From Leptolyngbya sp. 'hensonii' (GTDB taxonomy: Bacteria > Cyanobacteriota > Cyanobacteriia > GCF-001939115): a DNA stretch of 64,000 bases. Position 1 is the first letter of the stretch, and the number at the start of each line of letters is the position of its first letter. Below, piece after piece: positions 1 through 64,000 of the stretch. Both the position numbers and the translations under genes were made by a program. The stretch is taken from positions 134,869 through 198,868 of the forward strand of contig NZ_MQTZ01000017.1 in assembly GCF_001939115.1 (NCBI RefSeq). Reading direction: 5' to 3'. A model generated the notes under the pieces. It made no database searches. It was not told the origin of the DNA and saw only the letters and a program-made list of their open reading frames with translations.

Positions 1-1580
1 AACCAGGCCCGATCGTCATCCACAATCATCACTGTACTGGGCAGATGAGATCCTGATAACATCTGCACTACTGCAGCAATCACCTGTTCTGGAATCGCAG
101 AGGGTTCTAAAAACAGTTTGCCCCCCCGACGGAGAATCTCCAGACGACCCTGCAGGTCACCCTGGTCCGTCACCACCAGAATCGGCAACGTCGGATAGCG
201 CCGTGCAAATTCCGACAAGAGGAGCAGGGAGTCCAGGGAAGGGAGCCTGGGCTCAGACCCTGACTCCGCTTGGGAAGCTCCTGAGGGCAAGCGGAAGAGC
301 AGCGCATCCGGAGGAGTCTCTGAGGTCAACCAACCTTCTGCCACATCCAGGGTTGGTGAAATCGCAGTGCGAATCCCCCGACTTTCCGCCACCTTCACCA
401 GCGATTGGGTAAACCCGGCCTCTCCACCCAGAATCAGCAGCAGGGGTGCATGTCCCGTGGGCAGTTGAGAGGGCTCCACCAAGGTCACACTCTGAATCTC
501 GTCCTGCAGGGCCGTTACCAGAACGTCCAGGAGCGGCGCATGCTTTGGAAGCAAGGGCTGGCGACCTGCCAGCCAGTGCTCCACCTGACGAGCCAAGTGC
601 ATGGCCTTCATTTGCCCAAAAATGCCCAGCGTTCCAGCCAACTTATGGGCCATTTGTTGCCCCTGAGCCTGCTGTTGAGCATCCAGACGATCGGACTGTA
701 ACGCCTCAACAATGGCCGAGAGCAGAGCCAATTGTTCCAGACTCTTGGGTTTCGTGGTCATCCAGGTTTCGTTGAGAAAAGCCAGGTATTGCTGTTGAGC
801 ATCGGCTGATCGGGGATTCAGTCGCCCTGATCCAGCATCGTGCAGCGGTTCTGGTACTCCAGCAGGCACATCCTGAACCACCGACAGGGCTGTTCCAGCC
901 TCTAGGGCAGGTGCTTTCAGGTAGTATCCCCGACCATGCATCGTGGCAATGAAATCCTGGGGAGCCCCAGCCATCAGCAATTTTTGACGGACCCGTCGGA
1001 TATGGGAGCGAACCGTCGCCTCGGAGGGAAATTCTTCCGAAGACCAGAGACGGTCCAGAATTTCCTCCGTACTGAAGACATGGTGACTGTCCTGCAGCAG
1101 CAATTCCAGCAGCTCATATTCTTTAGTTGTCAGACTTAAGAGTTGTCCGTTATAGGTCACCTCACAGGTGCTGGGATTGAGCAGCAACTCCCCCCAGGTT
1201 AATAACGGAAAGGGATTAGAACTTCCCCGCCGCAGCAAAGCCCGAATTCGGGCAACCAGTTCAGCCTGGTCAAATGGCTTCACCACATAGTCATCGGCTC
1301 CAGCATCCAATCCCTGCACTTTAGCCGTGCTACTTTCCTCAGCTGTTAGCAACAAAATTGGCGTCGCATAGCCTTCAGAACGAAATCGCTGACATAAACT
1401 AATGCCATCCAGTTTGGGCAGCATAATATCCAGCACAATCAGGTCATACTCAAACGTGGAACCATAGGTCCAGCCCATCTCCCCATCCTGAACCACATCC
1501 AGCACATAATGATGGGAAGCCAGACTCCGGGTCAGGACTGCAATACAGGACTCATCATCTTCCACTAGCAAGATTTTCAT
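1..1580 (-). CDS. rcaC: RcaC-like response regulator (REC-wHTH-HPt-pseudoREC-REC), partial
   Basis: About 526 residues are visible from the ATG at 1578-1580; the C-terminus lies beyond base 1. Domains in order are a receiver (phospho-acceptor Asp51 in DLIVLDIMLPKLDG), an OmpR-type winged helix (about 128-223), an HPt domain with AHKLAGTLGIFG (His near 312), a degenerate receiver-like segment (about 345-500) and the start of a second true receiver (MIVDDDRAW) at the window edge. F. diplosiphon RcaC, as I recall it, has Asp51, His316 and Asp576 in this order, and the spacing here agrees. RcaC binds DNA and controls phycobiliprotein genes in CA3. It lies 8 bp downstream of a CheY-like gene and an RcaE-like kinase, which is the rcaE-F-C order. 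Similar REC-wHTH-HPt regulators exist outside CA3, so orthology is an inference. Confidence 0.78.
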   Translation of the reverse strand, partial: MKILLVEDDESCIAVLTRSLASHHYVLDVVQDGEMGWTYGSTFEYDLIVLDIMLPKLDGISLCQRFRSEGYATPILLLTAEESSTAKVQGLDAGADDYVVKPFDQAELVARIRALLRRGSSNPFPLLTWGELLLNPSTCEVTYNGQLLSLTTKEYELLELLLQDSHHVFSTEEILDRLWSSEEFPSEATVRSHIRRVRQKLLMAGAPQDFIATMHGRGYYLKAPALEAGTALSVVQDVPAGVPEPLHDAGSGRLNPRSADAQQQYLAFLNETWMTTKPKSLEQLALLSAIVEALQSDRLDAQQQAQGQQMAHKLAGTLGIFGQMKAMHLARQVEHWLAGRQPLLPKHAPLLDVLVTALQDEIQSVTLVEPSQLPTGHAPLLLILGGEAGFTQSLVKVAESRGIRTAISPTLDVAEGWLTSETPPDALLFRLPSGASQAESGSEPRLPSLDSLLLLSEFARRYPTLPILVVTDQGDLQGRLEILRRGGKLFLEPSAIPEQVIAAVVQMLSGSHLPSTVMIVDDDRAW

Positions 1581-1588
1581 ACAGACCA

Positions 1589-2005
1589 CTACCAATCCAG
1601 AATCCGGGTAATTTGTTCCGGCAAATCCAGAGAGTTAAAGGGCTTTGTAATCACCCCACTCACCCCCAAATCATTAAACTGACGTTTTTCTGCTGTCTGG
1701 GCTTTAGCCGTCAACAGGATGACCGGAATTTTTTCAGTCTCTGGATGAGCCTGCAGCGCCTTAAAGGTGGCAATTCCATCCATATCTGGCATCATCACAT
1801 CCAACAGAATCACATCTGGCTGTTCTATTTGAGCCGTTTGAATCCCAACTGGCCCGGAACTGGCCGTCAGCACATCCCAGCCCGTCACCATGCGAATACC
1901 AAATTGCACCACAGTTTGAATGGTTTCTTCGTCATCAATGATCAAAACACGTCTATTATTGGTCATCGGATGGTGACCTCCCTCCATCCCGTCAAAGCTA
2001 CTCAT
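1589..2005 (-). CDS. rcaF: CheY-like single-domain response regulator, RcaF-like
   Basis: The 138-residue protein is a lone receiver domain with no output domain. It has the acidic pocket (LIIDDEE), the phospho-acceptor Asp in VILLDVMMPDMDG, the Thr in LLTAKA and the Lys in ITKPFN. Its start overlaps the end of the upstream kinase by 4 bp, so the two are probably translationally coupled. A stand-alone receiver between a cyanobacteriochrome kinase and a REC-wHTH-HPt-REC regulator matches RcaF, the phosphorelay intermediate of CA3. The first 15 or so residues before the receiver are unusual (MSSFDGMEGGHHPMTN); an internal ATG near MTNNRRV could be the true start. Confidence 0.75.
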   Translation of the reverse strand: MSSFDGMEGGHHPMTNNRRVLIIDDEETIQTVVQFGIRMVTGWDVLTASSGPVGIQTAQIEQPDVILLDVMMPDMDGIATFKALQAHPETEKIPVILLTAKAQTAEKRQFNDLGVSGVITKPFNSLDLPEQITRILDW

Positions 2006-4305
2006 GGCGCGTTGGGGGGCTGACGCCGGTTAGCCCCGATCGCTGGCAAGGTGAACGAAAAAGTACTCCCTCGACCTGGACTACTCTCGGCCCAAATTCT
2101 GCCATCATGCTGTTCAATAATTTTGCGACAGATCGTTAACCCCAGCCCCGTCCCTCCTTTTCTGCGGGAGTCCGACGAATCAACTTGTTGAAACCGCTCA
2201 AAAATACGTTCGAGCTGATCGGCAGGAACCCCCTGGCCTTCATCTCGAACCTGAAACACTGCTTCCGTGGGAAGATTACGGGTTTTGAGTCGGGTTGAAT
2301 TTTGCTCCTGATGCAATTTTTTTTGAATTTTAGCTCCTGCCCGAGCGGATGAGGCAGATTTTGTCTGAGGCGCAGCAGCATCAGGCAGATGGGTTGCTGA
2401 CCCATATTGGACCGTGAGCCAGACGGTCCCCCCTGGGGAGGAAAACTTAATCGCATTACTGAGTAAGTTGGTGAGCGCCTGCTGAATGTAATCAGCATCA
2501 GCCCAGACCATCACATCTTCCGGTTGGGTTACCAGACGCACTTCATGTTGCTGGGCCATCGCCTGCATTGCCTCCGTCGCCTGAATCATCAAATTCGCTG
2601 CATCACAGGCCTGGCGATCCATGATGACTTTACCAGACTCAATCCGTTGTAAATCGAGCACATTATTGACTAAACGCACCAGACGTTCAGTGCTCTCGTT
2701 GGCAATCCCCAGCATTTGCTGCCCATCCCCTGAGAGGGCTCCCAATCGCCCAGTTCCCAGAATCTTCAGGGCGCTATGCAGAGATGTCAGGGGCGTTCGG
2801 AGCTCATGGCTGACTACAGAAATGAACTCATCTTTCATCCGTTCAATAGCTTTGCGATCGCTGATATCACTGGTCAGAGCAAAAAATCCCTTTGTGACCG
2901 CCTGCTCATCCTGGTGCGGGATGTAGGTCACATCGACCGATCGAGAACTACCATCATGGAGCACAATTTCATTTTCATAATTCACCACGCAACCCGACAA
3001 GGTAGCCTCCACATGCACCTGCATACCTCGATAGCAGTCCTCACCCCAAATCTGTTGCAAATGTCGCCCATAAATCTCTTTGGGAGACTGCCCCAGCCAA
3101 TCCCTATAGGCTTTATTGTTAAAGCGATAGCATTGCTGATCGTCCACATAAGCAATCAACACAGGCAGGGCATTTGTAATCAAACGCAATTGCTCCTCAC
3201 TTTGCCTCAGAGCTGCTTCAGCTTGCATCCGATCATTAATCTCCTGCTGCAAACTGCGATTCACCTGTTTCAATTCAGCAGTCCGGACTTCTACCATTTC
3301 TTCCAGATGCTCCAGCAATTGGGCCTGGGCCAGGGCAATACTGATTTGATCTGCCAGTTGCTGCATCAGTTCCAATTCAAAGTCAACCCAGTGACGGGTT
3401 TGATTGCACTGATGGGCAATCAACAGACCCCAGAGTTGGCTTTGAGAGGCAGATTCACCTGAAGTATGAGGACTCAGGGTTTGCAGAATCGGCACAATCA
3501 ACTTGGCTTTAATGTTGAATTGATCGACAAACTCAACCAGGCATTGGGCCAACCCGGCTGTCACATCATGCACATCTACGATCGCCCGCACCCGGCCCTG
3601 GGCATAGAGCTGTTGATACGCTGCGGGAAACACTTCTTCAGGAAATTCCAGATCCATCAGGGCTGGATAATCCGGCAACACGGCTTCGCTGATCGTTTTA
3701 CCGGTACCATCAGGCAACACCTGGTAAATCAGCACCCGATCAGCCTGCAGAATCCGCTGCACTTCTGTCACTGTTGTATGCAAAATCTCCTTCAATTGCA
3801 GAGATTTTCGAATCTTTAAGGTCACTTCTGAAAACAGTTCAACTCGTTGCTGCTGCCGTCGCAGCTCATCATCCATCGCTTTTTTCCGATCGGAAATATC
3901 ACGCAAGATCAGCAGATGGCAGTCCGGCAGGACATCCAGGGTCAAGGTATATTCCACATCCCGCGCTGCCTTTTTTCCTAGGGATAGTTGCCCTGCTGAC
4001 ATTAATTCCCCGCCTTGCGCCCGCTCTCGCACGGAGGGAACGGCAAACCCACCCTGCATAAAATCTGGCAGGGCATGCCCAATCAGACCCTGGCGATCCA
4101 GCCCAAACAGCTTACAGGCTGTCGCATTCAGATCAACCAGACCACCGTCATCCTGAATCAGAACGATCGCATCCTGAGCTTTCTCAAACAAAGACTGCAA
4201 CAGAATTGAGCCAGTCTGCTGTTGGGCCAGCTTTTGCTTGACTGGTTTTGCACTGGTTTTGCGATCGTCAGATTTTGGGGTGGAACGAGAAGAACGTTTA
4301 GGCAC
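2002..4305 (-). CDS. rcaE: Cyanobacteriochrome histidine kinase, RcaE-like (PAS-GAF-PAS-HK)
   Basis: The 767-residue soluble kinase has a PAS domain (about 35-142), a GAF domain (about 155-335), a coiled linker, a second PAS (about 370-485), HisKA with SHELRTPL (His500) and HATPase_c (N box near 615, GTGLGL near 720). In the GAF domain Cys255 lies in AQCLVEFVDQF, just before KAKLIVPI; this is the position of the bilin-binding Cys, and the Cys-Leu pair is typical of CcaS/RcaE green/red sensors. F. diplosiphon RcaE is about 655 residues. The extra length here is mainly at the N-terminus, in a GAF loop (about 275-290) and in a roughly 45-residue basic, low-complexity insertion inside the ATPase domain (about 635-680). 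It is the first gene of the set with the RcaF- and RcaC-like genes. Chromophore binding is inferred. Confidence 0.75.
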   Translation of the reverse strand: MPKRSSRSTPKSDDRKTSAKPVKQKLAQQQTGSILLQSLFEKAQDAIVLIQDDGGLVDLNATACKLFGLDRQGLIGHALPDFMQGGFAVPSVRERAQGGELMSAGQLSLGKKAARDVEYTLTLDVLPDCHLLILRDISDRKKAMDDELRRQQQRVELFSEVTLKIRKSLQLKEILHTTVTEVQRILQADRVLIYQVLPDGTGKTISEAVLPDYPALMDLEFPEEVFPAAYQQLYAQGRVRAIVDVHDVTAGLAQCLVEFVDQFNIKAKLIVPILQTLSPHTSGESASQSQLWGLLIAHQCNQTRHWVDFELELMQQLADQISIALAQAQLLEHLEEMVEVRTAELKQVNRSLQQEINDRMQAEAALRQSEEQLRLITNALPVLIAYVDDQQCYRFNNKAYRDWLGQSPKEIYGRHLQQIWGEDCYRGMQVHVEATLSGCVVNYENEIVLHDGSSRSVDVTYIPHQDEQAVTKGFFALTSDISDRKAIERMKDEFISVVSHELRTPLTSLHSALKILGTGRLGALSGDGQQMLGIANESTERLVRLVNNVLDLQRIESGKVIMDRQACDAANLMIQATEAMQAMAQQHEVRLVTQPEDVMVWADADYIQQALTNLLSNAIKFSSPGGTVWLTVQYGSATHLPDAAAPQTKSASSARAGAKIQKKLHQEQNSTRLKTRNLPTEAVFQVRDEGQGVPADQLERIFERFQQVDSSDSRRKGGTGLGLTICRKIIEQHDGRIWAESSPGRGSTFSFTLPAIGANRRQPPNAP

Positions 4306-4564
4306 CTGAGTTCAGGGCAAAGGACCTTTTCATTGTTTATCCAAACCTATCGAAAGTTCAAATTTAGTAAAGTTGATGTAGCGAAACTTAATTTTACGCA
4401 ATATTTGTCCGACCAGGTTCCCGCATTCAGCCCCAGGTGAGTGGAATCTCGACATCGCTTCCCTCGACTTAAGCCATGGGGAGGCCAGTAGCCCAGTCAC
4501 CGACCCTGCCCCCAATCAGGCTAAGATTCAAGATACAAATATTTATCTTGTCAAACCAGCGATC

Positions 4565-5056
4565 GTGAACGAGAACTATTTAGGACGCATGCTGCTCTCC
4601 CACAACTTTGATGTTGGAGGCGACAGCATTCCAGCCCTCAATCGAGAAGAATTTTTTGCCGTCTTCAGGGAGGGTCTCAATTCCCAGATCCCCTTGCAAT
4701 GTCGGCTGGTCAACAACCCCCACTGGATTGTCGAAATCCGGTTCCCTTCAGATGAATTCTCCCCAGCCCAGGTGGGTCAGCTCTGTGCCCTGGCTCTGGT
4801 CGAGAAACGTCAGGCTCAGGGAGTTCCTGCAGCGGCAATGCCGGAAGTGCTGATTCTGGGGGGTCTGAAGACGACCCCACCCACCAGTGACTCGCCCGAC
4901 GCGCTGCAACCCGGCGAATGGGGGGTAGATGTGGTGGAAACGACTGACGGGGCAACTTTTCTGCAAACGATCCAATGGAATACGGTAATCGCTGAGAAAC
5001 CGCAGGACAGCATTTTTAAGGTGGAACTGAAGACAGACCAGGTTCTGAAGAGATAG
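4565..5056 (+). CDS. Hypothetical protein, 163 aa
   Basis: I do not recognise this family. The start is GTG at 4565 (MNENYLGRML). No signal peptide or membrane segment is evident. It is a compact, mildly acidic soluble protein with alternating hydrophobic stretches and a proline-rich stretch near 98-112. It is divergent from the rcaE-like kinase, with a 259-bp gap that must hold both promoters, and lies 80 bp upstream of the ankyrin gene on the same strand. A later ATG at residue 9 is a possible alternative start. Confidence 0.6.
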   Translation: MNENYLGRMLLSHNFDVGGDSIPALNREEFFAVFREGLNSQIPLQCRLVNNPHWIVEIRFPSDEFSPAQVGQLCALALVEKRQAQGVPAAAMPEVLILGGLKTTPPTSDSPDALQPGEWGVDVVETTDGATFLQTIQWNTVIAEKPQDSIFKVELKTDQVLKR

Positions 5057-5136
5057 GACGGTCCCCATTTCAGATCCTTTGTCCAGTCGTTGCCTGCAAC
5101 GGCTGTCAGCTTATCCTTTCTCCCCTTTTCTCCCCT

Positions 5137-5841
5137 ATGCCCTCCCCCAATCAAATCCTGATCCGTGCCATTATCCAAGGGGATGTGGCCCAGGTAGAAG
5201 CCCTCCTGACTGCAGGGGTAGCCGTCAATACCACGGGTGGCGTCACCCCCGTTGGAGCCAGTAACACCGCTCTGATGTGGGCAGCAGCCGAAGGACATCT
5301 GGAGATCGTGGACCTGTTGCTGGCCCACGGAGCCTCAGTCAATGAGCAAAACGACGCCCAGTATACCGCCCTCATGTTTGCTGCCGAAGCAGGCTACCGA
5401 GACATTGTTTCCATCCTGCTCGATCACAAGGCGGGGATTCACCCTCGCAACCCATACGCTGAAACCGTCCTGATGGCCATGGCTCGCCAGGGTCAAACCG
5501 ACCTCGTACAGCGGTTGGTCGGGATGGGGGCGGAGGTGAATGCCAGGAATAAAATCGGAGACACCGCCCTTTACCTGGCTGTCGATCATGGTCACTCCTA
5601 CACAGTCAAAGCCCTGATCGAGCTGGGCGGCGAGGTCAATACGGAAAATCTGGGAGGGTGGACTCCCCTGATGATGGCAGCGGCCCGTGGCGACCTGGAA
5701 ACCATCAGCCTTTTGCTCCAGCATGGGGCAGACTTCCGCCCTCGCAATCGCTGGGGAGCAACTGCCTTAAGCGAAGCCCGCAAGTCCTTCCGCTCCCAGC
5801 AGGCCGCAGACTTATTGATTCAAGCAGGTGCAATGGAGTGA
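5137..5841 (+). CDS. Ankyrin-repeat protein
   Basis: The 234-residue protein is made almost entirely of ankyrin repeats, with repeated TALMWAAAEGHLEIVDLLL, TALMFAAEAGYRDIVSILL and TPLMMAAARGDLETISLLL motifs; six or seven repeats are visible between about 5 and 230. It has no enzymatic domain, signal peptide or transmembrane segment, so a cytoplasmic protein-binding role is likely. It ends 5 bp before the HEAT-repeat gene, so the two are probably cotranscribed. Ankyrin proteins are common in cyanobacteria and the partner cannot be read from sequence. Confidence 0.85.
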   Translation: MPSPNQILIRAIIQGDVAQVEALLTAGVAVNTTGGVTPVGASNTALMWAAAEGHLEIVDLLLAHGASVNEQNDAQYTALMFAAEAGYRDIVSILLDHKAGIHPRNPYAETVLMAMARQGQTDLVQRLVGMGAEVNARNKIGDTALYLAVDHGHSYTVKALIELGGEVNTENLGGWTPLMMAAARGDLETISLLLQHGADFRPRNRWGATALSEARKSFRSQQAADLLIQAGAME

Positions 5842-5846
5842 ATCCT

Positions 5847-6524
5847 ATGAATTCTAATCCCCTGGCTCATCTGGAAGCCTTACTGCGATCGGGCGCTGTA
5901 GACCAGTGCAAAGCCGCCCTGGATGAACTGGCCCAATCCCCGCCCGAACTGGCCCTCCCGATTCTGGAACGACTGGCTAGCGATCGGGACTTTCTCCGCC
6001 GTCGTTTTGCTGTCATGGGGCTGGGCAATCACCGCACCCGGGAAGCTCTGCAAATTCTGAAATCCTTACTGGACAGCGAGCAGGATGATAATGTTCTAGC
6101 CGAAGTCGCCAATTCCCTCTTCGAGTTTGGAACCGAGGCCATCCCCTTACTAGAACAATTATTTTATCGCAATCATCACTGGCTCACCCGCCAAACCATT
6201 CTCTCAATTCTGATGGAAGCCCAGCAGGATGAAATCCTGTTGGCTGTCATCCAGGAAGGGCTGCAGGATGAGGCCCAGAGTGTGAAGGAAACCGCTATTC
6301 TGGCATTAGGAAGTCTGCTGAATGGCCCCTGCCTGACGGATGCTTTAGCCCTGCTGACGGTACTGGCCCAGGCTCCCAACTGGCGCGATCGCTGGCGCAC
6401 AGCAACTGCCCTCAGCCGATCGGAAGATCCCAGGGCCAGAGGACTCGTGGCCCAACTCCAACAGGATGAAAACCATTACGTGGTGGCCGCTGCCCTCGAA
6501 GCAGGGTTGCATCAAGGAGCCTGA
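5847..6524 (+). CDS. HEAT-repeat protein of the PBS-lyase-like group
   Basis: The ATG at 5847 gives 225 residues; a longer in-frame reading starting upstream would run through the ankyrin gene and is rejected. The sequence is a series of helical HEAT/PBS-lyase-like repeats (RRRFAVMGLGNHRTREALQI, NVLAEVANSLFEFGTEAIPL, SVKETAILALGSL, WRDRWRTATALSRSED). Related proteins include E/F-type bilin lyases (CpcE/F), NblB and the cyanobacterial IaiH scaffold. This one does not look like CpcE, CpcF or CpeZ in the parts I can recall. Its place 50 bp before a CpcS-type lyase and close to the cpe operon makes a phycobiliprotein role possible. An IaiH-like scaffold is an equal alternative. Confidence 0.75.
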   Translation: MNSNPLAHLEALLRSGAVDQCKAALDELAQSPPELALPILERLASDRDFLRRRFAVMGLGNHRTREALQILKSLLDSEQDDNVLAEVANSLFEFGTEAIPLLEQLFYRNHHWLTRQTILSILMEAQQDEILLAVIQEGLQDEAQSVKETAILALGSLLNGPCLTDALALLTVLAQAPNWRDRWRTATALSRSEDPRARGLVAQLQQDENHYVVAAALEAGLHQGA

Positions 6525-6574
6525 ATCGGGAGGATAGAAACGGGTTTGGTTAAAATGGCAAAACAGGACATACC

Positions 6575-7129
6575 ATGGACGCTCTGACACACCTGCAGCA
6601 GTTTTTTGAGGCTTGCATTGGGACCTGGACCACAGAACGAACTTACCACTACCTGACCTATCAGGAGGTGGAACGATCACGGACCGAATTTCAGATCCAG
6701 CCGATCCAGACGGAGGGTAAAGCCAGCGTTCTGGTGGATAACCAGTATCCTGAGCCAGCCGATCTCAATGCCCTACCGGGATACCATCTGGATTTCGCCA
6801 CCGTTTCCGAGAAAGGAGAACGGGTCAACCAATCCCTGAATATGCTGTTTGTGCCCCAGGGAGCAGAGAATGCCATTGTGGTGGGGGATTACCTGCGCGA
6901 TCGGGCCTATGAAGAATCTCGACCGATCGTGTCCCAGTTTCGCTTTAACCCGGACCATCGAGAACTCCTGATGACAACCCAATATACTCAGGTGGTTTCC
7001 GTAGATTCCATTACCCTGGTCAATCCCCGACTTCGTATCCGCAAGATTCTCAATTATCGTCGGCCAACTGCAGGAGAAGCCCTGCAAGAGGTTGTTCTGG
7101 TCGGTTTTGGGGTGGAGCAGAAAAGCTAG
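6575..7129 (+). CDS. CpcS/CpeS-family phycobiliprotein lyase
   Basis: The 184-residue protein starts FFEACIGTWTTERTYHYL, the family signature in which a short helix leads into a FABP-like ten-stranded barrel. It retains conserved stretches such as YLRDRAYEES, the strand-loop pattern FRFNPDHRELLMTTQY and IWFVNP-like VNPRLRIRKI. CpcS-type lyases attach phycocyanobilin or phycoerythrobilin to Cys84-type sites of phycobiliprotein subunits. A second, more CpeS-like member is encoded at 11037. This copy may be a CpcS/CpcU-type enzyme serving phycocyanin or allophycocyanin; the subtype needs phylogeny. It lies 377 bp upstream of cpeC. Confidence 0.88.
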   Translation: MDALTHLQQFFEACIGTWTTERTYHYLTYQEVERSRTEFQIQPIQTEGKASVLVDNQYPEPADLNALPGYHLDFATVSEKGERVNQSLNMLFVPQGAENAIVVGDYLRDRAYEESRPIVSQFRFNPDHRELLMTTQYTQVVSVDSITLVNPRLRIRKILNYRRPTAGEALQEVVLVGFGVEQKS

Positions 7130-7506
7130 AGGCATGGCAGACAGGGTGCATGGGTAAAACCCATACAGGCCAGGCGGAATCACCTGATCTGTAGCCCAGA
7201 TGGACGCAGGATTCGGCGGGAAAAACAACCGGGATTTTGTCCAGAGTGCAGACTTATGCCATGAAAATTCATAAATCTTGACGATCAGGGCTGCCCCCTT
7301 GTACGAAGATTGATCATAACAAAGCGTATAAAGAGCCTCAAAGGCCTTATCATTGACGGGGTTGGCGTTCCCCTGCATGGGGTTCGAGTTTCAATATGAG
7401 ACGAATCAATCCGGTAAATTCGATTAACCCAGGTGAATATTCTTAGGTTTCTTCACCCATTGAAACAATTTTCTTAAACTTTGTTGTTAACCAGGAGATA
7501 CCGTTC
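7130..7506 (+). promoter_or_regulatory. Intergenic region and leader upstream of the cpe operon
   Basis: These 377 bp contain no convincing gene. There is a short hairpin after the lyase (ATGGGT/ACCCAT, 7150-7164), a second one (CCCC TGCAT GGGG, about 7370-7382) and an AT-rich tract at 7420-7490. A good Shine-Dalgarno (AGGAGA) precedes cpeC. I looked for the CcaR G-box and for the RcaC L-box (TTGCACA) and saw neither. The promoter of the operon should be here but I cannot place it. Confidence 0.5.
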
Positions 7507-8367
7507 ATGGCTTTCGGACCAGCGTCACGTTTAGGGGTGAGTTTATTTGATGAAACTCCTCCAGTTGAGTGGGTACCCGGTCGCTCAGACGAAGAGGCCG
7601 AATCAATCATTCGCGCCGTCTATAGACAAGTCTTGGGTAATGCCTACGTGATGGAAAGTGAGCGGCTCACCGTGCCTGAGTCGCAATTCAAGCGGGGCGA
7701 ATTCAGCGTTCGCGAATTTGTCCGGGCAGTGGCCAAGTCTGATCTCTATCGCTCCCGCTTTTTCACCAGTTGCGCTCGTTATCGGGCGATCGAACTGAAC
7801 TTCAGACACCTGTTGGGTCGGTCCCCACTGGACTTGGAAGAAATGCGGGTCCACAGCACGATTCTGGATACTCAGGGATTTGATGCAGAAATCGACTCCT
7901 ATATCGATAGTGATGAGTACCAGAACACCTTTGGCGAGAGCATTGTTCCCTACATCCGGGGCTACAAAACCGAAGCCTGCCAGAGCATGGTTCAATTTAC
8001 CCACACCTTCCAACTGGTGCGGGGTGCTGCCAGCAGCAGCCTGAAGGGGGATCTGGCCGGTAAGAGCCCCAAGCTCAATTCCCTCGTCATTCAGTCCATC
8101 CCGACCCCAGTGATCTCGCCTGCCGGAGATGGGGCAACCTTCCGCAACCCACCCGTTGTTTCCCGGACCCGCTTGGGTGTGGGTGCTGGTGAAGGCGGTA
8201 AGGTCTATCGGATTGAGGTCACGGGTTACCGGGCGAAGTCCTTCAATAACATCTCCAAGTTCCGCCGTTCCAACCAGGTTTTCCTGGTGCCGTTCGATAA
8301 ACTCTCCCAAGAGTACCAGAGAATCCACCAGCAAGGTGGTGTCATCGCCAGCATTACCCTCGTCTAG
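7507..8367 (+). CDS. cpeC: Phycoerythrin-associated rod linker CpeC
   Basis: The 286-residue protein opens with MAFGPASRLGVSLFDETPP, followed by a phycobilisome linker domain (Pfam PF00427 type, about 20-150) with IIRAVYRQVLGNAYVMESER and AIELNFRHLLGR. It ends with a CpcD-like domain (about 232-285; YRIEVTGYRAK ... KLSQEYQRIHQQGGVIASITLV). This layout and the N-terminus match CpeC of cpeCDE operons, the linker joining phycoerythrin hexamers in the rod. It has a close paralogue on the other strand at 46634-47494. It is the first gene of the operon and is followed by an unusually long 278-bp spacer. Confidence 0.93.
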   Translation: MAFGPASRLGVSLFDETPPVEWVPGRSDEEAESIIRAVYRQVLGNAYVMESERLTVPESQFKRGEFSVREFVRAVAKSDLYRSRFFTSCARYRAIELNFRHLLGRSPLDLEEMRVHSTILDTQGFDAEIDSYIDSDEYQNTFGESIVPYIRGYKTEACQSMVQFTHTFQLVRGAASSSLKGDLAGKSPKLNSLVIQSIPTPVISPAGDGATFRNPPVVSRTRLGVGAGEGGKVYRIEVTGYRAKSFNNISKFRRSNQVFLVPFDKLSQEYQRIHQQGGVIASITLV

Positions 8368-8645
8368 TCCCTGGCTCAGATCCCTCCGTTCCCTTAAAGC
8401 ACATTCCTGCAGGCTATGAGCAGGGCGCTACTTGGCAAAGCCATGGCCGCTCAAATCAGGGATGGTAGCCGGATTGTTAGGGGGATCTCCCACTCAGGTC
8501 ATACCCATTTCATGGTTGCAGGTGACACCCCTTTGCAGCCGAAGATTTTTTGTGGCGCACTTCCACTTTTGGATGGGTCAGCCTTGGATGGGTATGGTTT
8601 CTCAACCACTCATTTTGTTGAAAACTTTTAGGAGATCACATTTCA

Positions 8646-9395
8646 ATGGCATCCTCTATTGGTCTTGAGTTATGGCCCGCTAGCAGTTTGGAAGAAGTTC
8701 AGACCATTATTCGGGCAGTTTATAAGCAAGTTTTAGGCAACCCCCACGTCATGGATAGTGAGCGTCTGGTGGCTGCAGAGTCCCAACTGTGCGATCGCTC
8801 CATTACCGTGCGTGAGTTTGTCCGCATCGTAGCCAAGTCTGATTTCTATCGGTCTCGCTATTTCGAGTCCTGTGCTCCCTATCGCTTTGTGGAACTGAAC
8901 TTCCTGCACTTGCTAGGACGGGCTCCCCAGGATCAGCGGGAAGTGTCTGAGCACATTGTTCGCTGCGTTGCTGAAGGCTACGAGGCAGAGATCGATTCTT
9001 ACATCGATAGCGTCGAGTACCAGGCTGCTTTCGGTGAGAACGTCGTTCCTTACTATCGGGGCAGAGCCAGCGAAGCCAACCCCAAACAGGTGGGTTACAA
9101 TCGCATGTTTGTCCTCGATCGAGGTGCAGCACAAATCGACAGTGCCGTGAAATCTTCCCAGTTGGTCTACGCTGTAGCCAGCAACTCGGCCAACACCATT
9201 AAGCCCTCTTCGGCCACGGTGATTGGTTCAGGGACGGAAAAGCGTTTCAAGATTGTGGTGGCTGGCTCCAAATTCGACAGCCCTCGTCGCATCAGCTCAA
9301 CCGAGTACATCGTTCCTGCCAGTAAAATGACTCCGCAAATTCAACGGATTAATCGGACCTCTGGCAAGATTGTCAGCATTACTGAAATTGCTTAG
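8646..9395 (+). CDS. cpeD: Phycoerythrin-associated rod linker CpeD
   Basis: The 249-residue protein starts MASSIGLELWPASSLEEVQT. It has a PBS linker domain (about 12-140, with FVELNFLHLLGRAPQDQREVSEHIV) and a C-terminal CpcD-like domain (about 196-249; FKIVVAGSKFDSPRR ... MTPQIQRINRTSGKIVSITEIA). The start is fixed by TTAGGAGATCACATTTCA before the ATG. Naming as cpeD rests on gene order and my recollection of the family; the cpeD/cpeE split should be checked. It has a paralogue at 45832. A terminator-like hairpin lies just after the stop codon. Confidence 0.87.
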   Translation: MASSIGLELWPASSLEEVQTIIRAVYKQVLGNPHVMDSERLVAAESQLCDRSITVREFVRIVAKSDFYRSRYFESCAPYRFVELNFLHLLGRAPQDQREVSEHIVRCVAEGYEAEIDSYIDSVEYQAAFGENVVPYYRGRASEANPKQVGYNRMFVLDRGAAQIDSAVKSSQLVYAVASNSANTIKPSSATVIGSGTEKRFKIVVAGSKFDSPRRISSTEYIVPASKMTPQIQRINRTSGKIVSITEIA

Positions 9396-9401
9396 TGGGG
9401 G

Positions 9402-9429
9402 TGGGGTGGAGGTTCTCCACCCCATTTTT
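9402..9429 (+). terminator. Terminator-like hairpin inside the cpe operon (cpeD-cpeE)
   Basis: A 10-bp perfect stem (TGGGGTGGAG / CTCCACCCCA) with a 3-nt loop is followed by TTTTTA, a standard Rho-independent terminator shape. It lies 6 bp after the cpeD stop and 129 bp before cpeE. Because cpeE continues in the same direction, this probably acts as a partial terminator that sets linker stoichiometry, unless cpeE has its own promoter. Confidence 0.7.
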
Positions 9430-9557
9430 AATGCCTCGTTTCGATCAATTCATACCCCCTTGATGGGGCAATCTGGATCAACCCGTCATGGATCAGCGCT
9501 GCTGGTAGCCCCTCCGGCGAATCCAATTTCGAAACTTTATTTTAGGAGAACTCAGTT

Positions 9558-10316
9558 ATGGCACTTTGGGTAGAAACAGCTTCGGTTGAATTGCGCCCCA
9601 ATTCAACCGAAGACGATTTACAAGCAGTGATTCGGGCCGCATACCGCCAGGTTCTGGGCAATGCCCATGTCATGGATAGCCAACGGCTCACCAGTGCAGA
9701 GTCCATGCTCCGGAATGGGGATATCACCGTCAGAGGGTTCGTCAGAGCGATCGCTCAGTCGGATCTCTATCGGACCCGCTTTTTTGAAAGCTCTTCTCCC
9801 TACCGCTTCATTGAGCTGAACTTCAAACACCTGCTGGGTCGGGCTCCTCAGGACCAGGCTGAGATCTCTGAGCATGTGCAACTTTACAACACCCAGGGTT
9901 ACGAGGCTGAGATTAATTCCTACCTCGACAGCGATGAGTATCAGGCCAACTTTGGTGAAAACACCGTTCCCTCCTACCAGGGTAGTCAGACTCAAACTGG
10001 GATCAAAAATGTTGGATTTAATCGTACATTTGCTCTGGTACGGGGTTTTGCGGCCAACGACATCGGCACCTCTGCCAAGCTGATCAGCGATATTGCTGGC
10101 AATCTCCCAACCAAAATCGCTGCACCTGCAGGGGGTTCAGGCACCTACAGCAACACAGGCAAGCGTTTCCGGGTCACGGTTACGAAGGCCAGTTATGGTC
10201 CTCGGGTCACCCAGAGTGCTGCCACTTTTGAAGTGGGCTACAACCAACTGTCCCAGAAAATTCAGAATATCCAGAAAACTGGGGGCAAAATTCTCAGCAT
10301 TACTGAAGTAGCGTAG
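9558..10316 (+). CDS. cpeE: Phycoerythrin-associated rod linker CpeE
   Basis: The 252-residue protein starts MALWVETASVELRPNSTEDD. It has a PBS linker domain (about 14-145; IRAAYRQVLGNAHVMDSQR, FIELNFKHLLGRAPQDQAEI) and a CpcD-like domain (about 198-252; KRFRVTVTKASYGPRV ... LSQKIQNIQKTGGKILSITEVA). It is preceded by TTTTAGGAGAACTCAGTT. Three tandem phycoerythrin linkers in this order match cpeCDE and suggest up to three stacked phycoerythrin hexamers per rod. No copy of this linker occurs in the second cluster at 44-47 kb. Confidence 0.87.
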   Translation: MALWVETASVELRPNSTEDDLQAVIRAAYRQVLGNAHVMDSQRLTSAESMLRNGDITVRGFVRAIAQSDLYRTRFFESSSPYRFIELNFKHLLGRAPQDQAEISEHVQLYNTQGYEAEINSYLDSDEYQANFGENTVPSYQGSQTQTGIKNVGFNRTFALVRGFAANDIGTSAKLISDIAGNLPTKIAAPAGGSGTYSNTGKRFRVTVTKASYGPRVTQSAATFEVGYNQLSQKIQNIQKTGGKILSITEVA

Positions 10317-10340
10317 CAATAGCCTAGAGTGGTAAGGGAT

Positions 10341-10362
10341 GCAGGGCTTATCATTGCCCTGC
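10341..10362 (+). other. Intercistronic hairpin before the CpcD-domain gene
   Basis: A 7-bp perfect inverted repeat (GCAGGGC / GCCCTGC) with an 8-nt loop lies between cpeE and the next gene and has no T tract. It could protect or define an mRNA end rather than terminate. The next gene starts 40 bp later behind an AAGGTG ribosome site. Confidence 0.45.
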
Positions 10363-10401
10363 TAGTCCAACATAATCACCCTATATATAAGGTGCAAAAT
10401 T

Positions 10402-11037
10402 ATGGCGGCTACTGGATATGACGATCTCATACTGGTGGTTGAAGTCGCTGGTTTACAACAGCCAGCCTTACTGCCAGTGAGCAATTTCACATTCAAAGTT
10501 CCTTATCGTTCGCTCGCTCGCACCCTTGAGTCCATTCGTCGCAGGCAGGGGAAAGTCGTTAACATCACTGTTTTGTCTTCCTCGATTGCCGAGCCTGTTC
10601 CTGCTCCTGACCTGTCAGGCGCTCAGCCTTTTTCTACAGCTCCAGAGAGGGCAACCATCCTATCGGCTGGACCTTCGATCAGTGAAGTCCCCCCACCTAC
10701 GACGGAAAACAATGTCCCACAACCTTCAGAGGTAGCAACTCTGGGAGCCTCGGTTTCAGCATCAGAACTCACACTTGAGTCTGAACCTATCCAGTCGTCT
10801 CCACCCGGATCCTCTTCTGAGGCGGAAGACGTTGCCTCCTCTGGGGCTGACAACCTGATTGCTACGCCACCTCCCTCGGATCACTCCGAAGGGGAGGTCA
10901 GTGACACAACCCCGGCATCGACAACTGCTGAGCCCCCGGCATTAAGCCAGTTCCTGGGAAGGTTTGGCCTGAATGAATTTTTTGCCAAATTCAAACCCAG
11001 TAAGGACAGCGATTCCGACGAAAAACCAGATTCCTGA
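10402..11037 (+). CDS. CpcD-domain protein with long disordered tail; tailed rod-cap linker candidate
   Basis: The 211-residue protein has a CpcD-like domain at about 8-60 (LILVVEVAGLQQ, VPYRSLARTLESIRRRQGKVVNITVL), the fold of the small rod-terminating linker CpcD. Residues 61-180 are low complexity, rich in Ser, Pro, Ala, Thr and Glu, acidic, and lack Cys and Trp. The protein ends in a predicted amphipathic segment (LSQFLGRFGLNEFFAKFKP, 181-199) and a charged tail. It lies between cpeE and cpeS, and its TGA overlaps the cpeS ATG by 1 bp, so it is part of the operon. CpcD proteins are normally about 70-90 residues. A cap on phycoerythrin rods that tethers another partner is my inference; I do not know this protein from described cpeCDESTR operons. 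Confidence 0.85.
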   Translation: MAATGYDDLILVVEVAGLQQPALLPVSNFTFKVPYRSLARTLESIRRRQGKVVNITVLSSSIAEPVPAPDLSGAQPFSTAPERATILSAGPSISEVPPPTTENNVPQPSEVATLGASVSASELTLESEPIQSSPPGSSSEAEDVASSGADNLIATPPPSDHSEGEVSDTTPASTTAEPPALSQFLGRFGLNEFFAKFKPSKDSDSDEKPDS

Positions 11038-11573
11038 TGGACATAATCAACTTTGTTGAACGATCGATTGGGCGCTGGCGATCGCAACGCAGCGCCCATC
11101 ATCTCGCTTTCCGCCATTTTGAAGCGGTTGAATCGGTCATTGATATCGTAGCCCTGGCCCTGGATGACCCGGCAGTACTTGACCTCTGCCATGCCTACAA
11201 TGTAGACCCAGCAACAGCCGTCTCTCCCTTTCGGATGAGTTGGGAAGGGCAATCTGACTGGGATGAAAGTGCGGCCATGCAGGGAACCTGTGTCTTGATT
11301 CCCATTCCCGATCCGAACTCTGCCGCCAATCGTGGCAAGCTGCTTCGCGATCAGGGATACGCCGAGGAGATCGCCGCTGTGGGGGACTACCATCTCACAG
11401 CGGATGGCACCTTTGTTTTGGTGACAGCCTACGATCGAGCGGCAGCTGAAGAGAAAATCTGGTTTGTGAATCCCAATGTCCGTTGCCGGGTCTCTCTGAT
11501 CAAAACCAGTGCAGGCACCGGGGTTGTCACTGCATCATTTTCTTCCGAAATTCGACAGGAGATCAAAAACTGA
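11037..11573 (+). CDS. cpeS: CpeS-type phycoerythrobilin lyase
   Basis: The 178-residue protein starts with IINFVERSIGRWRSQRSAHHL, the CpcS/CpeS signature, followed by barrel strands including GQSDWDESAAMQGTCVLIPIPD, GKLLRDQGYAEE and IWFVNPNVRCRVSLI. CpeS attaches phycoerythrobilin at Cys82/84-type positions of phycoerythrin. Its start overlaps the stop of the upstream CpcD-domain gene (TGATG), which implies coupled translation. It precedes cpeT by 125 bp. The context makes CpeS more likely than CpcS. Confidence 0.92.
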   Translation: MDIINFVERSIGRWRSQRSAHHLAFRHFEAVESVIDIVALALDDPAVLDLCHAYNVDPATAVSPFRMSWEGQSDWDESAAMQGTCVLIPIPDPNSAANRGKLLRDQGYAEEIAAVGDYHLTADGTFVLVTAYDRAAAEEKIWFVNPNVRCRVSLIKTSAGTGVVTASFSSEIRQEIKN

Positions 11574-11698
11574 GCTTACTCAGGATGAATTAAAATTTCA
11601 GATTTTAACGGGCTCCAGCTCAACCGTATTTTGATGATTTGAACTTTTTGATTTGACACCTAGGTTTTCCGATCTTCAATGCAGTCATTCCCACGGCC

Positions 11699-12322
11699 AT
11701 GATGACTACTCCGTCCGATCCTGCTGAAGTCAAATCGAGTGATTTATTCACCCTGGCCCATTGGATGGCAGGGGGATTTAGCAACTATAAACAGGCTTTT
11801 GAAAACCCTAAAAATTACGCCCATATCCACGTTTTCTTTCGTCCGTTACCCTTTGAGTTTTTCTCTGGAATCGGCTTCTATTCAGAACAGGTTTATGACT
11901 ACGATCTGTGGAGTCCCTATCGCCAGGGCGTCCATCGTCTGGTGGACCAGGGGGATCAGATTTACATAGAAAACTATGGCCTGAAAGAGGCTTTTCTCTA
12001 TGCCGGTGCTGCCCGTGAATTAGAGATTTTAAACACCCTTACGATCGACAAGATTGAGCGACGACACCACTGCGCCATGGTCTTCAAGCGGGAGGGAGAT
12101 CTATTTCGGGGCATGGTAGAGCCCGGTAATCTTTGCTTAATTGAACGTCACAATTGTCAGACCTATCTGGTTAGCGATGTGGAAATCACAGAAACAACCT
12201 GGGTCAGCCTAGATAAAGGTATGGATGTCAATACCCACGAACAGGTATGGGGATCAACCTTTGGACCGTTGCGGTTTGAAAAACGGGAGAATTTTGCCCA
12301 TGAAGTCCCCAATATCTTATAA
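11699..12322 (+). CDS. cpeT: CpeT/CpcT-family chromophore lyase
   Basis: The 207-residue protein has the family pattern LAHWMAGGFSNYKQAFENP near the start, then HVFFRPLPFEFFSGIGFYSEQVYDYD and YRQGVHRLVDQGDQIYIENY. CpcT-type members attach bilin to Cys153-type sites of beta subunits; CpeT in phycoerythrin operons is related and acts on phycoerythrin beta. Either ATG (11699 or 11702) could be used. It overlaps cpeR by 23 bp. Confidence 0.92.
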   Translation: MMTTPSDPAEVKSSDLFTLAHWMAGGFSNYKQAFENPKNYAHIHVFFRPLPFEFFSGIGFYSEQVYDYDLWSPYRQGVHRLVDQGDQIYIENYGLKEAFLYAGAARELEILNTLTIDKIERRHHCAMVFKREGDLFRGMVEPGNLCLIERHNCQTYLVSDVEITETTWVSLDKGMDVNTHEQVWGSTFGPLRFEKRENFAHEVPNIL

Positions 12323-12665
12323 AGCTCCCTCAATCGATCTGGAACTGACGGAAGCCAAAATGCTGCCACCTGAGGCTCAAAAAAAGATGCAGTGCTGGAT
12401 TCGGAGCCGTCATTTAATTTGTTCCGGCAACTTCTTTGTGTTTGAGACCGTGGACTACAGTGCGGTTGATCGTTTTTCTGATTGTGTCACAGCTCTAGGC
12501 GGAACAGTGATTTCAGTCGATCCCGTAGACAAAATTTGGATGGGTGGTCATCGCCAGGTGCTCCTATATCGGGCTAAAGCCAGTCTCCATACCCCCTGTC
12601 ATAGTCTGAAGCAATACTGGCTGAAATATGGTAGCTTTCGAACCCGATTTGACGGGCAGGATTAA
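12300..12665 (+). CDS. cpeR: CpeR, activator of phycoerythrin gene expression (copy 1)
   Basis: ATG at 12300 gives 121 residues. The diagnostic CpeR core runs from MLPPEAQKKMQCWIRSRHL through CSGNFFVFETVDYSA, ISVDPVDKIWMGGHRQV and KASLHTPCHSLKQYW. CpeR is needed for cpeBA expression in green light and has no classical DNA-binding domain; the fold is reported to be PP2C-like or uncertain. It overlaps the end of cpeT by 23 bp. A longer reading starting at 12225 would overlap cpeT more and adds unconserved residues. A second copy sits at 45294. Confidence 0.93.
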   Translation: MKSPISYKAPSIDLELTEAKMLPPEAQKKMQCWIRSRHLICSGNFFVFETVDYSAVDRFSDCVTALGGTVISVDPVDKIWMGGHRQVLLYRAKASLHTPCHSLKQYWLKYGSFRTRFDGQD

Positions 12666-12866
12666 TAGATGTCTGGCAATTGTTGAGCCAGTTAACAGTT
12701 AAGAGTAAATTCGACTGTTTATGGTTTACTTTGTGAAGACTCCTTTGATGGATCAGCGGCTTATTCAAACCTTAAAACTGATTTAAAAGGTGATTTCAAC
12801 CCATGCTTTCCGCACAGGCGTTGCATCCAACGCCACTTAAAACTTTCTATTCAGGAGATTGTTCAA

Positions 12867-13907
12867 ATGCCTACTACATTTGTGAATCCCGTTGTGAATC
12901 CTGCAGCGAATTTGGGCGTTAGTTTATTTGATGAAACAGACCCCGTTTATTTGTGGGAATCTGCTTCAGAAGCAGATATTGAAATAGTCATTCGAGCCGT
13001 TTACCGACAGATCCTGGGCAATGCCCACATCATGGAAAGTGAGCGTCTGGCTGTTCCCGAATCCCAACTCAGACAGCGAGAATTCACCGTCCGGGAATTT
13101 GTCCGCCAGGTTGCCAAGTCAGAGTTATACCGATCTCGTTTTTTTGACCCCTGCTCCCGCTATCGGGCGATCGAGCTCAATTTCAAACATTTACTCGGTC
13201 GGGCTCCCCATCACTTTGAAGAGATGCGTCATCACAGCGCCATCCTCGATCAGGCAGGGTTTGCAGCCGATATCGATTCCTATATCGACAGTGATGAGTA
13301 TCAGACTGCTTTTGGTGAGAACATTGTGCCCTATTGCCGGGGTTACAAAACCCAGGCCGGACAACCGATGCTGGAGTTCACCAATATGCTGCAACTGCTG
13401 GGGGGAGCCTGCAGTAGCGATAAAGACCTGACCTCTGGCAATAAGGCTCGCCTGACCCGAGCGCTGATTCTCAACCGGGCCTATGGGATTGAGCCAAGTC
13501 GAAGTGGCAACGATATCCTGTCGGAAGTCTTCGGCAGCGGAGCCCAACCGAGTACAACCTTACCTTTCTCCCAGCCCAGTTCTGGGGCTGAATATGCCCT
13601 GCAACAAAAATATCAAGAGCAGGCAACCTTGGTGGCAGCCCTGCAAAGCCAACTGGCTGAGCTGCGTCCCTTTGCCAGCATGGGGTCTGCCATCATCCGC
13701 CAGGATCAATTTGCCGGTGATACCTCGATAGCCCCCCTGACTTCTTCTGGTATCCGGGTCGCACCAGCAGGCAGCACCCTGCAGCGTCAGGTCGAAGAAC
13801 AGGAAGCCCTGATTGCCAGTCTGCAAGAGCAGTTGGCGGAAGCCCGATCGCTGGCAGCGATCGGAGAAGCTCGTTTGAATAAGTGGCGACGACGGACCTT
13901 CTTTTAG
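12867..13907 (+). CDS. Phycobilisome rod linker with coiled-coil repeat C-terminus
   Basis: The 346-residue protein has a PBS linker domain (about 35-165; VIRAVYRQILGNAHIMESERL, AIELNFKHLLGRAPHHFEEM) closest to CpeC, including LGVSLFDETDPV. After a variable region (200-245) it has two similar segments, about 249-276 (YQEQATLVAALQSQLAEL) and 309-336 (VEEQEALIASLQEQLAEA), each followed by a short A/G/S stretch. The tail is basic (LNKWRRRTFF). There is no CpcD domain. The repeats predict a coiled coil, so the free end of the rod may bind something other than another hexamer, such as the core or a membrane. It lies 201 bp after cpeR with its own AGGAGA site and may have its own promoter. Confidence 0.88.
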   Translation: MPTTFVNPVVNPAANLGVSLFDETDPVYLWESASEADIEIVIRAVYRQILGNAHIMESERLAVPESQLRQREFTVREFVRQVAKSELYRSRFFDPCSRYRAIELNFKHLLGRAPHHFEEMRHHSAILDQAGFAADIDSYIDSDEYQTAFGENIVPYCRGYKTQAGQPMLEFTNMLQLLGGACSSDKDLTSGNKARLTRALILNRAYGIEPSRSGNDILSEVFGSGAQPSTTLPFSQPSSGAEYALQQKYQEQATLVAALQSQLAELRPFASMGSAIIRQDQFAGDTSIAPLTSSGIRVAPAGSTLQRQVEEQEALIASLQEQLAEARSLAAIGEARLNKWRRRTFF

Positions 13908-13919
13908 GAGTCAATGATC

Positions 13920-14249
13920 ATGAATCCAGGTGTAATCGCGGCGATCGTCTATGGCATCCTTGCCATTGTGGGCGGCATCATGGGTTACGTTCAGGCAAAA
14001 AGTAAGATTTCTCTCTTGGCTGGTTGTGGCTGTGGCCTGCTGTTACTGGTAAGTGCCCTCTTGCAATTTCAAGGTCAATCCTGGGGACTTATCTTTGCCG
14101 TAGCGGTGACCCTCATTCTGTTACTGGCATTTGTGATGCGATGGATCAAAACCCGCAAGTTTATGCCTGCCGGATTGATGCTGATTCTGGGCATTCCAGC
14201 GCTGGGAGTTATGATTAGCCAGATGGGGATCCTCACAGCACTCAAATGA
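13920..14249 (+). CDS. TMEM14-family small membrane protein
   Basis: The ATG at 13920 gives 109 residues; it is better spaced from AGGAG than the ATG at 13914. The protein has four predicted membrane helices (about 4-22, 30-50, 54-73, 80-101) with the TMEM14 pattern AIVYGILAIVGGIMGYVQAKSKISLLAGCGCG. Plant members act in plastid fatty-acid export; the bacterial role is unknown. It lies 12 bp after the coiled-coil linker gene and overlaps the next gene by 4 bp (ATGA). Confidence 0.85.
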   Translation: MNPGVIAAIVYGILAIVGGIMGYVQAKSKISLLAGCGCGLLLLVSALLQFQGQSWGLIFAVAVTLILLLAFVMRWIKTRKFMPAGLMLILGIPALGVMISQMGILTALK

Positions 14250-15175
14250 AAACCTACACCGGCCAATGTGACGTCAGGGGCGATCGTCTTGATCGCGTTC
14301 TGGCAGAACAGTTGCCTGACCTGTCCCGCTCCCGCTTACAAAAGCTGATTGAGCAGGGGCAGGTGCGGGTGAATGGGCAGGTCTGCACCTCAAAGAAAGC
14401 GTCCATCGCGGTGGGTGATCAACTTCAGGTCATTCTGCCAGACGCAGAACCTCTGGATGTCCAGGCGGAAGCGATTCCCCTGGACATTCTCTATGAAGAT
14501 GAATCCCTCCTGATTCTCAATAAGCCTGTCGGCCTAGTCGTGCATCCAGCACCAGGGCATGCCACCGGTACCTTAGTCAATGCCCTCTTGGCCCACTGTC
14601 CTAACCTGCCGGGCATCGGTGGTATTCAACGACCGGGCATTGTTCATCGCCTGGATAAGGACACTAGTGGAGCTCTGGTGGTGGCAAAAACAGACCAGGC
14701 CCACCAACATCTCCAGGCGCAACTCAAGGCTAAAACTGCCGGTCGAGCGTATCTGGGCCTGGTCTATGGGGCACCGGCAACAGTCCAAGGAACAATCCAG
14801 GCACCGATCGGACGCCATCCCGTCGATCGCAAGAAGATGGCGGTGGTGCCGGTGGAGAAAGGGGGACGAAATGCCGTCACCCACTGGCAAATCCAGGAAC
14901 GGTTGGGCAATTACACCCTGCTTTACTTTCGCCTGGAAACCGGGCGCACCCATCAGATCAGAGTGCACGCTGCCCACATCGGTCATCCGATCGTGGGCGA
15001 TCCTATTTATAGTTCTGGCCGCTCTGGATCACTGCACTGGAAAGGTCAGGCCCTGCATGCCTGGAAACTCAGGTTGCAACACCCGGTTTCAGGGGACTGG
15101 ATCGAGGTGGTCGCTCCCCCGCCCGATCGTTTCTTCAACCTGCTCCAACGCCTGAGACGGTCATCAGGAACCTGA
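14246..15175 (+). CDS. rluD: RluA-family 23S rRNA pseudouridine synthase (RluD-like)
   Basis: The 309-residue enzyme has an N-terminal S4 RNA-binding domain (about 12-75; RLDRVLAEQLPDLSRSRLQK) and a RluA-type catalytic domain. The catalytic Asp is in HRLDKDTSG (near residue 137), and RTHQIRVH is present near 235. RluD-type enzymes modify helix 69 of 23S rRNA. The start overlaps the TMEM14 stop. The 3' end overlaps the convergent psb29 gene by 12 bp. RluC or another subtype cannot be excluded by eye. Confidence 0.92.
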   Translation: MKTYTGQCDVRGDRLDRVLAEQLPDLSRSRLQKLIEQGQVRVNGQVCTSKKASIAVGDQLQVILPDAEPLDVQAEAIPLDILYEDESLLILNKPVGLVVHPAPGHATGTLVNALLAHCPNLPGIGGIQRPGIVHRLDKDTSGALVVAKTDQAHQHLQAQLKAKTAGRAYLGLVYGAPATVQGTIQAPIGRHPVDRKKMAVVPVEKGGRNAVTHWQIQERLGNYTLLYFRLETGRTHQIRVHAAHIGHPIVGDPIYSSGRSGSLHWKGQALHAWKLRLQHPVSGDWIEVVAPPPDRFFNLLQRLRRSSGT

Positions 15176-15904
15176 AGCAGCCCCATCCTGTGGCAAATCT
15201 GGAGCAAGCTCTGGGGTGGTCGTTCCGGCCTTCTCCTGAGCCCGCTGCTCTCGCTTTTTACGATCGGCCTGCAGGATATCTTCCAGCACAATCTGAGCCT
15301 GGGCGATCTTCTCCAGATTACTCCGATACAGCTCCAGATCCTTCGTCACCTTATCTTCTGGTAAATGCAGCCCTTCACAGAACTGCTTCAGCAAAGCATT
15401 TCTCTGAGCTTCCTCTTTGGTGGCCTCTGGATCGGACAATTCCAGCAGGGAATAGAGGCCGATCGCAAAGAGGCGACTATATTTGAACGGTGTGGTCTGG
15501 GCAACCCGTCCCCGTAAAAACTCCCGCAGTTCCGCCGGTTCTCCCAGAAGATCGGGCTGGCTAAATTTCAGGATCAGATCTTTAATCGGAAGCTGCTTGG
15601 CCAGCCCCTGGAGTTGCTCTGCGTCCTGGCGATACTGTTGCGGATCTGCTTCTAGAGAGCGACAGAGGGCGCTAAAAATGGAAGCCTTGTCTACCTCCGG
15701 ACGGTAGAACTGCATGAAGCGATCGAAGGATGAAACAACGCCCAACGCATAGATAGGGTCGTAGCGGTAATCCACATTCACCGATAGCAGGTGCATCTCT
15801 ACCATCAGTTCATCCACCACCCGACGATAAATGGAATTAATGGGCCGGGTGTGTAAGGTGTAGAAAGCGCGTTTGGTATCTGAAACAGTGCGGGCGTTAG
15901 TCAC
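15164..15904 (-). CDS. thf1: Psb29/Thf1 thylakoid formation protein
   Basis: The 246-residue protein matches Psb29/Thf1 throughout: VSDTKRAFYTLHTRPINSIYRRVVDELMVEMHLL, YDPIYALGVVSSFDRFMQFY and a long helical C-terminus (VTKDLELYRSNLEKIAQAQIVLEDIL). The protein associates with FtsH during photosystem II repair and affects thylakoid biogenesis and phycobilisome degradation. It has no signal peptide. It overlaps the convergent rluD-like gene by 12 bp. Confidence 0.95.
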   Translation of the reverse strand: MTNARTVSDTKRAFYTLHTRPINSIYRRVVDELMVEMHLLSVNVDYRYDPIYALGVVSSFDRFMQFYRPEVDKASIFSALCRSLEADPQQYRQDAEQLQGLAKQLPIKDLILKFSQPDLLGEPAELREFLRGRVAQTTPFKYSRLFAIGLYSLLELSDPEATKEEAQRNALLKQFCEGLHLPEDKVTKDLELYRSNLEKIAQAQIVLEDILQADRKKREQRAQEKAGTTTPELAPDLPQDGAASGS

Positions 15905-15996
15905 GGCAAATAATTCGACAAGTATTCAGGTGCTGTATCTTTCATTGTCCCGCCTGACGGTGATTTTTGCCAACTGAAATGCAGAGAAGGTAAAAT

Positions 15997-16656
15997 TCAG
16001 ACCCATCCTGTCCGCCCGGGCGTTGCAGGCAACACCTCTAACCATTCTTCCCACAAGATCCCATACAGAACCAGATCCATGTATTGGCCCCACTTCAGCA
16101 CGGCCTGTCGGAGATACCCCTCCTGTCGCATCCCAAGCTTCTGCATCACCCGTCCTGATGCCAGATTCTGAGCAAAATGGGCGGCATGAATCCGATGGAG
16201 GTTCAAGGTCTGAAATCCGTATTGGAGTAAAGCCAGAGCCGCCTCTGTGCAGTATCCCTGCCTCCAATAGGGTTTACCCAGCCAGTAGCCCATTTCCGCA
16301 CTATGGTGGTCTGGAGCCAGAACCAGACCGATCGCGCCACAGAGCTCTCCCGTCGCCTGAAGCACGATCGCCAGGCTGAGTCCCTGACCATTCGCAAAGG
16401 CTGAGGCATGGGTGTCAATCCACGCTGCTGCTGCACCATCCGGGTAGGGATGGGGAATCGTCAGGGTCATGGCAGCGATTTCCCGTTCTCCAGCCAACCT
16501 TTGCACCGTCGCCGCATCAGCCAGACTGAACGGACGGAGGATTAAACGGGACGTGTAGAGGGTTGGCACCTGGGGAGCCCCCCGTGACGGTTCTGAACCA
16601 TCATTTGGCCAGAGGGCAACAATTTCAGTCAGGTTGAACGCAGACTGGATATTCAT
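15997..16656 (-). CDS. GNAT N-acetyltransferase, RimJ/RimL-like
   Basis: The 219-residue protein has the RimJ/RimL layout: LYTSRLILRPFSLADAATVQRLAG, the acetyl-CoA loop near MGYWLGKPYWRQGYCTEAALALL, and AHFAQNLASGRVMQKLGMRQEGYLRQAV. The first 30 residues are a non-conserved extension (MNIQSAFNLTEIVAL). The substrate is unknown. A 16-bp palindrome lies about 40 bp upstream of its start. Confidence 0.85.
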   Translation of the reverse strand: MNIQSAFNLTEIVALWPNDGSEPSRGAPQVPTLYTSRLILRPFSLADAATVQRLAGEREIAAMTLTIPHPYPDGAAAAWIDTHASAFANGQGLSLAIVLQATGELCGAIGLVLAPDHHSAEMGYWLGKPYWRQGYCTEAALALLQYGFQTLNLHRIHAAHFAQNLASGRVMQKLGMRQEGYLRQAVLKWGQYMDLVLYGILWEEWLEVLPATPGRTGWV

Positions 16657-16694
16657 AACTGAACAACATCGATCCGAGGGATAGGATACACTTA

Positions 16695-16710
16695 TATTAC
16701 ACTTGTAATA
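16695..16710. promoter_or_regulatory. 16-bp palindrome between the GNAT gene and sodB
   Basis: TATTACA-CT-TGTAATA is a perfect inverted repeat in an AT-rich stretch, 39 bp upstream of the GNAT start and 234 bp upstream of sodB. The shape suits a dimeric repressor site. It does not match the cyanobacterial Fur, Zur or PerR patterns I know closely enough to assign. Confidence 0.4.
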
Positions 16711-16943
16711 CCCTCTCCCCCGACATCACTTCATCCAACAGCAGGAGTCTATGGGAGGAAACCCCGATCGATACCCTGCTCTCTAACCAACGCGCGACGT
16801 TTTGGAACAGGTTTTAAGCTAGAATTCTGGTGTTAAATTCTGTTTCTCCGCCCCCTGAAGCTTTTTAGGACGGAAAAGCAGTATTGATTGAGTTTCAGAG
16901 TCTTTAAGTTATTACCTGCAAGCAGCTAGGAGAGTCGAACACA

Positions 16944-17543
16944 ATGGCTTTTGAACTGCCTCCTTTACCCTACGATTACAATGCGCTGGAACCTCACATG
17001 TCTGCAAAGACTTTTGAGTTTCACCATGACAAGCACCATGCCGGTTATGTGAATAACCTGAACAACATGGTCAAAGACACCCCAATGGCTGATCAATCTC
17101 TGGAAGAGGTTATCCGGGAAGCCTTTGGGGACGCAACTAAAGTAGGCGTCTTCAACAACGCAGCCCAGATCTGGAACCATACTTTCTACTGGAACAGTAT
17201 GAAGCCAGGTGGGGGTGGGGCTCCCACCGGGGCGATCGCCGACAAGATCAATGCCGACTTCGGCAGTTTTGATAAGTTCAAGGAAGAGTTCAAGAATGCC
17301 GGGGTGACTCAATTTGGCAGCGGTTGGGCCTGGTTAGTCCTGCAAAACGGCACGCTGAAAGTAACCAAGACTGCGAATGCAGAAAACCCACTGGTTTATA
17401 ACCAGATCCCTCTATTGACGATGGATGTCTGGGAACACGCCTATTACCTGGATTATCAGAACCGTCGTCCTGATTTTGCCCAGGCTTTTATTGATTCCAT
17501 GATCAACTGGGATTTTGTGAATCAAAATCTGGTGGCTGCATAA
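16944..17543 (+). CDS. sodB: Iron superoxide dismutase SodB
   Basis: The 199-residue enzyme has the metal ligands in FEFHHDKHHAGYV (His26/27 region), NHTFYWNSM and DVWEHAYYLDYQNRR. The pattern AQIWNHTFYWNSMKP and FGSGWAWLV favour the Fe type. It removes superoxide in the cytosol; there is no signal peptide. A 28-bp palindrome follows the gene. Confidence 0.95.
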   Translation: MAFELPPLPYDYNALEPHMSAKTFEFHHDKHHAGYVNNLNNMVKDTPMADQSLEEVIREAFGDATKVGVFNNAAQIWNHTFYWNSMKPGGGGAPTGAIADKINADFGSFDKFKEEFKNAGVTQFGSGWAWLVLQNGTLKVTKTANAENPLVYNQIPLLTMDVWEHAYYLDYQNRRPDFAQAFIDSMINWDFVNQNLVAA

Positions 17544-17598
17544 GGGTAGCGCAGGGTTTCCCAGTTGCTCTGACATTTGTTATCAGGCCAAAACTTCC

Positions 17599-17626
17599 AC
17601 CGGGGCACGGCTAGCCGTGCCCCGGT
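17599..17626 (+). terminator. 28-bp perfect palindrome after sodB
   Basis: ACCGGGGCACGGCT is followed immediately by its exact reverse complement. The resulting hairpin is very GC-rich. It is followed only by TCCTT rather than a long T tract, so it is a weak intrinsic terminator or an mRNA-stabilising element for sodB. It lies 56 bp after the sodB stop and 36 bp before the next small gene. Confidence 0.6.
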
Positions 17627-17662
17627 CCTTATCTAAACCTACACCCAGAGGAAGCATCCCCC

Positions 17663-17869
17663 ATGAATAGCGAAGACTTAGCCAGATACATGGAAGCAAC
17701 AGATAGCATCCATAAGCCATGGATGCTACTCCAATTGCGCCTGACCAAACTGCAGGAAAGACGGGCAACGATTTCGCCCGATGAGTATGAACTTGAGGTC
17801 GCCGATCTGCATCGCGATTTGATGAAATTGGGAGAATGGTGGGTCGGCAGGGAAGATGAGGTTTTTTAA
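17663..17869 (+). CDS. Small hypothetical protein, 68 aa
   Basis: The protein is helical, soluble and acidic (MNSEDLARYMEATDSIHKPW ... GEWWVGREDEVF), with no recognised domain. AGAGGAAGCATCCCCC before the ATG gives a plausible ribosome site. It lies between the sodB palindrome and the convergent rpaA gene. It resembles short conserved cyanobacterial proteins of unknown function, but I cannot name a family. Confidence 0.65.
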   Translation: MNSEDLARYMEATDSIHKPWMLLQLRLTKLQERRATISPDEYELEVADLHRDLMKLGEWWVGREDEVF

Positions 17870-17893
17870 GGGTGTGATGTATTACAGCCCTCC

Positions 17894-18646
17894 CTATTCC
17901 ACGATCGTGGACTCTATACCCTCATCTGCCGTAGACTCCACCGTGCTAGGCAACTCCAGACAATAACCCGCACCGTAAACCGTTTTGATATAGCGGGGAT
18001 GGCGAGGATCGGGCTCCAGCTTAGTTCGCAGGTGCCGCACATGCACCCGGATGGTTTCAATATCATCGTCAGGATCGTAGCCCCAGACCTCTTTCAAGAT
18101 CTCACTGGGAGAAACTGTCTGGCCATGGCGCTGTAACAGGCAATGCAGCAGTTCAAATTCCAGGTGAGTCAGTTTCACCGTCTTATCAAACCAGATCGCT
18201 TCAAAGCGCTCCGGCACTAGCGTTAAGGGACCGTAATTAAGAATTTCACTATGTTTAGCCGCTCGGGGAATCCGATCGGTCCGCCGTAAAAGAGCCCGCA
18301 CCCGGGCCAGCATTTCTTCAACCTCAAAGGGCTTGGTGAGATAGTCATCTGCTCCTGCATTAAACCCCTCTACCTTATCCTGGGTCTGCCCCAGAGCTGT
18401 GAGCATGAGAACAGGGATATCAGCGGTGCGCTCATCCCGTCGCAGTCGTTGACAGACTGTAAACCCATCTACTTTAGGAAGCATCAGGTCCAGCATAATC
18501 AGGTCAGGCTGGAGTTGGAGTGCCAGAGCCTGACCCTTGATCCCGTCGGGAGCTTGACTGACGTCGTAACCGGCCATCTCCAGATTGACGGCTACCATCT
18601 CCGAAATTGCAGGATCATCGTCGATAACTAGAATCCGAGGCATCAT
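17894..18646 (-). CDS. rpaA: RpaA, circadian-output response regulator
   Basis: The 250-residue OmpR-type regulator opens [33 protein letters not shown], which is the RpaA rather than the RpaB N-terminus. The phospho-acceptor is in [13 protein letters not shown] and the winged helix runs from about 135 to 232 ([55 protein letters not shown]). RpaA acts downstream of the Kai clock through SasA and also affects phycobilisome association with the photosystems. It is monocistronic as far as can be seen. The upstream region is AT-rich. Confidence 0.95.
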
Positions 18647-19143
18647 TAAAGAAGAATATCTGCGTAAGGTCGTAAACGAACAGTCTTGCCAAAGCGAGAT
18701 TAAGATTTGCTACGTTTTTCTTGCAAATCAAAAGAATACTAAACAGATTATAAGCAAGGAATCTAAATTCTTATTTAAATCTGAAAATCTTCTCTGCCTC
18801 TTAACCTCCATATAAATGTCTTGAATTTGATCATTAGATAGAGTTTGAGTCAGATTGCCTTAGCTTTTTGGTCTTACACTAAGGAGTTGACTGTAAGCAG
18901 GGGAGCCTAGTAGTCTTTGCGGGCTAAAGATTATTTTGAAAATATTGTCAATGGCTCTAGGCCAGGAGCAGGTTAAAAGTTCGATTTAGCCCTGTCATTG
19001 TACTGCTTCCCTGAAGGGGGATAGCGGGAGTCTCCTGAGTTAAGACAGCCCTACAGCCAGATCAATCCCAGGCTGGTGTGAGAGCCACCCCTTGATTTGT
19101 TCATGAGTTATCCATTCAGAAGCTAGCGCCCGTAGAAGCATCC
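18647..19143. promoter_or_regulatory. Intergenic region between rpaA and the antiporter
   Basis: These 497 bp separate divergent genes. The rpaA-proximal half (18650-18840) is markedly AT-rich. The antiporter-proximal half is GC-richer and has short potential stems, for example CAGCC/GGCTG near 19052-19073. No open frame is convincing. The promoters of both genes must be here. A small RNA is possible but I could not match a known family. Confidence 0.4.
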
Positions 19144-21330
19144 ATGTCAACAATCGTCATTGTTCTGGTTGAAGTTCTAGTAATCATCACTTTTTCCAGG
19201 CTGGTAGGATTTGGCTGCCGCTGGCTAAAACAGCCGCTAGTGATTGGTGAAATCCTGGCCGGAATTATGTTAGGTCCCTCTTTGCTGGGGCTGATTTCTC
19301 CAGACCTGGCTTCCGCTCTTTTCCCAGCAGAAGCGGTTCCCTTCTTAAATGTCCTGTCCCAGGTGGGGTTAATCTTCTTCATGTTCCTGATTGGCCTGGA
19401 ACTGGACCCCAAATATCTGAAAGGCCAGTTAGAAATAGCCATCCTCACCTCCCATGTCAGTATTCTGGTGCCCTTTTCCCTCGGCACCTGTCTGGCCTTG
19501 CTGCTCTATCCTCTGGTTTCTAATGGGGCCGTATCCTTCACAGCCTTCACCCTCTTCCTGGGAGCGGCCATGTCCATTACCGCTTTCCCCGTGCTGGCCC
19601 GCATTATCACCGAAAACAATTTGCAGGGCACCCGATTGGGCACCCTGGCCCTGACCTGTGCTGCGGTAGACGATGTCACAGCTTGGTGCCTGCTGGCTCT
19701 GGCGATCGCGGTCACCCGCACCAACAGCATGGTCGATGCCTTACCCACCATGGTCTATTCGATTCTCTACATTGGCATCATGGTGACGATGGGACGGCAA
19801 TTGCTCAAGCGTCTGGCCACCCATTATGAACGAACCGGCAAGCTGACCCAGTTTGTGATCGCCGGGATCTACGTCGGGGTGGTTGCCTCTGCCCTGATTA
19901 CCGAGATCATCGGAATTCACCTCATTTTTGGGGCCTTCCTGCTGGGGGCGATTATGCCCAAGCATGCGGGTCTGACCCGGGAACTGGCTGAAAAGACTGA
20001 GGACTTTGTCCTGGTGTTTTTACTCCCCATCTTCTTTGCCTATAGCGGTTTACGCACCCAGATTGGCCTGTTGAATAGCCTGGAGCTCTGGTTACTCTGC
20101 GGGGCTGTGCTGGCAGTGGCGATCGTCGGTAAGTATTTCGGCACCTATGCCGCAGCCCGCGTTTGCGGCCTGGAGAATCGGGAAGCTTCGGCTCTGGGTT
20201 GGCTGATGAACACCAGGGGCCTAACCGAGCTGATTGTCCTGAATATCGGCCTCAGTCTCAATGTGATCTCACCGCTCCTGTTTACCATGCTGGTGATTAT
20301 GGCGCTGGTCACCACATTTATGACCTCACCCTTGCTGGAATGGACCTATCCCAAGCAACTGATCCGGCTGGACATGCAGGAACCCGATACCATTACCCCC
20401 AACTATCGCGTTCTGGTACCGATCTCAAACCCGGCCACGCAGAAAGGGTTGGTGCAATTGGGAGTCGCGATCGCCTTCAATCACAACCTGCCCAGCACCA
20501 GTCCCCAATCCGCCGTGGTCCATCCCCTCAGCCTGATTGAACCCGAAGAAGACTACGCCTTCCAGAGCATGCCCGCTGAGATGGAGCGGCTCATTGCCGA
20601 CCAGCATCGTCGGATCGAAGACCTGATCCAGAGCCTGGAACCCCCACCTGTCCGCAAGCTGGTCCATCCGATCGTGAGCGTTTCCAGCGATGTGGCCCGG
20701 GAAACAGCCCGGATCGCCGAACTGGACCAGGCCAATCTGATTCTGGTGGGGTGGCATCGGCCTGCCTTCAGCCAGAATCGTCTGGGAGGACGAGTCGGAC
20801 AAATCTTGAGTCTGGCCCGGGTGGATGTGGCAGTGTTTGCTGATCGGGGTCGGGAACGCCTGGAAAACCTGATGGTTCCCTATGCCGCCAATGTGCATGA
20901 TGATCTGGGGTTTGAGCTGGCTCTGAGATTATTGATTAACGATCAGTCCCGCCGGTTAACCGTCCTACGGGTAGAATCTCCTGGCCATCCGATCGACGAA
21001 CTGGGGTACGAATTTCGCACCACCATGGACCAGCTCCCAGTTAGCGTGTGCGATCGGATTACCATTTCCCTGATGCATGCCGAGGATCCGATCCATGCCG
21101 TCATCGAAGCCTCAGCGGCTGTTGACCTGACCATCGTTGGAGCCAGCCGAGAGTGGGGGCTAGAACGTCAAACCCTGGGTCGCTCTACCGATCAGCTAGC
21201 TATTCATTGCCAGTCATCTCTGCTGATCACCCGCAAGCATAGCCCGGTGACTTCCCATCTGGCTTCTGCCCTGATTGGCAGTCACAATCCTATACCTTCT
21301 CCCCAGACTGACGCCGGAGTAAAGACCTGA
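19144..21330 (+). CDS. CPA2-type cation:proton antiporter with C-terminal USP-like region
   Basis: The 728-residue protein has an N-terminal membrane domain of about 12 helices (1-400) with CPA2 motifs: VIGEILAGIMLGPSLLG, LFFMFLIGLELDP-like FFMFLIGLELDPKYLK, the unwound-helix region GAAMSITAFPVLARI and CAAVDDVTAWCLLALA with the ion-binding Asp pair. Residues about 415-710 are soluble and contain two universal-stress-like segments (RVLVPISNPATQKGLVQL; NLMVPYAANVHDDLGFELA). The reaction is probably Na+ or K+/H+ exchange in plasma or thylakoid membrane. Its stop overlaps the next gene by 1 bp. Confidence 0.9.
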   Translation: MSTIVIVLVEVLVIITFSRLVGFGCRWLKQPLVIGEILAGIMLGPSLLGLISPDLASALFPAEAVPFLNVLSQVGLIFFMFLIGLELDPKYLKGQLEIAILTSHVSILVPFSLGTCLALLLYPLVSNGAVSFTAFTLFLGAAMSITAFPVLARIITENNLQGTRLGTLALTCAAVDDVTAWCLLALAIAVTRTNSMVDALPTMVYSILYIGIMVTMGRQLLKRLATHYERTGKLTQFVIAGIYVGVVASALITEIIGIHLIFGAFLLGAIMPKHAGLTRELAEKTEDFVLVFLLPIFFAYSGLRTQIGLLNSLELWLLCGAVLAVAIVGKYFGTYAAARVCGLENREASALGWLMNTRGLTELIVLNIGLSLNVISPLLFTMLVIMALVTTFMTSPLLEWTYPKQLIRLDMQEPDTITPNYRVLVPISNPATQKGLVQLGVAIAFNHNLPSTSPQSAVVHPLSLIEPEEDYAFQSMPAEMERLIADQHRRIEDLIQSLEPPPVRKLVHPIVSVSSDVARETARIAELDQANLILVGWHRPAFSQNRLGGRVGQILSLARVDVAVFADRGRERLENLMVPYAANVHDDLGFELALRLLINDQSRRLTVLRVESPGHPIDELGYEFRTTMDQLPVSVCDRITISLMHAEDPIHAVIEASAAVDLTIVGASREWGLERQTLGRSTDQLAIHCQSSLLITRKHSPVTSHLASALIGSHNPIPSPQTDAGVKT

Positions 21331-21803
21331 TGAACCACTTAAAACCCCAGTCTCTCCTCTTCTACGGAGTTGCCATCGGCTCTGTGGTCATTCTGTTCAG
21401 TGTTGTCACTGCCTATGGGGAAGCTAATCTCAAAGCCCCGCTTCAAGTAAATGGCCGCTATCGATTTGCAGCCAAGGCCCTGCCCCCCTGCGCCAAAGGC
21501 AATGGAGTTCTGTTCCTACAACAGTCGGGCATTTATCTCAGTGGCTCCCTGATTCCAGAAACAGCCACGCCGCAGCAGGTCGCGATCGCCCAGGAAAAAC
21601 CTGCCCTGCAAGGGCGGTGGCAGGAAGGCAAGATCTTGTTGAGTGGTCCTGCCGATCGGAGCATCTGTGAGGGGCAAATCCTGACCTTTCAAGGTACAGT
21701 TGCAGCCTCCCGATTCCAAGGTACCCTGACCCTGGGCCTGGAAAAGTGGGATTTTGTAGCAGAGCAGGAAAAACCTGAGGTAAAACCAACCACGGGCCAT
21801 TGA
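21330..21803 (+). CDS. Hypothetical membrane-anchored protein, 157 aa
   Basis: Residues about 8-27 form a hydrophobic anchor or signal sequence (LLFYGVAIGSVVILFSVVTA). The rest is predicted beta-rich with two Cys residues (PPCAKGNG and RSICEGQ). I do not recognise a family. The ATG overlaps the antiporter TGA (TGATG), so translation is coupled. A periplasmic or lumenal partner of the transporter is a reasonable inference, not shown. Confidence 0.7.
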   Translation: MNHLKPQSLLFYGVAIGSVVILFSVVTAYGEANLKAPLQVNGRYRFAAKALPPCAKGNGVLFLQQSGIYLSGSLIPETATPQQVAIAQEKPALQGRWQEGKILLSGPADRSICEGQILTFQGTVAASRFQGTLTLGLEKWDFVAEQEKPEVKPTTGH

Positions 21804-21941
21804 TGCCAACAGGGTTGGGGATAGGGTAGATCTACACAAGTTCTTCATATTTATGGCCTAGATTAAGGGGTTACAGCAAACGATCCTGAGTTTCAGACTT
21901 CCCTGTGTCCTCTTGATTAACCTGGACAACCAGATCGCCCA

Positions 21942-24131
21942 ATGAGCCTCCTGCAAGTAAAGTCGTGCTCTCTGAAACAACGTCTGATCCTGGGCATGGC
22001 AGCCATGCTGCTTCCATTGCTGGGGTTAGGTATCGGAACATACGTCTGCCTTGAAGAAATTGTCCAGAATTTTGAACATACGGCCAGAGAGGCAGAACTA
22101 GAAACATTACCCATTACCCGTCTTCAAAGATTACTGGTGCAGTCCTCCATCCCCCTTCACGATACTCTGGCAAACGGGGACAGCCGGGGGCGCGATCGTT
22201 TTCTGAAACTGAGTCAGGAGATCAACGAGCTTTTTATTGAGATTCGTCGGACCTCTTTTGATAAGTCCCAGGAAAAGGTTTTAGTCCAGATGGCCTATCA
22301 AGAGTGGCAAGAAATCCAGGCATTAAGTGTCGTTCTGTTCAACCACCAGCAAAATCCTCAAGTTCTGCAAGCTGATCTGCAACGACTCACCCATTGCCTG
22401 GAAAAGTCAGTCCAATTAATGGATCAGGTTTACACCATTGCCCATCAAGAGATAGCAGAGAACCTGGCCCAAGCCCAGACCGTCAAACAGCACGGATATC
22501 TGATCATCGCCACTGTTTTCAGTCTGGGCTTAGTGATCGCAGTCTCTGTCGCGCTCCAATTGGCCCGTTCGATTTTGCAACCTCTCCAGGCTCTGAAGGA
22601 AGGAATTCATCATTTTGGTCAAAATCAGTTAACCCACCGCATTCCAGTCTCTCAAGCAGACGAATTGGGTGAGCTGGCCAACACCTTTAACCTGATGGCA
22701 GTCAATCTGGAGCAGAGTCAACAAACGCTGAAAAACCTGATTAATCTGGATACCCTAACCCAATTGCCTAATCGAGCTTGCTTTCTGGAACGGTTAGCGG
22801 AAGCAGTAGACAGAACGCAACAGGATGAAAATTTTTTGTTTGCCGTACTGTTTATTGATCTCGATCGGTTCAAACTGATCAATGACAGCCTGGGCCATCC
22901 AATTGGTGATCAGCTTTTGCTAGCTGTCGCCGATCGTCTGAACCAGCAGATGCGGAATGAAGGGACTGTAGCTCGTTTGGGCGGTGACGAGTTTGCGATT
23001 CTGCTCCACAACATCACAGAGTCGGAAGAGGCCATCCATCTTGCAGACCGAATTAAAGCGGATCTGGCAAAACCTTTCCATCTGAGTGGCCATCAAGTAT
23101 TTATTTCAGCCAGCATTGGCATTGTTCTGGGCAACCAGAAATATACCTGGCTGGATGATCTGCTACGGAATGCCGATATCGCCATGTACCGGGCCAAAGC
23201 CAATGGCAAAGCCCGCTATGAGATCTTTGATGCCAGTATGCATACCCAGGCTGTTCAGCGTCTCCAACTGGAAACCGATCTCCGATGGGCGATCGAACGA
23301 GAAGAGTTAGAGGTGGTTTACCAGCCGATCGTAGCCTTGAAAACCAGACAACTGATGGGCTTTGAAGCCCTAGTACGATGGCATCATCCAGAACAGGGAT
23401 CCATCCCTCCCAGAGAGTTTATTCCGATCGCGGAAGAAACGGGTCTGATCATTCCCCTGGGTCTTTGGGTGCTCCGGGAAGTCTGTCAGCAGGCCAGGAT
23501 TTGGCAAACTCAAGTCCTCAAAGCTCCTCAAAACAGTCTTGATTCCTTCATCGTCAGTGTTAATCTATCGGTCAAACAACTGATGCAGGCAGATCTGGTT
23601 GATCAAATTGCCCACATTCTGCAAATCACTAACCTGTCGGCATCCAACCTCAGGCTCGAACTAACCGAAAGTGCCTTACTCGAAAATAGCTGCTTCAGCC
23701 GCACCTTACTGTTTCAACTCAAAGCCCTGGGCGTATCCTTAGCCCTGGACGACTTCGGTACTGGATATTCTGCCCTGAGTTATTTGCATAATCTTCCGAT
23801 CGATACCCTCAAGATCGATCGCTCGTTCATCCACCAAATCACCTTTGATTTGAAGCATCTAAAAATTGTCCAGGCCATGTTGATGCTGGCCAAAGCCCTT
23901 AATATCAATGTTATTGCGGAAGGCATTGAAACCGCAGAACAGCATCTCTACCTCAAGCGGCTGCAATGCAAGTATGGACAGGGGTTTCTATTTTCACCTC
24001 CCCAGAATGCCAAAGCCGCTGGCGCTATAATTACAGGGGCCAGTCTGAGCAACAGCAGAGTGGCAAGCACCAGAAAAGGGGGGGTGCAACGCAAACGTGC
24101 TCCTATCTTGTACGGCTATCAACGTTTCTGA
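21942..24131 (+). CDS. Membrane GGDEF-EAL protein with HAMP domain
   Basis: The 729-residue protein has a first membrane helix (about 15-34), an extracytoplasmic helical sensor region (35-185), a second helix (186-208), HAMP (about 209-262), GGDEF (about 270-430; RLGGDEFAIL intact) and EAL (about 445-690). The EAL catalytic motifs are present: FEALVRWHHPEQG, VNLSVKQL, LELTESALLE, DDFGTGYSALSYL, KIDRSFI, AEGIET. Both cyclic-di-GMP synthesis and hydrolysis are possible. The C-terminal tail is basic. It overlaps the convergent secreted-protein gene by 13 bp. Confidence 0.93.
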   Translation: MSLLQVKSCSLKQRLILGMAAMLLPLLGLGIGTYVCLEEIVQNFEHTAREAELETLPITRLQRLLVQSSIPLHDTLANGDSRGRDRFLKLSQEINELFIEIRRTSFDKSQEKVLVQMAYQEWQEIQALSVVLFNHQQNPQVLQADLQRLTHCLEKSVQLMDQVYTIAHQEIAENLAQAQTVKQHGYLIIATVFSLGLVIAVSVALQLARSILQPLQALKEGIHHFGQNQLTHRIPVSQADELGELANTFNLMAVNLEQSQQTLKNLINLDTLTQLPNRACFLERLAEAVDRTQQDENFLFAVLFIDLDRFKLINDSLGHPIGDQLLLAVADRLNQQMRNEGTVARLGGDEFAILLHNITESEEAIHLADRIKADLAKPFHLSGHQVFISASIGIVLGNQKYTWLDDLLRNADIAMYRAKANGKARYEIFDASMHTQAVQRLQLETDLRWAIEREELEVVYQPIVALKTRQLMGFEALVRWHHPEQGSIPPREFIPIAEETGLIIPLGLWVLREVCQQARIWQTQVLKAPQNSLDSFIVSVNLSVKQLMQADLVDQIAHILQITNLSASNLRLELTESALLENSCFSRTLLFQLKALGVSLALDDFGTGYSALSYLHNLPIDTLKIDRSFIHQITFDLKHLKIVQAMLMLAKALNINVIAEGIETAEQHLYLKRLQCKYGQGFLFSPPQNAKAAGAIITGASLSNSRVASTRKGGVQRKRAPILYGYQRF

Positions 24132-24610
24132 GTCAGGCGCAAGATATAGGGATGCAGGTTCGTTTTGCTGTAAGACCCAATCCAGATCTGGTAAGTACCC
24201 GGTAGCCATTGGCCCGCAATTCCCGGGTTTTTGCCTCGGAAATCATCATTACACCAGGTTCCCCCCGGACCTTTAATCACCAGGGTGGTATCTTCGGGAG
24301 CCTGAACCTGCAGGCTGAGATAATTCAAGAAACTGGTCAGAATCAGGGTATGGCTGGGCTTGGTACCCACAAACCCCACACAGGGACCATTCGTGGTCTC
24401 AGAGCGACCAGCCACCTCTGGTGCCGGAACAGTGCCACCACCAACCCCCCGCAATTCGGTTGGGTCTGGAGAGAGGCGGGGACCGATCGTGAGGGTGATA
24501 CTTTCAAACATCGATCGCTGATTCACCTGAGCCTGAGCTGGGGAAGCAGCAAGCCAGCAGGAGCCAGCCAACAGCAGAATGGCCCACAGAAAAGCTGACC
24601 AGCCTCGCAT
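24119..24610 (-). CDS. Secreted beta-domain protein (GPGG-C type), copy A
   Basis: I chose the ATG at 24608-24610 because it places a signal peptide at the N-terminus (MRGWSAFLWAILLLAG ... ASPAQAQ, cleavage after about 28), giving 163 residues; a longer reading to 24745 adds a charged leader. The C-terminal half has CVGFVGTKPSHTL, LVIKGPGGTWCNDD and WLPGTYQIWIGSY. The same pattern occurs in the protein at 54966-55430. It looks like a small periplasmic or extracellular beta-sandwich resembling pre-peptidase C-terminal domains. Function unknown. Confidence 0.7.
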   Translation of the reverse strand: MRGWSAFLWAILLLAGSCWLAASPAQAQVNQRSMFESITLTIGPRLSPDPTELRGVGGGTVPAPEVAGRSETTNGPCVGFVGTKPSHTLILTSFLNYLSLQVQAPEDTTLVIKGPGGTWCNDDFRGKNPGIAGQWLPGTYQIWIGSYSKTNLHPYILRLTQKR

Positions 24611-24809
24611 TGGATCGACCCAGGTTGAATAGCTCTGGTGTCGAGGGGCTTGCCAGGGGTACGGGCCTCTTTCCCCCTCAGGGCGATTTTCCGAAATCGG
24701 GACGGCCAGAGGCATCAGAGATGAAGGATGAAGGCAGTCACGCATAGTCGCGGGTAGGACAGAGATAAGGTCATCCCCTATAGGACGGCCACTGGATAGG
24801 ACAGGTTCC

Positions 24810-26327
24810 TCATTTCGCGATCGTCAGGGCCTGCTGCAGGCGAGGCCGATCCTGCCCTCGCTGGTGCAGGAGCAACCAGGATTGCATCAGATCGGGACCT
24901 TGCAATTGACCCGTCAGCGTCGCCCGCAGGGACTTCATCACCAGGCCCCGCTTCAGATTCTGTGCCTGCACCACCTGATCCAGAATCGCCTTGGCCCGCG
25001 CTTCCGTCAGGGCCTCCGTTTCCTGCTCCAGCAGGGTCACGATCGCCTGTAACGCAGTGGCCGAACCCACCTGTTCCAACTGTTTGGCCGCCTCTGGCAT
25101 GAACTCAAACGGGTCAGCAAAGAGGAACCGCACCATCTCCACCCCATCGGCAACTGCCGGTAGAGCGGGGCCAATAATTTCCCGCACCTGGGCCATCCAG
25201 GTCGGATCACTAACCGGCAGGCGGACCAGACTGGGGCCAACCAGGGCTCCCAACTGTTCCAACCAAGGTCGATCGGCTAGGGGATCAAACAGATATCCCG
25301 CCGCCTGCCAGAAGGGAATCAACAAATCCGTCATCTCTGGGACAGAGAGCCGATGCAGGTACTGGCTGTTGATCCAATCCAGCTTGGCCCAGTCAAACTT
25401 AGCTCCGGCAGGATTAACCCGTTCAAAATCAAACTGTTGGGCCGCCTCCTGCAAGCGGAACAGTTCCTGAGTAGAATCCGGAGGAGACCAACCCAACAGC
25501 GTCATGTAATTGACCAGCCCCTCCGAGGTATAGCCCATCTTGCGGAAGTCATCGATCGAAGTCACCCCATTGCGCTTCGAGAGCTTCCGCCCCCCCTGAT
25601 CCAAAATCAGCGGCGTGTGAGCAAATCGGGGGACAGCCGCCCCCATCGCCTCGTACAGCAGAATTTGCTTGGCCGTGTTGGCAATGTGATCCTCGCCCCG
25701 AATCACATGGGTAATCTGCATGTCAATGTCATCCACCACCACGACAAAGTTATAGAGGGGTTGGCCCAGTTCTGGGGCCATGGCAGCCCGGGCAATCACC
25801 ATATCTCCACCCAGATCACTCCCTTTCCAGGTGACAGGCCCCCGCACCAGATCGGTCCAGGTGATTTCCCGATCGTCATCAATCTTGAACCGGATCACCG
25901 GTTGTCGTCCCTCAGCTACATAGGCTGCCTCCTGCTCTGGAGACAGATGGCGATGGCGATTATCGTACCGGGGTGCTTGTTTCCGGGCCGTCTGAGAGGC
26001 CCGCAGCGCTTCCAATTCCTCTGGAGTGTCATAGGCTCGATAGGCCAGCCCTTGATCCAGCAGGGTTTGAATCGCTGCTTTGTACAGGTCCATCCGCTTG
26101 GACTGGAAGAAAGGCCCTTCATCCCAAGTCAACCCTAACCAGGTCAGGCCATCCAGAATGTTCTGGGTAAATTCAGGGCGCGATCGCTCCAGATCCGTGT
26201 CTTCAATCCGGAGAATAAACTGCCCTCCGTGGTGGCGGGCGAACAGCCAGTTAAAAACACCGGTCCGGGCTGTGCCAATATGGAGATTTCCGGTGGGACT
26301 GGGCGCAAGACGAACGCGAACGGACAT
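24810..26327 (-). CDS. gltX: Glutamyl-tRNA synthetase
   Basis: The 505-residue class I synthetase has the HIGH motif as HIGT ([19 protein letters not shown]) and the KMSKS motif as KLSKR (RKLSKRNGV). [12 protein letters not shown] and [14 protein letters not shown] are also intact. It charges tRNA(Glu); in cyanobacteria the product feeds both translation and the C5 tetrapyrrole pathway. It is preceded by tilS on the same strand with a 101-bp gap. Confidence 0.97.
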
Positions 26328-26428
26328 AAGACATTGTATTGAGATTATGCATTCCCCATTCTACAGGTGTCGCTTCGGAAGCGAGAGCCACGATCGAAAT
26401 TTCCAGGCGTCCCCACAATCGTCCACAA

Positions 26429-27430
26429 CTACTGTGGGCTTCTCAGGCAGATCCAATCCCCTTCTACTTGGGCGATCGACCCGCCCGGCAAAGGATCGGT
26501 GCAGGACCGGTTGGGAGCACTGATCAAGGCCACCAGCTTTTCAATCTGCTCAAAGGTAGGACTGCAGGGCAACTGCTGTTCCAGAAATTGCCGCACCACC
26601 CGCCGCTGCAGGGCCAGAGGAGCCTCTCCCAGGGGAAGGCGATGCAAAGCGGCCCGATCGAGGGGTTGCACCTGCTGCCGCAGTTGCGTCGCCTCTGCTT
26701 CCAGGTAAGCAACCTCGGCCTGCAGCAGTTCTGCGGTCTGGGCCAGCAGCTTTTCAGCCTGGGGATTCAGATGCTCTTGCAGATAGGGAATCAGGTCCTG
26801 GCGAATGCGATTGCGGGCATAGCTCCGGTCCATGTTGGTAGCATCCTCCCAGACGGGTAGGTGAAAGGTCTGGCAGAAAGCGGCGGTCTCCGATCGGGAC
26901 AGGGCCAGCAACGGACGCACCAAGGTGACTTCAGGGGTCAAGTGCCGTCGCCAAGTGAGGGCCTGCAACCCATCACTGCCACTGCCCCGGACCAGATTGT
27001 AGAGCAGGGTTTCCGCCCGATCGCTGGCCGTATGTCCGGTAACGATCGTGCCATATCCCCCCACCTGAGCCATCTCGATCAGAGCCGCGTAACGCCATTG
27101 ACGGGCCGCAGCCTCGGAGCGGGAGCCCTGTTCCGAAGGGGAGCACGTGCGGCGGTAACAGGGAAGACCCCAACTGAGCGCCAGGGATTCTACATGGTCC
27201 GCATTGGCAGCAGAGTCCGATCGCCAGCCATGGTCACAGTGACCGATGGCCAGATTCCAGCCCCACTTCGGCTGCAGATCGAGGAAGAGCTTGGCCAGAC
27301 AGAGGGAATCCTGCCCACCGGAGACGGCCAGCAGGAGAGACTGATTTGAAGTCAGGAGCTTACGACTGCGGAGAACCTGATGCACCTGAGCATGCAGGGG
27401 AGTCCAGGGCGATCGGGCCACAGATTCCAT
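26429..27430 (-). CDS. tilS: tRNA(Ile)-lysidine synthase
   Basis: The 333-residue enzyme carries the PP-loop LLAVSGGQDSLCLAKLF (about 32-48) and the TilS motifs GHCDHGWR, SRSEAAARQWRY, TGHTASDRAETLLYNLVRGSG and NRIRQDLIPYL. It converts cytidine 34 to lysidine in tRNA(Ile2). It lacks the long C-terminal domain of E. coli TilS, as is usual for cyanobacterial forms. It lies 9 bp downstream of ccsA on the same strand. Confidence 0.95.
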   Translation of the reverse strand: MESVARSPWTPLHAQVHQVLRSRKLLTSNQSLLLAVSGGQDSLCLAKLFLDLQPKWGWNLAIGHCDHGWRSDSAANADHVESLALSWGLPCYRRTCSPSEQGSRSEAAARQWRYAALIEMAQVGGYGTIVTGHTASDRAETLLYNLVRGSGSDGLQALTWRRHLTPEVTLVRPLLALSRSETAAFCQTFHLPVWEDATNMDRSYARNRIRQDLIPYLQEHLNPQAEKLLAQTAELLQAEVAYLEAEATQLRQQVQPLDRAALHRLPLGEAPLALQRRVVRQFLEQQLPCSPTFEQIEKLVALISAPNRSCTDPLPGGSIAQVEGDWICLRSPQ

Positions 27431-27439
27431 CGGGACAGG

Positions 27440-28468
27440 TTAGAAAAACCACCCATAGCTATGCAATCCCTTCCCCAACAGATTAACCCCCAGATAACAA
27501 ACCCAGACCACCGCAAACCCAGTGGCAGCCAGAATCGCTGGACGACGTCCCTGCCAACCGCGCGTCATCCGGGCATGGAGATAGGCGGCGAACACCAGCC
27601 AGGTAATCAAGGCCCAGGTTTCCTTCGGGTCCCAGCTCCAGTAGGAGCCCCAGGCTTCATTTGCCCAGACAGCTCCAGCAATGATCCCGATCGTCAACAG
27701 GGGAAACCCCAAGCCAATAATGCGATAGCTGATGTTGTCCAGGCTTTCGGCCAGACTGAGGCGCTGGGGCGTGAGGGGTTCGACCTTTACCTTAGGCTGA
27801 GTGGAGGGCAGTTCCAGGGTCACCGTGCCCCCATTGGTTCTGGGGTCTACCGAAATGGCAGAACCAGAGGACAAGGCAGGCTCAGAGCCCCCCCCTGCCC
27901 GCCGTAGCCGCAAGCGACTGTCCCGAAACCCCCCTGTGCCCACAGAACTTCCTTTGAGTTCGATCGCCTGTCCCTGGGTCACGATCAGGAATGCGATCGC
28001 CATCAACGCCCCCACCATCAGGGTGGCATAACTCAACATCATGACGCTGACATGCATCATCAACCAGTTGGATTTCAACGCCGGAACGAGGGGAGCCGAG
28101 GCCTGCATGTCGGTGGGCAGGGTGAGGGTAGCAAAGGCGGCAATCCCCATGGCGACGGGTGCAGTCACCACCCCAACCAGGCGACTGCCACTCTTGTTCT
28201 CAGCAATCAAATGAATGGTGGTAATACCCCAGGTGAGGAAAAACAGGGATTCGTAGAGGTTGCTGATCGGAAAATAACCGGCCTCCAGCCAGCGGGCTGC
28301 CAGCAAAGCGGCGATACAAAGGTTCGCGATCGCCATCCCCGTGGTTCCCAGGGCAGACAGATAGGGCATGCGGGGAAAGGCTGCCCCAACCCAGTAAACC
28401 AGCAAGGTGAGAAACAGAATGGCAAACGCAGCGTTATCTAACCCATTCTGGAGCGCAACCAGATCCAT
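27440..28468 (-). CDS. ccsA: Cytochrome c biogenesis protein CcsA
   Basis: The 342-residue membrane protein has the heme-handling motif [18 protein letters not shown] (near 275-292) and conserved His residues ([22 protein letters not shown]). About eight helices are predicted. A hydrophilic loop of about 65 residues (175-240) separates the helix sets. CcsA and CcsB form the system II synthase that attaches heme to apocytochromes on the lumenal side. The family is also known as Ycf5 in chloroplasts. No ccsB is visible here. Confidence 0.95.
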
Positions 28469-28839
28469 CGCAACCTCTTTAACTAAATGCCTGAATCTTA
28501 AGGACTCTTTCGGAGAGCTTGTTCCTGTTTAACTATGGTAAGTCAATTGGGTGGTTTTCAAGAGGCTACCTGCCCAGGTTGTTGTCGAATTGGGATTTGA
28601 ATCGAGAATTAGTTGCCTGACCAGGAGCCGAACTGCAGGTTCAATAAGCGCCATGCTTTTCTATCCTGATCTAATTCGGAAAATCCCCGGTGATGCATCC
28701 CATCCCCAGCAGAATGGCAGGAATGGTTAATCGTAACGGAAAGGGAAACAATTTTATAATCGATTGCTCTCAAACCTTGAACCTCCGAGAAAATAGGGAT
28801 CAGGATTCTAAGTTATGTTGACGGCAATCCCATCTCGTC
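28469..28839. promoter_or_regulatory. Intergenic region between ccsA and the BTAD regulator
   Basis: These 371 bp lie between divergent genes. No open frame or tRNA is convincing. The BTAD-proximal part has an AT-rich stretch (TTTTATAATCGATTG, about 28750-28765) that contains a good minus-10 candidate (TATAAT, 28754-28759). The start of the regulator gene has no strong ribosome site. Confidence 0.4.
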
Positions 28840-31800
28840 ATGGCTCAACCTCTCACCATTAGGCTCCTGGGAGGCTTCTCCCTAACAGAAGGCAACCGCC
28901 CCCTGGGAACGCCGATCACGGGACGATCGCAAGCCCTGCTGGGCTTCCTGGTGTTGCATCGCCATGCAGCCCAGACCCGACAGCGGATCGCCTTTCACCT
29001 CTGGCCCGATTCCAGCGAGGCTCAGGCAAGGGCAAACCTGCGGAAGGAATTGAGTGGCCTGCGTCGCAGCCTGCCCCAGGCCGATACATTGTTGTGGGTA
29101 GATGCCAAAACAATGCAATGGATCGGAACTGAGATCGCCACGCTGGATGTGGTCGCATTTGAATCTGCCGTGCAAGCCGCAGAGCAGACCTCCAATCGAG
29201 GGGAAGCTAAATCCAGGCTGGAACAGGCTCTGCAGCTATATCAAGGAGATTTGTTACCTGACCATCCGGATGGGTGGCTTATCCCCGAACGGCAACGACT
29301 GCAACAGCAGGCCGGGTGGGCCTTAAACCGACTGGTTACCCTATTAGAAGCACAACAGGATTACACCAGGGCCATCGCCTACGCACAACAGATGCTGCGG
29401 CTGGATGGGTTAAATGAAGCAACCTACACCACCCTCATGCGCTTGCATGAGTTAACCGGCGATCGAGCCAGTGCACTGCAGGTCTACCACCAGTGCATGA
29501 CTGTCCTGCGGGAAGAACTAGGGATCGACCCCAGTCTGACCACGCGCAGACTGTATGAGCAACTACTACGGGAAGAGACCGATCCCGAACAGCCCCCCCT
29601 GAAACCCAGCAAGGCCCCACCTATCCCCTCCAGCCTACCTCCATTCCCCGCAGGAAGCAGACCTCCGTTGATTGGACGCCCGCAGGAGTGGGCCTGCATC
29701 CAGCAATGGGCTAAGGCCATCCTGCAGGACTGGCCTGACCCGAAATCCAGGCCAGCGATGCCGATAGCGCCCAGAGTCCTGCTGTTGTTGGGGGAACCTG
29801 GCATTGGCAAAACCCGATTATTGGAAGAACTGGGAGAGCGCGCTGCAGGTCAGGCTCAGATCCTGTGGGGCCATGGCTATGCTCCTGAGATGACGCGACC
29901 CTATGGGGTCTGGATTGATGCCCTCCGGAATGCAGCCATCACTGCCACCGTCCCGCTCCCTCCAGAACTAGGGTTCTGGCTACCTGAACTGGGACACCCT
30001 TCTCCAGCACCACCCGATCTGAGCCATTTGCTGGATGCCATGGTTCAAGTTCTGGCGCAATGGGTCCACCAAACCCCCCTGTTCGTGTTTCTGGATGATC
30101 TGCAATGGGTCGATGAAGCCTCCTCAACCGTGCTGCATTACGCGATCCGCCTGCTGCGGCCTTTGCCCGTCTTGTTTGCCTGCACTGCCCGATCGGGAGA
30201 ACTGGCAGAGAACGCAGCCATGATGCGGGTCATCCAGGCTCTGAGACGGGAACAACAGATCCAGACCCTAGAATTGCGGCCCCTCGATCGGGAAGAAACG
30301 GCAGATCTGATTCGCAGCACCTCAGAGGTGCATGTCCCTGGCCTCTCTCTGGCCATCATCAATCAGGTCTTCATCAACAGCGGCGGCAACCCCCTCTTCG
30401 CTCTGGAAATTGCCCGCTCCCTGGGTCAGACCAACCCTGCTCCCACCCACAATCTGGCCGCGCTGATCGGCGATCGTTTACAGCGCCTGGACGCCCCGAT
30501 ACGGGAATTGCTGCCCTGGGCAGCCGCTCTGGGACGGAGCTTCAAACCGACAACCCTGGCTCTGGTCGCCGATTATCCTCTGCCCAGGCTGTTAACGGCG
30601 ATCGAGACCCTGGAGCAACAGGCCATTATCCGTCCTGGTTCTGGCCTGGGTCAGGATACAGGCTATGACTTTGCCCATGACATTGTGCGCCAAGTCGTCT
30701 ATGAACAACTCTCCCCACCTCGCCGCCAGATGGTACATTGGCAGATTGCCCAGCGGTTGCAGCAGCAGGCCAACCAGAACAACGGCTTAATCAGTGATAT
30801 TGCTCATCACGCTGCCCTGGCTGGCGATCACCCCCTGGCCACCGCTGCCGCCCTCGCCGCCGCCACCCATTGCCTGAAGGTCTTTGCCTATGCTGAAGCC
30901 CTGGAGTTAGCCCAGCAAGGTCTGCAGCATTGCCAACACCTGGATCCATCCACCAGACTGCCGTTGCAGTTGGGCTTGCTGCGGATTTGCGCCCTGGCAG
31001 GCGTGACCTGCGATCGAGCAGCACAACTGGAACAGGATGTTCATCACCTAATCCATGAGGCCCAATCCCTGGGTCTAAATGATGCCGCTGCTGTTGGGCT
31101 AGAGACCCTGGTCATCTGGCAGTTCGATCGGAGCAATTTTACAGCGGTTCACCACCAGTCCCTGCAAGTAGCAGCAGCCAGTCAGGCTGCCAGCCCAGCA
31201 ACAGCAGCGCGCATGCTGGCTTACAGCGGATCCTGTCTGGCGGAAATTGGGCGAGACCTGATCCGGGCCGAAGCGTTGCTGGAGTCGGCCCAGACCCTTG
31301 CAGCCAGAGTAGGACTGGAGATTTGTGACATTTTCAGCGGTTTGGGCTGTGTCCATCGTCATCATGGACGATACCCTGAGGCCCGATCGCTCCTGCAGCG
31401 GGCCTGCCACCTGGCCAGAGCTGAACAAGATCACTGGCGGGAATTCACGTACATCAGCTATCTGGCCATGACCGAACTGGAAGCCGGGAATCCAGAGGCA
31501 GCCCTACCCTACTGCGATGAAATGTCGGCTGTGGCCGCCAACATCCAGGGAGAAGGGAGTGAAGCGGCTGTAGCTGGAGCTCTGGCTGCCTTAGCTCGAT
31601 ATCAACGACAGCCCACGGCAGTGCTGAACCAGGAGTTGAATCAGGGGATTACAACCCTGCAACAGGTGGATACGAAACGGATGCTGGCCTATGTGCTGAT
31701 TGGTGCAGCCACCGTCGATTTGCGCTGCGGTCGCCCGGACCTCGCTGTCTCCCACGCTGAAACGGCGCTGCAAACCGCCCAGATCGTGAATCATCCCAGC

Positions 31801-31992
31801 GAAATTGCCCTCAGTTGGGCTTTGTTGATCCAAAGTCTGCTGGCCCTGGGAGAACGCCAGCAGGCAGTCGCTCATTTTACGGCCTTACACCCGACCCTCG
31901 ATCGTCTGGATCTGAACCATCTGGCCCAAATCGCCGTTGATCAGACCCTCCAGCAGATACAACCCACAGACCCATCCATTGCATTGAGGTGA
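28840..31992 (+). CDS. BTAD/AAA-type transcriptional regulator with TPR tail
   Basis: The 1050-residue protein begins with a SARP-like winged helix (about 5-95; IRLLGGFSLTEGNRPL, ARANLRKELSGLRRSL). A BTAD helical repeat follows (about 100-245; DVVAFESAVQAAE, ALQVYHQCMTVLREELGIDPS). The AAA/NTPase domain (about 270-560) has Walker A GEPGIGKTRLLEEL and Walker B FVFLDDLQWVDEAS. The C-terminal half is TPR-like helical repeats. Proteins of this build are large signal-sensing activators. Its stop overlaps or abuts the next gene and eight genes follow in the same direction, so it may regulate that cluster; this is inference. Confidence 0.9.
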   Translation: MAQPLTIRLLGGFSLTEGNRPLGTPITGRSQALLGFLVLHRHAAQTRQRIAFHLWPDSSEAQARANLRKELSGLRRSLPQADTLLWVDAKTMQWIGTEIATLDVVAFESAVQAAEQTSNRGEAKSRLEQALQLYQGDLLPDHPDGWLIPERQRLQQQAGWALNRLVTLLEAQQDYTRAIAYAQQMLRLDGLNEATYTTLMRLHELTGDRASALQVYHQCMTVLREELGIDPSLTTRRLYEQLLREETDPEQPPLKPSKAPPIPSSLPPFPAGSRPPLIGRPQEWACIQQWAKAILQDWPDPKSRPAMPIAPRVLLLLGEPGIGKTRLLEELGERAAGQAQILWGHGYAPEMTRPYGVWIDALRNAAITATVPLPPELGFWLPELGHPSPAPPDLSHLLDAMVQVLAQWVHQTPLFVFLDDLQWVDEASSTVLHYAIRLLRPLPVLFACTARSGELAENAAMMRVIQALRREQQIQTLELRPLDREETADLIRSTSEVHVPGLSLAIINQVFINSGGNPLFALEIARSLGQTNPAPTHNLAALIGDRLQRLDAPIRELLPWAAALGRSFKPTTLALVADYPLPRLLTAIETLEQQAIIRPGSGLGQDTGYDFAHDIVRQVVYEQLSPPRRQMVHWQIAQRLQQQANQNNGLISDIAHHAALAGDHPLATAAALAAATHCLKVFAYAEALELAQQGLQHCQHLDPSTRLPLQLGLLRICALAGVTCDRAAQLEQDVHHLIHEAQSLGLNDAAAVGLETLVIWQFDRSNFTAVHHQSLQVAAASQAASPATAARMLAYSGSCLAEIGRDLIRAEALLESAQTLAARVGLEICDIFSGLGCVHRHHGRYPEARSLLQRACHLARAEQDHWREFTYISYLAMTELEAGNPEAALPYCDEMSAVAANIQGEGSEAAVAGALAALARYQRQPTAVLNQELNQGITTLQQVDTKRMLAYVLIGAATVDLRCGRPDLAVSHAETALQTAQIVNHPSEIALSWALLIQSLLALGERQQAVAHFTALHPTLDRLDLNHLAQIAVDQTLQQIQPTDPSIALR

Positions 31993-31994
31993 TT

Positions 31995-32519
31995 ATGGCA
32001 TTTGTGATTGTAGAAACCCTGGCGGACTATCCCTTGACCCCAGAAAACCCCACAGAGACGGATCTAAGAGTCCTGGCCTGTCTGGCAGAACGTCACAGCA
32101 CCTGGCGTTATTCCCTTTTGTCCACCGATCGGCGACGCATGATCTGCACCTTCGAGGCTCCCGATGCAGAATCCGTGCGGGAATCCTATCGCAAGGGTGG
32201 CGGGTTCTTCAGTTGCATCTGGAGCGGGGAGCTGATTCAACCTGCAGGGGGGCTCCCTCAACGCCAGGAATCGAAACTGAAAGTCATTGAAGGCACCTAT
32301 CCTCCCATCAGCGTGGAAGCCTGGAATGATGCCAATCACAAAACCCTCAATTGTTATGCTGAACGGGGAATTGAGTGGATTCAGTCCTACATTTCCCTTG
32401 ATCGCACCCGGGTCATTTGTGAACTCAATGCTGCCGATGCAGAATCCGTGCGGCAAACTCAACACAAGGTTGGCATTGCCTTCGATCGGGTCTGGTCAGC
32501 CCGTCTGTTGTTGCCCTAA
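31995..32519 (+). CDS. Tandem DUF4242-like protein
   Basis: ATG at 31995 with GAGGTGATT in front gives 174 residues; a GTG at 31989 is possible. Two similar ferredoxin-like modules are visible, about 2-75 (CLAERHSTWRYSLLSTDRRRMICTFEAPDAESVRESYRK) and 95-172 (CYAERGIEWIQSYISLDRTRVICELNAADAESVRQTQHK). DUF4242 members are annotated as possible nickel-binding proteins. It is coupled to the BTAD regulator. The function is unknown. Confidence 0.8.
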   Translation: MAFVIVETLADYPLTPENPTETDLRVLACLAERHSTWRYSLLSTDRRRMICTFEAPDAESVRESYRKGGGFFSCIWSGELIQPAGGLPQRQESKLKVIEGTYPPISVEAWNDANHKTLNCYAERGIEWIQSYISLDRTRVICELNAADAESVRQTQHKVGIAFDRVWSARLLLP

Positions 32520-32636
32520 TGCCGACAATGGCCTGCCGATCCAGAGGGGGGATCGCTCTGGCAGCAGTTTCGAATCGCGACGATCGGTAGCTTAGGGTCA
32601 GCAGTCCAAATTAGCAGGCTGCATCGGAGAAACCCC

Positions 32637-33263
32637 ATGTTTCAGACCCAATTTGATCTCACCCCGACTCATCGCCCCACTGCAGCGCCCCAGATGCGCA
32701 TCGCCAGACCGATCGATCAAAAATATGTGATTGCGACCCTGGTCCTAGCCTTCAGTCAGGATCCGATCGTCCGCTGGATGTATCCAGACGCCTATCAGTA
32801 TCTGACCCATTTCCCCCGCTTTGTTCAGGCATTTGGGGGAAAAGCCTTTGACCAGGGAACTGCCTATTCCATCAACACCTATGCTGGTACAGCCCTCTGG
32901 TTTTCCCCAGGGGTGGAACTGGATGCAGAGCCCCTGTTCGAACTAGTGCGCCACAGTGTTTTTGAGCCAGAGCAGGCAGACGTATTTGGCCTGTTCGAAC
33001 AGATGGATCACTATCATCCCCACCCCCCCCACTGGTATCTACCCCTGATCGGGGTTGAACCCACCTCCCAGGGCCAGGGCTATGGTTCAGCCTTGCTACA
33101 GCATGTTCTACAGTATTGCGATCGCGATCGTATCCCAGCCTATCTGGAATCCTCAAACCCAGCCAACATTCCCCTTTACCAGCGGCATGGCTTCGCGCTC
33201 CTGGGGACAATTCAGGCAGGCACATCCCCCACCCTGTTCCCCATGCTCCGCCAGCCGCAATAA
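32637..33263 (+). CDS. GNAT-family acetyltransferase
   Basis: The 208-residue protein shows the acetyl-CoA loop in WYLPLIGVEPTSQGQGYGSALLQHVL (Q-x-x-G-x-G/A) and the following YLESSNPANIPLYQRHGF. The N-terminal 30 residues are non-conserved. It starts 117 bp after the DUF4242 gene. The substrate is unknown. Proteins of this type are common in specialised-metabolite loci but also elsewhere. Confidence 0.85.
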   Translation: MFQTQFDLTPTHRPTAAPQMRIARPIDQKYVIATLVLAFSQDPIVRWMYPDAYQYLTHFPRFVQAFGGKAFDQGTAYSINTYAGTALWFSPGVELDAEPLFELVRHSVFEPEQADVFGLFEQMDHYHPHPPHWYLPLIGVEPTSQGQGYGSALLQHVLQYCDRDRIPAYLESSNPANIPLYQRHGFALLGTIQAGTSPTLFPMLRQPQ

Positions 33264-33368
33264 TCCCCACAGTCATGGCACACAATGCCTCTTCTTGCCT
33301 GCCATGACTCCTAGACAGAATGCCTTCTCCCTTATCCCTACCCATTACTCTCTACAGGAGTGACCCTC

Positions 33369-34349
33369 ATGACACGCTACAGACACCAATTACCGCAACT
33401 TTCGAATAGCCTGTTTATCACTGACGGGGGCCTTGAGACCACCCTCATCTTCCATCAAGGCTGGGATTTACCAGATTTTGCCGCCTTTGACTTGCTCAAA
33501 CATCAGACCGGCTATCAAGCCCTGCGACAATACTTCCAGAGCTACGCTGTCCTCGCCCAAACCTATGGGATGGGGCTAGTCCTGGAAAGCGCCACCTGGC
33601 GAGCCAACCCAGACTGGGGCACAAAACTTGGCTATGATCGGGCCACCCTGGCAGAAATGAATCGACGGTCGATCGCCCTGCTCCATCAAATTCGCACCGA
33701 ATACGAGACCGTTCGTAGCCCCATGGTGATCAGCGGCTGCCTGGGTCCCCGTGGCGATGGCTACATCCCATCTGAGGCCATGACCATCGGTGAAGCCGCA
33801 GTCTACCACCAGGACCAGATCACCACCTTCTGGGAAGCCGGGGCAGACCTAGTCACGGCCATGACCATGAACTATGTGGAAGAGGCGATCGGGATTGTCC
33901 AGGCGGCCCAGTTCACCGGGATGCCGGTGGCCATTTCCTTCACCGTTGAAACCGATGGAAACCTGCCTACGGGACAGCCTCTGGCAGATGCGATCGCTCA
34001 GGTTGATGCCATTACCGATCAGGGGCCAGCCTATTACATGATCAACTGTGCCCATCCCACCCATTTCGAGGCTTTGTTGAGCCGGGGTGAGCCCTGGGTA
34101 GGGCGGATTCGGGGCCTCCGGGGCAATGCCTCTGCGAAAAGTCACGCGGAACTGAATGAGGCCACAGAGCTGGACGATGGCAATCCAGAAGAGTTGGCCC
34201 AGCAGTACCGTGACCTGAGAGAGCAATTACCCCATCTGACTATACTGGGAGGATGTTGTGGAACCGATCAGCGCCACATTGAGTCTATTTGCAAAGCCTG
34301 TGTGCCCCTGGTGTGGACCCATTTCTCCAGCATAGGAGCCTGGATGTGA
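33369..34349 (+). CDS. Homocysteine S-methyltransferase family protein
   Basis: ATG at 33369 is 8 nt after AGGAG and gives 326 residues. The fold markers are FITDGGLETTLIF at the start, the zinc ligands in YYMINCAHP and ILGGCCGTDQRHI near the C-terminus, and SGCLGPRGDGY. The MmuM/Hcy family moves a methyl group from S-methylmethionine, betaine or SAM to homocysteine. There is no cobalamin or folate domain. Its presence in this cluster could mean a methyl-transfer step, but a stand-alone role in methionine salvage is as likely. Confidence 0.88.
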   Translation: MTRYRHQLPQLSNSLFITDGGLETTLIFHQGWDLPDFAAFDLLKHQTGYQALRQYFQSYAVLAQTYGMGLVLESATWRANPDWGTKLGYDRATLAEMNRRSIALLHQIRTEYETVRSPMVISGCLGPRGDGYIPSEAMTIGEAAVYHQDQITTFWEAGADLVTAMTMNYVEEAIGIVQAAQFTGMPVAISFTVETDGNLPTGQPLADAIAQVDAITDQGPAYYMINCAHPTHFEALLSRGEPWVGRIRGLRGNASAKSHAELNEATELDDGNPEELAQQYRDLREQLPHLTILGGCCGTDQRHIESICKACVPLVWTHFSSIGAWM

Positions 34350-34395
34350 GCGATCGTTCCCTCTCAACTTTGGACGCTGTTTGACCACCCTTGCC

Positions 34396-35418
34396 ATGCA
34401 ATTTGCAGACTTTTGGTACGTGGCTGCTCTAGAGCGGGACTTGAAACCCAATCGGGTGTTGAGTCGGGTCATTCTGGATGAATGGCTGGCTCTATTTCGG
34501 GGACCAGACGGGCAGCCCGTTGCCCTGCGCGATCGTTGCCTGCACCGCAACAGCCGCCTCTCCCCTGGCACGGTCTGCCGGGGCCAACTCCATTGCCCTT
34601 ACCATGGTTGGGTCTATGACCAGACTGGCACCGTGGTTGCCGTGCCTGCGGAAGGGGACCATTACAGTCCCTCTCCCCCACGACAGGCCGTTCGCTATGA
34701 CACCTGTGAACAGGATGGTTACGTTTATGTGCGGCTGGCCCCCTCTCCTCCAGAAGTCTTCCGCCCCTTTGCCCTGCCGTTCTACCAACAGCCCGGTTGG
34801 GAAACAGTCCGTGTGATTAATCGCTTCTCCAACTCTGTCACCAACTGCGCCGAGAACTTCATCGATATTCCCCATACAGTTTCGGTCCATCCCGGCGTGT
34901 TTCGCACCCCCCACCGCCAGAAACTGGACATGACTGTGGAACGGCGCAATGGCTCCGTCTTCGTGGTCTATCGCAACGAAACCACTAACCTGGGCTGGTA
35001 TCGCCCCTTTCTCAACTGGAATGGACATCCGATCCAGCATACAGACGAGTTCCACATGCCCAATATCACCAGCGTGGAGTACAATCTGGGGCCCCGACGC
35101 CGACTGTTCATCACCAGCCAATCCATCCCGGAGACCGCAGACTCCACCCTCGTCTATACGGATGTAACATTCAACTACGGCCTCTGGAACAAACTGGCCC
35201 GCCCTTTTGTTTACTGGACAGCCCAACATATCATTCATCAGGACATGGCCATTTTAGGTCTGCAACAAGAGACGATCGCCCGCTATGGCCAGCAGTTCTG
35301 CCACACGTCTGCCGACACCATTCATGTCTTTGTGGAATCCATTCGCGCCGCGATCGCCCGGGGTCAGGACCCCCGTACCCTGCCAAACCAGAGGGTGGAG
35401 GTGACCTTCTGGGTATGA
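34396..35418 (+). CDS. Rieske non-heme iron oxygenase, alpha-subunit type
   Basis: ATG at 34396 gives 340 residues (MQFADFWYVAALERDL). The [2Fe-2S] Rieske ligands are in RDRCLHRNSRLSPG and LHCPYHGW (about 48-70). The catalytic iron motif is in NCAENFIDIPHTVSVHPG (about 153-170). The protein belongs to the aromatic-ring-hydroxylating dioxygenase or steroid/choline-type Rieske family and would need an electron donor not encoded here. The hydroxylated substrate is unknown. It follows the methyltransferase gene by 46 bp. Confidence 0.9.
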   Translation: MQFADFWYVAALERDLKPNRVLSRVILDEWLALFRGPDGQPVALRDRCLHRNSRLSPGTVCRGQLHCPYHGWVYDQTGTVVAVPAEGDHYSPSPPRQAVRYDTCEQDGYVYVRLAPSPPEVFRPFALPFYQQPGWETVRVINRFSNSVTNCAENFIDIPHTVSVHPGVFRTPHRQKLDMTVERRNGSVFVVYRNETTNLGWYRPFLNWNGHPIQHTDEFHMPNITSVEYNLGPRRRLFITSQSIPETADSTLVYTDVTFNYGLWNKLARPFVYWTAQHIIHQDMAILGLQQETIARYGQQFCHTSADTIHVFVESIRAAIARGQDPRTLPNQRVEVTFWV

Positions 35419-35458
35419 CGGTATAGAGAAAGTAGAGAAGTTGAACTATCGCTTTAGT

Positions 35459-35599
35459 ATGTATCAAAAGGGAACGGATGGCATGGTGAGAATGGCCACC
35501 ACCATTATCATGGCTACAGCATCCGTGGTCGTTCTGGCCAATCTCACGCCCGCGATCGTGGATCTAGTGAGAACCCTGTCCGCAACGCACGGACCGTAA
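35459..35599 (+). CDS. Possible small membrane peptide, 46 aa
   Basis: ATG at 35459 gives a 46-residue frame with one hydrophobic stretch (TTIIMATASVVVLANLTPAIV). It fills the only long gap inside the cluster. There is no clear ribosome site and no family match. It may be chance. Confidence 0.3.
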   Translation: MYQKGTDGMVRMATTIIMATASVVVLANLTPAIVDLVRTLSATHGP

Positions 35600-35619
35600 G
35601 GTTCATCCCAGTTGGTGCC

Positions 35620-36342
35620 ATGGTTATCTTCTTCGCCTTTGTGTCCCTGATCGCTCTGACGCTCGTGCACGATCGCTCCCTGACTCGCTTCCGCACAAAA
35701 TCCTGGGAAGATTGGGTGCTGGATCTGGTGGGCCTGGGTCTACAGGGTCTGGTGATTCCCCTGCTGCAGATCACGGTGGTGTACCGTCTTTACCAAAGCC
35801 TCTGGCCCACTTTACAAGGTATTGTCGTCATACCAGGCAGCCTTGCTTTTCTCCTCAGTTTTGTGTTGGTGGATTATCTCTACTATTGGAACCATCGGCT
35901 GCTGCATACCCGCTGGCTCTGGCCCTGGCATCAGGTGCACCACACTGTCACCCAGATGGATGTGCTGGGCACCTCCCGCAACAGTCTGGGGAGCAGTTTT
36001 CTGATTCTGTACCTGTGGGTGCATACCCTGGCCCTCTACCTGCTGCAAGACCCCAGAGGCTACCTGGTCGGGGTGAGTCTGACCGCAATGTTGGACCTGT
36101 GGCGACACAGTGAGCTCAACCCTGCTAGCGATTCACCGGTGGGGGGATTTCTCTCTCCCTGGCTAATTCTGCCCCAGGATCATACCCTGCACCATGACCC
36201 TACCCTGAGCCCAGGGTATTACGGGGCCAATCTAAAGCTGTGGGACCGGTTGCATGGGACCGATCGGCTCTCCCTCCTTTCCTCTGCTACCCTGTTCCCT
36301 GAGTTACCGTTGATACGCAAGCTGTTCTGGCCCTTTCCATGA
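35620..36342 (+). CDS. Sterol desaturase / fatty acid hydroxylase family protein
   Basis: The 240-residue membrane protein has the di-iron histidine boxes HRLLH, HQVHH and HTLHH, in the order and spacing of the FA_hydroxylase superfamily. About four hydrophobic segments are present. The superfamily hydroxylates or desaturates sterols, fatty acids, carotenoids or sphingoid bases. The start codon at 35620 is ATG. Its stop region overlaps the next gene by 4 bp, so the two are coupled. The actual lipid substrate is not evident. Confidence 0.9.
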   Translation: MVIFFAFVSLIALTLVHDRSLTRFRTKSWEDWVLDLVGLGLQGLVIPLLQITVVYRLYQSLWPTLQGIVVIPGSLAFLLSFVLVDYLYYWNHRLLHTRWLWPWHQVHHTVTQMDVLGTSRNSLGSSFLILYLWVHTLALYLLQDPRGYLVGVSLTAMLDLWRHSELNPASDSPVGGFLSPWLILPQDHTLHHDPTLSPGYYGANLKLWDRLHGTDRLSLLSSATLFPELPLIRKLFWPFP

Positions 36343-37013
36343 CCTTCCTCAGCCGAATTCTCAGCTTCTTTCCGGCGTTCGTGCTGGTGACGATCGCAGT
36401 TGCTTTTCTCTACCTTTGTATTGCCCCCGGTGTTCTCAGTATCCTGGCCCTGCTGTTTAGCTTCTATGGTTTTCCCCTGCTCGTCTTCCGCCTGCACAAC
36501 GTTTTCTATCCCCTGCAAGAAGGGATCAGTGATTTGATCGGGCCGACCTATTCACCCTGGTGGGGTAGTCACCAGATCCAGAGTTTATACATTGCATTTC
36601 CAGCCCTGGAAAGCATCCTCAGACTGATTCCCGGCGCTTTCTCCCTGTGGTTGCGTCTCTGGGGGGCACGCATCGGTCGATCGGTCTACTGGACCCCCAA
36701 ACTGGAGATTGCCGATCGCAGCCTGCTGGAGATCGGCGATCGGGTTATCTTTGGCTACCAGATTGCCCTCTGCTCCCATATCATCAAACCCCGTCGCCAG
36801 AATCTGATGCTGTACGTGCGGCGAATCAAAATCGGCAGTGAGGCATTCCTGGGGTCAGGCTCCTACATCGGTCCAGGGGTGGAAATTGAGGCTGGAACTT
36901 CCGTGCCAATCGCCAGTCACCTGTATCTGAATACAAAAGTCCAGGAAGCCTCGGTAACGGATCAGACAACCTATAGTAACGAGACGGATGGAGGAGATGG
37001 GGATGATGAGTGA
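36339..37013 (+). CDS. Membrane-associated hexapeptide-repeat transferase-like protein
   Basis: The 224-residue protein has two N-terminal hydrophobic helices (about 10-55), then a left-handed beta-helix pattern with repeated I-G-x-x hexads (ARIGRSVYWTPKLEIADRSLLEIGDRVIFG; IKIGSEAFLGSGSYIGPGVEIEAG). It lacks the obvious catalytic His of LpxA-type enzymes, so the acyl- or acetyl-transfer role is tentative. The C-terminus is acidic. It overlaps the desaturase-like gene by 4 bp and precedes the GH3 gene by 40 bp. Confidence 0.75.
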   Translation: MTFLSRILSFFPAFVLVTIAVAFLYLCIAPGVLSILALLFSFYGFPLLVFRLHNVFYPLQEGISDLIGPTYSPWWGSHQIQSLYIAFPALESILRLIPGAFSLWLRLWGARIGRSVYWTPKLEIADRSLLEIGDRVIFGYQIALCSHIIKPRRQNLMLYVRRIKIGSEAFLGSGSYIGPGVEIEAGTSVPIASHLYLNTKVQEASVTDQTTYSNETDGGDGDDE

Positions 37014-37053
37014 AAAACCTCTGTTAGCAACTCCACAGGGAGAATCTTAATCC

Positions 37054-38568
37054 TTGTCTCTGGTGGCCTCCCTGCTGAGAATGGCCCTGGCCCCGGTGGC
37101 CCAGGGATTTCATCAGGCTCTGGAGCACCCTCAGCAGGCTCAAGGGAGGGTCCAGCGTCAGATCTGCGATCGCCTCCTCGCCAGCCAATATGGTCAGGCC
37201 CTGGGAGTGCAGTCTGTGGCAGATTGGTCCCAGATCCCGATCGTGGACTATGACGAGATGGCCCCCTGGATCCAGCGACAACAGGGCAATACAGCACCTA
37301 TCCTGACTCCAGAACCCATCCTCTTTTACGAAAAAACGTCGGGGAGTCGGGGACCGGCCAAGTGGATTCCCTACACCCGATCGCTACGCCGATCTTTTAA
37401 TCACCTATTCTGCATCTGGGCCCATGATCTGCTCTCCCATGGCCCCCCCTTTGCCAGCGGCAAAGCCTACTTCTGCATTTCCCCTCAACTGAATGATCCC
37501 CCCTCTGGGGATCTTTCCATCGGTCTAGCAGATGACTCTGAGTATCTCGATCCCTGGCTTCGCTGGCTGCTAAAGCCGTTTCTGGTGATGCCACCAGGTC
37601 TGACCCGGCTCCAAGACCCAGAGCAGTTCAAACATCAGCTCTGTCTGGCCTTACTCCAGGACGTGAATCTGGAAATCATTTCCATCTGGAGCCCCAGTTT
37701 TTTACAGGTCCTCCTGCATTACATCCAGGCCCACAGAACCGAACTCCAGTCGGAGCTCCAGGGAAAACTCTCCCCCGATCGTTTGGGCCTGTTGGGAGCA
37801 TCCCCCCTCCCTTGGACCACCCTCTGGCCCAAGCTGAAATTGATTTCCTGTTGGGATAGTGTCCATGCTGCTGATCGGGCCGCAGTGCTGCGCCAACTTT
37901 TCCCCGATGTGCTGGTCCAGGGAAAGGGACTGCTGGCCACCGAGGCCCCGATCACGGTGCCGCTGATCCAGGCCAGGGGCTTTCTGCCGCTGCTGGATGA
38001 GGTCTTTCTGGAATTTGCCGATGCCGACAACCGGATTCATCTACTCCATGAGCTGGAGATGGGGACTCCCTACAGTGTTATTCTTTCCCAGAAGGGAGGA
38101 CTCTACCGATATCGCCTGGGCGATCGGGTGCGAGCAACCCACCAGTACAAAGCCACACCCTGCCTGGAGTTCCTGGGACGCGATCAACCCCTCAGTGATC
38201 TGGTGGGGGAGAAGCTCCACGAAGACTTTGTGCGGGATGTTTTGACCACCCTGGATCTCCCTGATACGAGCTACCAGAGCCTAGTATCAGTGTTACACCC
38301 CACACCCCATTACGTCCTGCTCCTGGATCGAGCCTCCCAGCCCCCTGAGAACCTTGCCCGTACCCTCGATCGAGGACTCTGCCAGTCTTACCAGTATCGT
38401 CAGGCCCGTCACCTGGGTCAGCTCACCGCCGCCCAGGTGATCGTGTCTGAGACCATCGCAGCCACGATCGTCCAGGTCAGACTGCAGCAGGGCCAGAAAT
38501 GGGGAGATGTGAAACATCCTCTGCTGCTCACCACTCCCCTGCCTCATCTCCCCAGGGATGGACAGTAA
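37054..38568 (+). CDS. GH3-family acyl-adenylate amide synthetase
   Basis: The 504-residue protein has the GH3 ATP/AMP motifs FYEKTSGSRGPAKWIPYT (near 93-110) and YRYRLGDRVRATH, and the late segment FLGRDQPLSDLVGEKLHED. GH3 enzymes (plant JAR1 type) adenylate a carboxylate and join it to an amino acid. The start is TTG at 37054 or ATG at 37081 (residue 10). It is the last gene of the run. Bacterial GH3 members are little studied and the acid and amine are unknown. Confidence 0.9.
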   Translation: MSLVASLLRMALAPVAQGFHQALEHPQQAQGRVQRQICDRLLASQYGQALGVQSVADWSQIPIVDYDEMAPWIQRQQGNTAPILTPEPILFYEKTSGSRGPAKWIPYTRSLRRSFNHLFCIWAHDLLSHGPPFASGKAYFCISPQLNDPPSGDLSIGLADDSEYLDPWLRWLLKPFLVMPPGLTRLQDPEQFKHQLCLALLQDVNLEIISIWSPSFLQVLLHYIQAHRTELQSELQGKLSPDRLGLLGASPLPWTTLWPKLKLISCWDSVHAADRAAVLRQLFPDVLVQGKGLLATEAPITVPLIQARGFLPLLDEVFLEFADADNRIHLLHELEMGTPYSVILSQKGGLYRYRLGDRVRATHQYKATPCLEFLGRDQPLSDLVGEKLHEDFVRDVLTTLDLPDTSYQSLVSVLHPTPHYVLLLDRASQPPENLARTLDRGLCQSYQYRQARHLGQLTAAQVIVSETIAATIVQVRLQQGQKWGDVKHPLLLTTPLPHLPRDGQ

Positions 38569-38610
38569 ATAGTCCTGCAGGCCAGGAGATTCCCTGAATT
38601 CACCAAATCA

Positions 38611-38994
38611 CTACTTACCCTGATAGTGGATTTTCAACCACTGATTCAGTTCTGTTTCCGTCTCAGCGTAAACGGCTTCGCCGGTTTGCGGATCATAGGC
38701 ATACCACCAGTTCCCCCCTGCTTCGTCCATCACCTGACGGACCTGCAGCCCAGCATCGGGGGCGATCGCTTGCATCAGACTCCGCCGCAGACGACCCAGT
38801 TTTTCGACCAGAGAGGAACCAGCAACCTGGGTCTTCTCAACCACGAGCTGCCGTCGTTCCTGTTCCAACAATTCCAACAGTTGCGTATTATTATTCGCTT
38901 TAGCAATTTCGGCGCGATGGCTCAGGGAGTCGAGGATATTATTCCGATGTTTATAGGCCAGGGCGAACTGGTTGAAGTGTAAGAGATTAGCCAT
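38611..38994 (-). CDS. Conserved hypothetical protein, 127 aa
   Basis: The ATG at 38992-38994 (MANLLHFNQFALAYKHRNNI) is preferred; a longer reading to 39135 adds a Cys- and Leu-rich leader that looks like non-coding sequence. The protein has a long helical middle segment (about 20-65, rich in E, Q and L) and a C-terminal part with NWWYAYDPQTGEAVYAETETELNQW. I do not recognise a function. It is convergent to the GH3 gene and divergent from hemE. Confidence 0.65.
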   Translation of the reverse strand: MANLLHFNQFALAYKHRNNILDSLSHRAEIAKANNNTQLLELLEQERRQLVVEKTQVAGSSLVEKLGRLRRSLMQAIAPDAGLQVRQVMDEAGGNWWYAYDPQTGEAVYAETETELNQWLKIHYQGK

Positions 38995-39314
38995 AAGTGC
39001 GCAGCCCAAGGTATTTAATAGACGACAGGAAAAAACTAGATGCATACAAGCATAATGTTTTTCTGTATTTAAAAGTACAAAATTTAGCGCTTGTTTGCAT
39101 TCCTGCCAGAGGGTGAAAATCAATGCAAAACGCAACCTTAACCATGCAAAACCTGCAAGCTAGATCAGGTTCCTATTCATCAGCCTTAAACCAGACCGGA
39201 TCAAGACTTTTTGAATCATATTTTGAACTTCTGTAACAGTCTTCCTGAGCAAAAATGTGTCCCCGCAATCGCTGTATAATCTGATCCGGCAACAGGTGTG
39301 AAATCCTCATGGGA

Positions 39315-39332
39315 TGTAACATTCACGTTACA
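39315..39332. promoter_or_regulatory. 18-bp inverted repeat upstream of hemE
   Basis: TGTAAC and GTTACA flank a 6-nt spacer, 32 bp upstream of the hemE ATG. A TATAAT hexamer lies at 39275-39280, so the repeat would fall just after a transcription start there. The arm spacing does not fit the NtcA consensus (GTA-N8-TAC). An operator or 5'-UTR hairpin is possible. Confidence 0.45.
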
Positions 39333-39363
39333 TAGTTAATATTTTTATCGGAGAACGTTTTCA

Positions 39364-40428
39364 ATGGCGACCTTATCTCAAGTTCCTCATCTTTTGCGGG
39401 CTGCCCGTGGTGAAAAAGTCGATCGTCCGCCCGTTTGGATGATGCGTCAGGCAGGTCGCTATATGAAGGTGTATCGAGACTTACGAGATAAGTACCCCTC
39501 GTTCCGGGAACGTTCGGAAAATCCCGATCTGGCCATTGAAATCTCGCTGCAACCCTTCCGGGCCTTTCAACCCGATGGGGTGATCCTCTTCTCCGATATT
39601 CTGACCCCCCTGCCAGGCATGGGCATCCCTTTTGACATCGTCGAGAGCCGGGGGCCGATCATTGACCCTCCCATCCGCTCCATGGAGCAGATCGAACAAC
39701 TCCATGCCCTCGACCCGGAAACTTCCCTCCCCTTCATCCGAACGATTCTCCAAACCCTGCGTCAGGAAGTGGGCAATCAAGCCACGGTGCTGGGTTTTGT
39801 CGGTGCCCCCTGGACTCTGGCCGCCTATGCGATCGAAGGTAAGAGCTCCAAAGATTACGCTGTGATTAAACGGATGGCTTTCTCAGCTCCTCAGATTTTG
39901 CATGCATTTCTGGAAAAGCTAGCGGATGCGATCGCCATTTATGTCCGTTATCAGATTGATTGTGGAGCCCAGGTGGTGCAGATGTTTGATTCCTGGGCTG
40001 GTCAACTGAGTCCTCAAGATTACGATGTCTTTGCACTCCCCTATCAGCAGCGCGTTTTTCGGCAGGTGAAGGCCACCCACCCAGACACCCCCCTCATCCT
40101 CTATATCAATGGCAGTGCCGGGATTCTGGAACGGATGGCCCAGTCGGGTGCAGATATTGTCAGCGTCGATTGGACTGTGGATATGGCGGATGCCCGTCGG
40201 CGTCTGGGGTCTGAGGTGGGGGTGCAGGGCAATATGGATCCCTGTGCTCTGTTTGGGTCGCAGGATTTCATTCGCGATCGGATCTTTGATACGGTGCGGA
40301 AGGCGGGCAACCACCGGCATATCTTTAACCTGGGTCATGGGGTGCTGCCCAGCACGCCAGAGGAGAATGTCGCCTTCTTCTTTGAAACGGCGAAGCAGTT
40401 GGATAAATTGCTGGCGATGCCGGTTTAG
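39364..40428 (+). CDS. hemE: Uroporphyrinogen decarboxylase
   Basis: The 354-residue enzyme has the signatures [20 protein letters not shown] and [16 protein letters not shown], and the catalytic Asp in [15 protein letters not shown]. It converts uroporphyrinogen III to coproporphyrinogen III, upstream of heme, chlorophyll and bilins. It has its own leader region with a TATAAT box and an intrinsic terminator downstream. Confidence 0.98.
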
Positions 40429-40444
40429 CGATCGGCGAGAACAC

Positions 40445-40540
40445 TGCAGAGGCGCGGAGAAGGCAGAGAGGACTTTGCGTCTGGTGCAGGTAACGGTTGA
40501 TTAGATAGGGCTAAAATAACCGCAGAGGTGCAGAGGGTCT
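40445..40540. repeat. Degenerate GCAGAGG-type short repeats
   Basis: GCAGAGGCGCGGAGAAGGCAGAGAGG (40445-40470) and CGCAGAGGTGCAGAGG (40521-40536) are variants of a purine-rich repeat unit often seen between genes in filamentous cyanobacteria. Only a few units are present. They overlap the 5' arm of the hemE terminator. Confidence 0.5.
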
Positions 40541-40561
40541 GCTCTACACCCTGCGTTTTTT
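40521..40561 (+). terminator. Intrinsic terminator after hemE
   Basis: The hairpin arms are CGCAG-A-GGTG-C-AGAG and CTCT-A-CACC-CTGCG, with one bulged A, one C-A mismatch and a 6-nt loop, followed by TTTTTT. It lies 93 bp after the hemE stop. Confidence 0.8.
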
Positions 40562-40588
40562 GCTGTTTTGCGGTAGATCACTATATCT

Positions 40589-41566
40589 ATGTCCCAACGT
40601 ATTTTCCTGACTGGTGCGAGTGGCTGTATTGGTCACTATATGGCTGAAGCATTGATTCAAGAAACAGAGGATGAGCTGTTTTTGTTGGTCAGGAATCCGG
40701 ATAAATTAAAGTTCGATTACAATGCCCGTCCCGGTATCACCATCCTGCAGGGGGACATGCGGCAGATTGAAGAGTTTGCTGATTTGCTGCAAACAATGGA
40801 TGCTGCTGTGCTGGCGGCGACAGCCTGGGGAGATCCTCAAGAGACCTATGACATCAATGTGGTCAAAACGATCCGGCTGCTGAATCTGCTGAACCCGGAA
40901 GTTTGTCAACAGGTGATTTACTTCTCAACTGCCAGTATTCTGGATCGAAATAATGAACCGCTTCAGGCAGCGGGTGAGATTGGGACGGACTACATCAAAA
41001 CAAAATATGCCTGTCATCAACAGTTGGCAAACTTGGCGATCGCACCTCGTCTAACGGTGGTCTTTCCCACCCTGGTCTTCGGAGGAGATGAGCAGAAGCC
41101 TTACTCCCATATCTCTGCCGGTTTGCCGGAGGTGGTTCGCTGGCTCTGGTTAATCCGCTTTCTGGGAGCAGATGGCAGTTTCCACTTCATCCATGGTCGA
41201 GATATTGCCCAGGTCATAAGGTACCTTCTCAAACATCCTGCTGAACCAGGGCCAGATGGGGAGCAGGAGGGAATTCGTCAGTATGTGCTGGGCAATCAGC
41301 GGACTTATGTGAATCAGGCGATCGATGAAGTCTGTGCCTACATGGGTTTACGGACCTATTTTCGGATTCCCCTCTCTTTCTGGCTGGCCAGCACCCTGAT
41401 GAAGGTGCTCCGGTTTCAGGTGGCGGAATGGGATTTCTTCTCCCTGCAATACCGGCATTTCACTCACAAAACCGTGACGAATCCGGGTACTTTTGGATTG
41501 CCGATCTATTGCCCCAACGTTGTTGATTTGTTCAGGGTGAGAGGGATTCCTGCTGCTAAAAAATGA
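40589..41566 (+). CDS. NAD-dependent epimerase/dehydratase-like protein
   Basis: The 325-residue protein has the Rossmann motif IFLTGASGCIGHYMAEAL and the catalytic Tyr-x-x-x-Lys-like segment DYIKTKYACHQQL. It is an atypical short-chain dehydrogenase of the NAD(P)-binding extended group; YFSTASILDR supplies the Ser/Thr before the Tyr. The substrate is unknown. It is convergent to ccaS. Confidence 0.85.
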   Translation: MSQRIFLTGASGCIGHYMAEALIQETEDELFLLVRNPDKLKFDYNARPGITILQGDMRQIEEFADLLQTMDAAVLAATAWGDPQETYDINVVKTIRLLNLLNPEVCQQVIYFSTASILDRNNEPLQAAGEIGTDYIKTKYACHQQLANLAIAPRLTVVFPTLVFGGDEQKPYSHISAGLPEVVRWLWLIRFLGADGSFHFIHGRDIAQVIRYLLKHPAEPGPDGEQEGIRQYVLGNQRTYVNQAIDEVCAYMGLRTYFRIPLSFWLASTLMKVLRFQVAEWDFFSLQYRHFTHKTVTNPGTFGLPIYCPNVVDLFRVRGIPAAKK

Positions 41567-41597
41567 CGACATGGGATGATTCAGGGTCCAGGGCCAC

Positions 41598-44261
41598 TTA
41601 CCGTAAGGGGAGGGTAACCAGGCAGGTTGTTCCCCGACCCACTTCGCTCATCACCTGAATCGTGCCTTGGTGCAAATCCACACACTTCTTGACCACGACC
41701 AAGCCCAAACCAGTCCCAGGAATGGTCCGAACATTCTTGCCTCGATAAAAGGGTTCAAACAACCGCTTCTGATCATCAATGGGAATACCAATCCCCTGAT
41801 CGATAACCTGAAGCAAGACCTGAGCGGGCTCAAACTCCAGGGTGAGACCAATCATCCCTCCCTGGGGAGAATATTTGATGGCATTAGACAGTAAATTAGA
41901 CAGAATTGATCTCAAAAGCTTACTATCCAGATAAGCCGGTGTCGATGAGCCTTGACAGGTAACTGTAAGACTGTACTGCCCCCCAGCACTGAGTTGCATC
42001 TCTTCAACAAACTGGCGACAATACCTTTCCACATCCAGGAGTTGGGGATTAAATTCTAGTTTCCCCGTCTCAGCACGATTGATGGTCAAGATATCATCCA
42101 GCAATTGCACCATATTCCTGACAGAATCCTGAATTCTATGAAGATTTCGGAGTCGCTTCTCGGAGTGATTCCATTCGTCCTGACAGGTTTCCAAAAGCTG
42201 TGCTGCAGCCAGAGCAGTACTGAGAGGAGTCCGAAATTCATGGGAAGCCATGGAGAAGAACCGTGTCTTTAAAGCACTCAGTTCTTTTTCCCGTTCCAGG
42301 GCTAATCTGACTTCATCCAGCCGCTTGCGCTCCGTAATATCCCGAGCAGTGACAATGATCCGGAGAATAGCCGTGCTATCTGTATAAGCCTGGGCGATCG
42401 CTTCCATCATTCGCCAGGAACTATCTTGATGGCGATATCGGCTCTCAATCGGACAGGTCAAATGCGTTTGCTGTCCCCTTTGTCTCAGGCATGCCTGCAT
42501 CAGGCTGTTTGTGGTCACCCAATCTTCAGGGTGAACCAGTTCCAGCAAAGTACGCCCGACCAGAGTTGCAGCGGGGTAGCCCAGCACTTTCTCTGCTGAT
42601 GGGCTGACATAATGAATGGTGCCCTCCGGGTCAAGAATCATGATGATATCCAGCGCGTTTTCAATCAGCGATCGAAACCGCTCTTCACTTTGACGCAGAG
42701 CTTGCTCCACCTGCTTCCGCCCTGTTGTATCTCGCTGCACGGCGATCCAGTGGGTGTAGCGGCCCTGTTTATCGGCAACTGGGACAATACTAAATTCATT
42801 CCAAAACTCCGTCCCATCTTTACGGTAGTTAATCACCTCTACTGTAATCGGTTCCCAATGCGTCAGGGCTGTGCGTACCTGCTGCAGTATAACACCATCA
42901 GTTTTAGGTCCCTGCAATAACCGGGGAGTCTTGCCCAGAACCTCCTCCGGTTGGTAACCCGTGATGCGAGTAAACGCCTCATTCACATAGATAATCCGGG
43001 GTCCAGGTTCCGAAATAGGTTCTGCTTCCGTGATGATCACGGCATCATTCGTGTTGACTACGACAGATTGCAACAGGCGCACCTGTTCAGCTTGCCGCTT
43101 TTGCTCAGTGATGTCAGCAATCACAGCGACAATGCCTCGAATTTGACCATCACTGTCCGGGAGAGGCGCAGCCGAGAAGCTGATATCAATGGGTATTCCA
43201 TCTCGACGATGACAGCGTAATTCCATCCGGGTGTAAGTCTTTCCCTGCAGCACACTGGTTTGCAGGGCAGTCTGATCCGCCTGGGGATCATCCAAACAGA
43301 TGGGATTGGGACAATCCATCACCTCTACCTCAGTCCACCCAAACATGCGCTCAGCTGCCGGATTCCAGATCTTCACCCGCCCCTCTAGGTCCAGCATAAA
43401 GATAGCCCGGGGAGATGCCTGAACCAGGGCTTGCAGGGTCTCATTGGTGTGGCGTAGAGCCACTTCGGTCCGTTGCCGCTCTAAAATTTCCTCCTGCAGG
43501 GAATGATTGGCTGTTGCCAGTTCTGCAGTCCGATCCTGTACCCGCAGTTCCAGACCTGCATTGAGTTGCTGCAGCTGGTTATAGAGTTCAGACTGTTGGA
43601 TGGCAATAGCAACCTGGGTTGCCAGTTGTTGCATCAACTCTAGCTCCCAGATTTCCCACTTGCGGGGACGGTTACACTGATGGGCAATTAACAGCCCCCA
43701 GAGATAGGGAGCAGCAGATCTTGAATCTAGAGAATAGCCTGCTGGCTGATGGCGATTTTCCTGGATAATAGGAACAACCAATTTTGCTTTCACCCCAAAC
43801 TGCCGGACAAACTCTGCCAGGCAAGGCTGGACATCAGCTTGTTCGACATTCATAATGGCGCGGGTTTTTCCCAGGGAGTAAGCCTGATGATACTCCACAG
43901 GAAACACCTCCTCTGGGAAGGTTTGCCCTAAGACCCGAGGATAGGGGGGTAAGACGGTTTCATAAATGGCAGAACCAGTGCCATCATCCCAGAGGCGATA
44001 CAGCAGAACCCGATCGGCACCCAGAAACTGCTGAACTTCCTCGACTGTGGTCTTCAACACTTCATCCAGATCCAGAGACTGGCGAATGTGCTGGGCGATC
44101 TGATGGATCAAGCGTTCTCGATCTGTTTGGCGCAACAGCAGCACCTCAGCCCGTCGCCGTCGCAGGACTTCCTGGCTGAAATACCAGCAAACAATCGCCA
44201 GGACTAGAACGCCAAAGCCCATGGTCATGAAAACTACAGTTGTCGCACTCAAGCCAAACAT
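41598..44261 (-). CDS. ccaS: CcaS-like green/red cyanobacteriochrome histidine kinase
   Basis: I start at the ATG 44259-44261 (MFGLSATTVVFM), giving 887 residues. The upstream start at 44369 lies inside a hairpin, and the later start puts the bilin Cys at residue 147, near Cys141 of Synechocystis CcaS. The order is one membrane helix (about 3-28), a GAF domain with Cys147 in VQPCLAEFVRQFGVKAKLVVP, three PAS domains (about 277-390, 395-520, 525-650), HisKA with SHEFRTPL (His674) and HATPase_c with GTGLGL. The middle PAS resembles LOV but has GKTPRLLQ, without the photoactive Cys. CcaS phosphorylates CcaR in green light. It lies downstream of cpcL and 3.7 kb from ccaR. Confidence 0.88.
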   Translation of the reverse strand: MFGLSATTVVFMTMGFGVLVLAIVCWYFSQEVLRRRRAEVLLLRQTDRERLIHQIAQHIRQSLDLDEVLKTTVEEVQQFLGADRVLLYRLWDDGTGSAIYETVLPPYPRVLGQTFPEEVFPVEYHQAYSLGKTRAIMNVEQADVQPCLAEFVRQFGVKAKLVVPIIQENRHQPAGYSLDSRSAAPYLWGLLIAHQCNRPRKWEIWELELMQQLATQVAIAIQQSELYNQLQQLNAGLELRVQDRTAELATANHSLQEEILERQRTEVALRHTNETLQALVQASPRAIFMLDLEGRVKIWNPAAERMFGWTEVEVMDCPNPICLDDPQADQTALQTSVLQGKTYTRMELRCHRRDGIPIDISFSAAPLPDSDGQIRGIVAVIADITEQKRQAEQVRLLQSVVVNTNDAVIITEAEPISEPGPRIIYVNEAFTRITGYQPEEVLGKTPRLLQGPKTDGVILQQVRTALTHWEPITVEVINYRKDGTEFWNEFSIVPVADKQGRYTHWIAVQRDTTGRKQVEQALRQSEERFRSLIENALDIIMILDPEGTIHYVSPSAEKVLGYPAATLVGRTLLELVHPEDWVTTNSLMQACLRQRGQQTHLTCPIESRYRHQDSSWRMMEAIAQAYTDSTAILRIIVTARDITERKRLDEVRLALEREKELSALKTRFFSMASHEFRTPLSTALAAAQLLETCQDEWNHSEKRLRNLHRIQDSVRNMVQLLDDILTINRAETGKLEFNPQLLDVERYCRQFVEEMQLSAGGQYSLTVTCQGSSTPAYLDSKLLRSILSNLLSNAIKYSPQGGMIGLTLEFEPAQVLLQVIDQGIGIPIDDQKRLFEPFYRGKNVRTIPGTGLGLVVVKKCVDLHQGTIQVMSEVGRGTTCLVTLPLR

Positions 44262-44357
44262 TGATACAAGAGTGAGCCCATGATGGATTAAACCACTTGG
44301 ATGAGTCAAACCCTGAGGGGGCAGAGCGATGCCATGCCCCTTCTTAAACCACGCAGC

Positions 44358-44384
44358 TTTACAGCCCATGCAATGGGCTGTAAA
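44358..44384 (-). other. Hairpin between cpcL and ccaS
   Basis: TTTACAGCCCAT and ATGGGCTGTAAA form a 12-bp perfect stem with a 3-nt loop, 13 bp after the cpcL stop and about 97 bp before the ccaS start. On the minus strand it is not followed by a T tract. It may lower read-through from the linker genes into the kinase. Confidence 0.6.
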
Positions 44385-44396
44385 AATTCACGGCCC

Positions 44397-45137
44397 CTAG
44401 AACCCAATCAGGATGGATAGAAACATAATCACAAGGATTGCAACCCCAAGCCCAATCGTACCCTGCCCAATTTTCTGGAGCAGTTGGGGCGGATTCTTTT
44501 GCCAGTCCCAACGATAGTAATCCAGACGAGCAGCGCCTTTCCTACCCATCAGAATTGGCTTGGGCAATTTATCCCGATAATCAGTGCCGTAACGAGCCAT
44601 CCGGGCAAAAGGCAGCTCACCTTGAGTCCGTTGGGGGAGAATCCGTCGGCGTTGATAGGGAACCGTGTTATCTCCAAAGTTGTCCAGGTATTCTTCACTA
44701 CTCAGCAAGGCATCAATAAAACTCTGTAGTCCCTTGGTAGCCAGAACAATCGACCAGGCGAGCTTTTCCTGATTGTTATAAACGCTGCGACCCAGAATTC
44801 GCTGAATGCAAATCTCAACGCAACGGTAGTTATTATTGCTCTCATAAACCAGTCGTCGGAAGGAATCAGAAGTGGCCAGTCCTCGAATAAAGTCCTTAAC
44901 GGTGATTTGCCCCACTCGCAGTTGGGACTCCAAAAAACGCTGACGATGGTAGGCCAGCATCTGTTGCTCATTATAAATCTGGCGGTAAGCTGCCTGGATC
45001 AAGACATCCATATCCACAGGAGACAGGAGATTACTGGTGGTATAAATTCTGGGTTGTTCATCACCGGGTACTTCAAACCCCTCCACTCGATGGTTACGAG
45101 ATAAAGGTTCGTATTCTAAGAGAGGAATCGACATCAC
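44397..45137 (-). CDS. cpcL: CpcL (CpcG2-type) membrane-anchored rod linker
   Basis: The 246-residue protein has a CpcG-type linker domain (about 35-185; VLIQAAYRQIYNEQQMLAYHRQ, VEICIQRILGRSVYNNQEKLAWSI) and ends in a single hydrophobic helix (about 222-245, IGLGVAILVIMFLSILIGF). That terminal helix distinguishes CpcL from core-binding CpcG1. CpcL builds rods without a core that pass energy mainly to photosystem I. It is a known CcaS/CcaR target in other strains. It lies 156 bp after cpeR copy 2. Confidence 0.93.
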   Translation of the reverse strand: MMSIPLLEYEPLSRNHRVEGFEVPGDEQPRIYTTSNLLSPVDMDVLIQAAYRQIYNEQQMLAYHRQRFLESQLRVGQITVKDFIRGLATSDSFRRLVYESNNNYRCVEICIQRILGRSVYNNQEKLAWSIVLATKGLQSFIDALLSSEEYLDNFGDNTVPYQRRRILPQRTQGELPFARMARYGTDYRDKLPKPILMGRKGAARLDYYRWDWQKNPPQLLQKIGQGTIGLGVAILVIMFLSILIGF

Positions 45138-45293
45138 AGTACTCCCAAGCTTAAAAGATGAATTACATTCTTAAGGAACGGTCTGGATGCAGTTGACCAA
45201 ACTGCAATGGGTTAAAGAGAATTGAGTCATCACTCATCTTTCTCTACAACACTGAAGCAACATGAACTGCCTTCTGATTCAGGTGTCCATGGA

Positions 45294-45644
45294 TTAAACT
45301 CGTTGATCAAATCTCGTCCGGAAACTACCGTGTTTGATCCAATACTGTTTCAAGTCATGATGAGGGGTATGCAAGCTGGCTCTGGCATGATATACAATCA
45401 CCTGGCGACGATCGCTCATCCAAATCTTGCCAACTGGATCCACAGAAATCACGCTGCCTCCCAAGACTGAAATACAGTGACTGAATCGCTCCAGAGCTGA
45501 ATAATCTACTGTTTCAAAGACAAAGAAGTTCCCTGAGCAAATTACATGGCGACTTCGAATCCAGGACTGAATCTTCTTTTGAGCAGCAGGTGGCAGCATT
45601 TCCAGGGTGGGAAGCATCAGATGACTTCGAACCGAGCATTTCAT
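45294..45644 (-). CDS. cpeR: CpeR, phycoerythrin gene activator (copy 2)
   Basis: ATG at 45644 gives 116 residues; the start could lie a few codons either way, and MLPPAAQKKIQSWIRSRHV marks the conserved core. The segments CSGNFFVFETVDYSA, ISVDPVGKIWMSDRRQV and ASLHTPHHDLKQYWI match copy 1 at 12300 but with many substitutions. This is a diverged paralogue rather than a recent duplicate. It is located between a CpeD-like linker and cpcL. In N. punctiforme a cpeR is part of the CcaR-controlled operon, which fits. Confidence 0.92.
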   Translation of the reverse strand: MKCSVRSHLMLPTLEMLPPAAQKKIQSWIRSRHVICSGNFFVFETVDYSALERFSHCISVLGGSVISVDPVGKIWMSDRRQVIVYHARASLHTPHHDLKQYWIKHGSFRTRFDQRV

Positions 45645-45831
45645 ACGTAGAATCACGTCTTGCGATAGAGAACCTGCCCTAACTGAACAGCTAGAGCAGG
45701 AAAGGGAGTAGGAGGAATCGTAGGGAGATTTTAGAGATCATCATCTGCCAGGATCACAGGGACGGCATCATCGTTATGTCACTGGAAAAACCAGATATCA
45801 GATCATCAGAGTGACTCAGATCAAGTCTGGA

Positions 45832-46590
45832 TTAGGTCACTTCAGTAATACTGACGATCGTTCCAGATGTCCGATTAATGCGCTGAATTTGCGGGGTCAT
45901 ATTGTCCCCAGAAACCAGGTATGTTGTAGTACTGATCCGCCGGGGACTGTCAAACCTGGAGCCCCGCACAAGAATCTTAAATTTCTTCTTGCTGGCCTCT
46001 CCTGAACCACCTAAATTAGTGCTAGCTGGTGCAATTCTGTTGCTGCTGTTAGTCGCAATCGCATACACCAATTGAGAAGACTTGACGGCACTATTTACTT
46101 GAGAGTAGCCCCGATCCAGTGCAAACATTCGGTTGTAAGTGATCTGGCTTTGACCCACTGCAGTTTTTGCACCTTGATTGTAGGGGACGATATGCTCACC
46201 AAACTTAGTCTGGTACTCGTCACTATCAAGGTACGAATCGATTTCTGCATCGTATCCTTCTTCAATGCAGCGCACGATATGCTCTGAAACCTCAGCCTGG
46301 GACTGGGGAGGCCGTCCTAAAAAGTGCATGAAATTCAATTCCACGAAGCGATAGGGAGCGCAGGTCTCAAAATATCGGGAACGGTAAAAATCAGATTTCC
46401 CAACAGCCCGCACAAATTCACGCACAGAAATGCTGCGATCGCTTAACTGGGATTCAGCAGCGACCTGCCGTTCACTCTCCATCACATGCGGATTACCTAG
46501 CACTTGTCGATAAACAGCTCGAATGACAGCCTGCACCTCTACCGAAGAGCTATCTGGCCAAAGTTCTGATGAATTAATTTCAATGCTCAT
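45832..46590 (-). CDS. cpeD: CpeD-like phycoerythrin rod linker (copy 2)
   Basis: The 252-residue protein is clearly paralogous to the linker at 8646: FVELNFMHFLGRPPQSQAEVSEHIVRCIEEGYDAEIDSYLDSDEYQ in the linker domain and FKILVRGSRFDSPRRISTT ... MTPQIQRINRTSGTIVSITEV in the CpcD-like domain. It lacks recognisable frame damage. It starts 43 bp after the cpeC paralogue. Its role would be rods built under CcaS/CcaR control. Confidence 0.87.
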   Translation of the reverse strand: MSIEINSSELWPDSSSVEVQAVIRAVYRQVLGNPHVMESERQVAAESQLSDRSISVREFVRAVGKSDFYRSRYFETCAPYRFVELNFMHFLGRPPQSQAEVSEHIVRCIEEGYDAEIDSYLDSDEYQTKFGEHIVPYNQGAKTAVGQSQITYNRMFALDRGYSQVNSAVKSSQLVYAIATNSSNRIAPASTNLGGSGEASKKKFKILVRGSRFDSPRRISTTTYLVSGDNMTPQIQRINRTSGTIVSITEVT

Positions 46591-46633
46591 GATTTACTTC
46601 CTTAATTGCATGGGTTAATTCAACGCTGTTCAT

Positions 46634-47494
46634 TCACACAGGCGTAATACTGGCAATCACTCCCCCCGCTTGATGGATCTTTTGGTAGGTTGCTGAAAGC
46701 TGGTTGAAGGGCACCAGATAGATCTGGTTACTGAAGCGAAAACGGGAGACCGGCCTGGTCTTGCTAGCACGGTAGCCCGTCGCCTCCACCCGGTACACTT
46801 TGCCTTGCTCATCTGCCCCGGTACCCAGGCGGGTCCGGGCACTACCCAAGGGGTTACGGAATGCAGATCCTGGGCTGATCGGTGAAACTACAGCCGTGGG
46901 CACAGACTGGATCAGCAAGCTGTTCAGGCGAGGAGCCTTCCCGGCCAAATTACCCTTCAAACTGCTACTTGAGGCTCCCCGTACTAGTTCAAAAGTATGG
47001 GTGAACTGCACCATACTCTGGCAAGCCTCTGTCTTATAGCCCCGGATATAGGGCACAATATTTTCTCCAAAATGGGTTTGATACTCATCGCTATTGAGGT
47101 AAGAATCAATCTCAGCTCCAAAACCTCGCGTATCGAGAATCATGCTGTGGGAGCGCATTTCTTCCAGATTAAGGGGAGGGCGGCCCAGCAGGTGGCGAAA
47201 GTTTAATTCGATCGCCCGGTAACGAGCACAACTGGTAAAGAATCGAGAATGATAGAGGTCCGACTTGGCTACTGCTCTCACAAACTCACGGACACTGAGT
47301 TCAACTCGCTTAAACTGAGACTCAGGAACCGTCAAGCGTTCACTGTCCATCACATAGGCATTGCCTAAAACTTGCCGATAGACTGCTCGAATGATCTGCT
47401 CCCGCTCACCATCCGAACTACCAGGCACCCACTCCACCGGGGCAGTTTCTTCAAATAGGCTAACTCCCAAACGGGAGGCTGGTCCAAAAGCCAT
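46634..47494 (-). CDS. cpeC: CpeC-like phycoerythrin rod linker (copy 2)
   Basis: The 286-residue protein matches the first CpeC almost end to end and has the same length: MAFGPASRLGVSLFEETAPVEWVPG, AIELNFRHLLGRPPLNLEEMRSH and the CpcD-like end YLVPFNQLSATYQKIHQAGGVIASITPV. It is the first gene of the minus-strand set cpeC-cpeD-cpeR-cpcL-ccaS. The CcaR G-box lies about 210 bp upstream of its start. Confidence 0.92.
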   Translation of the reverse strand: MAFGPASRLGVSLFEETAPVEWVPGSSDGEREQIIRAVYRQVLGNAYVMDSERLTVPESQFKRVELSVREFVRAVAKSDLYHSRFFTSCARYRAIELNFRHLLGRPPLNLEEMRSHSMILDTRGFGAEIDSYLNSDEYQTHFGENIVPYIRGYKTEACQSMVQFTHTFELVRGASSSSLKGNLAGKAPRLNSLLIQSVPTAVVSPISPGSAFRNPLGSARTRLGTGADEQGKVYRVEATGYRASKTRPVSRFRFSNQIYLVPFNQLSATYQKIHQAGGVIASITPV

Positions 47495-47693
47495 GAATCC
47501 CTATCTCCAAATAGATACAACACCCAGTCCAGGAGTATCCCGACAGCCGAGGATCCAGTGGGGCCATAAAACAGCCACCTCCATGCAAGGAAGTGCATCA
47601 ACCCCAATCCCATGCTCTGACGATCGTTCCAACCCGATGCAGGGAGTTCTGAAATTTCAGAATCCCATAGACACCGTAAGGAAACTGATCAGA

Positions 47694-47715
47694 AAACCGG
47701 AAAAAAATCGGAAAG
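47694..47715 (-). promoter_or_regulatory. CcaR G-box upstream of the second cpeC
   Basis: Bases 47705-47715 read CTTTCCGATTT on the minus strand, an exact match to the published CcaR G-box CTTTNCNATTT. The adjacent 11 bp (47694-47704) give TTTTCCGGTTT, a copy with two mismatches, so the two form a direct repeat with 11-bp period. The site lies between divergent cpeC and ccaR, oriented towards cpeC. The promoter itself is not clear; TATGGG near 47660-47675 is a weak candidate. Confidence 0.8.
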
Positions 47716-47942
47716 AATGAGTGGAATCAATAAATCTTGAAATTCTGCAATATTTGTTCTCAAAACTTTTGCAGGAAAAGGGATTTCCCAGGTTAGCCAT
47801 TCCCGATAAAACAGAAATTTGGGGGGCAAATTCCCATAGAATTGTGGTGATGAGCAATCCTCGCTGCTGGGTAAATAGGGGCATAGGAAGGAGGAGCGTT
47901 CAATCCAACAAATTGCTTTTATCTTGCCTCACTGCCGAATTT

Positions 47943-48620
47943 ATGAGGATTTTACTGATCGAAGATGATTTGAGACTGGCGGAAACGTTAGCAGAAGCAC
48001 TCACTGACCAGCGTTACGTCGTTGATCTCGTAACAGACGGGGAAACCGGGTGGCATCAGGTGAAGACCATGGACTATGACCTGTTGTTGCTGGATGTGAT
48101 GTTACCTGAACTGGATGGGATTAGTCTCTGTCATCGGCTGCGATCGCACGGTTATAACCTCCCGATTCTGATTCTGACCGCCTGTGATACCATCAGCGAT
48201 GAAATCACAGGTTTAGATGTGGGTGCTGATGACTATGTAGTGAAGCCTGTTGATTTGCAGAAGCTCTTTGCTCGAATTCGAGCTTTGCTCCGTCGTGGTA
48301 ACGCCACAACCCTGCCGATCCTGGAATGGGGAGAGTTACGCCTCAATCCCAGTACTTACGAAGTCAGCTATAACCATACTCCCATCCATCTCACGCCCAA
48401 AGAATATGCCCTTTTAGAACTGCTGTTACGCAATGGTCGGCGTGTCTTAAGCCGCAGTGTCATCATTGAGCACGTCTGGCCATCAGAAGCGTCTCCAGAA
48501 GAACATACCGTCAAAGTTCATATCCGAGGATTACGGCAAAAGCTAAAGGCTGCAGGGGCTGCAGAAGACTTGATTGAAACTGTCCACAGCATGGGTTATC
48601 GCCTGAACCAACTGGGTTAA
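47943..48620 (+). CDS. ccaR: CcaR-like OmpR-type response regulator
   Basis: I start at ATG 47943, giving 225 residues (MRILLIEDDLRLAETLAEAL); an in-frame GTG at 47721 would add 74 non-conserved residues and cross the G-box. The receiver has its acceptor Asp in LLLLDVMLPELDG. The winged helix (about 125-222) includes LTPKEYALLELLLRNGRRV and EHTVKVHIRGLRQKL. CcaR is about 234 residues in Synechocystis. Divergence from cpeC, the nearby ccaS and the G-box all support CcaR. It is also similar to the first 225 residues of the RcaC-like protein. Confidence 0.88.
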   Translation: MRILLIEDDLRLAETLAEALTDQRYVVDLVTDGETGWHQVKTMDYDLLLLDVMLPELDGISLCHRLRSHGYNLPILILTACDTISDEITGLDVGADDYVVKPVDLQKLFARIRALLRRGNATTLPILEWGELRLNPSTYEVSYNHTPIHLTPKEYALLELLLRNGRRVLSRSVIIEHVWPSEASPEEHTVKVHIRGLRQKLKAAGAAEDLIETVHSMGYRLNQLG

Positions 48621-48626
48621 CCAGAG

Positions 48627-49919
48627 TCATCTCTGAGCCATTAAACCCTCCACAATCGTATACAGCTCTGAGATCGCCCGTCCTTCCTCTTTTTTAGCCC
48701 CTAACTCTGATTTTTTGGCGAGAATCTCTTCTTTCAATTGGCGCATCTGGGCCACGATCGCCTCCCCCTGCCCCTGATACTCACTATAGGCCGCAATCAA
48801 ATCCAGGAATACCATCCGTTCAATCTCCCCTCGGGTCGGGAGTTCCCCCTCGCCCGTTCTGGAGATAGGAGATTCGTAGCGAGTGCCCGCCACATCGTAC
48901 TTCACCAGGAAAATCAGCGCCCGACTGATCTGATGCAAGGTTTTCTGCAAGTCCCGGACATTCAGATCCAGCCGGTTAAACCCCACCTGCCCCTGGATAC
49001 GTAACTCGACAATTTTGGTCTGGGTTTCTCCCCGATCAGCCATCGTTTGAATCAGAGCGATCGCAGTTGCTTCCAGGTCTTTGCGGGTTTGGTCACGGTT
49101 CACCGTCAGGCTGAGGCGAAGAATTGCCCGCTGATAATAATCCTGCTTTAATTCCGCCTGGATTCCCTGGCCATTCAGATCCACCAGGTACACTCCCCGC
49201 ACCATCTGATCGCGGCCTTCAACAATACTGTTCGCTTCCAGAGACCCCGGGTTATAGATCCAGCCCTGCTCCTGATAATGTTTGTGGATGTGACCCAAGG
49301 CCAGATAATCCACCCCAGCCTGCTGGAGCGGCAGCAAATCAGCATACCGCAACGCCCCAGTATAGCGGGCGATCTGTCCTTCCAGACCATGATGCAGCAG
49401 CATCACCGTATGGTCAGGCCCAGAAGGCAACTGCTCGATCGCCGTCGCCAACCGAGCCAGCATCTGGGGTGCAGAGGATCGATACCAGCGGGACCCGATC
49501 AGGCGCACCCCACAATCCAGATCAATATAGCCCCCCTGCTTCGTCTCCGCTGTCCAGGGTTCCAGCCGATCGGGCGACTCCGGATCGAGCAAGATCAGCC
49601 GATCCCAATCCGCCAGATAGCGCAGCCAACTCGCCTTCGTCCCAAACGGCTCATAATCATGGTTCCCTTCTACCGCAACCACCGGAATATTCGCTTCCCG
49701 CAACAGATCCAAACAGACCTGGGCCTGATTCAGGGTTGCCGGTAGAATGTTTCGATATTCAAATAAGTCTCCTACAATCAAGACGAAATCAACCTGTTCG
49801 CCGATAGCATAGCGCTCAACCACATCTCGCAACGCCCGAAAAAAATCCATCGTTCGCTGGGGATTGTCATACTTGTTGTAGCCCAGGTGAATATCGGCCA
49901 GGTGGAGAAATCGTGGCAT
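48627..49919 (-). CDS. sbcD: SbcD/Mre11-like DNA repair exonuclease
   Basis: The 430-residue protein has the calcineurin-type metallophosphoesterase motifs: LADIHLGY, IVGDLFEYRN, VEGNHDYEPFG, LLHHGL and LGHIHKHY. A capping domain follows, and a helical C-terminus (about 375-430). The family partner is the ATPase SbcC/Rad50, not seen here. It processes DNA ends and hairpins. It is convergent to ccaR with a 6-bp gap. Confidence 0.88.
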   Translation of the reverse strand: MPRFLHLADIHLGYNKYDNPQRTMDFFRALRDVVERYAIGEQVDFVLIVGDLFEYRNILPATLNQAQVCLDLLREANIPVVAVEGNHDYEPFGTKASWLRYLADWDRLILLDPESPDRLEPWTAETKQGGYIDLDCGVRLIGSRWYRSSAPQMLARLATAIEQLPSGPDHTVMLLHHGLEGQIARYTGALRYADLLPLQQAGVDYLALGHIHKHYQEQGWIYNPGSLEANSIVEGRDQMVRGVYLVDLNGQGIQAELKQDYYQRAILRLSLTVNRDQTRKDLEATAIALIQTMADRGETQTKIVELRIQGQVGFNRLDLNVRDLQKTLHQISRALIFLVKYDVAGTRYESPISRTGEGELPTRGEIERMVFLDLIAAYSEYQGQGEAIVAQMRQLKEEILAKKSELGAKKEEGRAISELYTIVEGLMAQR

Positions 49920-49957
49920 ATCCCTGCAATTTAAACCGGTTGTACTAATTTTGTATT

Positions 49958-50902
49958 ATGACTCAGTTTGAGGCGTTCCATTCTGCAGCAAACCCCGACC
50001 CCCGATCAACCACAGATCTGGCTCTGGAACTGGCCCGCCAAGGAGACCCTGTGATCATTGCCACCCTCATGAACCGGCTCCTAGAACCCGCCGGAGTCAG
50101 TGCCACTGCCCAGGTCCGGGGCAACTGTCTCCAGATTACCCTGAGCAGCAAGACCGTCCCCGATCGAGACAACCTGGTCAAATTCACCCAGCAAGGGCTA
50201 CTCAAGCTGCGTCCCACAGGCATCACCCACGTCATCCTCTCCGGCCAGCAGATCGGAAGCACCACCCCAGCCTGGAGCACAGAGTTCCCCCTAAACCCAG
50301 CCAGTAAAGACGCGATAAATCGTGTCTTTACCCAGCCCCGCGTCTCCTCGGAGCCTCGCCTCCCCTTTAACCCTCACCCCTGCCCTCAGAACCAAGCCTT
50401 CCTCCAGAGCCACCCCGCCCCCCAGCCTCGCCCCCTAGCCAGCAGCCAACAGCCCTCCCAGACGAGCTCCAGACCCGATCGCACCTGGCTGGGCCATGCC
50501 GCCGCCATCCTAGTCACGATCACCTTCAGCCTGAGCCTGATTGGGTACGTCATTTACCAGCTCGTGATCGCCACCCGACCCGACCCAGCCACATCCCCGC
50601 AGGCAAGCACCACTCCCTCCAAAACCCCAGGCTCTGGGAAATCCGAGATCAAACTACTGGAATTCACCTGGCAAACCCGATACGCCAATCCCAACCTGGT
50701 CGGCCATATCCAGAATACATCCGGCAGACGATATGCCTATGTCAAACTCGAATTTAACCTCTACGACGAAGCTGGAAAACCAGCGGGTGACGCCATGGCG
50801 ATCGTCACCCAGCTAGATCCCAAAAGCACCAAAGAATTCGAAGCCCCGATCGTCGAACCAAAGGCCAAGAAAGCAACCCTGAAAGCGATCACCGCCTTCT
50901 GA
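49958..50902 (+). CDS. Hypothetical membrane protein with FxLYD-like C-terminus
   Basis: The 314-residue protein has an N-terminal region (about 15-110) with alternating hydrophobic strands, a Pro/Ser/Gln-rich linker (110-180), a membrane helix (about 182-205, LGHAAAILVTITFSLSLIGYV) and a C-terminal extracytoplasmic domain with VGHIQNTSGRRYAYVKLEFNLYDEAGKPAGDA, the FxLYD pattern. I do not know its function. It is divergent from sbcD and convergent to nrdJ with a 2-bp gap. Confidence 0.75.
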   Translation: MTQFEAFHSAANPDPRSTTDLALELARQGDPVIIATLMNRLLEPAGVSATAQVRGNCLQITLSSKTVPDRDNLVKFTQQGLLKLRPTGITHVILSGQQIGSTTPAWSTEFPLNPASKDAINRVFTQPRVSSEPRLPFNPHPCPQNQAFLQSHPAPQPRPLASSQQPSQTSSRPDRTWLGHAAAILVTITFSLSLIGYVIYQLVIATRPDPATSPQASTTPSKTPGSGKSEIKLLEFTWQTRYANPNLVGHIQNTSGRRYAYVKLEFNLYDEAGKPAGDAMAIVTQLDPKSTKEFEAPIVEPKAKKATLKAITAF

Positions 50903-50904
50903 GC

Positions 50905-53190
50905 CTACTGCTTCTCCGGCATCATGCACTTGTCACTGTCACAACCTGCAGGTCCTTCCACCGTCAATTGACCCAGATCATATCGGAGCAACGCCCCATA
51001 GAAATCCTCCGTCTGACGCCGCTGCCGCACCTCCTGCTGCAGCCGATCGTAGGTTTCCTGGCTAATCTTCTCAAACGGCAACCGGGGAAAAGGCGCATCA
51101 AAACGGGCCAGAAGAGCCGCACTGATATAGCCATCATTATTTGCGATCGCCTGATAAATGCGCCGGGCCAAAGGTTCAATCTCCTCTTCCCGCAGTTCCA
51201 GAGTGGCACTGGTGTTATGGGTCGTATAGTACTTCTGGACCTGCATATAGAAATCAAACTGGGCCTCGGCGGAGAACTTTTCAATCTCAATCTGATCCGC
51301 CCCCGGCAGATCCGCCCAGGATACCGCAACGGGAATCTCGACCAACCACTCTGTACAACGGGGGGCAAAAGGATCATGGAGCAGGTTGCCCTGATCATCC
51401 TTATCCGATTGGGAGGGCACAACGGTATAACCGTACTCCAGACAGGCCAGCGCCACAGGATCATTCTTACGGAAGGTAATGCGGCGAATGAACCGCTGAG
51501 CCTTGGGAGGATGCCAGCCCGGACTCGCCCCCGTCAGCAGGGACTTAGTTCCCGCCGGTTGCACGGTAGTGCAGCGGTTAGGCCGCCTCAGCCCATGGCG
51601 ATCGCAATAATCCCAGACTGCCTGATGGACAATCTCCTTCCAGCGGGTCAGATAGTCCCGCTCCCGCCGCTTGAACTCCAGACCGGTGATGGTATCGGGC
51701 CGACCCGCCTCCCACCAGCGCAGCCACTCCACCCCAAAGGCATGGACAAAGAAATCAAACAGGCCCGTGAAGGAAACTCCCACGATCGGGTCAATGTCCC
51801 GACTGTACTGATAGCGGGGCTCCAAAAACCGGTGGTGGAGTAGAGAAGCCACGGACAGAGCGCCTGCCGTAAAAGCGTCTGCTTGTTCTGCAAAATTATG
51901 GGGGTCAAGTTGGTTGAGATGAACTTCAGATAAGTTACAGTGGAAGTTTTTCCCAATTATTTCTCCGCAGGGATTTAACCCATACCTGCCGAGACGATGG
52001 TCTACTTCCGCACTGGCCATCTGAGGATAGCGATCTTGAAGCCACTGCCTGCCCTGGCCTGCTATGTAAGCGCGTAGAAAATCAGCTCTCAGTTCAGAGG
52101 TGGTTAACAGATCTCGGTTCGATCGGGCGATCGCCTCCGGCGCATATTGGATCGCACCCTCTCCGGAGTAAAACTGTTTGCGCACCGAGTCTATACATTC
52201 CTGCTCGGTCGGCTGGCGATGGAAGACACGGGTATGATTCGCCATCCGCAAGGCGTCCCGCTCCGGATCAATCCGCCAGTTTCCTGCCACATCCTGTTGC
52301 CAGAGATTATCCTTGGCGATGGCAAACTCAGCATCCTCACTGTCCCCCTGACGAATGCCCGCACTGCGCCGGATATTTCCAGCAACGACAGTGGCCGCCG
52401 CTTCATCAATCAGCAGACAGCACTCCACAGAAGTCATTTTTCGACCGATCGCTCGGTTCAGAATCGTTGCACAACGCTCATACAGTCCTGGTAGTTTGAT
52501 CGGGTTGGCCACACCGCCAAAGCCCTTCAGGGGTTCCCCTTCTGGACGGACATCACTCAAATTGACCGTGACCTGTACCTCACCCGTAAACCGCTCGTCC
52601 GTGGAGAGTTCCAGCAGCATCTGGTAAGAACCGACCCAGCCCTGGCGACTGTCTCCCACATAAAGGCAGACCTGATTCCCATCAATCTGAACTTCTGTTA
52701 AGTCCCGCCGCAGATCAGGCGGGGTTTGACCGATCTCACCTTCCAGGGTTACCACCAACCGGTTGCGAATTGGGGGCAGGGCATTGATATACCGCGACTC
52801 CAGAATGGCCCCCGTCCCACAGCCCATCATGGCCAGATCCATCATCAGGCCAAAAGCCCGCCAGTCAATCACGTTGGTACTGGTGCAGTTATAGGCTCCA
52901 GAGAAATTTTCCTGGCGATCGATCCACTCCGACCCCCCAACCCAGAGCCAACGACCAGAGGGGAGGGCTTTAATTTGCCGCTGCATGTGCTTGATCAGGG
53001 CCGCCTCCCCAGGGGTAAACTGACCCAGCTTGAGCAGACCATCCGCCGTTCGATCGCAGACTTCTTCCCAGGTTTCCCGATGGTTGCCATAGCGGCGACT
53101 GTAGGTCCGGAAAAAGACGGGATAAGCTGCTGGGGCAGTATCCGGGAAAAGGCCAGCGGCTGAACGGGTGCGCTCAAGTTCTCGAACCAT
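50905..53190 (-). CDS. nrdJ: Adenosylcobalamin-dependent ribonucleotide reductase (class II)
   Basis: The 761-residue enzyme resembles the monomeric ribonucleoside-triphosphate reductase. Key segments are NCTSTNVIDWRAFGLMMDLAMMGCGTGAILE, the active-site region GLNPCGEIIGKNFHCNLSEV, TTVQPAGTKSLLTGASPGWHP and a C-terminal redox pair in GCDSDKC. It makes deoxynucleotides without oxygen-dependent radicals. Cyanobacterial copies sometimes carry inteins; none is present. No cobalamin riboswitch was recognised in the 217-bp upstream gap. Confidence 0.93.
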   Translation of the reverse strand: MVRELERTRSAAGLFPDTAPAAYPVFFRTYSRRYGNHRETWEEVCDRTADGLLKLGQFTPGEAALIKHMQRQIKALPSGRWLWVGGSEWIDRQENFSGAYNCTSTNVIDWRAFGLMMDLAMMGCGTGAILESRYINALPPIRNRLVVTLEGEIGQTPPDLRRDLTEVQIDGNQVCLYVGDSRQGWVGSYQMLLELSTDERFTGEVQVTVNLSDVRPEGEPLKGFGGVANPIKLPGLYERCATILNRAIGRKMTSVECCLLIDEAAATVVAGNIRRSAGIRQGDSEDAEFAIAKDNLWQQDVAGNWRIDPERDALRMANHTRVFHRQPTEQECIDSVRKQFYSGEGAIQYAPEAIARSNRDLLTTSELRADFLRAYIAGQGRQWLQDRYPQMASAEVDHRLGRYGLNPCGEIIGKNFHCNLSEVHLNQLDPHNFAEQADAFTAGALSVASLLHHRFLEPRYQYSRDIDPIVGVSFTGLFDFFVHAFGVEWLRWWEAGRPDTITGLEFKRRERDYLTRWKEIVHQAVWDYCDRHGLRRPNRCTTVQPAGTKSLLTGASPGWHPPKAQRFIRRITFRKNDPVALACLEYGYTVVPSQSDKDDQGNLLHDPFAPRCTEWLVEIPVAVSWADLPGADQIEIEKFSAEAQFDFYMQVQKYYTTHNTSATLELREEEIEPLARRIYQAIANNDGYISAALLARFDAPFPRLPFEKISQETYDRLQQEVRQRRQTEDFYGALLRYDLGQLTVEGPAGCDSDKCMMPEKQ

Positions 53191-53407
53191 GGGTTAAGTT
53201 TCCTGGTAAGTGACGGCGAGTTAGTGTTCACATGAAGACTATTTATAGTACTTCAGAAATCTCCTGTCCACTACCAGTAGAGTAGAAATCCTTAAAAAGG
53301 GTGAGTGAACAACCAAATCCCCGGCTTCTCGAAGAATTCGCGGATGTGAGGCATCTCCTCAATCATCGGGTTAATCTGGTTGACGCAGGATTAGGCTGAC
53401 CCCATCT

Positions 53408-53989
53408 ATGCTTCTCGCTCCCTGGCGATCGCTCCTGACCGGAGCACTGCATCGCAACCGCTCCCTCCCCTACGCCCGCTACGTACAACTGGCAACGGTT
53501 CGACCCAACGGACGACCCGCCAACCGCACCCTCGTGTTTCGCGGCTTCCTGGATGGTACGAACCAACTCCAGTTCGTCACCGACGATCGCAGCCAGAAGG
53601 TCAGTGAAATTGGCACCTCTCCTTGGGGAGAGGTGTGCTGGTATTTTCCCCAAACGCGAGAACAGTTCCGAATCGCCGGGTCTCTGGTCCTGGTCCGATC
53701 CGGTGATCCAGACCCCACCCGCCAGCAGGCCCATGCAGCCGCATGGCAAAATCTCTCAGATGCTGCCCGCCAGCAGTTTACCTGGCCCCATCCGGGTCAA
53801 GGGCGTGGAGATGCAGCAGCCTTTCAAGCCCAGAAGCCTGATGAGATGCACCCTTTATCACAATTCTGCCTGTTACTACTGGAGCCCGATCGGGTCGATC
53901 ACCTGCAACTGCGAGGCGATCCCCAAAATCGCTCCCTCTACCTCAAAACCCAGGACCTGAACTGGTCAATTCAAACTGTTAATCCCTAA
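53408..53989 (+). CDS. Pyridoxamine-phosphate-oxidase-like FMN protein (Alr4036 type)
   Basis: The 193-residue protein has the flavin-binding split-barrel pattern: YVQLATVRPNGRPANRTLVFRGF, LQFVTDDRSQKVSEI and EVCWYFPQTREQFRIAGSL. Members are annotated as Npun_F5749 or Alr4036 family PPOX proteins, which are related to but not the same as PdxH. The substrate is unknown. The end is followed by a double-hairpin element shared with the convergent cysE. Confidence 0.88.
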   Translation: MLLAPWRSLLTGALHRNRSLPYARYVQLATVRPNGRPANRTLVFRGFLDGTNQLQFVTDDRSQKVSEIGTSPWGEVCWYFPQTREQFRIAGSLVLVRSGDPDPTRQQAHAAAWQNLSDAARQQFTWPHPGQGRGDAAAFQAQKPDEMHPLSQFCLLLLEPDRVDHLQLRGDPQNRSLYLKTQDLNWSIQTVNP

Positions 53990-54023
53990 GGAGCACGAAT
54001 TAAATAAGATGAACCATTGGGGT

Positions 54024-54061
54024 GCAGGGGCGTTGCCCCTGCTTGGGGGCGAAGCCCCCAA
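54024..54061. repeat. REP-like double hairpin between convergent genes
   Basis: Two adjacent perfect stems with 3-nt loops, GCAGGGGC/GCCCCTGC and TTGGGGGC/GCCCCCAA, lie between the PPOX and cysE stops. AT-rich flanks (AAATAAG at 54002-54008 and TTATTTA at 54070-54077) form an imperfect outer inverted repeat. It can act as a two-way terminator. The tandem form resembles repeats scattered in cyanobacterial genomes; I see only this copy here. Confidence 0.6.
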
Positions 54062-54087
54062 ACCCTTACTTTATTTAGTTTTCGATC

Positions 54088-54891
54088 CTAAATTCCGGAG
54101 CCATCCAGAAACTCTTCAATCACCTTGTCCTGTAAGCGGCAGCTCCCATTGGCATGGGTAGGAGGATTATGGGCAGGAAGCTCCAGGGTTTCGATCGACA
54201 GCCCCTTCACAACCGCAACTGCAACTGGATCTTTCGCAAAGCAATCTTCCATCAACTGGCGACTGCGTAAATCTTCGACTTGCTGCTCCAATTGTTCCAG
54301 GCGATCGACCAGGGCGCGAATTGCCTGGGCTTCCGAATCAGGCAGGCTACCATGCTCCAGGGGATTCACTCGCACACCAGACCGATACACAATCCGGCCC
54401 GGAACACCTACGACCGTGCAATCTGATGGCACATCCCGCAACACCACAGACCCAGCCCCAATGCGGACATTATTGCCAATCTGGATATTTCCCAGGACTT
54501 TTGCTCCGGCACCCACAACTACATTCTCGCCCACGGTGGGGTGGCGCTTCCCGCTCTCTTTTCCCGTTCCGCCCAGAGTCACCCCCTGGTAGATCAGGGC
54601 ATAGTCGCCTACGATCGCTGTCTCACCAATCACCACACCCATCCCGTGATCGATGAACACACCTGTGCCAATTTGCGCTCCCGGATGAATTTCAATCCCA
54701 GTCAAAAATCGGGTGATGTGAGACATGAGCCGGGGGAGAAAAGGAATACCCACTACATACAGCCAGTGGGCCAAACGATGGGAAACGAGAGCTTGCAACC
54801 CAGGATAGCAAAACAGGACTTCCAACCAGTTGCGGGCTGCAGGATCCCGCTCGAAGATGATCCGGAAGTCGGCGATGAGTCTGGAAAACAC
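54088..54891 (-). CDS. cysE: Serine O-acetyltransferase
   Basis: I use GTG at 54889-54891, which starts the protein at [21 protein letters not shown] as in other cyanobacterial CysE; a TTG at 54915 would add eight residues. The left-handed beta-helix has [18 protein letters not shown] and [25 protein letters not shown]. The catalytic His/Asp region is FIDHG. It makes O-acetylserine for cysteine synthesis. The C-terminus is longer than in E. coli CysE and carries a coiled segment ([13 protein letters not shown]). Confidence 0.92.
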
Positions 54892-54965
54892 AGTTGTTAC
54901 GCTGAGAGAGGCCAATCATTATCTTAGCGTTCTGGGGGACGACCGCATATCCCCCAGTCGGACCC

Positions 54966-55430
54966 CTACTGCCGCACAAACAGGGTGTAGTTCGATCGGC
55001 GTCCAGGGTCTGGCGTGCCGACCCAGAGCCGATAAGTTCCTGAGGACCAGCCAGGGCCAGTTACCCGACCTTCGCCACAACGAACACCACCCGGTCCCTG
55101 AATCAACAGGGTCAACGGTTGTCGCTTGTCTTTAAACTCCACGGTCAGTTGGGAGAAATCTTGCTGAAGAACGATCACATGATCTGGCATTTCCCGATCT
55201 CCACCGTAACCCAGGCAGAGATTGCCATCCCGATCCTGGTTAGCAATAGACGCCAGAGACACCGATCCACCCGTGTAGCCAGACGCTGTTCCTGCGGATG
55301 CAGAAAATCCGGGAGCCAGGGTCATGGTCCCAAAGTTAGAAGACTGGGCTAGAACAGGCGCAGCCAAAGCCAGTATTGAAAGAGCCAGGAACCCACCATG
55401 AGTTAACCCTGTCATGCGTTGAGTGAACAT
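54966..55430 (-). CDS. Secreted beta-domain protein (GPGG-C type), copy B
   Basis: The 154-residue protein has a signal peptide (MFTQRMTGLTHGGFLALSIL ... APVLAQ, about 29 residues). The mature part is Gly/Ser-rich at first and then has LCLGYGGDREMPDHVIVL, LLIQGPGGVRCGEGR and WSSGTYRLWVG, the same motif order as the protein at 24119. It is likely exported to the periplasm or beyond. Function unknown. Confidence 0.75.
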   Translation of the reverse strand: MFTQRMTGLTHGGFLALSILALAAPVLAQSSNFGTMTLAPGFSASAGTASGYTGGSVSLASIANQDRDGNLCLGYGGDREMPDHVIVLQQDFSQLTVEFKDKRQPLTLLIQGPGGVRCGEGRVTGPGWSSGTYRLWVGTPDPGRRSNYTLFVRQ

Positions 55431-55620
55431 CCTGACACCTCCTTAAATGATCAAACGAATAGGGACACGGTTTGAAGCAACTCTGAGGGTAATGGAAATC
55501 CGATCGGCCACGCTAAACATTAGCAGCTTTGTCCAGCCAGAATTTTAATCTCCAGTTTCCTGCTTCCATCTATAGTGGACGCAGAAGGAAACCTGAAAGT
55601 TGCCATAAATTACAGCCATT

Positions 55621-55803
55621 TTGAATTTAAGCCTCACCCTCATTCTCGCCATCCTATTTTTGATCCTCACTGGTGGCAGCCTGCTTTCCGAAATCGTCAT
55701 GCTTCCCCTACGAGACTGGTTCGGCTGGCTACACCTTTTTCTATCCAACTGGCTGGGATGGGTGCTGCTCCTCCTGCTTCTGTCCTGGGGTCTGCGAGAG
55801 TAG
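55621..55803 (+). CDS. Possible small membrane protein, 60 aa
   Basis: A TTG start at 55621 gives a protein with two hydrophobic helices (LTLILAILFLILTGGSLLSE and LHLFLSNWLGWVLLLLLLSW). The content is coherent for a small cyanobacterial membrane protein. It ends 9 bp before the convergent mannosidase stop. No family is recognised and the ribosome site is poor. Confidence 0.45.
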   Translation: MNLSLTLILAILFLILTGGSLLSEIVMLPLRDWFGWLHLFLSNWLGWVLLLLLLSWGLRE

Positions 55804-55812
55804 CTGCTGCGA

Positions 55813-58800
55813 TCAGCCCTGCCGCAGCCGGAAGCTGACCACCTGCCAGGGAGCCACCTCTGTCCCCTGCTCCCGCACAGGGTTCTCCAGCAAATCTACA
55901 GCCCGATCGATCGTCAACCCCAGATCGCTCTGGAGCGCGATTGAGGCTGGTTCGCCATGACATTCATAACAGCGCAAAATCCAGGTTTGAGGGGGGTCTT
56001 CTGACGATTTCAGCGCCGTAAAGACGAGATTTTCTGCCTGTCCATCCAGCAGACTCCCCCTTGCTGGCAGAGAGGCTGTAGGTGATGCAGGGTCTGCAAC
56101 CACCAGGGCTTGCAACGGCAGGTTTAACTCATAGCCTCGCTGCACCGTGTGGGCCGATCGCCAATCTCCCGGATGGGGATAGAGGGCATAGGTAAACTGG
56201 TGACGCCCCAGATCCGCCTGGAAATCCGGCCATTTCGTCCCTCGCAATAGGGTCAAGCGCAACCCATCGGGCTGAGCATCATAACCATATTTACAATCAT
56301 TTAATAGACTCACCCCATAGGTTCCAGTACTCAAATCTGCCCAGCGCAGAGCCGGAACTTCCCACTGGGCTTTTTCGGCTGGGGTTTGGGGGCTAGTCGA
56401 TCGGGCGATCGCACCCAGCGGAATTTCATAGGTTGCGACCTCCGCCCGTAGATTGAACGTAAACGCGGCCTTCAGCAGCGTCTGTCGCTCCTGCCAGTCC
56501 ACAGTGGTCTGAATCTGGAGCACTGGAGATCCCTGCGATAAAACATAGTCCTGACCGATGGCGGACTGGCCCACCCGTCGCGTCACCCAGAGCCGAGTCT
56601 GCAAAGGCCCCACCTCCAGGCCCCAATCCGACAGACATTCCGCTGGGGGTAAGGGGCACTCCTGATAAGCCGGGTCAATGTTCCAGGCATCCCAATATTG
56701 GCCACTATCCTGAAATGCCTGCAGATGATTCCCCGATCCCTGGAGCACTTCCCGCTGCTGGACCTTGTCAAACACCGTCAGCAGATTCCCCGTCGTCAGA
56801 TCCACCTCCACCCGCAGCCAATCATTCTCCAGCATGGGCCGGGTTGCAACTGGGACAGATTCTGGCTGCTTTTCCCCCGGACAGAGCCAGAAGACGCGAT
56901 AGCCGATCGAGGGAATTTGCGCCACCCAAAACAACAGGGCACCCTGGCGCTGGCTCCACTGGACCGGAACAGGTTGGCCCGCCTGATCGAGCACCTGCCA
57001 GTCCGGACGATCAGACAACTCAGACCCTGGGAGGGCCACCACCTCCGATCGCTCCCAATTCAGGGGATTGAACACCACCAAGGGACGGGCCTCAGGCCTG
57101 GGCGCTGGAGGCCATTGGATCTGGGTGGCGATCGCCTGCAACGATCGCTGCATGATCCCTTCCCCGATTTGTCGGACTGCAGCCCAACCCTGATTAGCCT
57201 CCTCAAACACCTCCGGAATTGAGGACCCCGGCAAGATGTCGTGAAACTGATTAAATAAAGTATGTTTCCAGGCTCTTTCCAGATCGGCTCTGGGATAAAC
57301 GGCTCCCGTGGCCAGGGTCGCCAGGGACGCGAACAGTTCGGCCTGATACAGCAAACTCTCGCACTGCCGATTCTGTTGCTTCTGATCGGCATGGGTGGTA
57401 TAGCAGCCTCGATGGAACTCCAGATAGAGGTCGCGGTCCCAGACAGGCAGCGCCTGACGAGCATCCTGCGCCGCTATCTGCTGCAAATAAGCCTCAGCCG
57501 TCGTAAACACGATCTCTGGAAAGAAAGGAGAGTGGGACCAGCGGCCAGCCACCTGCAGCATGTCGCGAGTCGGACCCCCGCCATGGTCCCCCACACCAGG
57601 AAGCCAGAGGCTTGCGCCACTCCCCGTCTTCTGTTCCCAGTCCCAGGCATGGGTGGTCATTTTCACCGGATCAATGCCCTCCCCGATCGGAGCCGACATC
57701 AGGGCCAGCACCTGGGTACGATCAGGGGCCTGCCACTGAAAGACCGCATAGGGAAATTGTGTCGTATCATTCCAGCGCAGTTTCTGAGTCACAAAGTAAT
57801 CAATCCCACCCTGTTTCAGGAGCTGGGGCAACTGCCAGGTAAAGCCAAAGGTATCGGGCAACCAGGCGATCGGGCTGATGCGACCAAACTTCTGCTGGGT
57901 ATAGCGCTGACCATAGAGGATCTGGCGGACGATCGACTCCCCCCCAATCAGATTCAGGTCCGGTTCCACCCACATCCCACCGACGACCTCCCAACGTCCC
58001 GCAGCGACCTGGGCCTGAATCTCCGAAAACAGAGCCGGACGATGGTCCTCAATCCAGGCATAGAGTGCTGGACTGGAATGACAGAAAATCAGATCCGGAA
58101 AGTCTTGTTGCAAGGACAGCACCGATCGAAACGTCCGCTCGGCGGCTGCCCAGGTTTCAGAGACCGGCCACAACCAGGCCAGATCCAGATGGGCATGCCC
58201 CAGCAAACCAATCCGACGTTGTTTCAGACCCGTCGCCAGAGGGATCAAGGTCTGGCGGAGTTGGGTGATCGCCTGGTCAAACCGTTCCCGATCGGTCACC
58301 GCCACCCCCTGCAACAAACTCAGCGCTGCAGCCATCTGGGGCACCTGCTCCGGCTGAAATGCTGCCAGATACCCTTCGAGCACCGCCAGCTCATCGGCCA
58401 CGAATCCCGGTTCCAGCCGGTTCTCCCCAGCCTCTGGAGGAACTTCGTAGAGACAGAGGGCGCGCATCAATGCTCCATCATCATGGCCAGGGCTGACCAG
58501 CCGCAGGGCCAGATCGATGGTCTCCCCGATCTGCACAGCAGCCTGTAGCAGAATGCGAGGGGCGCAATCGAACAGATCTCCCGCCTGCACCCACTCACCC
58601 TGGACAAACACCTGCACCTGTTCTGCCCACCACAGCAGGGACAGCCGCAGGGCCAATCCTTCCAGGGGATAGCCCTCCAGGTCAGCAGGTACCACCAAAC
58701 GCTGCACCAGCCAGCGCACCAGCCGTCCCCGCTCCCAGGCAACATGACCCCTGGCATTCACCACAGCGATGGGCCATTGGCTCCAGAACTCAGATTGCAG

Positions 58801-58947
58801 CGCTTCAGCCCTGGGCAGATCTCCCTCATGATAGCGCCAACCAGACTGGATACTGGCCTGGGTCAAGCGACGGAGACGGGCGATCGTAGCAGCAATTTGG
58901 GAGTTGGAATCCATAGCAGAGGCAGAATCGTGCGACACCATTATCAC
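55813..58947 (-). CDS. GH38 alpha-mannosidase
   Basis: The 1044-residue protein has the GH38 catalytic domain (about 255-520): metal ligands in LLGHAHLDLAWLWP, the nucleophile Asp in AWLPDTFGFTWQLP, and HDILPGSSIPEVF later. A C-terminal beta-sandwich domain follows (about 690-1040). GH38 enzymes remove alpha-linked mannose. There is no signal peptide, so it is probably cytoplasmic. The GTG start overlaps the upstream hydrolase stop (GTGA); an ATG two codons later is also possible. Confidence 0.92.
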   Translation of the reverse strand: MIMVSHDSASAMDSNSQIAATIARLRRLTQASIQSGWRYHEGDLPRAEALQSEFWSQWPIAVVNARGHVAWERGRLVRWLVQRLVVPADLEGYPLEGLALRLSLLWWAEQVQVFVQGEWVQAGDLFDCAPRILLQAAVQIGETIDLALRLVSPGHDDGALMRALCLYEVPPEAGENRLEPGFVADELAVLEGYLAAFQPEQVPQMAAALSLLQGVAVTDRERFDQAITQLRQTLIPLATGLKQRRIGLLGHAHLDLAWLWPVSETWAAAERTFRSVLSLQQDFPDLIFCHSSPALYAWIEDHRPALFSEIQAQVAAGRWEVVGGMWVEPDLNLIGGESIVRQILYGQRYTQQKFGRISPIAWLPDTFGFTWQLPQLLKQGGIDYFVTQKLRWNDTTQFPYAVFQWQAPDRTQVLALMSAPIGEGIDPVKMTTHAWDWEQKTGSGASLWLPGVGDHGGGPTRDMLQVAGRWSHSPFFPEIVFTTAEAYLQQIAAQDARQALPVWDRDLYLEFHRGCYTTHADQKQQNRQCESLLYQAELFASLATLATGAVYPRADLERAWKHTLFNQFHDILPGSSIPEVFEEANQGWAAVRQIGEGIMQRSLQAIATQIQWPPAPRPEARPLVVFNPLNWERSEVVALPGSELSDRPDWQVLDQAGQPVPVQWSQRQGALLFWVAQIPSIGYRVFWLCPGEKQPESVPVATRPMLENDWLRVEVDLTTGNLLTVFDKVQQREVLQGSGNHLQAFQDSGQYWDAWNIDPAYQECPLPPAECLSDWGLEVGPLQTRLWVTRRVGQSAIGQDYVLSQGSPVLQIQTTVDWQERQTLLKAAFTFNLRAEVATYEIPLGAIARSTSPQTPAEKAQWEVPALRWADLSTGTYGVSLLNDCKYGYDAQPDGLRLTLLRGTKWPDFQADLGRHQFTYALYPHPGDWRSAHTVQRGYELNLPLQALVVADPASPTASLPARGSLLDGQAENLVFTALKSSEDPPQTWILRCYECHGEPASIALQSDLGLTIDRAVDLLENPVREQGTEVAPWQVVSFRLRQG

Positions 58948-60020
58948 CGGGATTGGTCAACAACCCCATCCCACCATTGCAACACTCGGTTCCAGGCCCA
59001 CCAGGGATCGGCATCACCAGCCATTCGTTGCCCAGCCCGGCTATTGTAGTAGCCAACATGGCCACCGTGAGCCGTCAAAATCAACTCCAGGTTTGGATTC
59101 ATCCCACAGATCTGCTGTAGATCAGGAACGATCGCAGGGGAAAACAGCGGATCATCTGCCGCATACAGGATCAGGGTAGGCTTGGTCAGGTGGGGCAGCA
59201 GGGGCAAGGCACTGCTGGCCTCGTAGTAAGCTTCCACCGACGGAAAGCCCAGACCTGCAATCACCAGTTCCTGATCAAACTGGCGGATGGTTTGAGCCCG
59301 TTCGATCGCAGCCGGGTCAATATGATCAGGATGAAATTCCCGCAGACGGTAGGCCAGCCGTTGCAATTCCTGGGCGATCGCCCGTTCCAAGTATTTCCCT
59401 AAGGGAGCCTGCTCCAGATAGGTGAGGGAACGATTCGAATCCAGACTGGGACAGATCACTGCTGCTCCTCCAAAGTCATCCCGTTCCTGAGCCGCTTTTG
59501 CCCCCCAGAGGGCCAGTTGCCCGCCCAGGGAAAACCCTGTAAAGCAAAAAGGGGCCGGACAGCCAAGCTGACTGGCCTGCTCCAGAATGTAAAGAAAATC
59601 TGTGCCTTCATACAACCCATCAGAGGTCAGAGTTGGGGAAAGCTCAGCGGTTTTACCATGGGCTCGCCAGTCAAAGAGCACCACAGCATAGCCCTGGGCA
59701 AAGGCTTTGCGGCCCAGCAGCCGAAGAAACCACTGGTTATCCAGATCACCCGTAATTCCGTAAGTACCGATCACCGTTCCCCTGGAACGTTCCGGAATCG
59801 CCATCCGGCCAAACAGGGGCACTTCCCCCGCTCCAGCAAAGAGCAAGTCCCGATAGGGAGGCTCTGCAGCCACGATCGTCTTTTCCCAGGTACGGCTAGC
59901 CCAGAGGGCCGTGTACAGGGTCATGGCCAAACCGGAACGAAGCCACCAAGGCGGCAGATAGGGGGGACAGGCAGCAATTTTTCGAGGGGTCGTGATTGCA
60001 ACAGTTTCTAAAGGGATCAT
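58944..60020 (-). CDS. YheT-type alpha/beta hydrolase
   Basis: I use ATG at 60018-60020 (MIPLETVAITTPRKI), giving 358 residues. The nucleophile elbow is FTGFSLGGQLALWG and the catalytic Asp/His are near AADDPLFSP and LTAHGGHVGYYN, the YheT/EMB8 arrangement. Members are annotated as esterases or acyltransferases of unknown substrate. It is coupled to the mannosidase by a 4-bp overlap and divergent from gap2. Confidence 0.85.
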   Translation of the reverse strand: MIPLETVAITTPRKIAACPPYLPPWWLRSGLAMTLYTALWASRTWEKTIVAAEPPYRDLLFAGAGEVPLFGRMAIPERSRGTVIGTYGITGDLDNQWFLRLLGRKAFAQGYAVVLFDWRAHGKTAELSPTLTSDGLYEGTDFLYILEQASQLGCPAPFCFTGFSLGGQLALWGAKAAQERDDFGGAAVICPSLDSNRSLTYLEQAPLGKYLERAIAQELQRLAYRLREFHPDHIDPAAIERAQTIRQFDQELVIAGLGFPSVEAYYEASSALPLLPHLTKPTLILYAADDPLFSPAIVPDLQQICGMNPNLELILTAHGGHVGYYNSRAGQRMAGDADPWWAWNRVLQWWDGVVDQSR

Positions 60021-60107
60021 GAGAGTTTTAAGTAACAGCCTTTGCGGTATGATCTTGGGCAATACCAAAAATTTTGTTAATTTTTTGCAGATAGAGGGTA
60101 AGGCGCA

Positions 60108-61121
60108 GTGATTAGAGTAGCAATCAACGGCTTTGGACGCATCGGACGGAACTTCATGCGCTGCTGGGCAGAGCGCTCAACCAGCGGATTTGAAGTCGTT
60201 GCCATCAACGATACCTCCGATCCCAGAACAAATGCCCATCTGCTCCGATACGATACGATGCTGGGTAAGTTCAAGGCTGATATTAGCGCCGATGACAATT
60301 CCATTACCGTCAACGGTAGAACAGCCAAATGCACCTCTGACCGGAATCCAGAAAACCTGCCATGGAAAGAGTGGGATATTGACTTAGTGATCGAATCGAC
60401 CGGTGTATTCACCAGCCGTGATGGTGCTATGAAGCATCTTAACGCAGGGGCCAAGAAGGTCATGATCACGGCTCCCGGCAAAAATGATGATGGCACCTTC
60501 GTGGTTGGGGTGAACCACCAGAATTACGATCACAACAAACACACCATCATCAGTAACGCCAGTTGTACCACCAATTGTCTGGCTCCGGTCGCCAAGGTGC
60601 TGCACGAGAGCTTTGGCATTATCAAAGGAACAATGACCACCACCCATAGCTACACTGGAGACCAGCGTTTGCTGGATGCCAGCCACCGAGATTGGCGGCG
60701 TGCTCGGGCTGCAGCCATGAACATCGTTCCCACCTCCACGGGGGCTGCTAAAGCGGTAGCCCTGGTTCTGCCCGAGCTGACTGGCAAGCTAAACGGGATC
60801 GCGCTGCGGGTACCTACCCCCAACGTCTCGATTGTGGACCTGGTGGTGCAGGTCGAGAAGAGCACGATCGCAGAGCAAGTGAATGAAGTCCTGAAAGCTG
60901 CTGCCGAAGGTCCGCTCAAGGGTATTCTGGCTTACAGCGATCTGCCCCTCGTTTCGACCGATTATCGGGGTACCGATGAGTCCTCGATCGTGGATGCTGA
61001 GCTAACCATGGTCATGGGTGGCGACATGGTGAAGGTCGTGGCTTGGTACGACAATGAGTGGGGTTACAGCCAGCGGGTTGTGGACCTGGCCGAAGTCGTC
61101 GCTGAGAAGTGGGTCGCCTAA
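60108..61121 (+). CDS. gap2: Glyceraldehyde-3-phosphate dehydrogenase, Gap2 type
   Basis: The 337-residue enzyme starts with GTG at 60108 ([20 protein letters not shown]). The catalytic Cys is in [11 protein letters not shown]. The N-terminal segment [18 protein letters not shown] is characteristic of Gap2, the form used in the Calvin cycle with NADPH or NADH. A terminator-like hairpin follows. Confidence 0.97.
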
Positions 61122-61195
61122 GAGAATCGATCGGCATCCCAGGTCTGCTGGGATAATTCCCTGGAATATTGCGAAAAAATTAAGAAACCTGAATT

Positions 61196-61229
61196 GCAGG
61201 GGCTGACAGAAATCGGTCCCTGCTTTTTT
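61196..61229 (+). terminator. Terminator after gap2
   Basis: GCAGGG and CCCTGC form a short stem with a 16-nt loop, followed by TTTTTT. It lies 75 bp after the gap2 stop. Confidence 0.65.
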
Positions 61230-61387
61230 GTAACATAACCTCTTACCATGAAAGGCTACAGAGAACCGCTCGACGATCTTCTCCAATGGTTGTAAGGGAT
61301 GTTAGTGCACTAGCGCAGTAGTCAAGCAGATCTACATATGGGACGATCTCAGTAGAAATCTTACTTTTTGGACTGTCGGAATACTCC

Positions 61388-62428
61388 CTAAAAGTGCTGA
61401 AATCCTTTATCCAGAGTGAGTTCCTGCAACACATTGCAGGTAGGATCAACCCAAAGAACCTGGGGGTTGACAGTAATACTGCCAATAATGGCTGCGGATT
61501 GCCCCAGATGGCGCACTAGGGTCTGAGCGATCGGTGGGGGCAGGCAGAGAACCAATTCAAAATCCTCACCCCCATATAAAGCCCAGTCCAGCGCCTGTTC
61601 GGGCGTAACCCACTCACTGAAGGCAGGAGAAATGGCCTGATCTAACCGATCGACGATCGCCCCCACCCCACTCAGGCGACAAATCTGGACGATCGCATCC
61701 GCCAGCCCATCACTGCTATCCATGCCCGTGACCCGATCGGCCCCATCGGTCCACAGCCAGGGCAGCACGTCCAAGCGGGGAATGGGCCGCTGGTGCGCCC
61801 GGATCAACTCAGCCCGATTGGCCTCTGAGACAGACTGCCCTCGATCGGGATGGAGCAGCAATTCCAGCCCTGCCCTGGAGTTGCCATGGCTACCCGTGAT
61901 CACGATCGCATCCCCCGGTTGGGCTGTCGATCGCTGGATAATCCGTCCCTGTTGTGTCTGTCCCAAAGCTGTGATCGCCACCGTCAGCACTGGAGAGCGG
62001 ACAATATCCCCGCCGACAATCGCTCCCCCATATTGCTCCAGGCAAGCGGCCATGCCCCCATACAAGTCTTCCAGCCAGGACAATGGCAAATCCCCTGGCA
62101 AACCCAGACCCACCGTGAGGGCGATCGGGGTCGCCCCCATGGCCGCCAGATCGGAGAGGTTAGCTGCTGTTGCTCGCCAGCCTGCATCTGCAGGGGTAGT
62201 CGTGTAGACCTCTGGCTGAGCCAAACCCAGACTGAAATGCACCCCATCGACCAGGAGATCGGTGGTCACGATCAGGGACTGACCGGGGGCAATGGCGGCT
62301 GAATCAAGGGTCTGGCTGTCCAGAACAGCACCATCGTCACCCACGATTCCGATCGGACAGAATCGTTGCAGTCGCTGGAGCAATCCCTGCTCACCCAGAT
62401 CCCGAACCGTCAGCCCGCGATCGCTCAC
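61388..62428 (-). CDS. thiL: Thiamine-monophosphate kinase
   Basis: The 346-residue enzyme has the PurM-like ATP-binding patterns VGDDGAVLD, VTTDLLVDGVHFSLG, the Asp-rich metal site, AMGATPIALTVGLGLPG and DSSDGLADAIVQI. It phosphorylates thiamine monophosphate to the diphosphate cofactor. It overlaps the upstream gene (62425) by 4 bp. Confidence 0.96.
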   Translation of the reverse strand: MSDRGLTVRDLGEQGLLQRLQRFCPIGIVGDDGAVLDSQTLDSAAIAPGQSLIVTTDLLVDGVHFSLGLAQPEVYTTTPADAGWRATAANLSDLAAMGATPIALTVGLGLPGDLPLSWLEDLYGGMAACLEQYGGAIVGGDIVRSPVLTVAITALGQTQQGRIIQRSTAQPGDAIVITGSHGNSRAGLELLLHPDRGQSVSEANRAELIRAHQRPIPRLDVLPWLWTDGADRVTGMDSSDGLADAIVQICRLSGVGAIVDRLDQAISPAFSEWVTPEQALDWALYGGEDFELVLCLPPPIAQTLVRHLGQSAAIIGSITVNPQVLWVDPTCNVLQELTLDKGFQHF

Positions 62429-62754
62429 GGATTCTCCCCAGGGTCCGTCTCCTCCGGCAGTCCCTTCAATTTAGGGAAGCGATAGAACGGATCACCATCG
62501 GCATCCGTTTCTAAGGAGGCCCCAAACAGTTTGACCTGCTGCTCCAGATATTGCTGTGCCAACCGAGCATCTGTTCGAGCTGTGGCAGCCAGTTGAATCA
62601 GAGCGATGCAGCCATTCTGGCTTTCCAGCAACCGGTAGAAAGCCTCCTGAAGTTGTCGCTGCTGCCGCGTTTCCTGCATGGCATTCCGAACCAGCAAGCC
62701 AATGAGCAGGGCAACTGCAATGAGAAACACAGCGTACATCATGACCTCGATCAT
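62425..62754 (-). CDS. Hypothetical membrane-anchored protein, 109 aa
   Basis: The protein has one N-terminal membrane helix (about 4-23, MMYAVFLIAVALLIGLLV) followed by a helical soluble region (25-80, rich in Q, L, A) and a short polar end with FYRFPKLKGLPEE. It overlaps thiL by 4 bp and follows the cyclophilin gene by 11 bp on the same strand, so the three are likely cotranscribed. I do not recognise a function. Confidence 0.7.
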   Translation of the reverse strand: MIEVMMYAVFLIAVALLIGLLVRNAMQETRQQRQLQEAFYRLLESQNGCIALIQLAATARTDARLAQQYLEQQVKLFGASLETDADGDPFYRFPKLKGLPEETDPGENP

Positions 62755-62765
62755 GCAGATTAGGG

Positions 62766-63902
62766 CTAAGCCAGATTTTCTAACCCTTGAATTACTTTGG
62801 CTGATTCAATCTTATCGCCCTCTTTCAACTTCTCCAGAACATCCCTCCCCTCTGTCAGGTAGCCAAAGACGGCATAACGCCCATCCAGCAGGTTTAACCC
62901 AGCTGGGGTCAACTCTGGCTCAAACAGGAAAAAGAAGACTTGAGAGGAACCTCCATTCGGATCGTCACCGGGGCGAGCCAGGGCTAGAGCCCCATAGGAC
63001 GAAAAGGGAAGGACGGGCTGATCACGATATCGCCCAGCATCCTCCAGGGTGATCCCATAGGTGGGCTCACTATCCCCCCGCACCAGCACTTCCAGGGGAA
63101 TAGCCCGATATTGCCCCGTCTTCGGATCAACAAAGCCCTGTTCTGGCCCATCCGGGTCGCCAAACTGTAGCACATAAGATTCCTCGGCCCGGATAAATTT
63201 CAATCCGTTATAGAATCCCCGATTCACCAGATCCACGAAGTTACCAGCGGTAACCGGGGCACTATAGCCGTCTACAACAACCGTCAGAGGCCCTTTACTG
63301 GTTTCGATCGCGATCGTGGCCCGTCCTTTCAGTTGGGGCAGATTGCTGTAAGCAGCGGGAACAGGAAAGGGAAATTTCTGGACCATCAGCTCTTCTAAAG
63401 CTCCCACCCGGTCCAGCAGTTTGCTCCGTTCTACTGCAATCGCCGGTTTGTCCTTGGCCTCGATCGCCGTTTGCAGCGTCCCGATGCCTGCTTGCAGTTC
63501 TGAAATCAGGGCCTGGGCCTGGGGTTGCTGCGCTGGAGCCACGCTGTTCACCAGATCGGTCTGATGGTCTCTGAGGATGCCAGCAACCTTCGCCACATCT
63601 TTGGTGACTGCCGTCCAACGCTTCCCTCGCAATTGATTCGAAATATCTTCCAGACTGATCTGCACATCTCGAATCAGACCATTGTCGATCGGCAAGGCAT
63701 ACCTCAGGAGTGCCTTACCATCCGTAATCGCATTCCCAGCAGGGAGGCGACTGACCCGATCAGCAGCCCAGGCTGCCCCATGAGCCCAACTGAACACCAG
63801 AAATAGCACCAGGCCCATCAGCAGACTAATCTTGAGGCCGCGACGCAAGAGGCCAAGGAGGCGGATCTTTTGAAGGTCAGAGAAAAATTGGGAGAGAAGC
63901 AT
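62766..63902 (-). CDS. TLP40/CYP38-like cyclophilin peptidyl-prolyl isomerase
   Basis: The 378-residue protein has a membrane/signal segment (about 23-47, ISLLMGLVLFLVFSWAHGAAWA), a helical domain (about 70-180) and a cyclophilin-like domain (about 195-378; TIAIETSKGPLTVVVDGYSAPVTAGNFVDLVNRGFYNGLKFIR). The helical-plus-cyclophilin build is that of TLP40/CYP38, a lumenal protein needed for photosystem II assembly. Several canonical cyclophilin active-site residues appear changed, as in CYP38, so isomerase activity is uncertain. No partner gene is obvious. Confidence 0.88.
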   Translation of the reverse strand: MLLSQFFSDLQKIRLLGLLRRGLKISLLMGLVLFLVFSWAHGAAWAADRVSRLPAGNAITDGKALLRYALPIDNGLIRDVQISLEDISNQLRGKRWTAVTKDVAKVAGILRDHQTDLVNSVAPAQQPQAQALISELQAGIGTLQTAIEAKDKPAIAVERSKLLDRVGALEELMVQKFPFPVPAAYSNLPQLKGRATIAIETSKGPLTVVVDGYSAPVTAGNFVDLVNRGFYNGLKFIRAEESYVLQFGDPDGPEQGFVDPKTGQYRAIPLEVLVRGDSEPTYGITLEDAGRYRDQPVLPFSSYGALALARPGDDPNGGSSQVFFFLFEPELTPAGLNLLDGRYAVFGYLTEGRDVLEKLKEGDKIESAKVIQGLENLA

Positions 63903-64000
63903 AAAGGTTGCTTTGGTACAGATTTCTTTTCAGGGAGTAGAGACTCCATAACTGATCTTGCCACAGGCCGTCCTCTGCAAATGACTCCTTCACAGATTCC

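Follow-up and report, generated by a model that had tools for sequence, protein, structure and literature searches.

What does a gene with a CpcD-like domain do between cpeE and cpeS, in a phycoerythrin operon whose published gene names (cpeCDESTR) do not include it? The gene was noticed in a stretch of 64,000 nucleotides from Leptolyngbya sp. 'hensonii', here called the window, and encodes a protein with a long tail. The original prediction was that it is an insertion absent from the known cpe operons, and that the protein could cap phycoerythrin rods and recruit a photosystem, membrane or regulator through a helix at its end. The features discussed below are collected in Table 1.

Table 1. 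Features of the window: the phycoerythrin operon with the tailed CpcD gene, and the likely green-light acclimation module
Feature	Position	Strand	Basis or remark
cpeC	7507..8367	+	PF00427 + CpcD
cpeD	8646..9395	+	PF00427 + CpcD
cpeE, likely docking partner of the cap (inferred)	9558..10316	+	PF00427 + CpcD
Tailed CpcD-domain gene, 211 aa	10402..11037	+	ORF, ATG start; relatives at same place
CpcD domain, residues 12-56	10435..10569	+	Pfam PF01383, 27.5 bits; CpcD fold
Acidic disordered spacer, residues 63-173	10588..10920	+	Composition, low pLDDT; unalignable between relatives
C-terminal motif and helical segment, residues 174-199	10921..10998	+	Profile match 174-188; low-confidence helices
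TGATG stop-start overlap with cpeS	11035..11039	+	Sequence; TGATG/TAATG junction in 9/30 cap-bearing operons
cpeS, bilin lyase	11037..11573	+	PF09367, 201.8 bits
cpeT	11699..12322	+	PF06206, 229.6 bits
cpeR-like gene	12225..12665	+	ORF; kept after cpeT in relatives; name from position
CcaS-like sensor kinase (GAF, PAS, HisKA)	41598-44369	-	
CpcL-like linker	44397-45137	-	Hydrophobic C terminus
Second cpeD and cpeC	45832-47494	-	
Exact CcaR-box sequence CTTTCCGATTT	47705-47715	-	211 bases upstream of cpeC2
Response regulator	ends 48620	+	

The tailed CpcD gene is real, and it is coupled to its downstream neighbour as had been predicted: the ATG of cpeS at 11037 uses the last base of the stop codon TGA (11035-11037), so that the two genes overlap by one base. 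Further downstream the cpeR-like reading frame matched no family model and is named by position only; its first codons overlap cpeT, and translation may in truth begin further downstream. Two other elements of this region may be mentioned. A terminator-like hairpin lies between cpeD and cpeE (9398-9423) and could set the relative amounts of the linkers, and cpeR is followed by a CpcG-like linker (12867-13907) in which the C-terminal part consists of repeated coiled-coil-like segments with no CpcD domain. A linker of this kind is kept beside cpeR in several relatives.

The CpcD-like domain was predicted at about residues 8-60. Pfam places PF01383 at residues 12-56 with 27.5 bits (E 4e-6), a narrow pass over the gathering cut-off of 27, and the same protein scored 30.2 bits in the genome search. 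CpcD is the single domain found by Pfam; there is no match to PF00427 and no FAD or NADP domain, and the FNR model of NCBIfam gives 11.4 against a cut-off of 600. AlphaFold, working from a shallow alignment, builds a strand-strand-helix-strand domain at residues 10-58 with a pLDDT of about 90 over most of it. The top Foldseek matches to this model are the phycobilisome CpcD domains of CpcC, CpcD and FNR, with E-values of 1.5e-3 and above and none below 0.001, probably because the model is mostly disordered. A profile built from nine relatives matches the CpcD domains of solved phycobilisomes with E-values down to 6e-7. Both the CpcD domain and its fold can be taken as shown.

This does not make the protein CpcD itself. 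The NCBIfam model for the canonical CpcD equivalog (NF058509) gives it 13.8 bits against a cut-off of 80. We also made a tree, which with its 53 usable columns is rough; some sequences entered in it as canonical CpcD are fragments of CpcC. The CpcD-only proteins of phycoerythrin operons (for short, caps), canonical CpcD and the CpcD domains of FNR form one group (99/97), apart from the terminal CpcD domains of CpeC, CpeD and CpeE. Within this group canonical CpcD and FNR have a clade of their own (97/99) and the caps are outside it. An ApcC row with a very long branch falls among the caps, a placement to which we give no weight. From the NF058509 score and the tree position we call the protein a phycoerythrin-associated CpcD paralogue. 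Replacement of canonical CpcD or of FNR-L by the new protein is ruled out in the window genome, which has both, the canonical CpcD being an 88 aa protein encoded elsewhere. A short gene resembling canonical CpcD is kept in 7 of the 9 genomes with the type of tail called A below; one has FNR-L only, and one, which is fragmented, has neither at the threshold used. The phycoerythrin cap is therefore usually an addition.

Is the gene peculiar to this organism? We searched 390 genomes of the class with the window protein, the window genome being the sole representative of its order among them. The best matches outside the window, from nine genomes (E up to 1.3e-8), are without exception found in the interval from cpeE (or cpeD) to cpeS. 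The initial relatives thus came from a search with the protein itself, and the frequency of the gene was determined from a census anchored on cpeS, independent of the cap. A phycoerythrin-type CpeS (E up to about 1e-60) identified 87 genomes for it, and 84 of the cpeS regions were read; a few contigs end near cpeS and are of little use, and some genomes are fragmented. A CpcD-only gene is present upstream of cpeS in 30 of these 84 operons, window included, distributed over ten family groups, and in nine of the 30 it overlaps cpeS by one base in a TGATG or TAATG. In most of the remaining operons cpeS follows cpeE or cpeD after about 10-350 bases, with no cap gene in between. Since two thirds of the operons lack a cap, it is not indispensable for building phycoerythrin rods. 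A search of the named genomes gave two loci only, and the phage and plasmid collections contained no match to the tailed protein.

A cap gene after cpeE is an old arrangement. In four Gloeobacter genomes a gene for a multidomain linker is followed by cpeC, cpeD and cpeE and then by genes for CpcD proteins of 76 aa and 70 aa. The genus is known from the 70-aa protein, which is identical to chain N2 of the bundle-shaped phycobilisome in PDB 9k9w. Among the known systems compared, the 76-aa protein (L171 7762-7992) is the closest by place, straight after cpeE, and is 42% identical over the domain; it differs in having almost no tail and in not adjoining cpeS. No solved structure was found for it, as there is for its 70-aa neighbour. 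A unique insertion is therefore ruled out, and of the original claims this is the one that failed. The question whether such a fusion is already described and common has a divided answer: as a family the gene is common, and we found no account of a CpcD gene at this position, or of tailed caps, in the open-licence literature, so one may exist elsewhere.

Two further observations belong to these operons. Two cap genes per operon are found in L046, L057, L059 and L063, and in family group f12 a second copy comes after cpeS (L057 8082-8492, L059 96-479, L063 7875-8237). Wherever the contig extends far enough this copy is seen to precede cpeT, and its end is strongly basic, e.g. SRLTGRKGRRSKKTS. 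The cpe operons of L057 (1829-4783) and L063 (1629-4583) also encode linkers of 984 aa, the one in L057 with four PF00427 matches; they probably correspond to the CpeC-like multidomain proteins of which a paper speaks in Leptolyngbya (PMC11976284).

What sets the window protein apart is its tail; the long tail with a terminal helix is the only lineage-restricted feature. It is as acidic and as rich in Ser, Pro and Thr as predicted: in residues 63-180 S, P, T, E, A and D account for 73%, with 18 acidic residues and 1 basic one. AlphaFold gives no structure for residues 60-180. The amphipathic helix predicted at 181-199 is weak in the window protein taken alone, where its amphipathicity does not differ significantly from shuffled sequences (p 0.15) and AlphaFold has two short helices (181-187 and 191-195) with a pLDDT of about 53. 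The part of the claim which stands comes from the relatives. The window protein and eight others (type A; family groups f1, f12, f15, f21 and f24) share a motif resembling LPxLvRxLLxKL, and the spacer that precedes it resists alignment. In a leave-one-out test a profile from the other members was run against each tail and against 2000 shuffled versions. In seven of the nine tails the real score was never equalled by a shuffle; five shuffles reached it for the window motif (residues 174-188) and eight for L052. The match is at or near the C terminus in every type A tail, the motif was not found in the other caps tested, and other reading frames of these loci gave no convincing match. Amphipathicity is significant (p < 0.035) in seven of the eight relatives; L051 was not scored because of prolines and shortness. 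In the relative L139 AlphaFold makes one continuous helix of 17 residues (138-154, pLDDT roughly 57-69).

Three kinds of tail can be distinguished among the caps, with membership of the short-tailed group and of type B judged by eye and from the tree. Many members are short, with about 3-60 residues after the domain. Type B, which forms a group in the tree (100/97), has tails reaching about 330 residues; in many of them an acidic middle part is followed by a basic end. Seven type B tails (L074, L082, L086, L091, L092, L094, L079; 64-330 residues) terminate in a sequence like GFNKPK or GFKP, and several of the seven carry repeated acidic stretches. The third kind is the acidic spacer with the conserved motif. 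Most tailed caps have a negative spacer and neutral to positive last 25 residues; in the window protein an acidic end comes after the terminal helix. Because type B has basic ends in place of the type A helix, a single shared partner is unlikely. A tandem acidic EPGI repeat was seen in the tail of an Oscillatoria (Prado101) cap gene, L140 5992-6528, which ends at the contig edge.

CpcD caps and cargo tethered by a CpcD domain are already known, and the window protein may be compared with both. It shares with CpcD, the phycocyanin rod cap, the fold, the single domain and the larger tree group, and departs from it in its place in a phycoerythrin operon, its long tail and its position outside the CpcD/FNR clade. 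FNR-L (PetH) likewise has a CpcD domain and a flexible unconserved linker carrying something at the rod tip; there it is a reductase, here only a short helix, and the clade is different. In solved phycobilisomes CpcD and the CpcD domain of FNR both sit at the outer tip of the rod, bound to the last rod linker by its PF00427 domain, and the long stretch that joins the FNR domains is not seen (PMC10322944). FNR detaches once its CpcD domain is removed, and shortening the flexible region impairs its function (PMC9319322). In CpcL, the rod linker that reaches the membrane, a C-terminal helix likewise serves an outside contact, but CpcL has a PF00427 domain and a hydrophobic membrane helix, and the tailed protein has neither. 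Small capping linkers of Gloeobacter have been detected by mass spectrometry, and of these only ApcC was placed (PMC12525769).

By analogy with FNR, the N-terminal CpcD domain of the window protein would dock on the last Cpe linker (CpeE or CpeD) at its PF00427 domain, and would thereby cap the outer phycoerythrin hexamer and stop the rod from growing further. The long acidic tail would project from the rod tip as a disordered arm presenting the short amphipathic helix, and the helix would hold a partner, be it an adjacent phycobilisome, the surface of a membrane or some other protein. For a tip that is cationic and amphipathic, possible contacts are the acidic phycobiliproteins of an adjacent phycobilisome, lipid surfaces and proteins. 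The role as a cap is well supported by inference and in our judgement very probable. Among the points in its favour, the caps group with the domains of CpcD and FNR, which act at rod tips, and not with those of CpeC, CpeD and CpeE. That the tail has a real binding role we find rather likely, and tethering is plausible by analogy. The combined reading, a phycoerythrin-associated CpcD paralogue that caps the rod and tethers its tip to a partner, is the one we favour, with some reserve; it agrees with the cap-plus-recruitment role first proposed. Against it speak the many operons that lack a cap, the weak helix of the window protein with its acidic end, and the different ends of type B tails.

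Other readings of the same data have to be weighed against this. The protein could be a plain phycoerythrin rod cap with the tail as a freely evolving bristle which keeps rods apart or soluble and whose helix has no dedicated partner. Many family members are nearly tailless, with 3-50 residues, and the spacers cannot be aligned between relatives, as such a bristle would have it, but the C-terminal motif is kept in five family groups when the spacer is not, which a free bristle does not predict, and we regard this reading as rather unlikely. Less probable still is a docking protein that is not a structural cap, occupies few rod tips and serves to deliver an enzyme, a lyase or a regulator as client to the phycoerythrin rod. 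FNR-L is a precedent for this, and the overlap with cpeS hints at a link to bilin attachment; the overlap may, however, only set expression, and it is common for members to be short and to lack a client-binding tail.

A decaying or spurious gene with a functionless tail would explain a domain score near the cut-off and a codon usage that does not favour this reading frame over the others. We consider it most improbable, since 211 codons are open, the gene has the same operon place in relatives, and both its ends are conserved in comparison with other family groups. It is from this conservation of both ends, and not from codon usage, that we take the frame to be coding.

Elsewhere in the window there is a likely green-light acclimation module (41598-48620; Table 1). 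Green-light control of the cap operon through a CcaR box was considered and rejected: the sole exact match to CTTTCCGATTT in the window is the one at 47705, and one match is expected by chance.

When solved structures were searched with CpeE, none of the chains returned bore the name of a cyanobacterial CpeC, CpeD or CpeE. A more general hypothesis can be offered only tentatively: the phycoerythrin rods of many cyanobacteria might end in a dedicated cap whose disordered arm is charge-segregated and whose gripping tip is lineage-specific. Such caps would link outer rod ends to neighbouring phycobilisomes, to the facing membrane or to a client and so anchor the antenna by its outer ends. With an old, dedicated cap gene there is a concrete candidate for what ends a phycoerythrin rod, and from the tailed versions one would expect the antenna to be anchored, or a partner to be recruited, at its outer face.

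Follow-up and report, generated by a model that had tools for sequence, protein, structure and literature searches.

The locus and its genes

The window, a 64,000-nucleotide stretch of the genome of Leptolyngbya sp. 'hensonii' (contig NZ_MQTZ01000017.1), carries phycoerythrin (PE) antenna genes in the order cpeC-cpeD-cpeE-(CpcD-like, 211 aa)-cpeS-cpeT-cpeR-like-tail linker-Tmemb_14 (Table 1). The tail linker is the subject of this analysis, and its ATG is preceded by an AGGAG-like sequence resembling a ribosome-binding site. The gene called cpeR-like in this order encodes a protein that we take to be a CpeR relative.

Table 1. Genes and protein features at the tail-linker locus (window coordinates)
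Feature	Position	Strand	Basis or remark
CpeC-like rod linker (PF00427 + CpcD)	7507..8367	+	Pfam
CpeD-like rod linker (PF00427 + CpcD)	8646..9395	+	Pfam
CpeE-like rod linker (PF00427 + CpcD)	9558..10316	+	Pfam
CpeS-family lyase	11037..11573	+	PF09367, E 8.6e-60
CpeT-family lyase	11699..12322	+	PF06206, E 3.2e-68
CpeR-like regulator (name assumed), directly upstream of the tail linker	12360..12665	+	no Pfam match
Tail-bearing PE linker gene	12867..13907	+	intact ORF, 346 aa plus stop
PF00427 phycobilisome linker domain, CpeC-like, residues 34-158	12966..13340	+	Pfam, E 2.6e-51
CpeC-type extension 3' of the linker domain, residues 159-222	13341..13532	+	alignment, model helices
Tail helix 1 / repeat copy 1, residues 240-281	13584..13709	+	AF2, heptad a/d conservation
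Hinge, variable, low-confidence, residues 282-303	13710..13775	+	AF2, column conservation
Tail helix 2 / repeat copy 2, residues 304-345	13776..13901	+	AF2, heptad a/d conservation
C-terminal motif EARSLAAIGEARLNKWRRRTFF, residues 325-346	13839..13904	+	common to non-linker proteins

The linker domain is nearest to the CpeC type, being 63% identical over residues 10-200 to the CpeC encoded in the window, and the PF00427 part of the AF2 model matches 3pru with a Z score of 26.2 and an rmsd of 0.8 over 137 residues. The narrow NCBIfam CpcG1-4 models match the linker domain only, at 91-116 bits against cut-offs of 420-440, which is little above CpeC. The CpeC-type extension has model helices at residues 169-182, 193-201 and 214-222 and closes with a conserved 'ILAEVF' helix. 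Pfam found no CpcD domain (PF01383) in the 346-aa protein; all three upstream cpe linkers have one. Since the CpcD domain is absent, the tail linker would not stack its hexamer onto the next disc, and a CpeC-like domain joined to a coiled-coil tail cannot extend a rod in the CpcC or CpeC way. The earlier note had proposed the CpeC-like domain, the missing CpcD domain and the blocked rod extension, and each was borne out.

The neighbouring frame at 10402-11037 (+) encodes a CpcD-like domain barely above the Pfam cut-off, then a low-complexity stretch of about 120 residues rich in Ser, Pro and Glu that is followed by a short amphipathic end, and may be an odd rod-capping-like protein. Relatives of it occur in L050, L061 and L083, where a homologue of the Tmemb_14 (TMEM14-like) membrane protein gene, directly 3' of the tail linker in the window (13914-14249, +), also lies near the tail linker. 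A second light-harvesting cluster of the window (44397-47494, -) encodes CpcL, CpeR-like, CpeD-like and CpeC-like proteins, and its CpcL (44397-45137) ends in a hydrophobic transmembrane helix. This cluster is divergent from a gene at 47721 for a response regulator of the OmpR type, which may be a chromatic acclimation switch like CcaR.

The source genome encodes two CpcG-like and three CpcL-like proteins, several CpcC/CpeC linkers, PE proteins and an ApcE of 1118 residues. The earlier note asked whether homologues replace cpcG or cpcC; in this genome such a replacement is not supported, as both kinds are still present together with ApcE, and the tail linker is therefore an addition. The tail module has no second copy in the source genome. 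Among cpc genes elsewhere in the same genome (L177, C17:128864-129322) lies a 237-codon frame matching PF00502 (phycobilisome proteins), which is longer than normal subunits and divergent from them.

Sequence and predicted structure of the tail

The repeat reported earlier at residues 249-276 and 309-336 is genuine. The two copies are identical at 14 of 28 positions and their local score of 79 lies above that of every one of 5000 shuffles (mean 22.5, sd 4.3, maximum 49). The unit is longer than first described, at about 45-50 residues, and includes an A-x-x-G-E-A-x-x-N-K-W end that is eroded in copy 1 of the window protein. The end of the protein was correctly described as basic, with a net charge of +4 over the last 22 residues.

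The AF2 model of the full chain, built with 28 homologues, gives the PF00427 fold at high confidence, a poorly predicted middle, two long tail helices at a pLDDT of about 63-81 and a low-confidence hinge. The tail modelled alone with 45 homologues has helices at fragment positions 35-79 and 101-141, with a pLDDT mostly of 76-82. Both models are monomers of modest confidence (mean pLDDT 69.5 and 65.9; pTM 0.44 and 0.42), and at these pTM values the placement of the two tail helices relative to each other is uncertain. A disordered and unconserved tail would have refuted the earlier note's reading, but this tail is neither wholly disordered nor unconserved: its two helices are mostly at a pLDDT of 70-82, and it is kept in dozens of genomes.

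The helices form a hydrophilic coiled coil rich in Q, E and R. A membrane-anchor tail like that of CpcL was ruled out, as the tail has no hydrophobic helix, and direct membrane insertion is therefore unlikely. A Pfam match of the tail to Sec2p (27.5 bits, under the cut-off of 28.5) was taken as generic, like other coiled-coil matches. A sequence-profile search with the tail gave no convincing match, and a PDB fold search with the tail alone gave nothing significant (best E 0.8), an absence that excludes no family.

Conservation and domain number among relatives

Of 388 genomes in the class, about 30-34 encode a linker with this tail, and a degenerate scan across named genomes identified 60 loci. 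These belong to Nostoc, Pseudanabaena, Leptolyngbya, Leptothoe, Adonisia, Symploca, Hormoscilla, Mastigocoleus, Pleurocapsa and other genera. The order-level search covered the source genome alone, as the order contains no other. Viral contigs held no relatives, and PHROGs gave no match.

In the alignments L259, L263, L266, A270 and G273 of copy 1 and I316, L319 and W340 of copy 2 are invariant, and A326, G333, R336, N338, K339 and R343 are nearly so. Most of these residues follow the 3-4 heptad spacing expected of a coiled-coil core, and the best-conserved ones (I-L-L-A-A-G-L-W) sit at heptad a/d positions. Mean column entropy in helix 1 is 0.55 at a/d positions vs 1.75 elsewhere, and 4 of 20000 random position sets were as low. 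The corresponding values for helix 2 are 0.79 vs 1.45, with 171 of 20000 random sets reaching that level. Moving the helix 2 register by +3 also lands on positions with a/d spacing, and the resulting value of 0.68 is as low as that of the assigned register. The tail thus has a conserved heptad a/d core, the mark of a packed coiled coil. The most variable stretches are residues 223-240 and the hinge, and the consensus of the tail end is IGEARLNKWRxRxF. The family plan is one to three copies of PF00427 followed by a two-copy coiled-coil module ending IGEAxLNKWRxRxF, which the window protein fits.

The single tail is preceded by one PF00427 domain in 40 of the 60 named loci, by two in 16 and by three in 3, so that 19 of the 60 relatives have more than the one domain of the window copy. 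Multidomain (two- or three-domain) linkers without CpcD in crown cyanobacteria include L077, L097 and L100, and a further set comprises L057, L065, L075, L076, L079, L082, L098 and L109. Leptolyngbya sp. Heron Island J is one example of a strain with a two- or three-domain tail linker. The copy in the lichen-associated Nostoc (Peltigera cyanobiont 210A, L108:9001) has a broken frame in which the tail is detectable and the linker domain is not.

A quick tree places the tail-proximal PF00427 domain with CpeC rather than with CpcC or CpcG, with weak local support. The N-terminal PF00427 domains group apart from it, single-domain proteins occur among both kinds, and many nodes are weakly supported. 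The pattern looks as if a two-domain ancestor had lost one or the other PF00427 domain.

Multidomain linkers without CpcD have been described as lost in crown cyanobacteria (PMC12525769, PMC10696076), with Glr1262 and Glr2806 called unique to Gloeobacter (PMC12525769) and CpcN exclusive to Gloeobacteria (PMC10696076). Judged by domain content, the CpcD-less multidomain plan does exist in crown cyanobacteria, which does not imply direct homology to the linkers of Gloeobacteria.

Association with phycoerythrin

In 47 of the 60 named loci, as in the window, the tail linker comes after a cpeR homologue of the same strand, and cpeS/cpeT lie just upstream in 39. A close homologue of PE alpha is encoded in 28 of 34 tail-linker genomes vs 86 of 354 others (Fisher P 2.6e-11, which is indicative only, since the genomes are not independent and relatedness is uncorrected). 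Six tail-linker genomes have no PE alpha match, of which one is weakly tail-like and several are incomplete; therefore, PE may not be the sole ligand.

The tail module on other proteins

The tail profile also matches other proteins at their C-termini, and these have no linker domain. Some of them have an N-terminal ribbon-helix-helix (RHH), assigned to PF01402 in several cases, and a long tandem coiled coil; others lack the RHH. One protein of 284 aa (L140:724-1575) has an HMA_2 domain and two module copies at its end. Composition bias of coiled coils was rejected as the cause of these matches by means of a motif-only profile made from the last 23 columns of the linkers alone, with the heptad-rich part excluded. 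Its best RHH/coiled-coil matches are to the extreme C-terminus, with E values of 2e-7 to 1e-5 (Z = 300,000), with weaker matches up to E about 0.7, and 50 shuffled sets gave no match.

Four of the 20 non-linker module loci examined (L189, L192, L200 and L205) lie among cpc genes. The RHH gene is between two CpeS-family lyase genes adjoining cpcBA in L189, L192 and L200, and is also near cpcG in L189 and L192. The protein at L192:7904-9370 has an RHH and a long tandem coiled coil ending IGEAxLNKWR, and it and its counterparts in L189, L200, L205, L079, L098 and L106 are encoded among cpc or PE genes. In Hormoscilla (L079) and two Symploca (L098, L106) the gene of an RHH/module protein is about 3 kb past the tail linker; these were found as flanks of the tail linker and are therefore not independent evidence of enrichment. 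The two protein types show no overlap across the 388 genomes (34 with the tail linker and 29 with a non-linker module protein), so the RHH protein itself is not an obligatory partner of the tail linker. The ribbon-helix-helix fold is an obligate dimer, and its occurrence with the module fits a dimeric coiled coil and tail-to-tail pairing.

In Coleofasciculus sp. LEGE 07092 (L105:8236-9372) the tail is carried by a CpcC-like linker whose gene lies next to phycocyanin-like genes, and both repeat copies have the full GEAxxNKW end. This protein resembles a linker of the PecC type that lacks CpcD, and the tail on a CpcC-like domain suggests a second fusion.

Function of the tail linker

A PF00427 domain followed by a C-terminal extension other than CpcD attaches the rod base to the core in CpcG (PMC8448738) and to the membrane in CpcL (PMC9415938). 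The tail linker has the same plan, which suggests a PE rod-base (tethering) linker. The reading preferred here, plausible but tentative, is that this linker is docked by its coiled coil, most likely by pairing of tails, which would bring PE discs together in clusters. Each PF00427 domain would, like that of CpeC, occupy the central cavity of one PE hexamer. Docking would fall to the C-terminal extension, as it does in CpcG and CpcL, here a two-helix coiled-coil module ending IGEAxLNKWR. Pairing of the tails into a two- or four-helix bundle would bring PE hexamers side by side, and a linker pair would hold two hexamers with one domain each, four, or up to six with three PF00427 domains. We infer the hexamer binding from the identity to CpeC and from solved homologues, and the clustering by analogy with the multidomain linkers of Gloeobacteria, which hold hexamers next to one another (PMC12525769, PMC10696076). 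The conserved heptad core argues that the conserved surface of the tail is one of helix-helix packing. The two tail helices of the same chain could also pack on each other, which would leave another surface for the core.

Core binding is the main rival to tail-tail pairing, and appears unlikely. The tail linker would then be a PE-specific rod-core linker, with the tail binding the allophycocyanin core or ApcE as the CpcG extension does for phycocyanin. It shares the CpcG plan (PF00427 plus an extension, no CpcD), and in Foldseek the red algal linkers LRC2 and LRC3, which likewise have PF00427 and then a long helical extension, give whole-model alignments of 341-366 columns that span both parts at a TM of about 0.41. 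LRC3 chains recur for the tail alone, although not significantly (E 1.6-3.1), and the tail has no sequence match to them; the resemblance is taken as a suggestive lead rather than as homology. Tail profiles searched against the PDB up to E 10 retrieved no LRC, CpcG or ApcE chain, the tail has no sequence relation to CpcG extensions, and the linker domain belongs with CpeC. The source genome already has CpcG-like proteins, and the module also ends proteins that have no linker domain at all.

That last feature could instead point to an assembly or targeting factor absent from the finished antenna, in which the tail recruits the linker via a partner common to the RHH/coiled-coil proteins. The motif ends very different proteins, some of them encoded between CpeS-family genes beside cpcBA or 3 kb from a tail linker, as described above; however, no common partner was found and in the 388-genome sample the two protein types share no genome. 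This reading is improbable. A similarly low probability attaches to a rod-membrane or rod-photosystem linker, whose basic, Trp-containing amphipathic end would lie on the thylakoid or PSI and serve core-less PE rods in parallel with CpcL. The cpcL gene is directly downstream of the tail linker in 9 of the 60 loci, in some genomes of the Pseudanabaena/Leptolyngbya type, and the amphipathic basic end would suit such a role. However, the pairing with cpcL is absent in most Nostoc loci, the tail has no hydrophobic segment where CpcL ends in a transmembrane helix, and the conserved residues are those of the heptad core rather than of a lipid face. A decaying CpeC paralogue, in which CpcD was swapped for a coiled coil of low value, is scarcely credible: one lichen Nostoc copy is broken, but the tail is among the conserved parts across many genera, the position after cpeR is constant, and family-wide conservation already refutes decay.

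The protein resembles several known systems in part. It shares PF00427 and a gene cluster with the CpcC/CpeC rod linkers, but they carry CpcD where it has a coiled coil. The multidomain linkers of Gloeobacteria (Glr1262, Glr2806/CpcJ, CpcN) also lack CpcD, and some tail-linker relatives likewise have several PF00427 domains; in contrast, the window copy has a single domain, the Gloeobacteria linkers have no match to the tail, and the relatives sit in PE clusters of crown cyanobacteria. The cyanobacterial RHH proteins have the C-terminal coiled coil and IGEAxLNKWR end, and some lie in cpc or PE clusters, but they lack PF00427. No earlier description of the tail linker was found in the open-access literature, and a name in subscription papers on chromatic acclimation is possible. 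'CpeG' of Gloeobacter (Glr1268) is possibly a namesake.

The observation is real and more general than first described, and what we infer is the function. The way in which discs are joined sets the shape of the antenna. Since one-, two- and three-domain CpcD-less PE linkers occur in many crown genera, mostly after cpeR, an architecture specific to PE may have escaped notice. The tail is found on the relatives and on unrelated proteins, some encoded among antenna genes, and is therefore probably an overlooked docking or clustering module. A wider reading, possible but doubtful, is that the IGEAxLNKWR end is an unrecognised docking module of both PE linkers holding one to three hexamers and RHH proteins of phycobilisome clusters, with hexamer clusters in crown cyanobacteria formed via a common receptor or self-pairing. 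The C-terminal module offers a concrete experimental handle and points to an uncharacterised RHH/coiled-coil protein in some cpc clusters. If the docking-module reading is true, crown cyanobacteria would build hexamer clusters by a route thought to be confined to Gloeobacteria.

Follow-up and report, generated by a model that had tools for sequence, protein, structure and literature searches.

A GH3 amide synthetase module in Leptolyngbya sp. 'hensonii' is one half of a split ten-enzyme pathway of the Rieske-containing CylC type

The four genes that end in a GH3-type acyl acid amido synthetase in the genome of Leptolyngbya sp. 'hensonii' (5.94 Mb) make up half of a pathway of ten enzymes, which cyanobacteria retain or lose together. 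They lie at positions 34396–38568 of the stretch of DNA that was analysed, C17:134869–198868 (64,000 nt; hereafter the window, whose numbering is used unless a contig or locus is named), and the locus is a split member of the gene clusters called Rieske-containing in a survey of CylC homologues (Eusébio et al. 2021, PMC8406957). The main text of that survey describes 36 such clusters, more than of any other type of CylC cluster that it covers. They have a single CylC homologue and two to four Rieske proteins, usually also a sterol-desaturase-family protein, and no known product; our literature search found no product for these clusters. The pathway described here resembles them in its three groups of Rieske protein (only one of which, C, is represented in the window), its PF04116 protein and its lack of a carrier protein, but differs in that the set is split into halves 41.7 kb apart, the one CylC-like gene of the genome lying in the half away from GH3. 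New here are GH3 and a hexapeptide acyltransferase (HEX) as near-obligate partners, the division of the set, and a residue signature in the CylC-like protein (F4); the main text of the survey does not use the words 'GH3', 'hexapeptide' or 'acetyltransferase', yet acyl transferases are mentioned.

A sequence-only reading of the window had described one locus of eight co-directional genes with tight or overlapping junctions. Open reading frame coordinates and Pfam matches confirm the genes, their common direction, their names and both junctions singled out (31992/31995 and 36339–36342), and all eight stand at the coordinates first given for them. A single eight-gene locus is rejected by gene context in other genomes: the order of genes five to eight is conserved, genes one to four are not part of it, and the window genes are two units side by side, 28840–34349 and 34396–38568. 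The upstream unit, all on the forward strand, encodes a SARP/AfsR-like regulator of 1050 aa (28840..31992; Pfam BTAD, AAA_16 and TPR), an SCO4226-like protein with a duplicated domain (31989..32519; two Pfam copies), a GNAT acetyltransferase (32637..33263; Pfam) and a homocysteine S-methyltransferase family protein (33360..34349; S-methyl_trans, PF02574). The SCO4226-like gene can start at GTG 31989, overlapping the regulator gene, or at ATG 31995, the next ATG after the regulator stop at 31992. The downstream unit, also on the forward strand, encodes Rieske C, a terminal oxygenase of the alpha3 monooxygenase type (34396..35418; Pfam Rieske and VanA_C), a membrane di-iron hydroxylase/desaturase (FAH; 35620..36342; FA_hydroxylase PF04116, E 4e-24), the membrane-anchored, left-handed beta-helix acyltransferase HEX (36339..37013) and GH3 (37054..38568, starting with TTG 37054). 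Rieske C follows the methyltransferase gene after 46 bp and is followed by FAH after 201 bp, FAH and HEX overlap by 4 bp (36339–36342, ATGA), and 40 bp separate HEX from GH3. For Rieske C the start at ATG 34396 is more likely than TTG 34381, since relatives begin MKFEDFW or MQFADFW. The 201-bp gap holds a 46-codon open reading frame with one apparent membrane span (35459–35599); the gap is much shorter in most relatives, and this frame may be due to chance or specific to the strain. On the reverse strand beyond GH3, a 174-aa open reading frame (38611–39135) has a sub-threshold match (33 bits vs a cut-off of 50) to PirA, which regulates arginine synthesis and interacts with PII; the match is embedded within a longer protein.

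The regulator, SCO4226-like protein, GNAT and methyltransferase had been counted among the pathway's members, a view that the comparison with other genomes overturns. The upstream unit is separate from the GH3 module, since it forms an intact operon in the same order in a genome without the pathway GH3 (G104, L220:4648-10343; 59, 62, 68 and 69% identity, respectively), and none of its four genes stands beside the GH3 module at the other pathway loci examined. Partial versions occur in G264 (L214) and G026, a similar regulator-headed operon being present in G264, and a search with the methyltransferase gave orthologues in 40 of the 388 genomes sampled, in no case adjoining the GH3 module as far as was seen. 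The four genes appear as a conserved unit unrelated to the GH3 pathway. We therefore regard it as very improbable that all eight genes form a single regulated operon in which the BTAD protein controls GH3 production, even though all are co-directional, only 46 bp part the methyltransferase gene from Rieske C, and promoter and terminator scans gave no signal above shuffled sequences; transcription may nevertheless read through from one unit into the next in this genome. The GNAT of the upstream unit was also considered as the acetyltransferase of the pathway and rejected; the pathway's own GNAT-fold candidate is of a different family and is encoded 45 kb away.

The sequence-only reading had proposed a search for the Rieske–desaturase–hexapeptide–GH3 order across cyanobacteria, and the order does recur: among 30 GH3-anchored loci from other genomes, Rieske C–FAH–HEX–GH3 was found in 17 (18 loci with the window), with insertions in a few. 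As a rule the module closes a more extended series in these relatives, standing behind six further genes, the full order being F6–Rieske A–F7–F4–Rieske B–F5–Rieske C–FAH–HEX–GH3, which is complete in about ten genomes; F6, F7 and F4 are of approximately 250, 305 and 410 aa, and F5 is a 2Fe-2S ferredoxin. In the genome studied here, the same order holds for F6, Rieske A, F7, F4 and F5, which are encoded on the minus strand 41.7 kb downstream of GH3 (C17:215119–219358, about 80251–84490 in window numbering), and Rieske B lies on another contig (C44:63013–63993). The genome has one CylC-like gene, that of F4, at this distance from the GH3 module. The earlier reading had thus picked out a true half of the pathway, six of the ten genes, among them those of the CylC-like enzyme and two further Rieske oxygenases, being beyond the window and so out of its sight.

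Among 388 genomes of the class, the same sample as above, 28 carry the close GH3 clade, 29 carry HEX and 27 carry close F4, the carriers spanning 13 families; the clades were delimited at score gaps chosen after the search (3.7e-82 to 4.4e-45 for GH3, 1.7e-122 to 2.1e-83 for F4). GH3 and HEX share 28 genomes, with no genome having GH3 only and one having HEX only, and GH3 and F4 share 27, with none having F4 only and the single GH3-only genome being 70% complete (Fisher p about 1e-40 for co-occurrence, a value that ignores shared ancestry). This co-occurrence is not due to linkage, because the genes lie far apart in about ten genomes, including that of the window, G217 and G258; GH3, HEX and the CylC-like protein are near-obligate partners even where they are scattered. 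Scattering in close relatives had been named beforehand as an argument against the locus. The genes are indeed scattered in those genomes, but the set is still co-retained, and since the pathway genes are still kept as a set, scattering does not speak against a common function here. The proximal half was also found in the dispersed genomes G333, G313, G014, G017, G027, G155, G217 and G258. In G217 (L160:2439-7190 and L160:11389-12465) the proximal block is flanked by a CHASE/PAS/GAF/GGDEF/EAL protein of 1583 aa and a fatty-acid desaturase, an arrangement that fits the description, in the main text of the 2021 survey, of a dispersed Synechocystis version with the CylC homologue beside a GGDEF/EAL gene and a ferritin-like protein (PMC8406957). 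A point against the pathway as one set is G163, which has a tight trio of F6, F7 and HEX (L161:8108-10500), without GH3, a CylC-like gene, FAH or the ferredoxin; since only these three are kept, a subset can function by itself, or else the set is in decay there. Most of the set also occurs in a Myxococcales metagenome-assembled genome, where HEX–GH3 lies on a different contig from Rieske A, F7, F4, FAH and Rieske B; provided that this genome is correctly binned, transfer between phyla is suggested.

The window GH3 is the sole PF03321 match in its genome. Its GH3, GH3_M and GH3_C Pfam domains are all above cut-off and its nucleotide-binding motifs are intact (TSGSRGPAK, LLATEA and GLYRYRLGD) and are those of the OlsH/JAR1 class (cf. 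PMC12493201). Compared with solved structures, its profile finds JAR1 at 6e-21, the nearest being plant jasmonate, auxin and benzoate ligases. OlsH uses ATP to link ornithine to free fatty acids and requires neither ACP nor CoA (PMC12493201). As an OlsH equivalog the window protein was rejected (NCBIfam NF052613, 18.7 bits vs a cut-off of 620), a score too low to indicate its substrates. A divergent GH3 (32% identical) forms an operon with a fatty-acid-desaturase-like protein and an F6 relative in G170 (L060:9055-12535), which suggests that the F6 family also serves another GH3 pathway; since it again joins a GH3, an F6 relative and a membrane oxygenase, a lipid is mildly favoured. A larger, second GH3 family (about 550–600 aa, 25–35% identical) is common in the class, for example at L061 and L062, and adjoins an enolase-superfamily gene in two loci.

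Motifs are likewise intact in the oxygenases that were checked. Rieske C keeps C-x-H...C-x2-H and DIPHTVSVH, and its nearest solved relatives are NdmA, DdmC and SxtDIOX/SxtT; Rieske C, like Rieske A, resembles monooxygenases of the KshA, SxtDIOX, NdmA and DdmC type. A maximum-likelihood tree places all Rieske copies in three groups, A, B and C, each arising by one change (supports 71/63, 100/99 and 100/100, respectively), with the window protein in C and the C44 copy in B, so that all three groups occur in this genome. FAH has its three His boxes (HRLLH, HQVHH and HTLHH), and relatives at 46–58% are present in every pathway genome tested; it distantly resembles OlsE, an identification that was rejected (NCBIfam NF052566, 45.6 bits vs a cut-off of 475). 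The Pfam hexapeptide match of HEX is sub-threshold (23.8 vs 27); the profile of its family finds galactoside O-acetyltransferase (LacA) at 2e-10, aligned over the beta-helix, and the invariant H147 aligns with the catalytic His115 of LacA. From the breadth of this alignment and the invariant histidine, HEX is likely to be an active acyltransferase on a membrane anchor.

The remaining proteins are more distant from known families. F6 has no match in a Pfam search, and F7 is weakly ferritin-like; the family profiles of both found no relative among solved structures, and both structure models are poor (two sequences each; mean pLDDT 45 for F6 and 38 for F7). The F6 model, with GNAT folds as the matches listed (E 6e-5), gives weak support to a possible GNAT-like beta-alpha topology. 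F4 weakly matches AurF and, like the CylC/NocO halogenases, carries QExxH and HxxDExxH, including the distinctive Gln of that family, in all pathway members read, that of this genome among them. It departs from those halogenases at the position of NocO Glu252, which is Gln (KLVQH) in every pathway F4 read and Glu in the relatives linked to FAAL or ACP. As set out in excerpts of a 2025 study of NocO (PMC12101540), chlorination requires Glu252, the only one of nine active-site residues to vary, Gln being found there in 'a small subset' of homologues, to which those excerpts tie no pathway. Because of this Gln, halogenation by F4 is not claimed. F4 differs further from CylC and NocO in having no adjoining carrier protein; neither a carrier protein nor an AMP-ligase was seen at the pathway loci, and it is ordinary CylC homologues that FAAL and ACP genes adjoin.

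Our current view, to which we incline somewhat, is of a carrier-free pathway in which amide formation by GH3, acylation and repeated oxidation would yield an oxidised, amide-linked, lipid-like metabolite, with the BTAD unit unrelated to it. GH3 would use ATP to activate a free carboxylic acid, which is most likely to be a fatty acid, and couple it to an amino acid or amine; since the free acid is activated with ATP, neither a carrier protein nor a CoA ligase would be needed. HEX would next acylate a hydroxyl or amine of the membrane-bound amide, and the GNAT-fold protein F6 may acylate an amine. FAH, the three ferredoxin-fed Rieske monooxygenases and the two soluble di-iron proteins would add hydroxyl, carbonyl or unsaturation, possibly chlorine, with F5 supplying electrons to the Rieske enzymes. 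The logic is like that of ornithine lipids (N-acylation, O-acylation and headgroup hydroxylation), although the proposed product would be much more oxidised. In the OlsH/OlsI pathway of Singulisphaera (PMC12493201, 2025) a bacterial GH3 likewise makes an N-acyl amino acid before O-acylation, whereas here the LacA-like HEX stands in the place of OlsI and there are many additional oxygenases. The product chemistry is what we infer from the enzymes present, for which an oxidised, amidated compound, as the sequence-only reading had also proposed, seems a sensible interpretation.

The main rival assigns the same ten genes to an amide that is small and soluble, and aromatic or alkaloid-like in nature. 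The acid that GH3 couples to an amino acid would be aromatic or indolic, and its ring would be oxidised by the Rieske and di-iron enzymes. Bacterial GH3s and Rieske enzymes do also act on aromatic acids, which counts against a lipid; the substrates of the closest Rieske relatives of solved structure are xanthines, dicamba, saxitoxin precursors and ketosteroids, and the plant ligases nearest to GH3 point the same way. However, genes for aromatic-acid synthesis were not recognised at the pathway loci, a lipid substrate fits better with a hydroxylase in the membrane and an acyltransferase anchored to it, and the known CylC relatives use fatty acyl chains (PMC8406957, PMC12101540), so that we hold the aromatic product to be doubtful. 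More improbable still, in our judgement, is that the pathway builds no N-acyl amide and tailors an existing membrane terpenoid or pigment, such as a carotenoid, hopanoid or tetrapyrrole. The superfamily of FAH does include sterol and carotenoid hydroxylases, and the best NCBIfam match of the Rieske proteins is the 4beta-methylsterol monooxygenase SdmA; these matches are partial and, at 65 to 77 bits, far under the cut-off of 600, no recurrent terpene or tetrapyrrole genes lie beside the module, and tailoring would leave GH3 without a role.

Returning to the carrier-free amide pathway, it is possible, and we advance it tentatively, that its product belongs to a class of metabolite, cyanobacterial (and myxobacterial), that has yet to be described; a GH3, two acyltransferases and six oxygen-activating enzymes would make it, among them a Gln-variant CylC enzyme that would act on an untethered amide by halogenation or other C–H chemistry. 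With GH3 and a LacA-like acyltransferase as near-obligate partners, the likely bond-forming step would be the making of an amide from a free acid, and the partnership with GH3 gives the Rieske-containing CylC pathway a concrete assay. Because the set is retained even with its genes scattered, cluster-calling tools will miss the pathway. Should the CylC-like enzyme prove to need no carrier protein for its work, it would make an attractive catalyst for C–H functionalisation.
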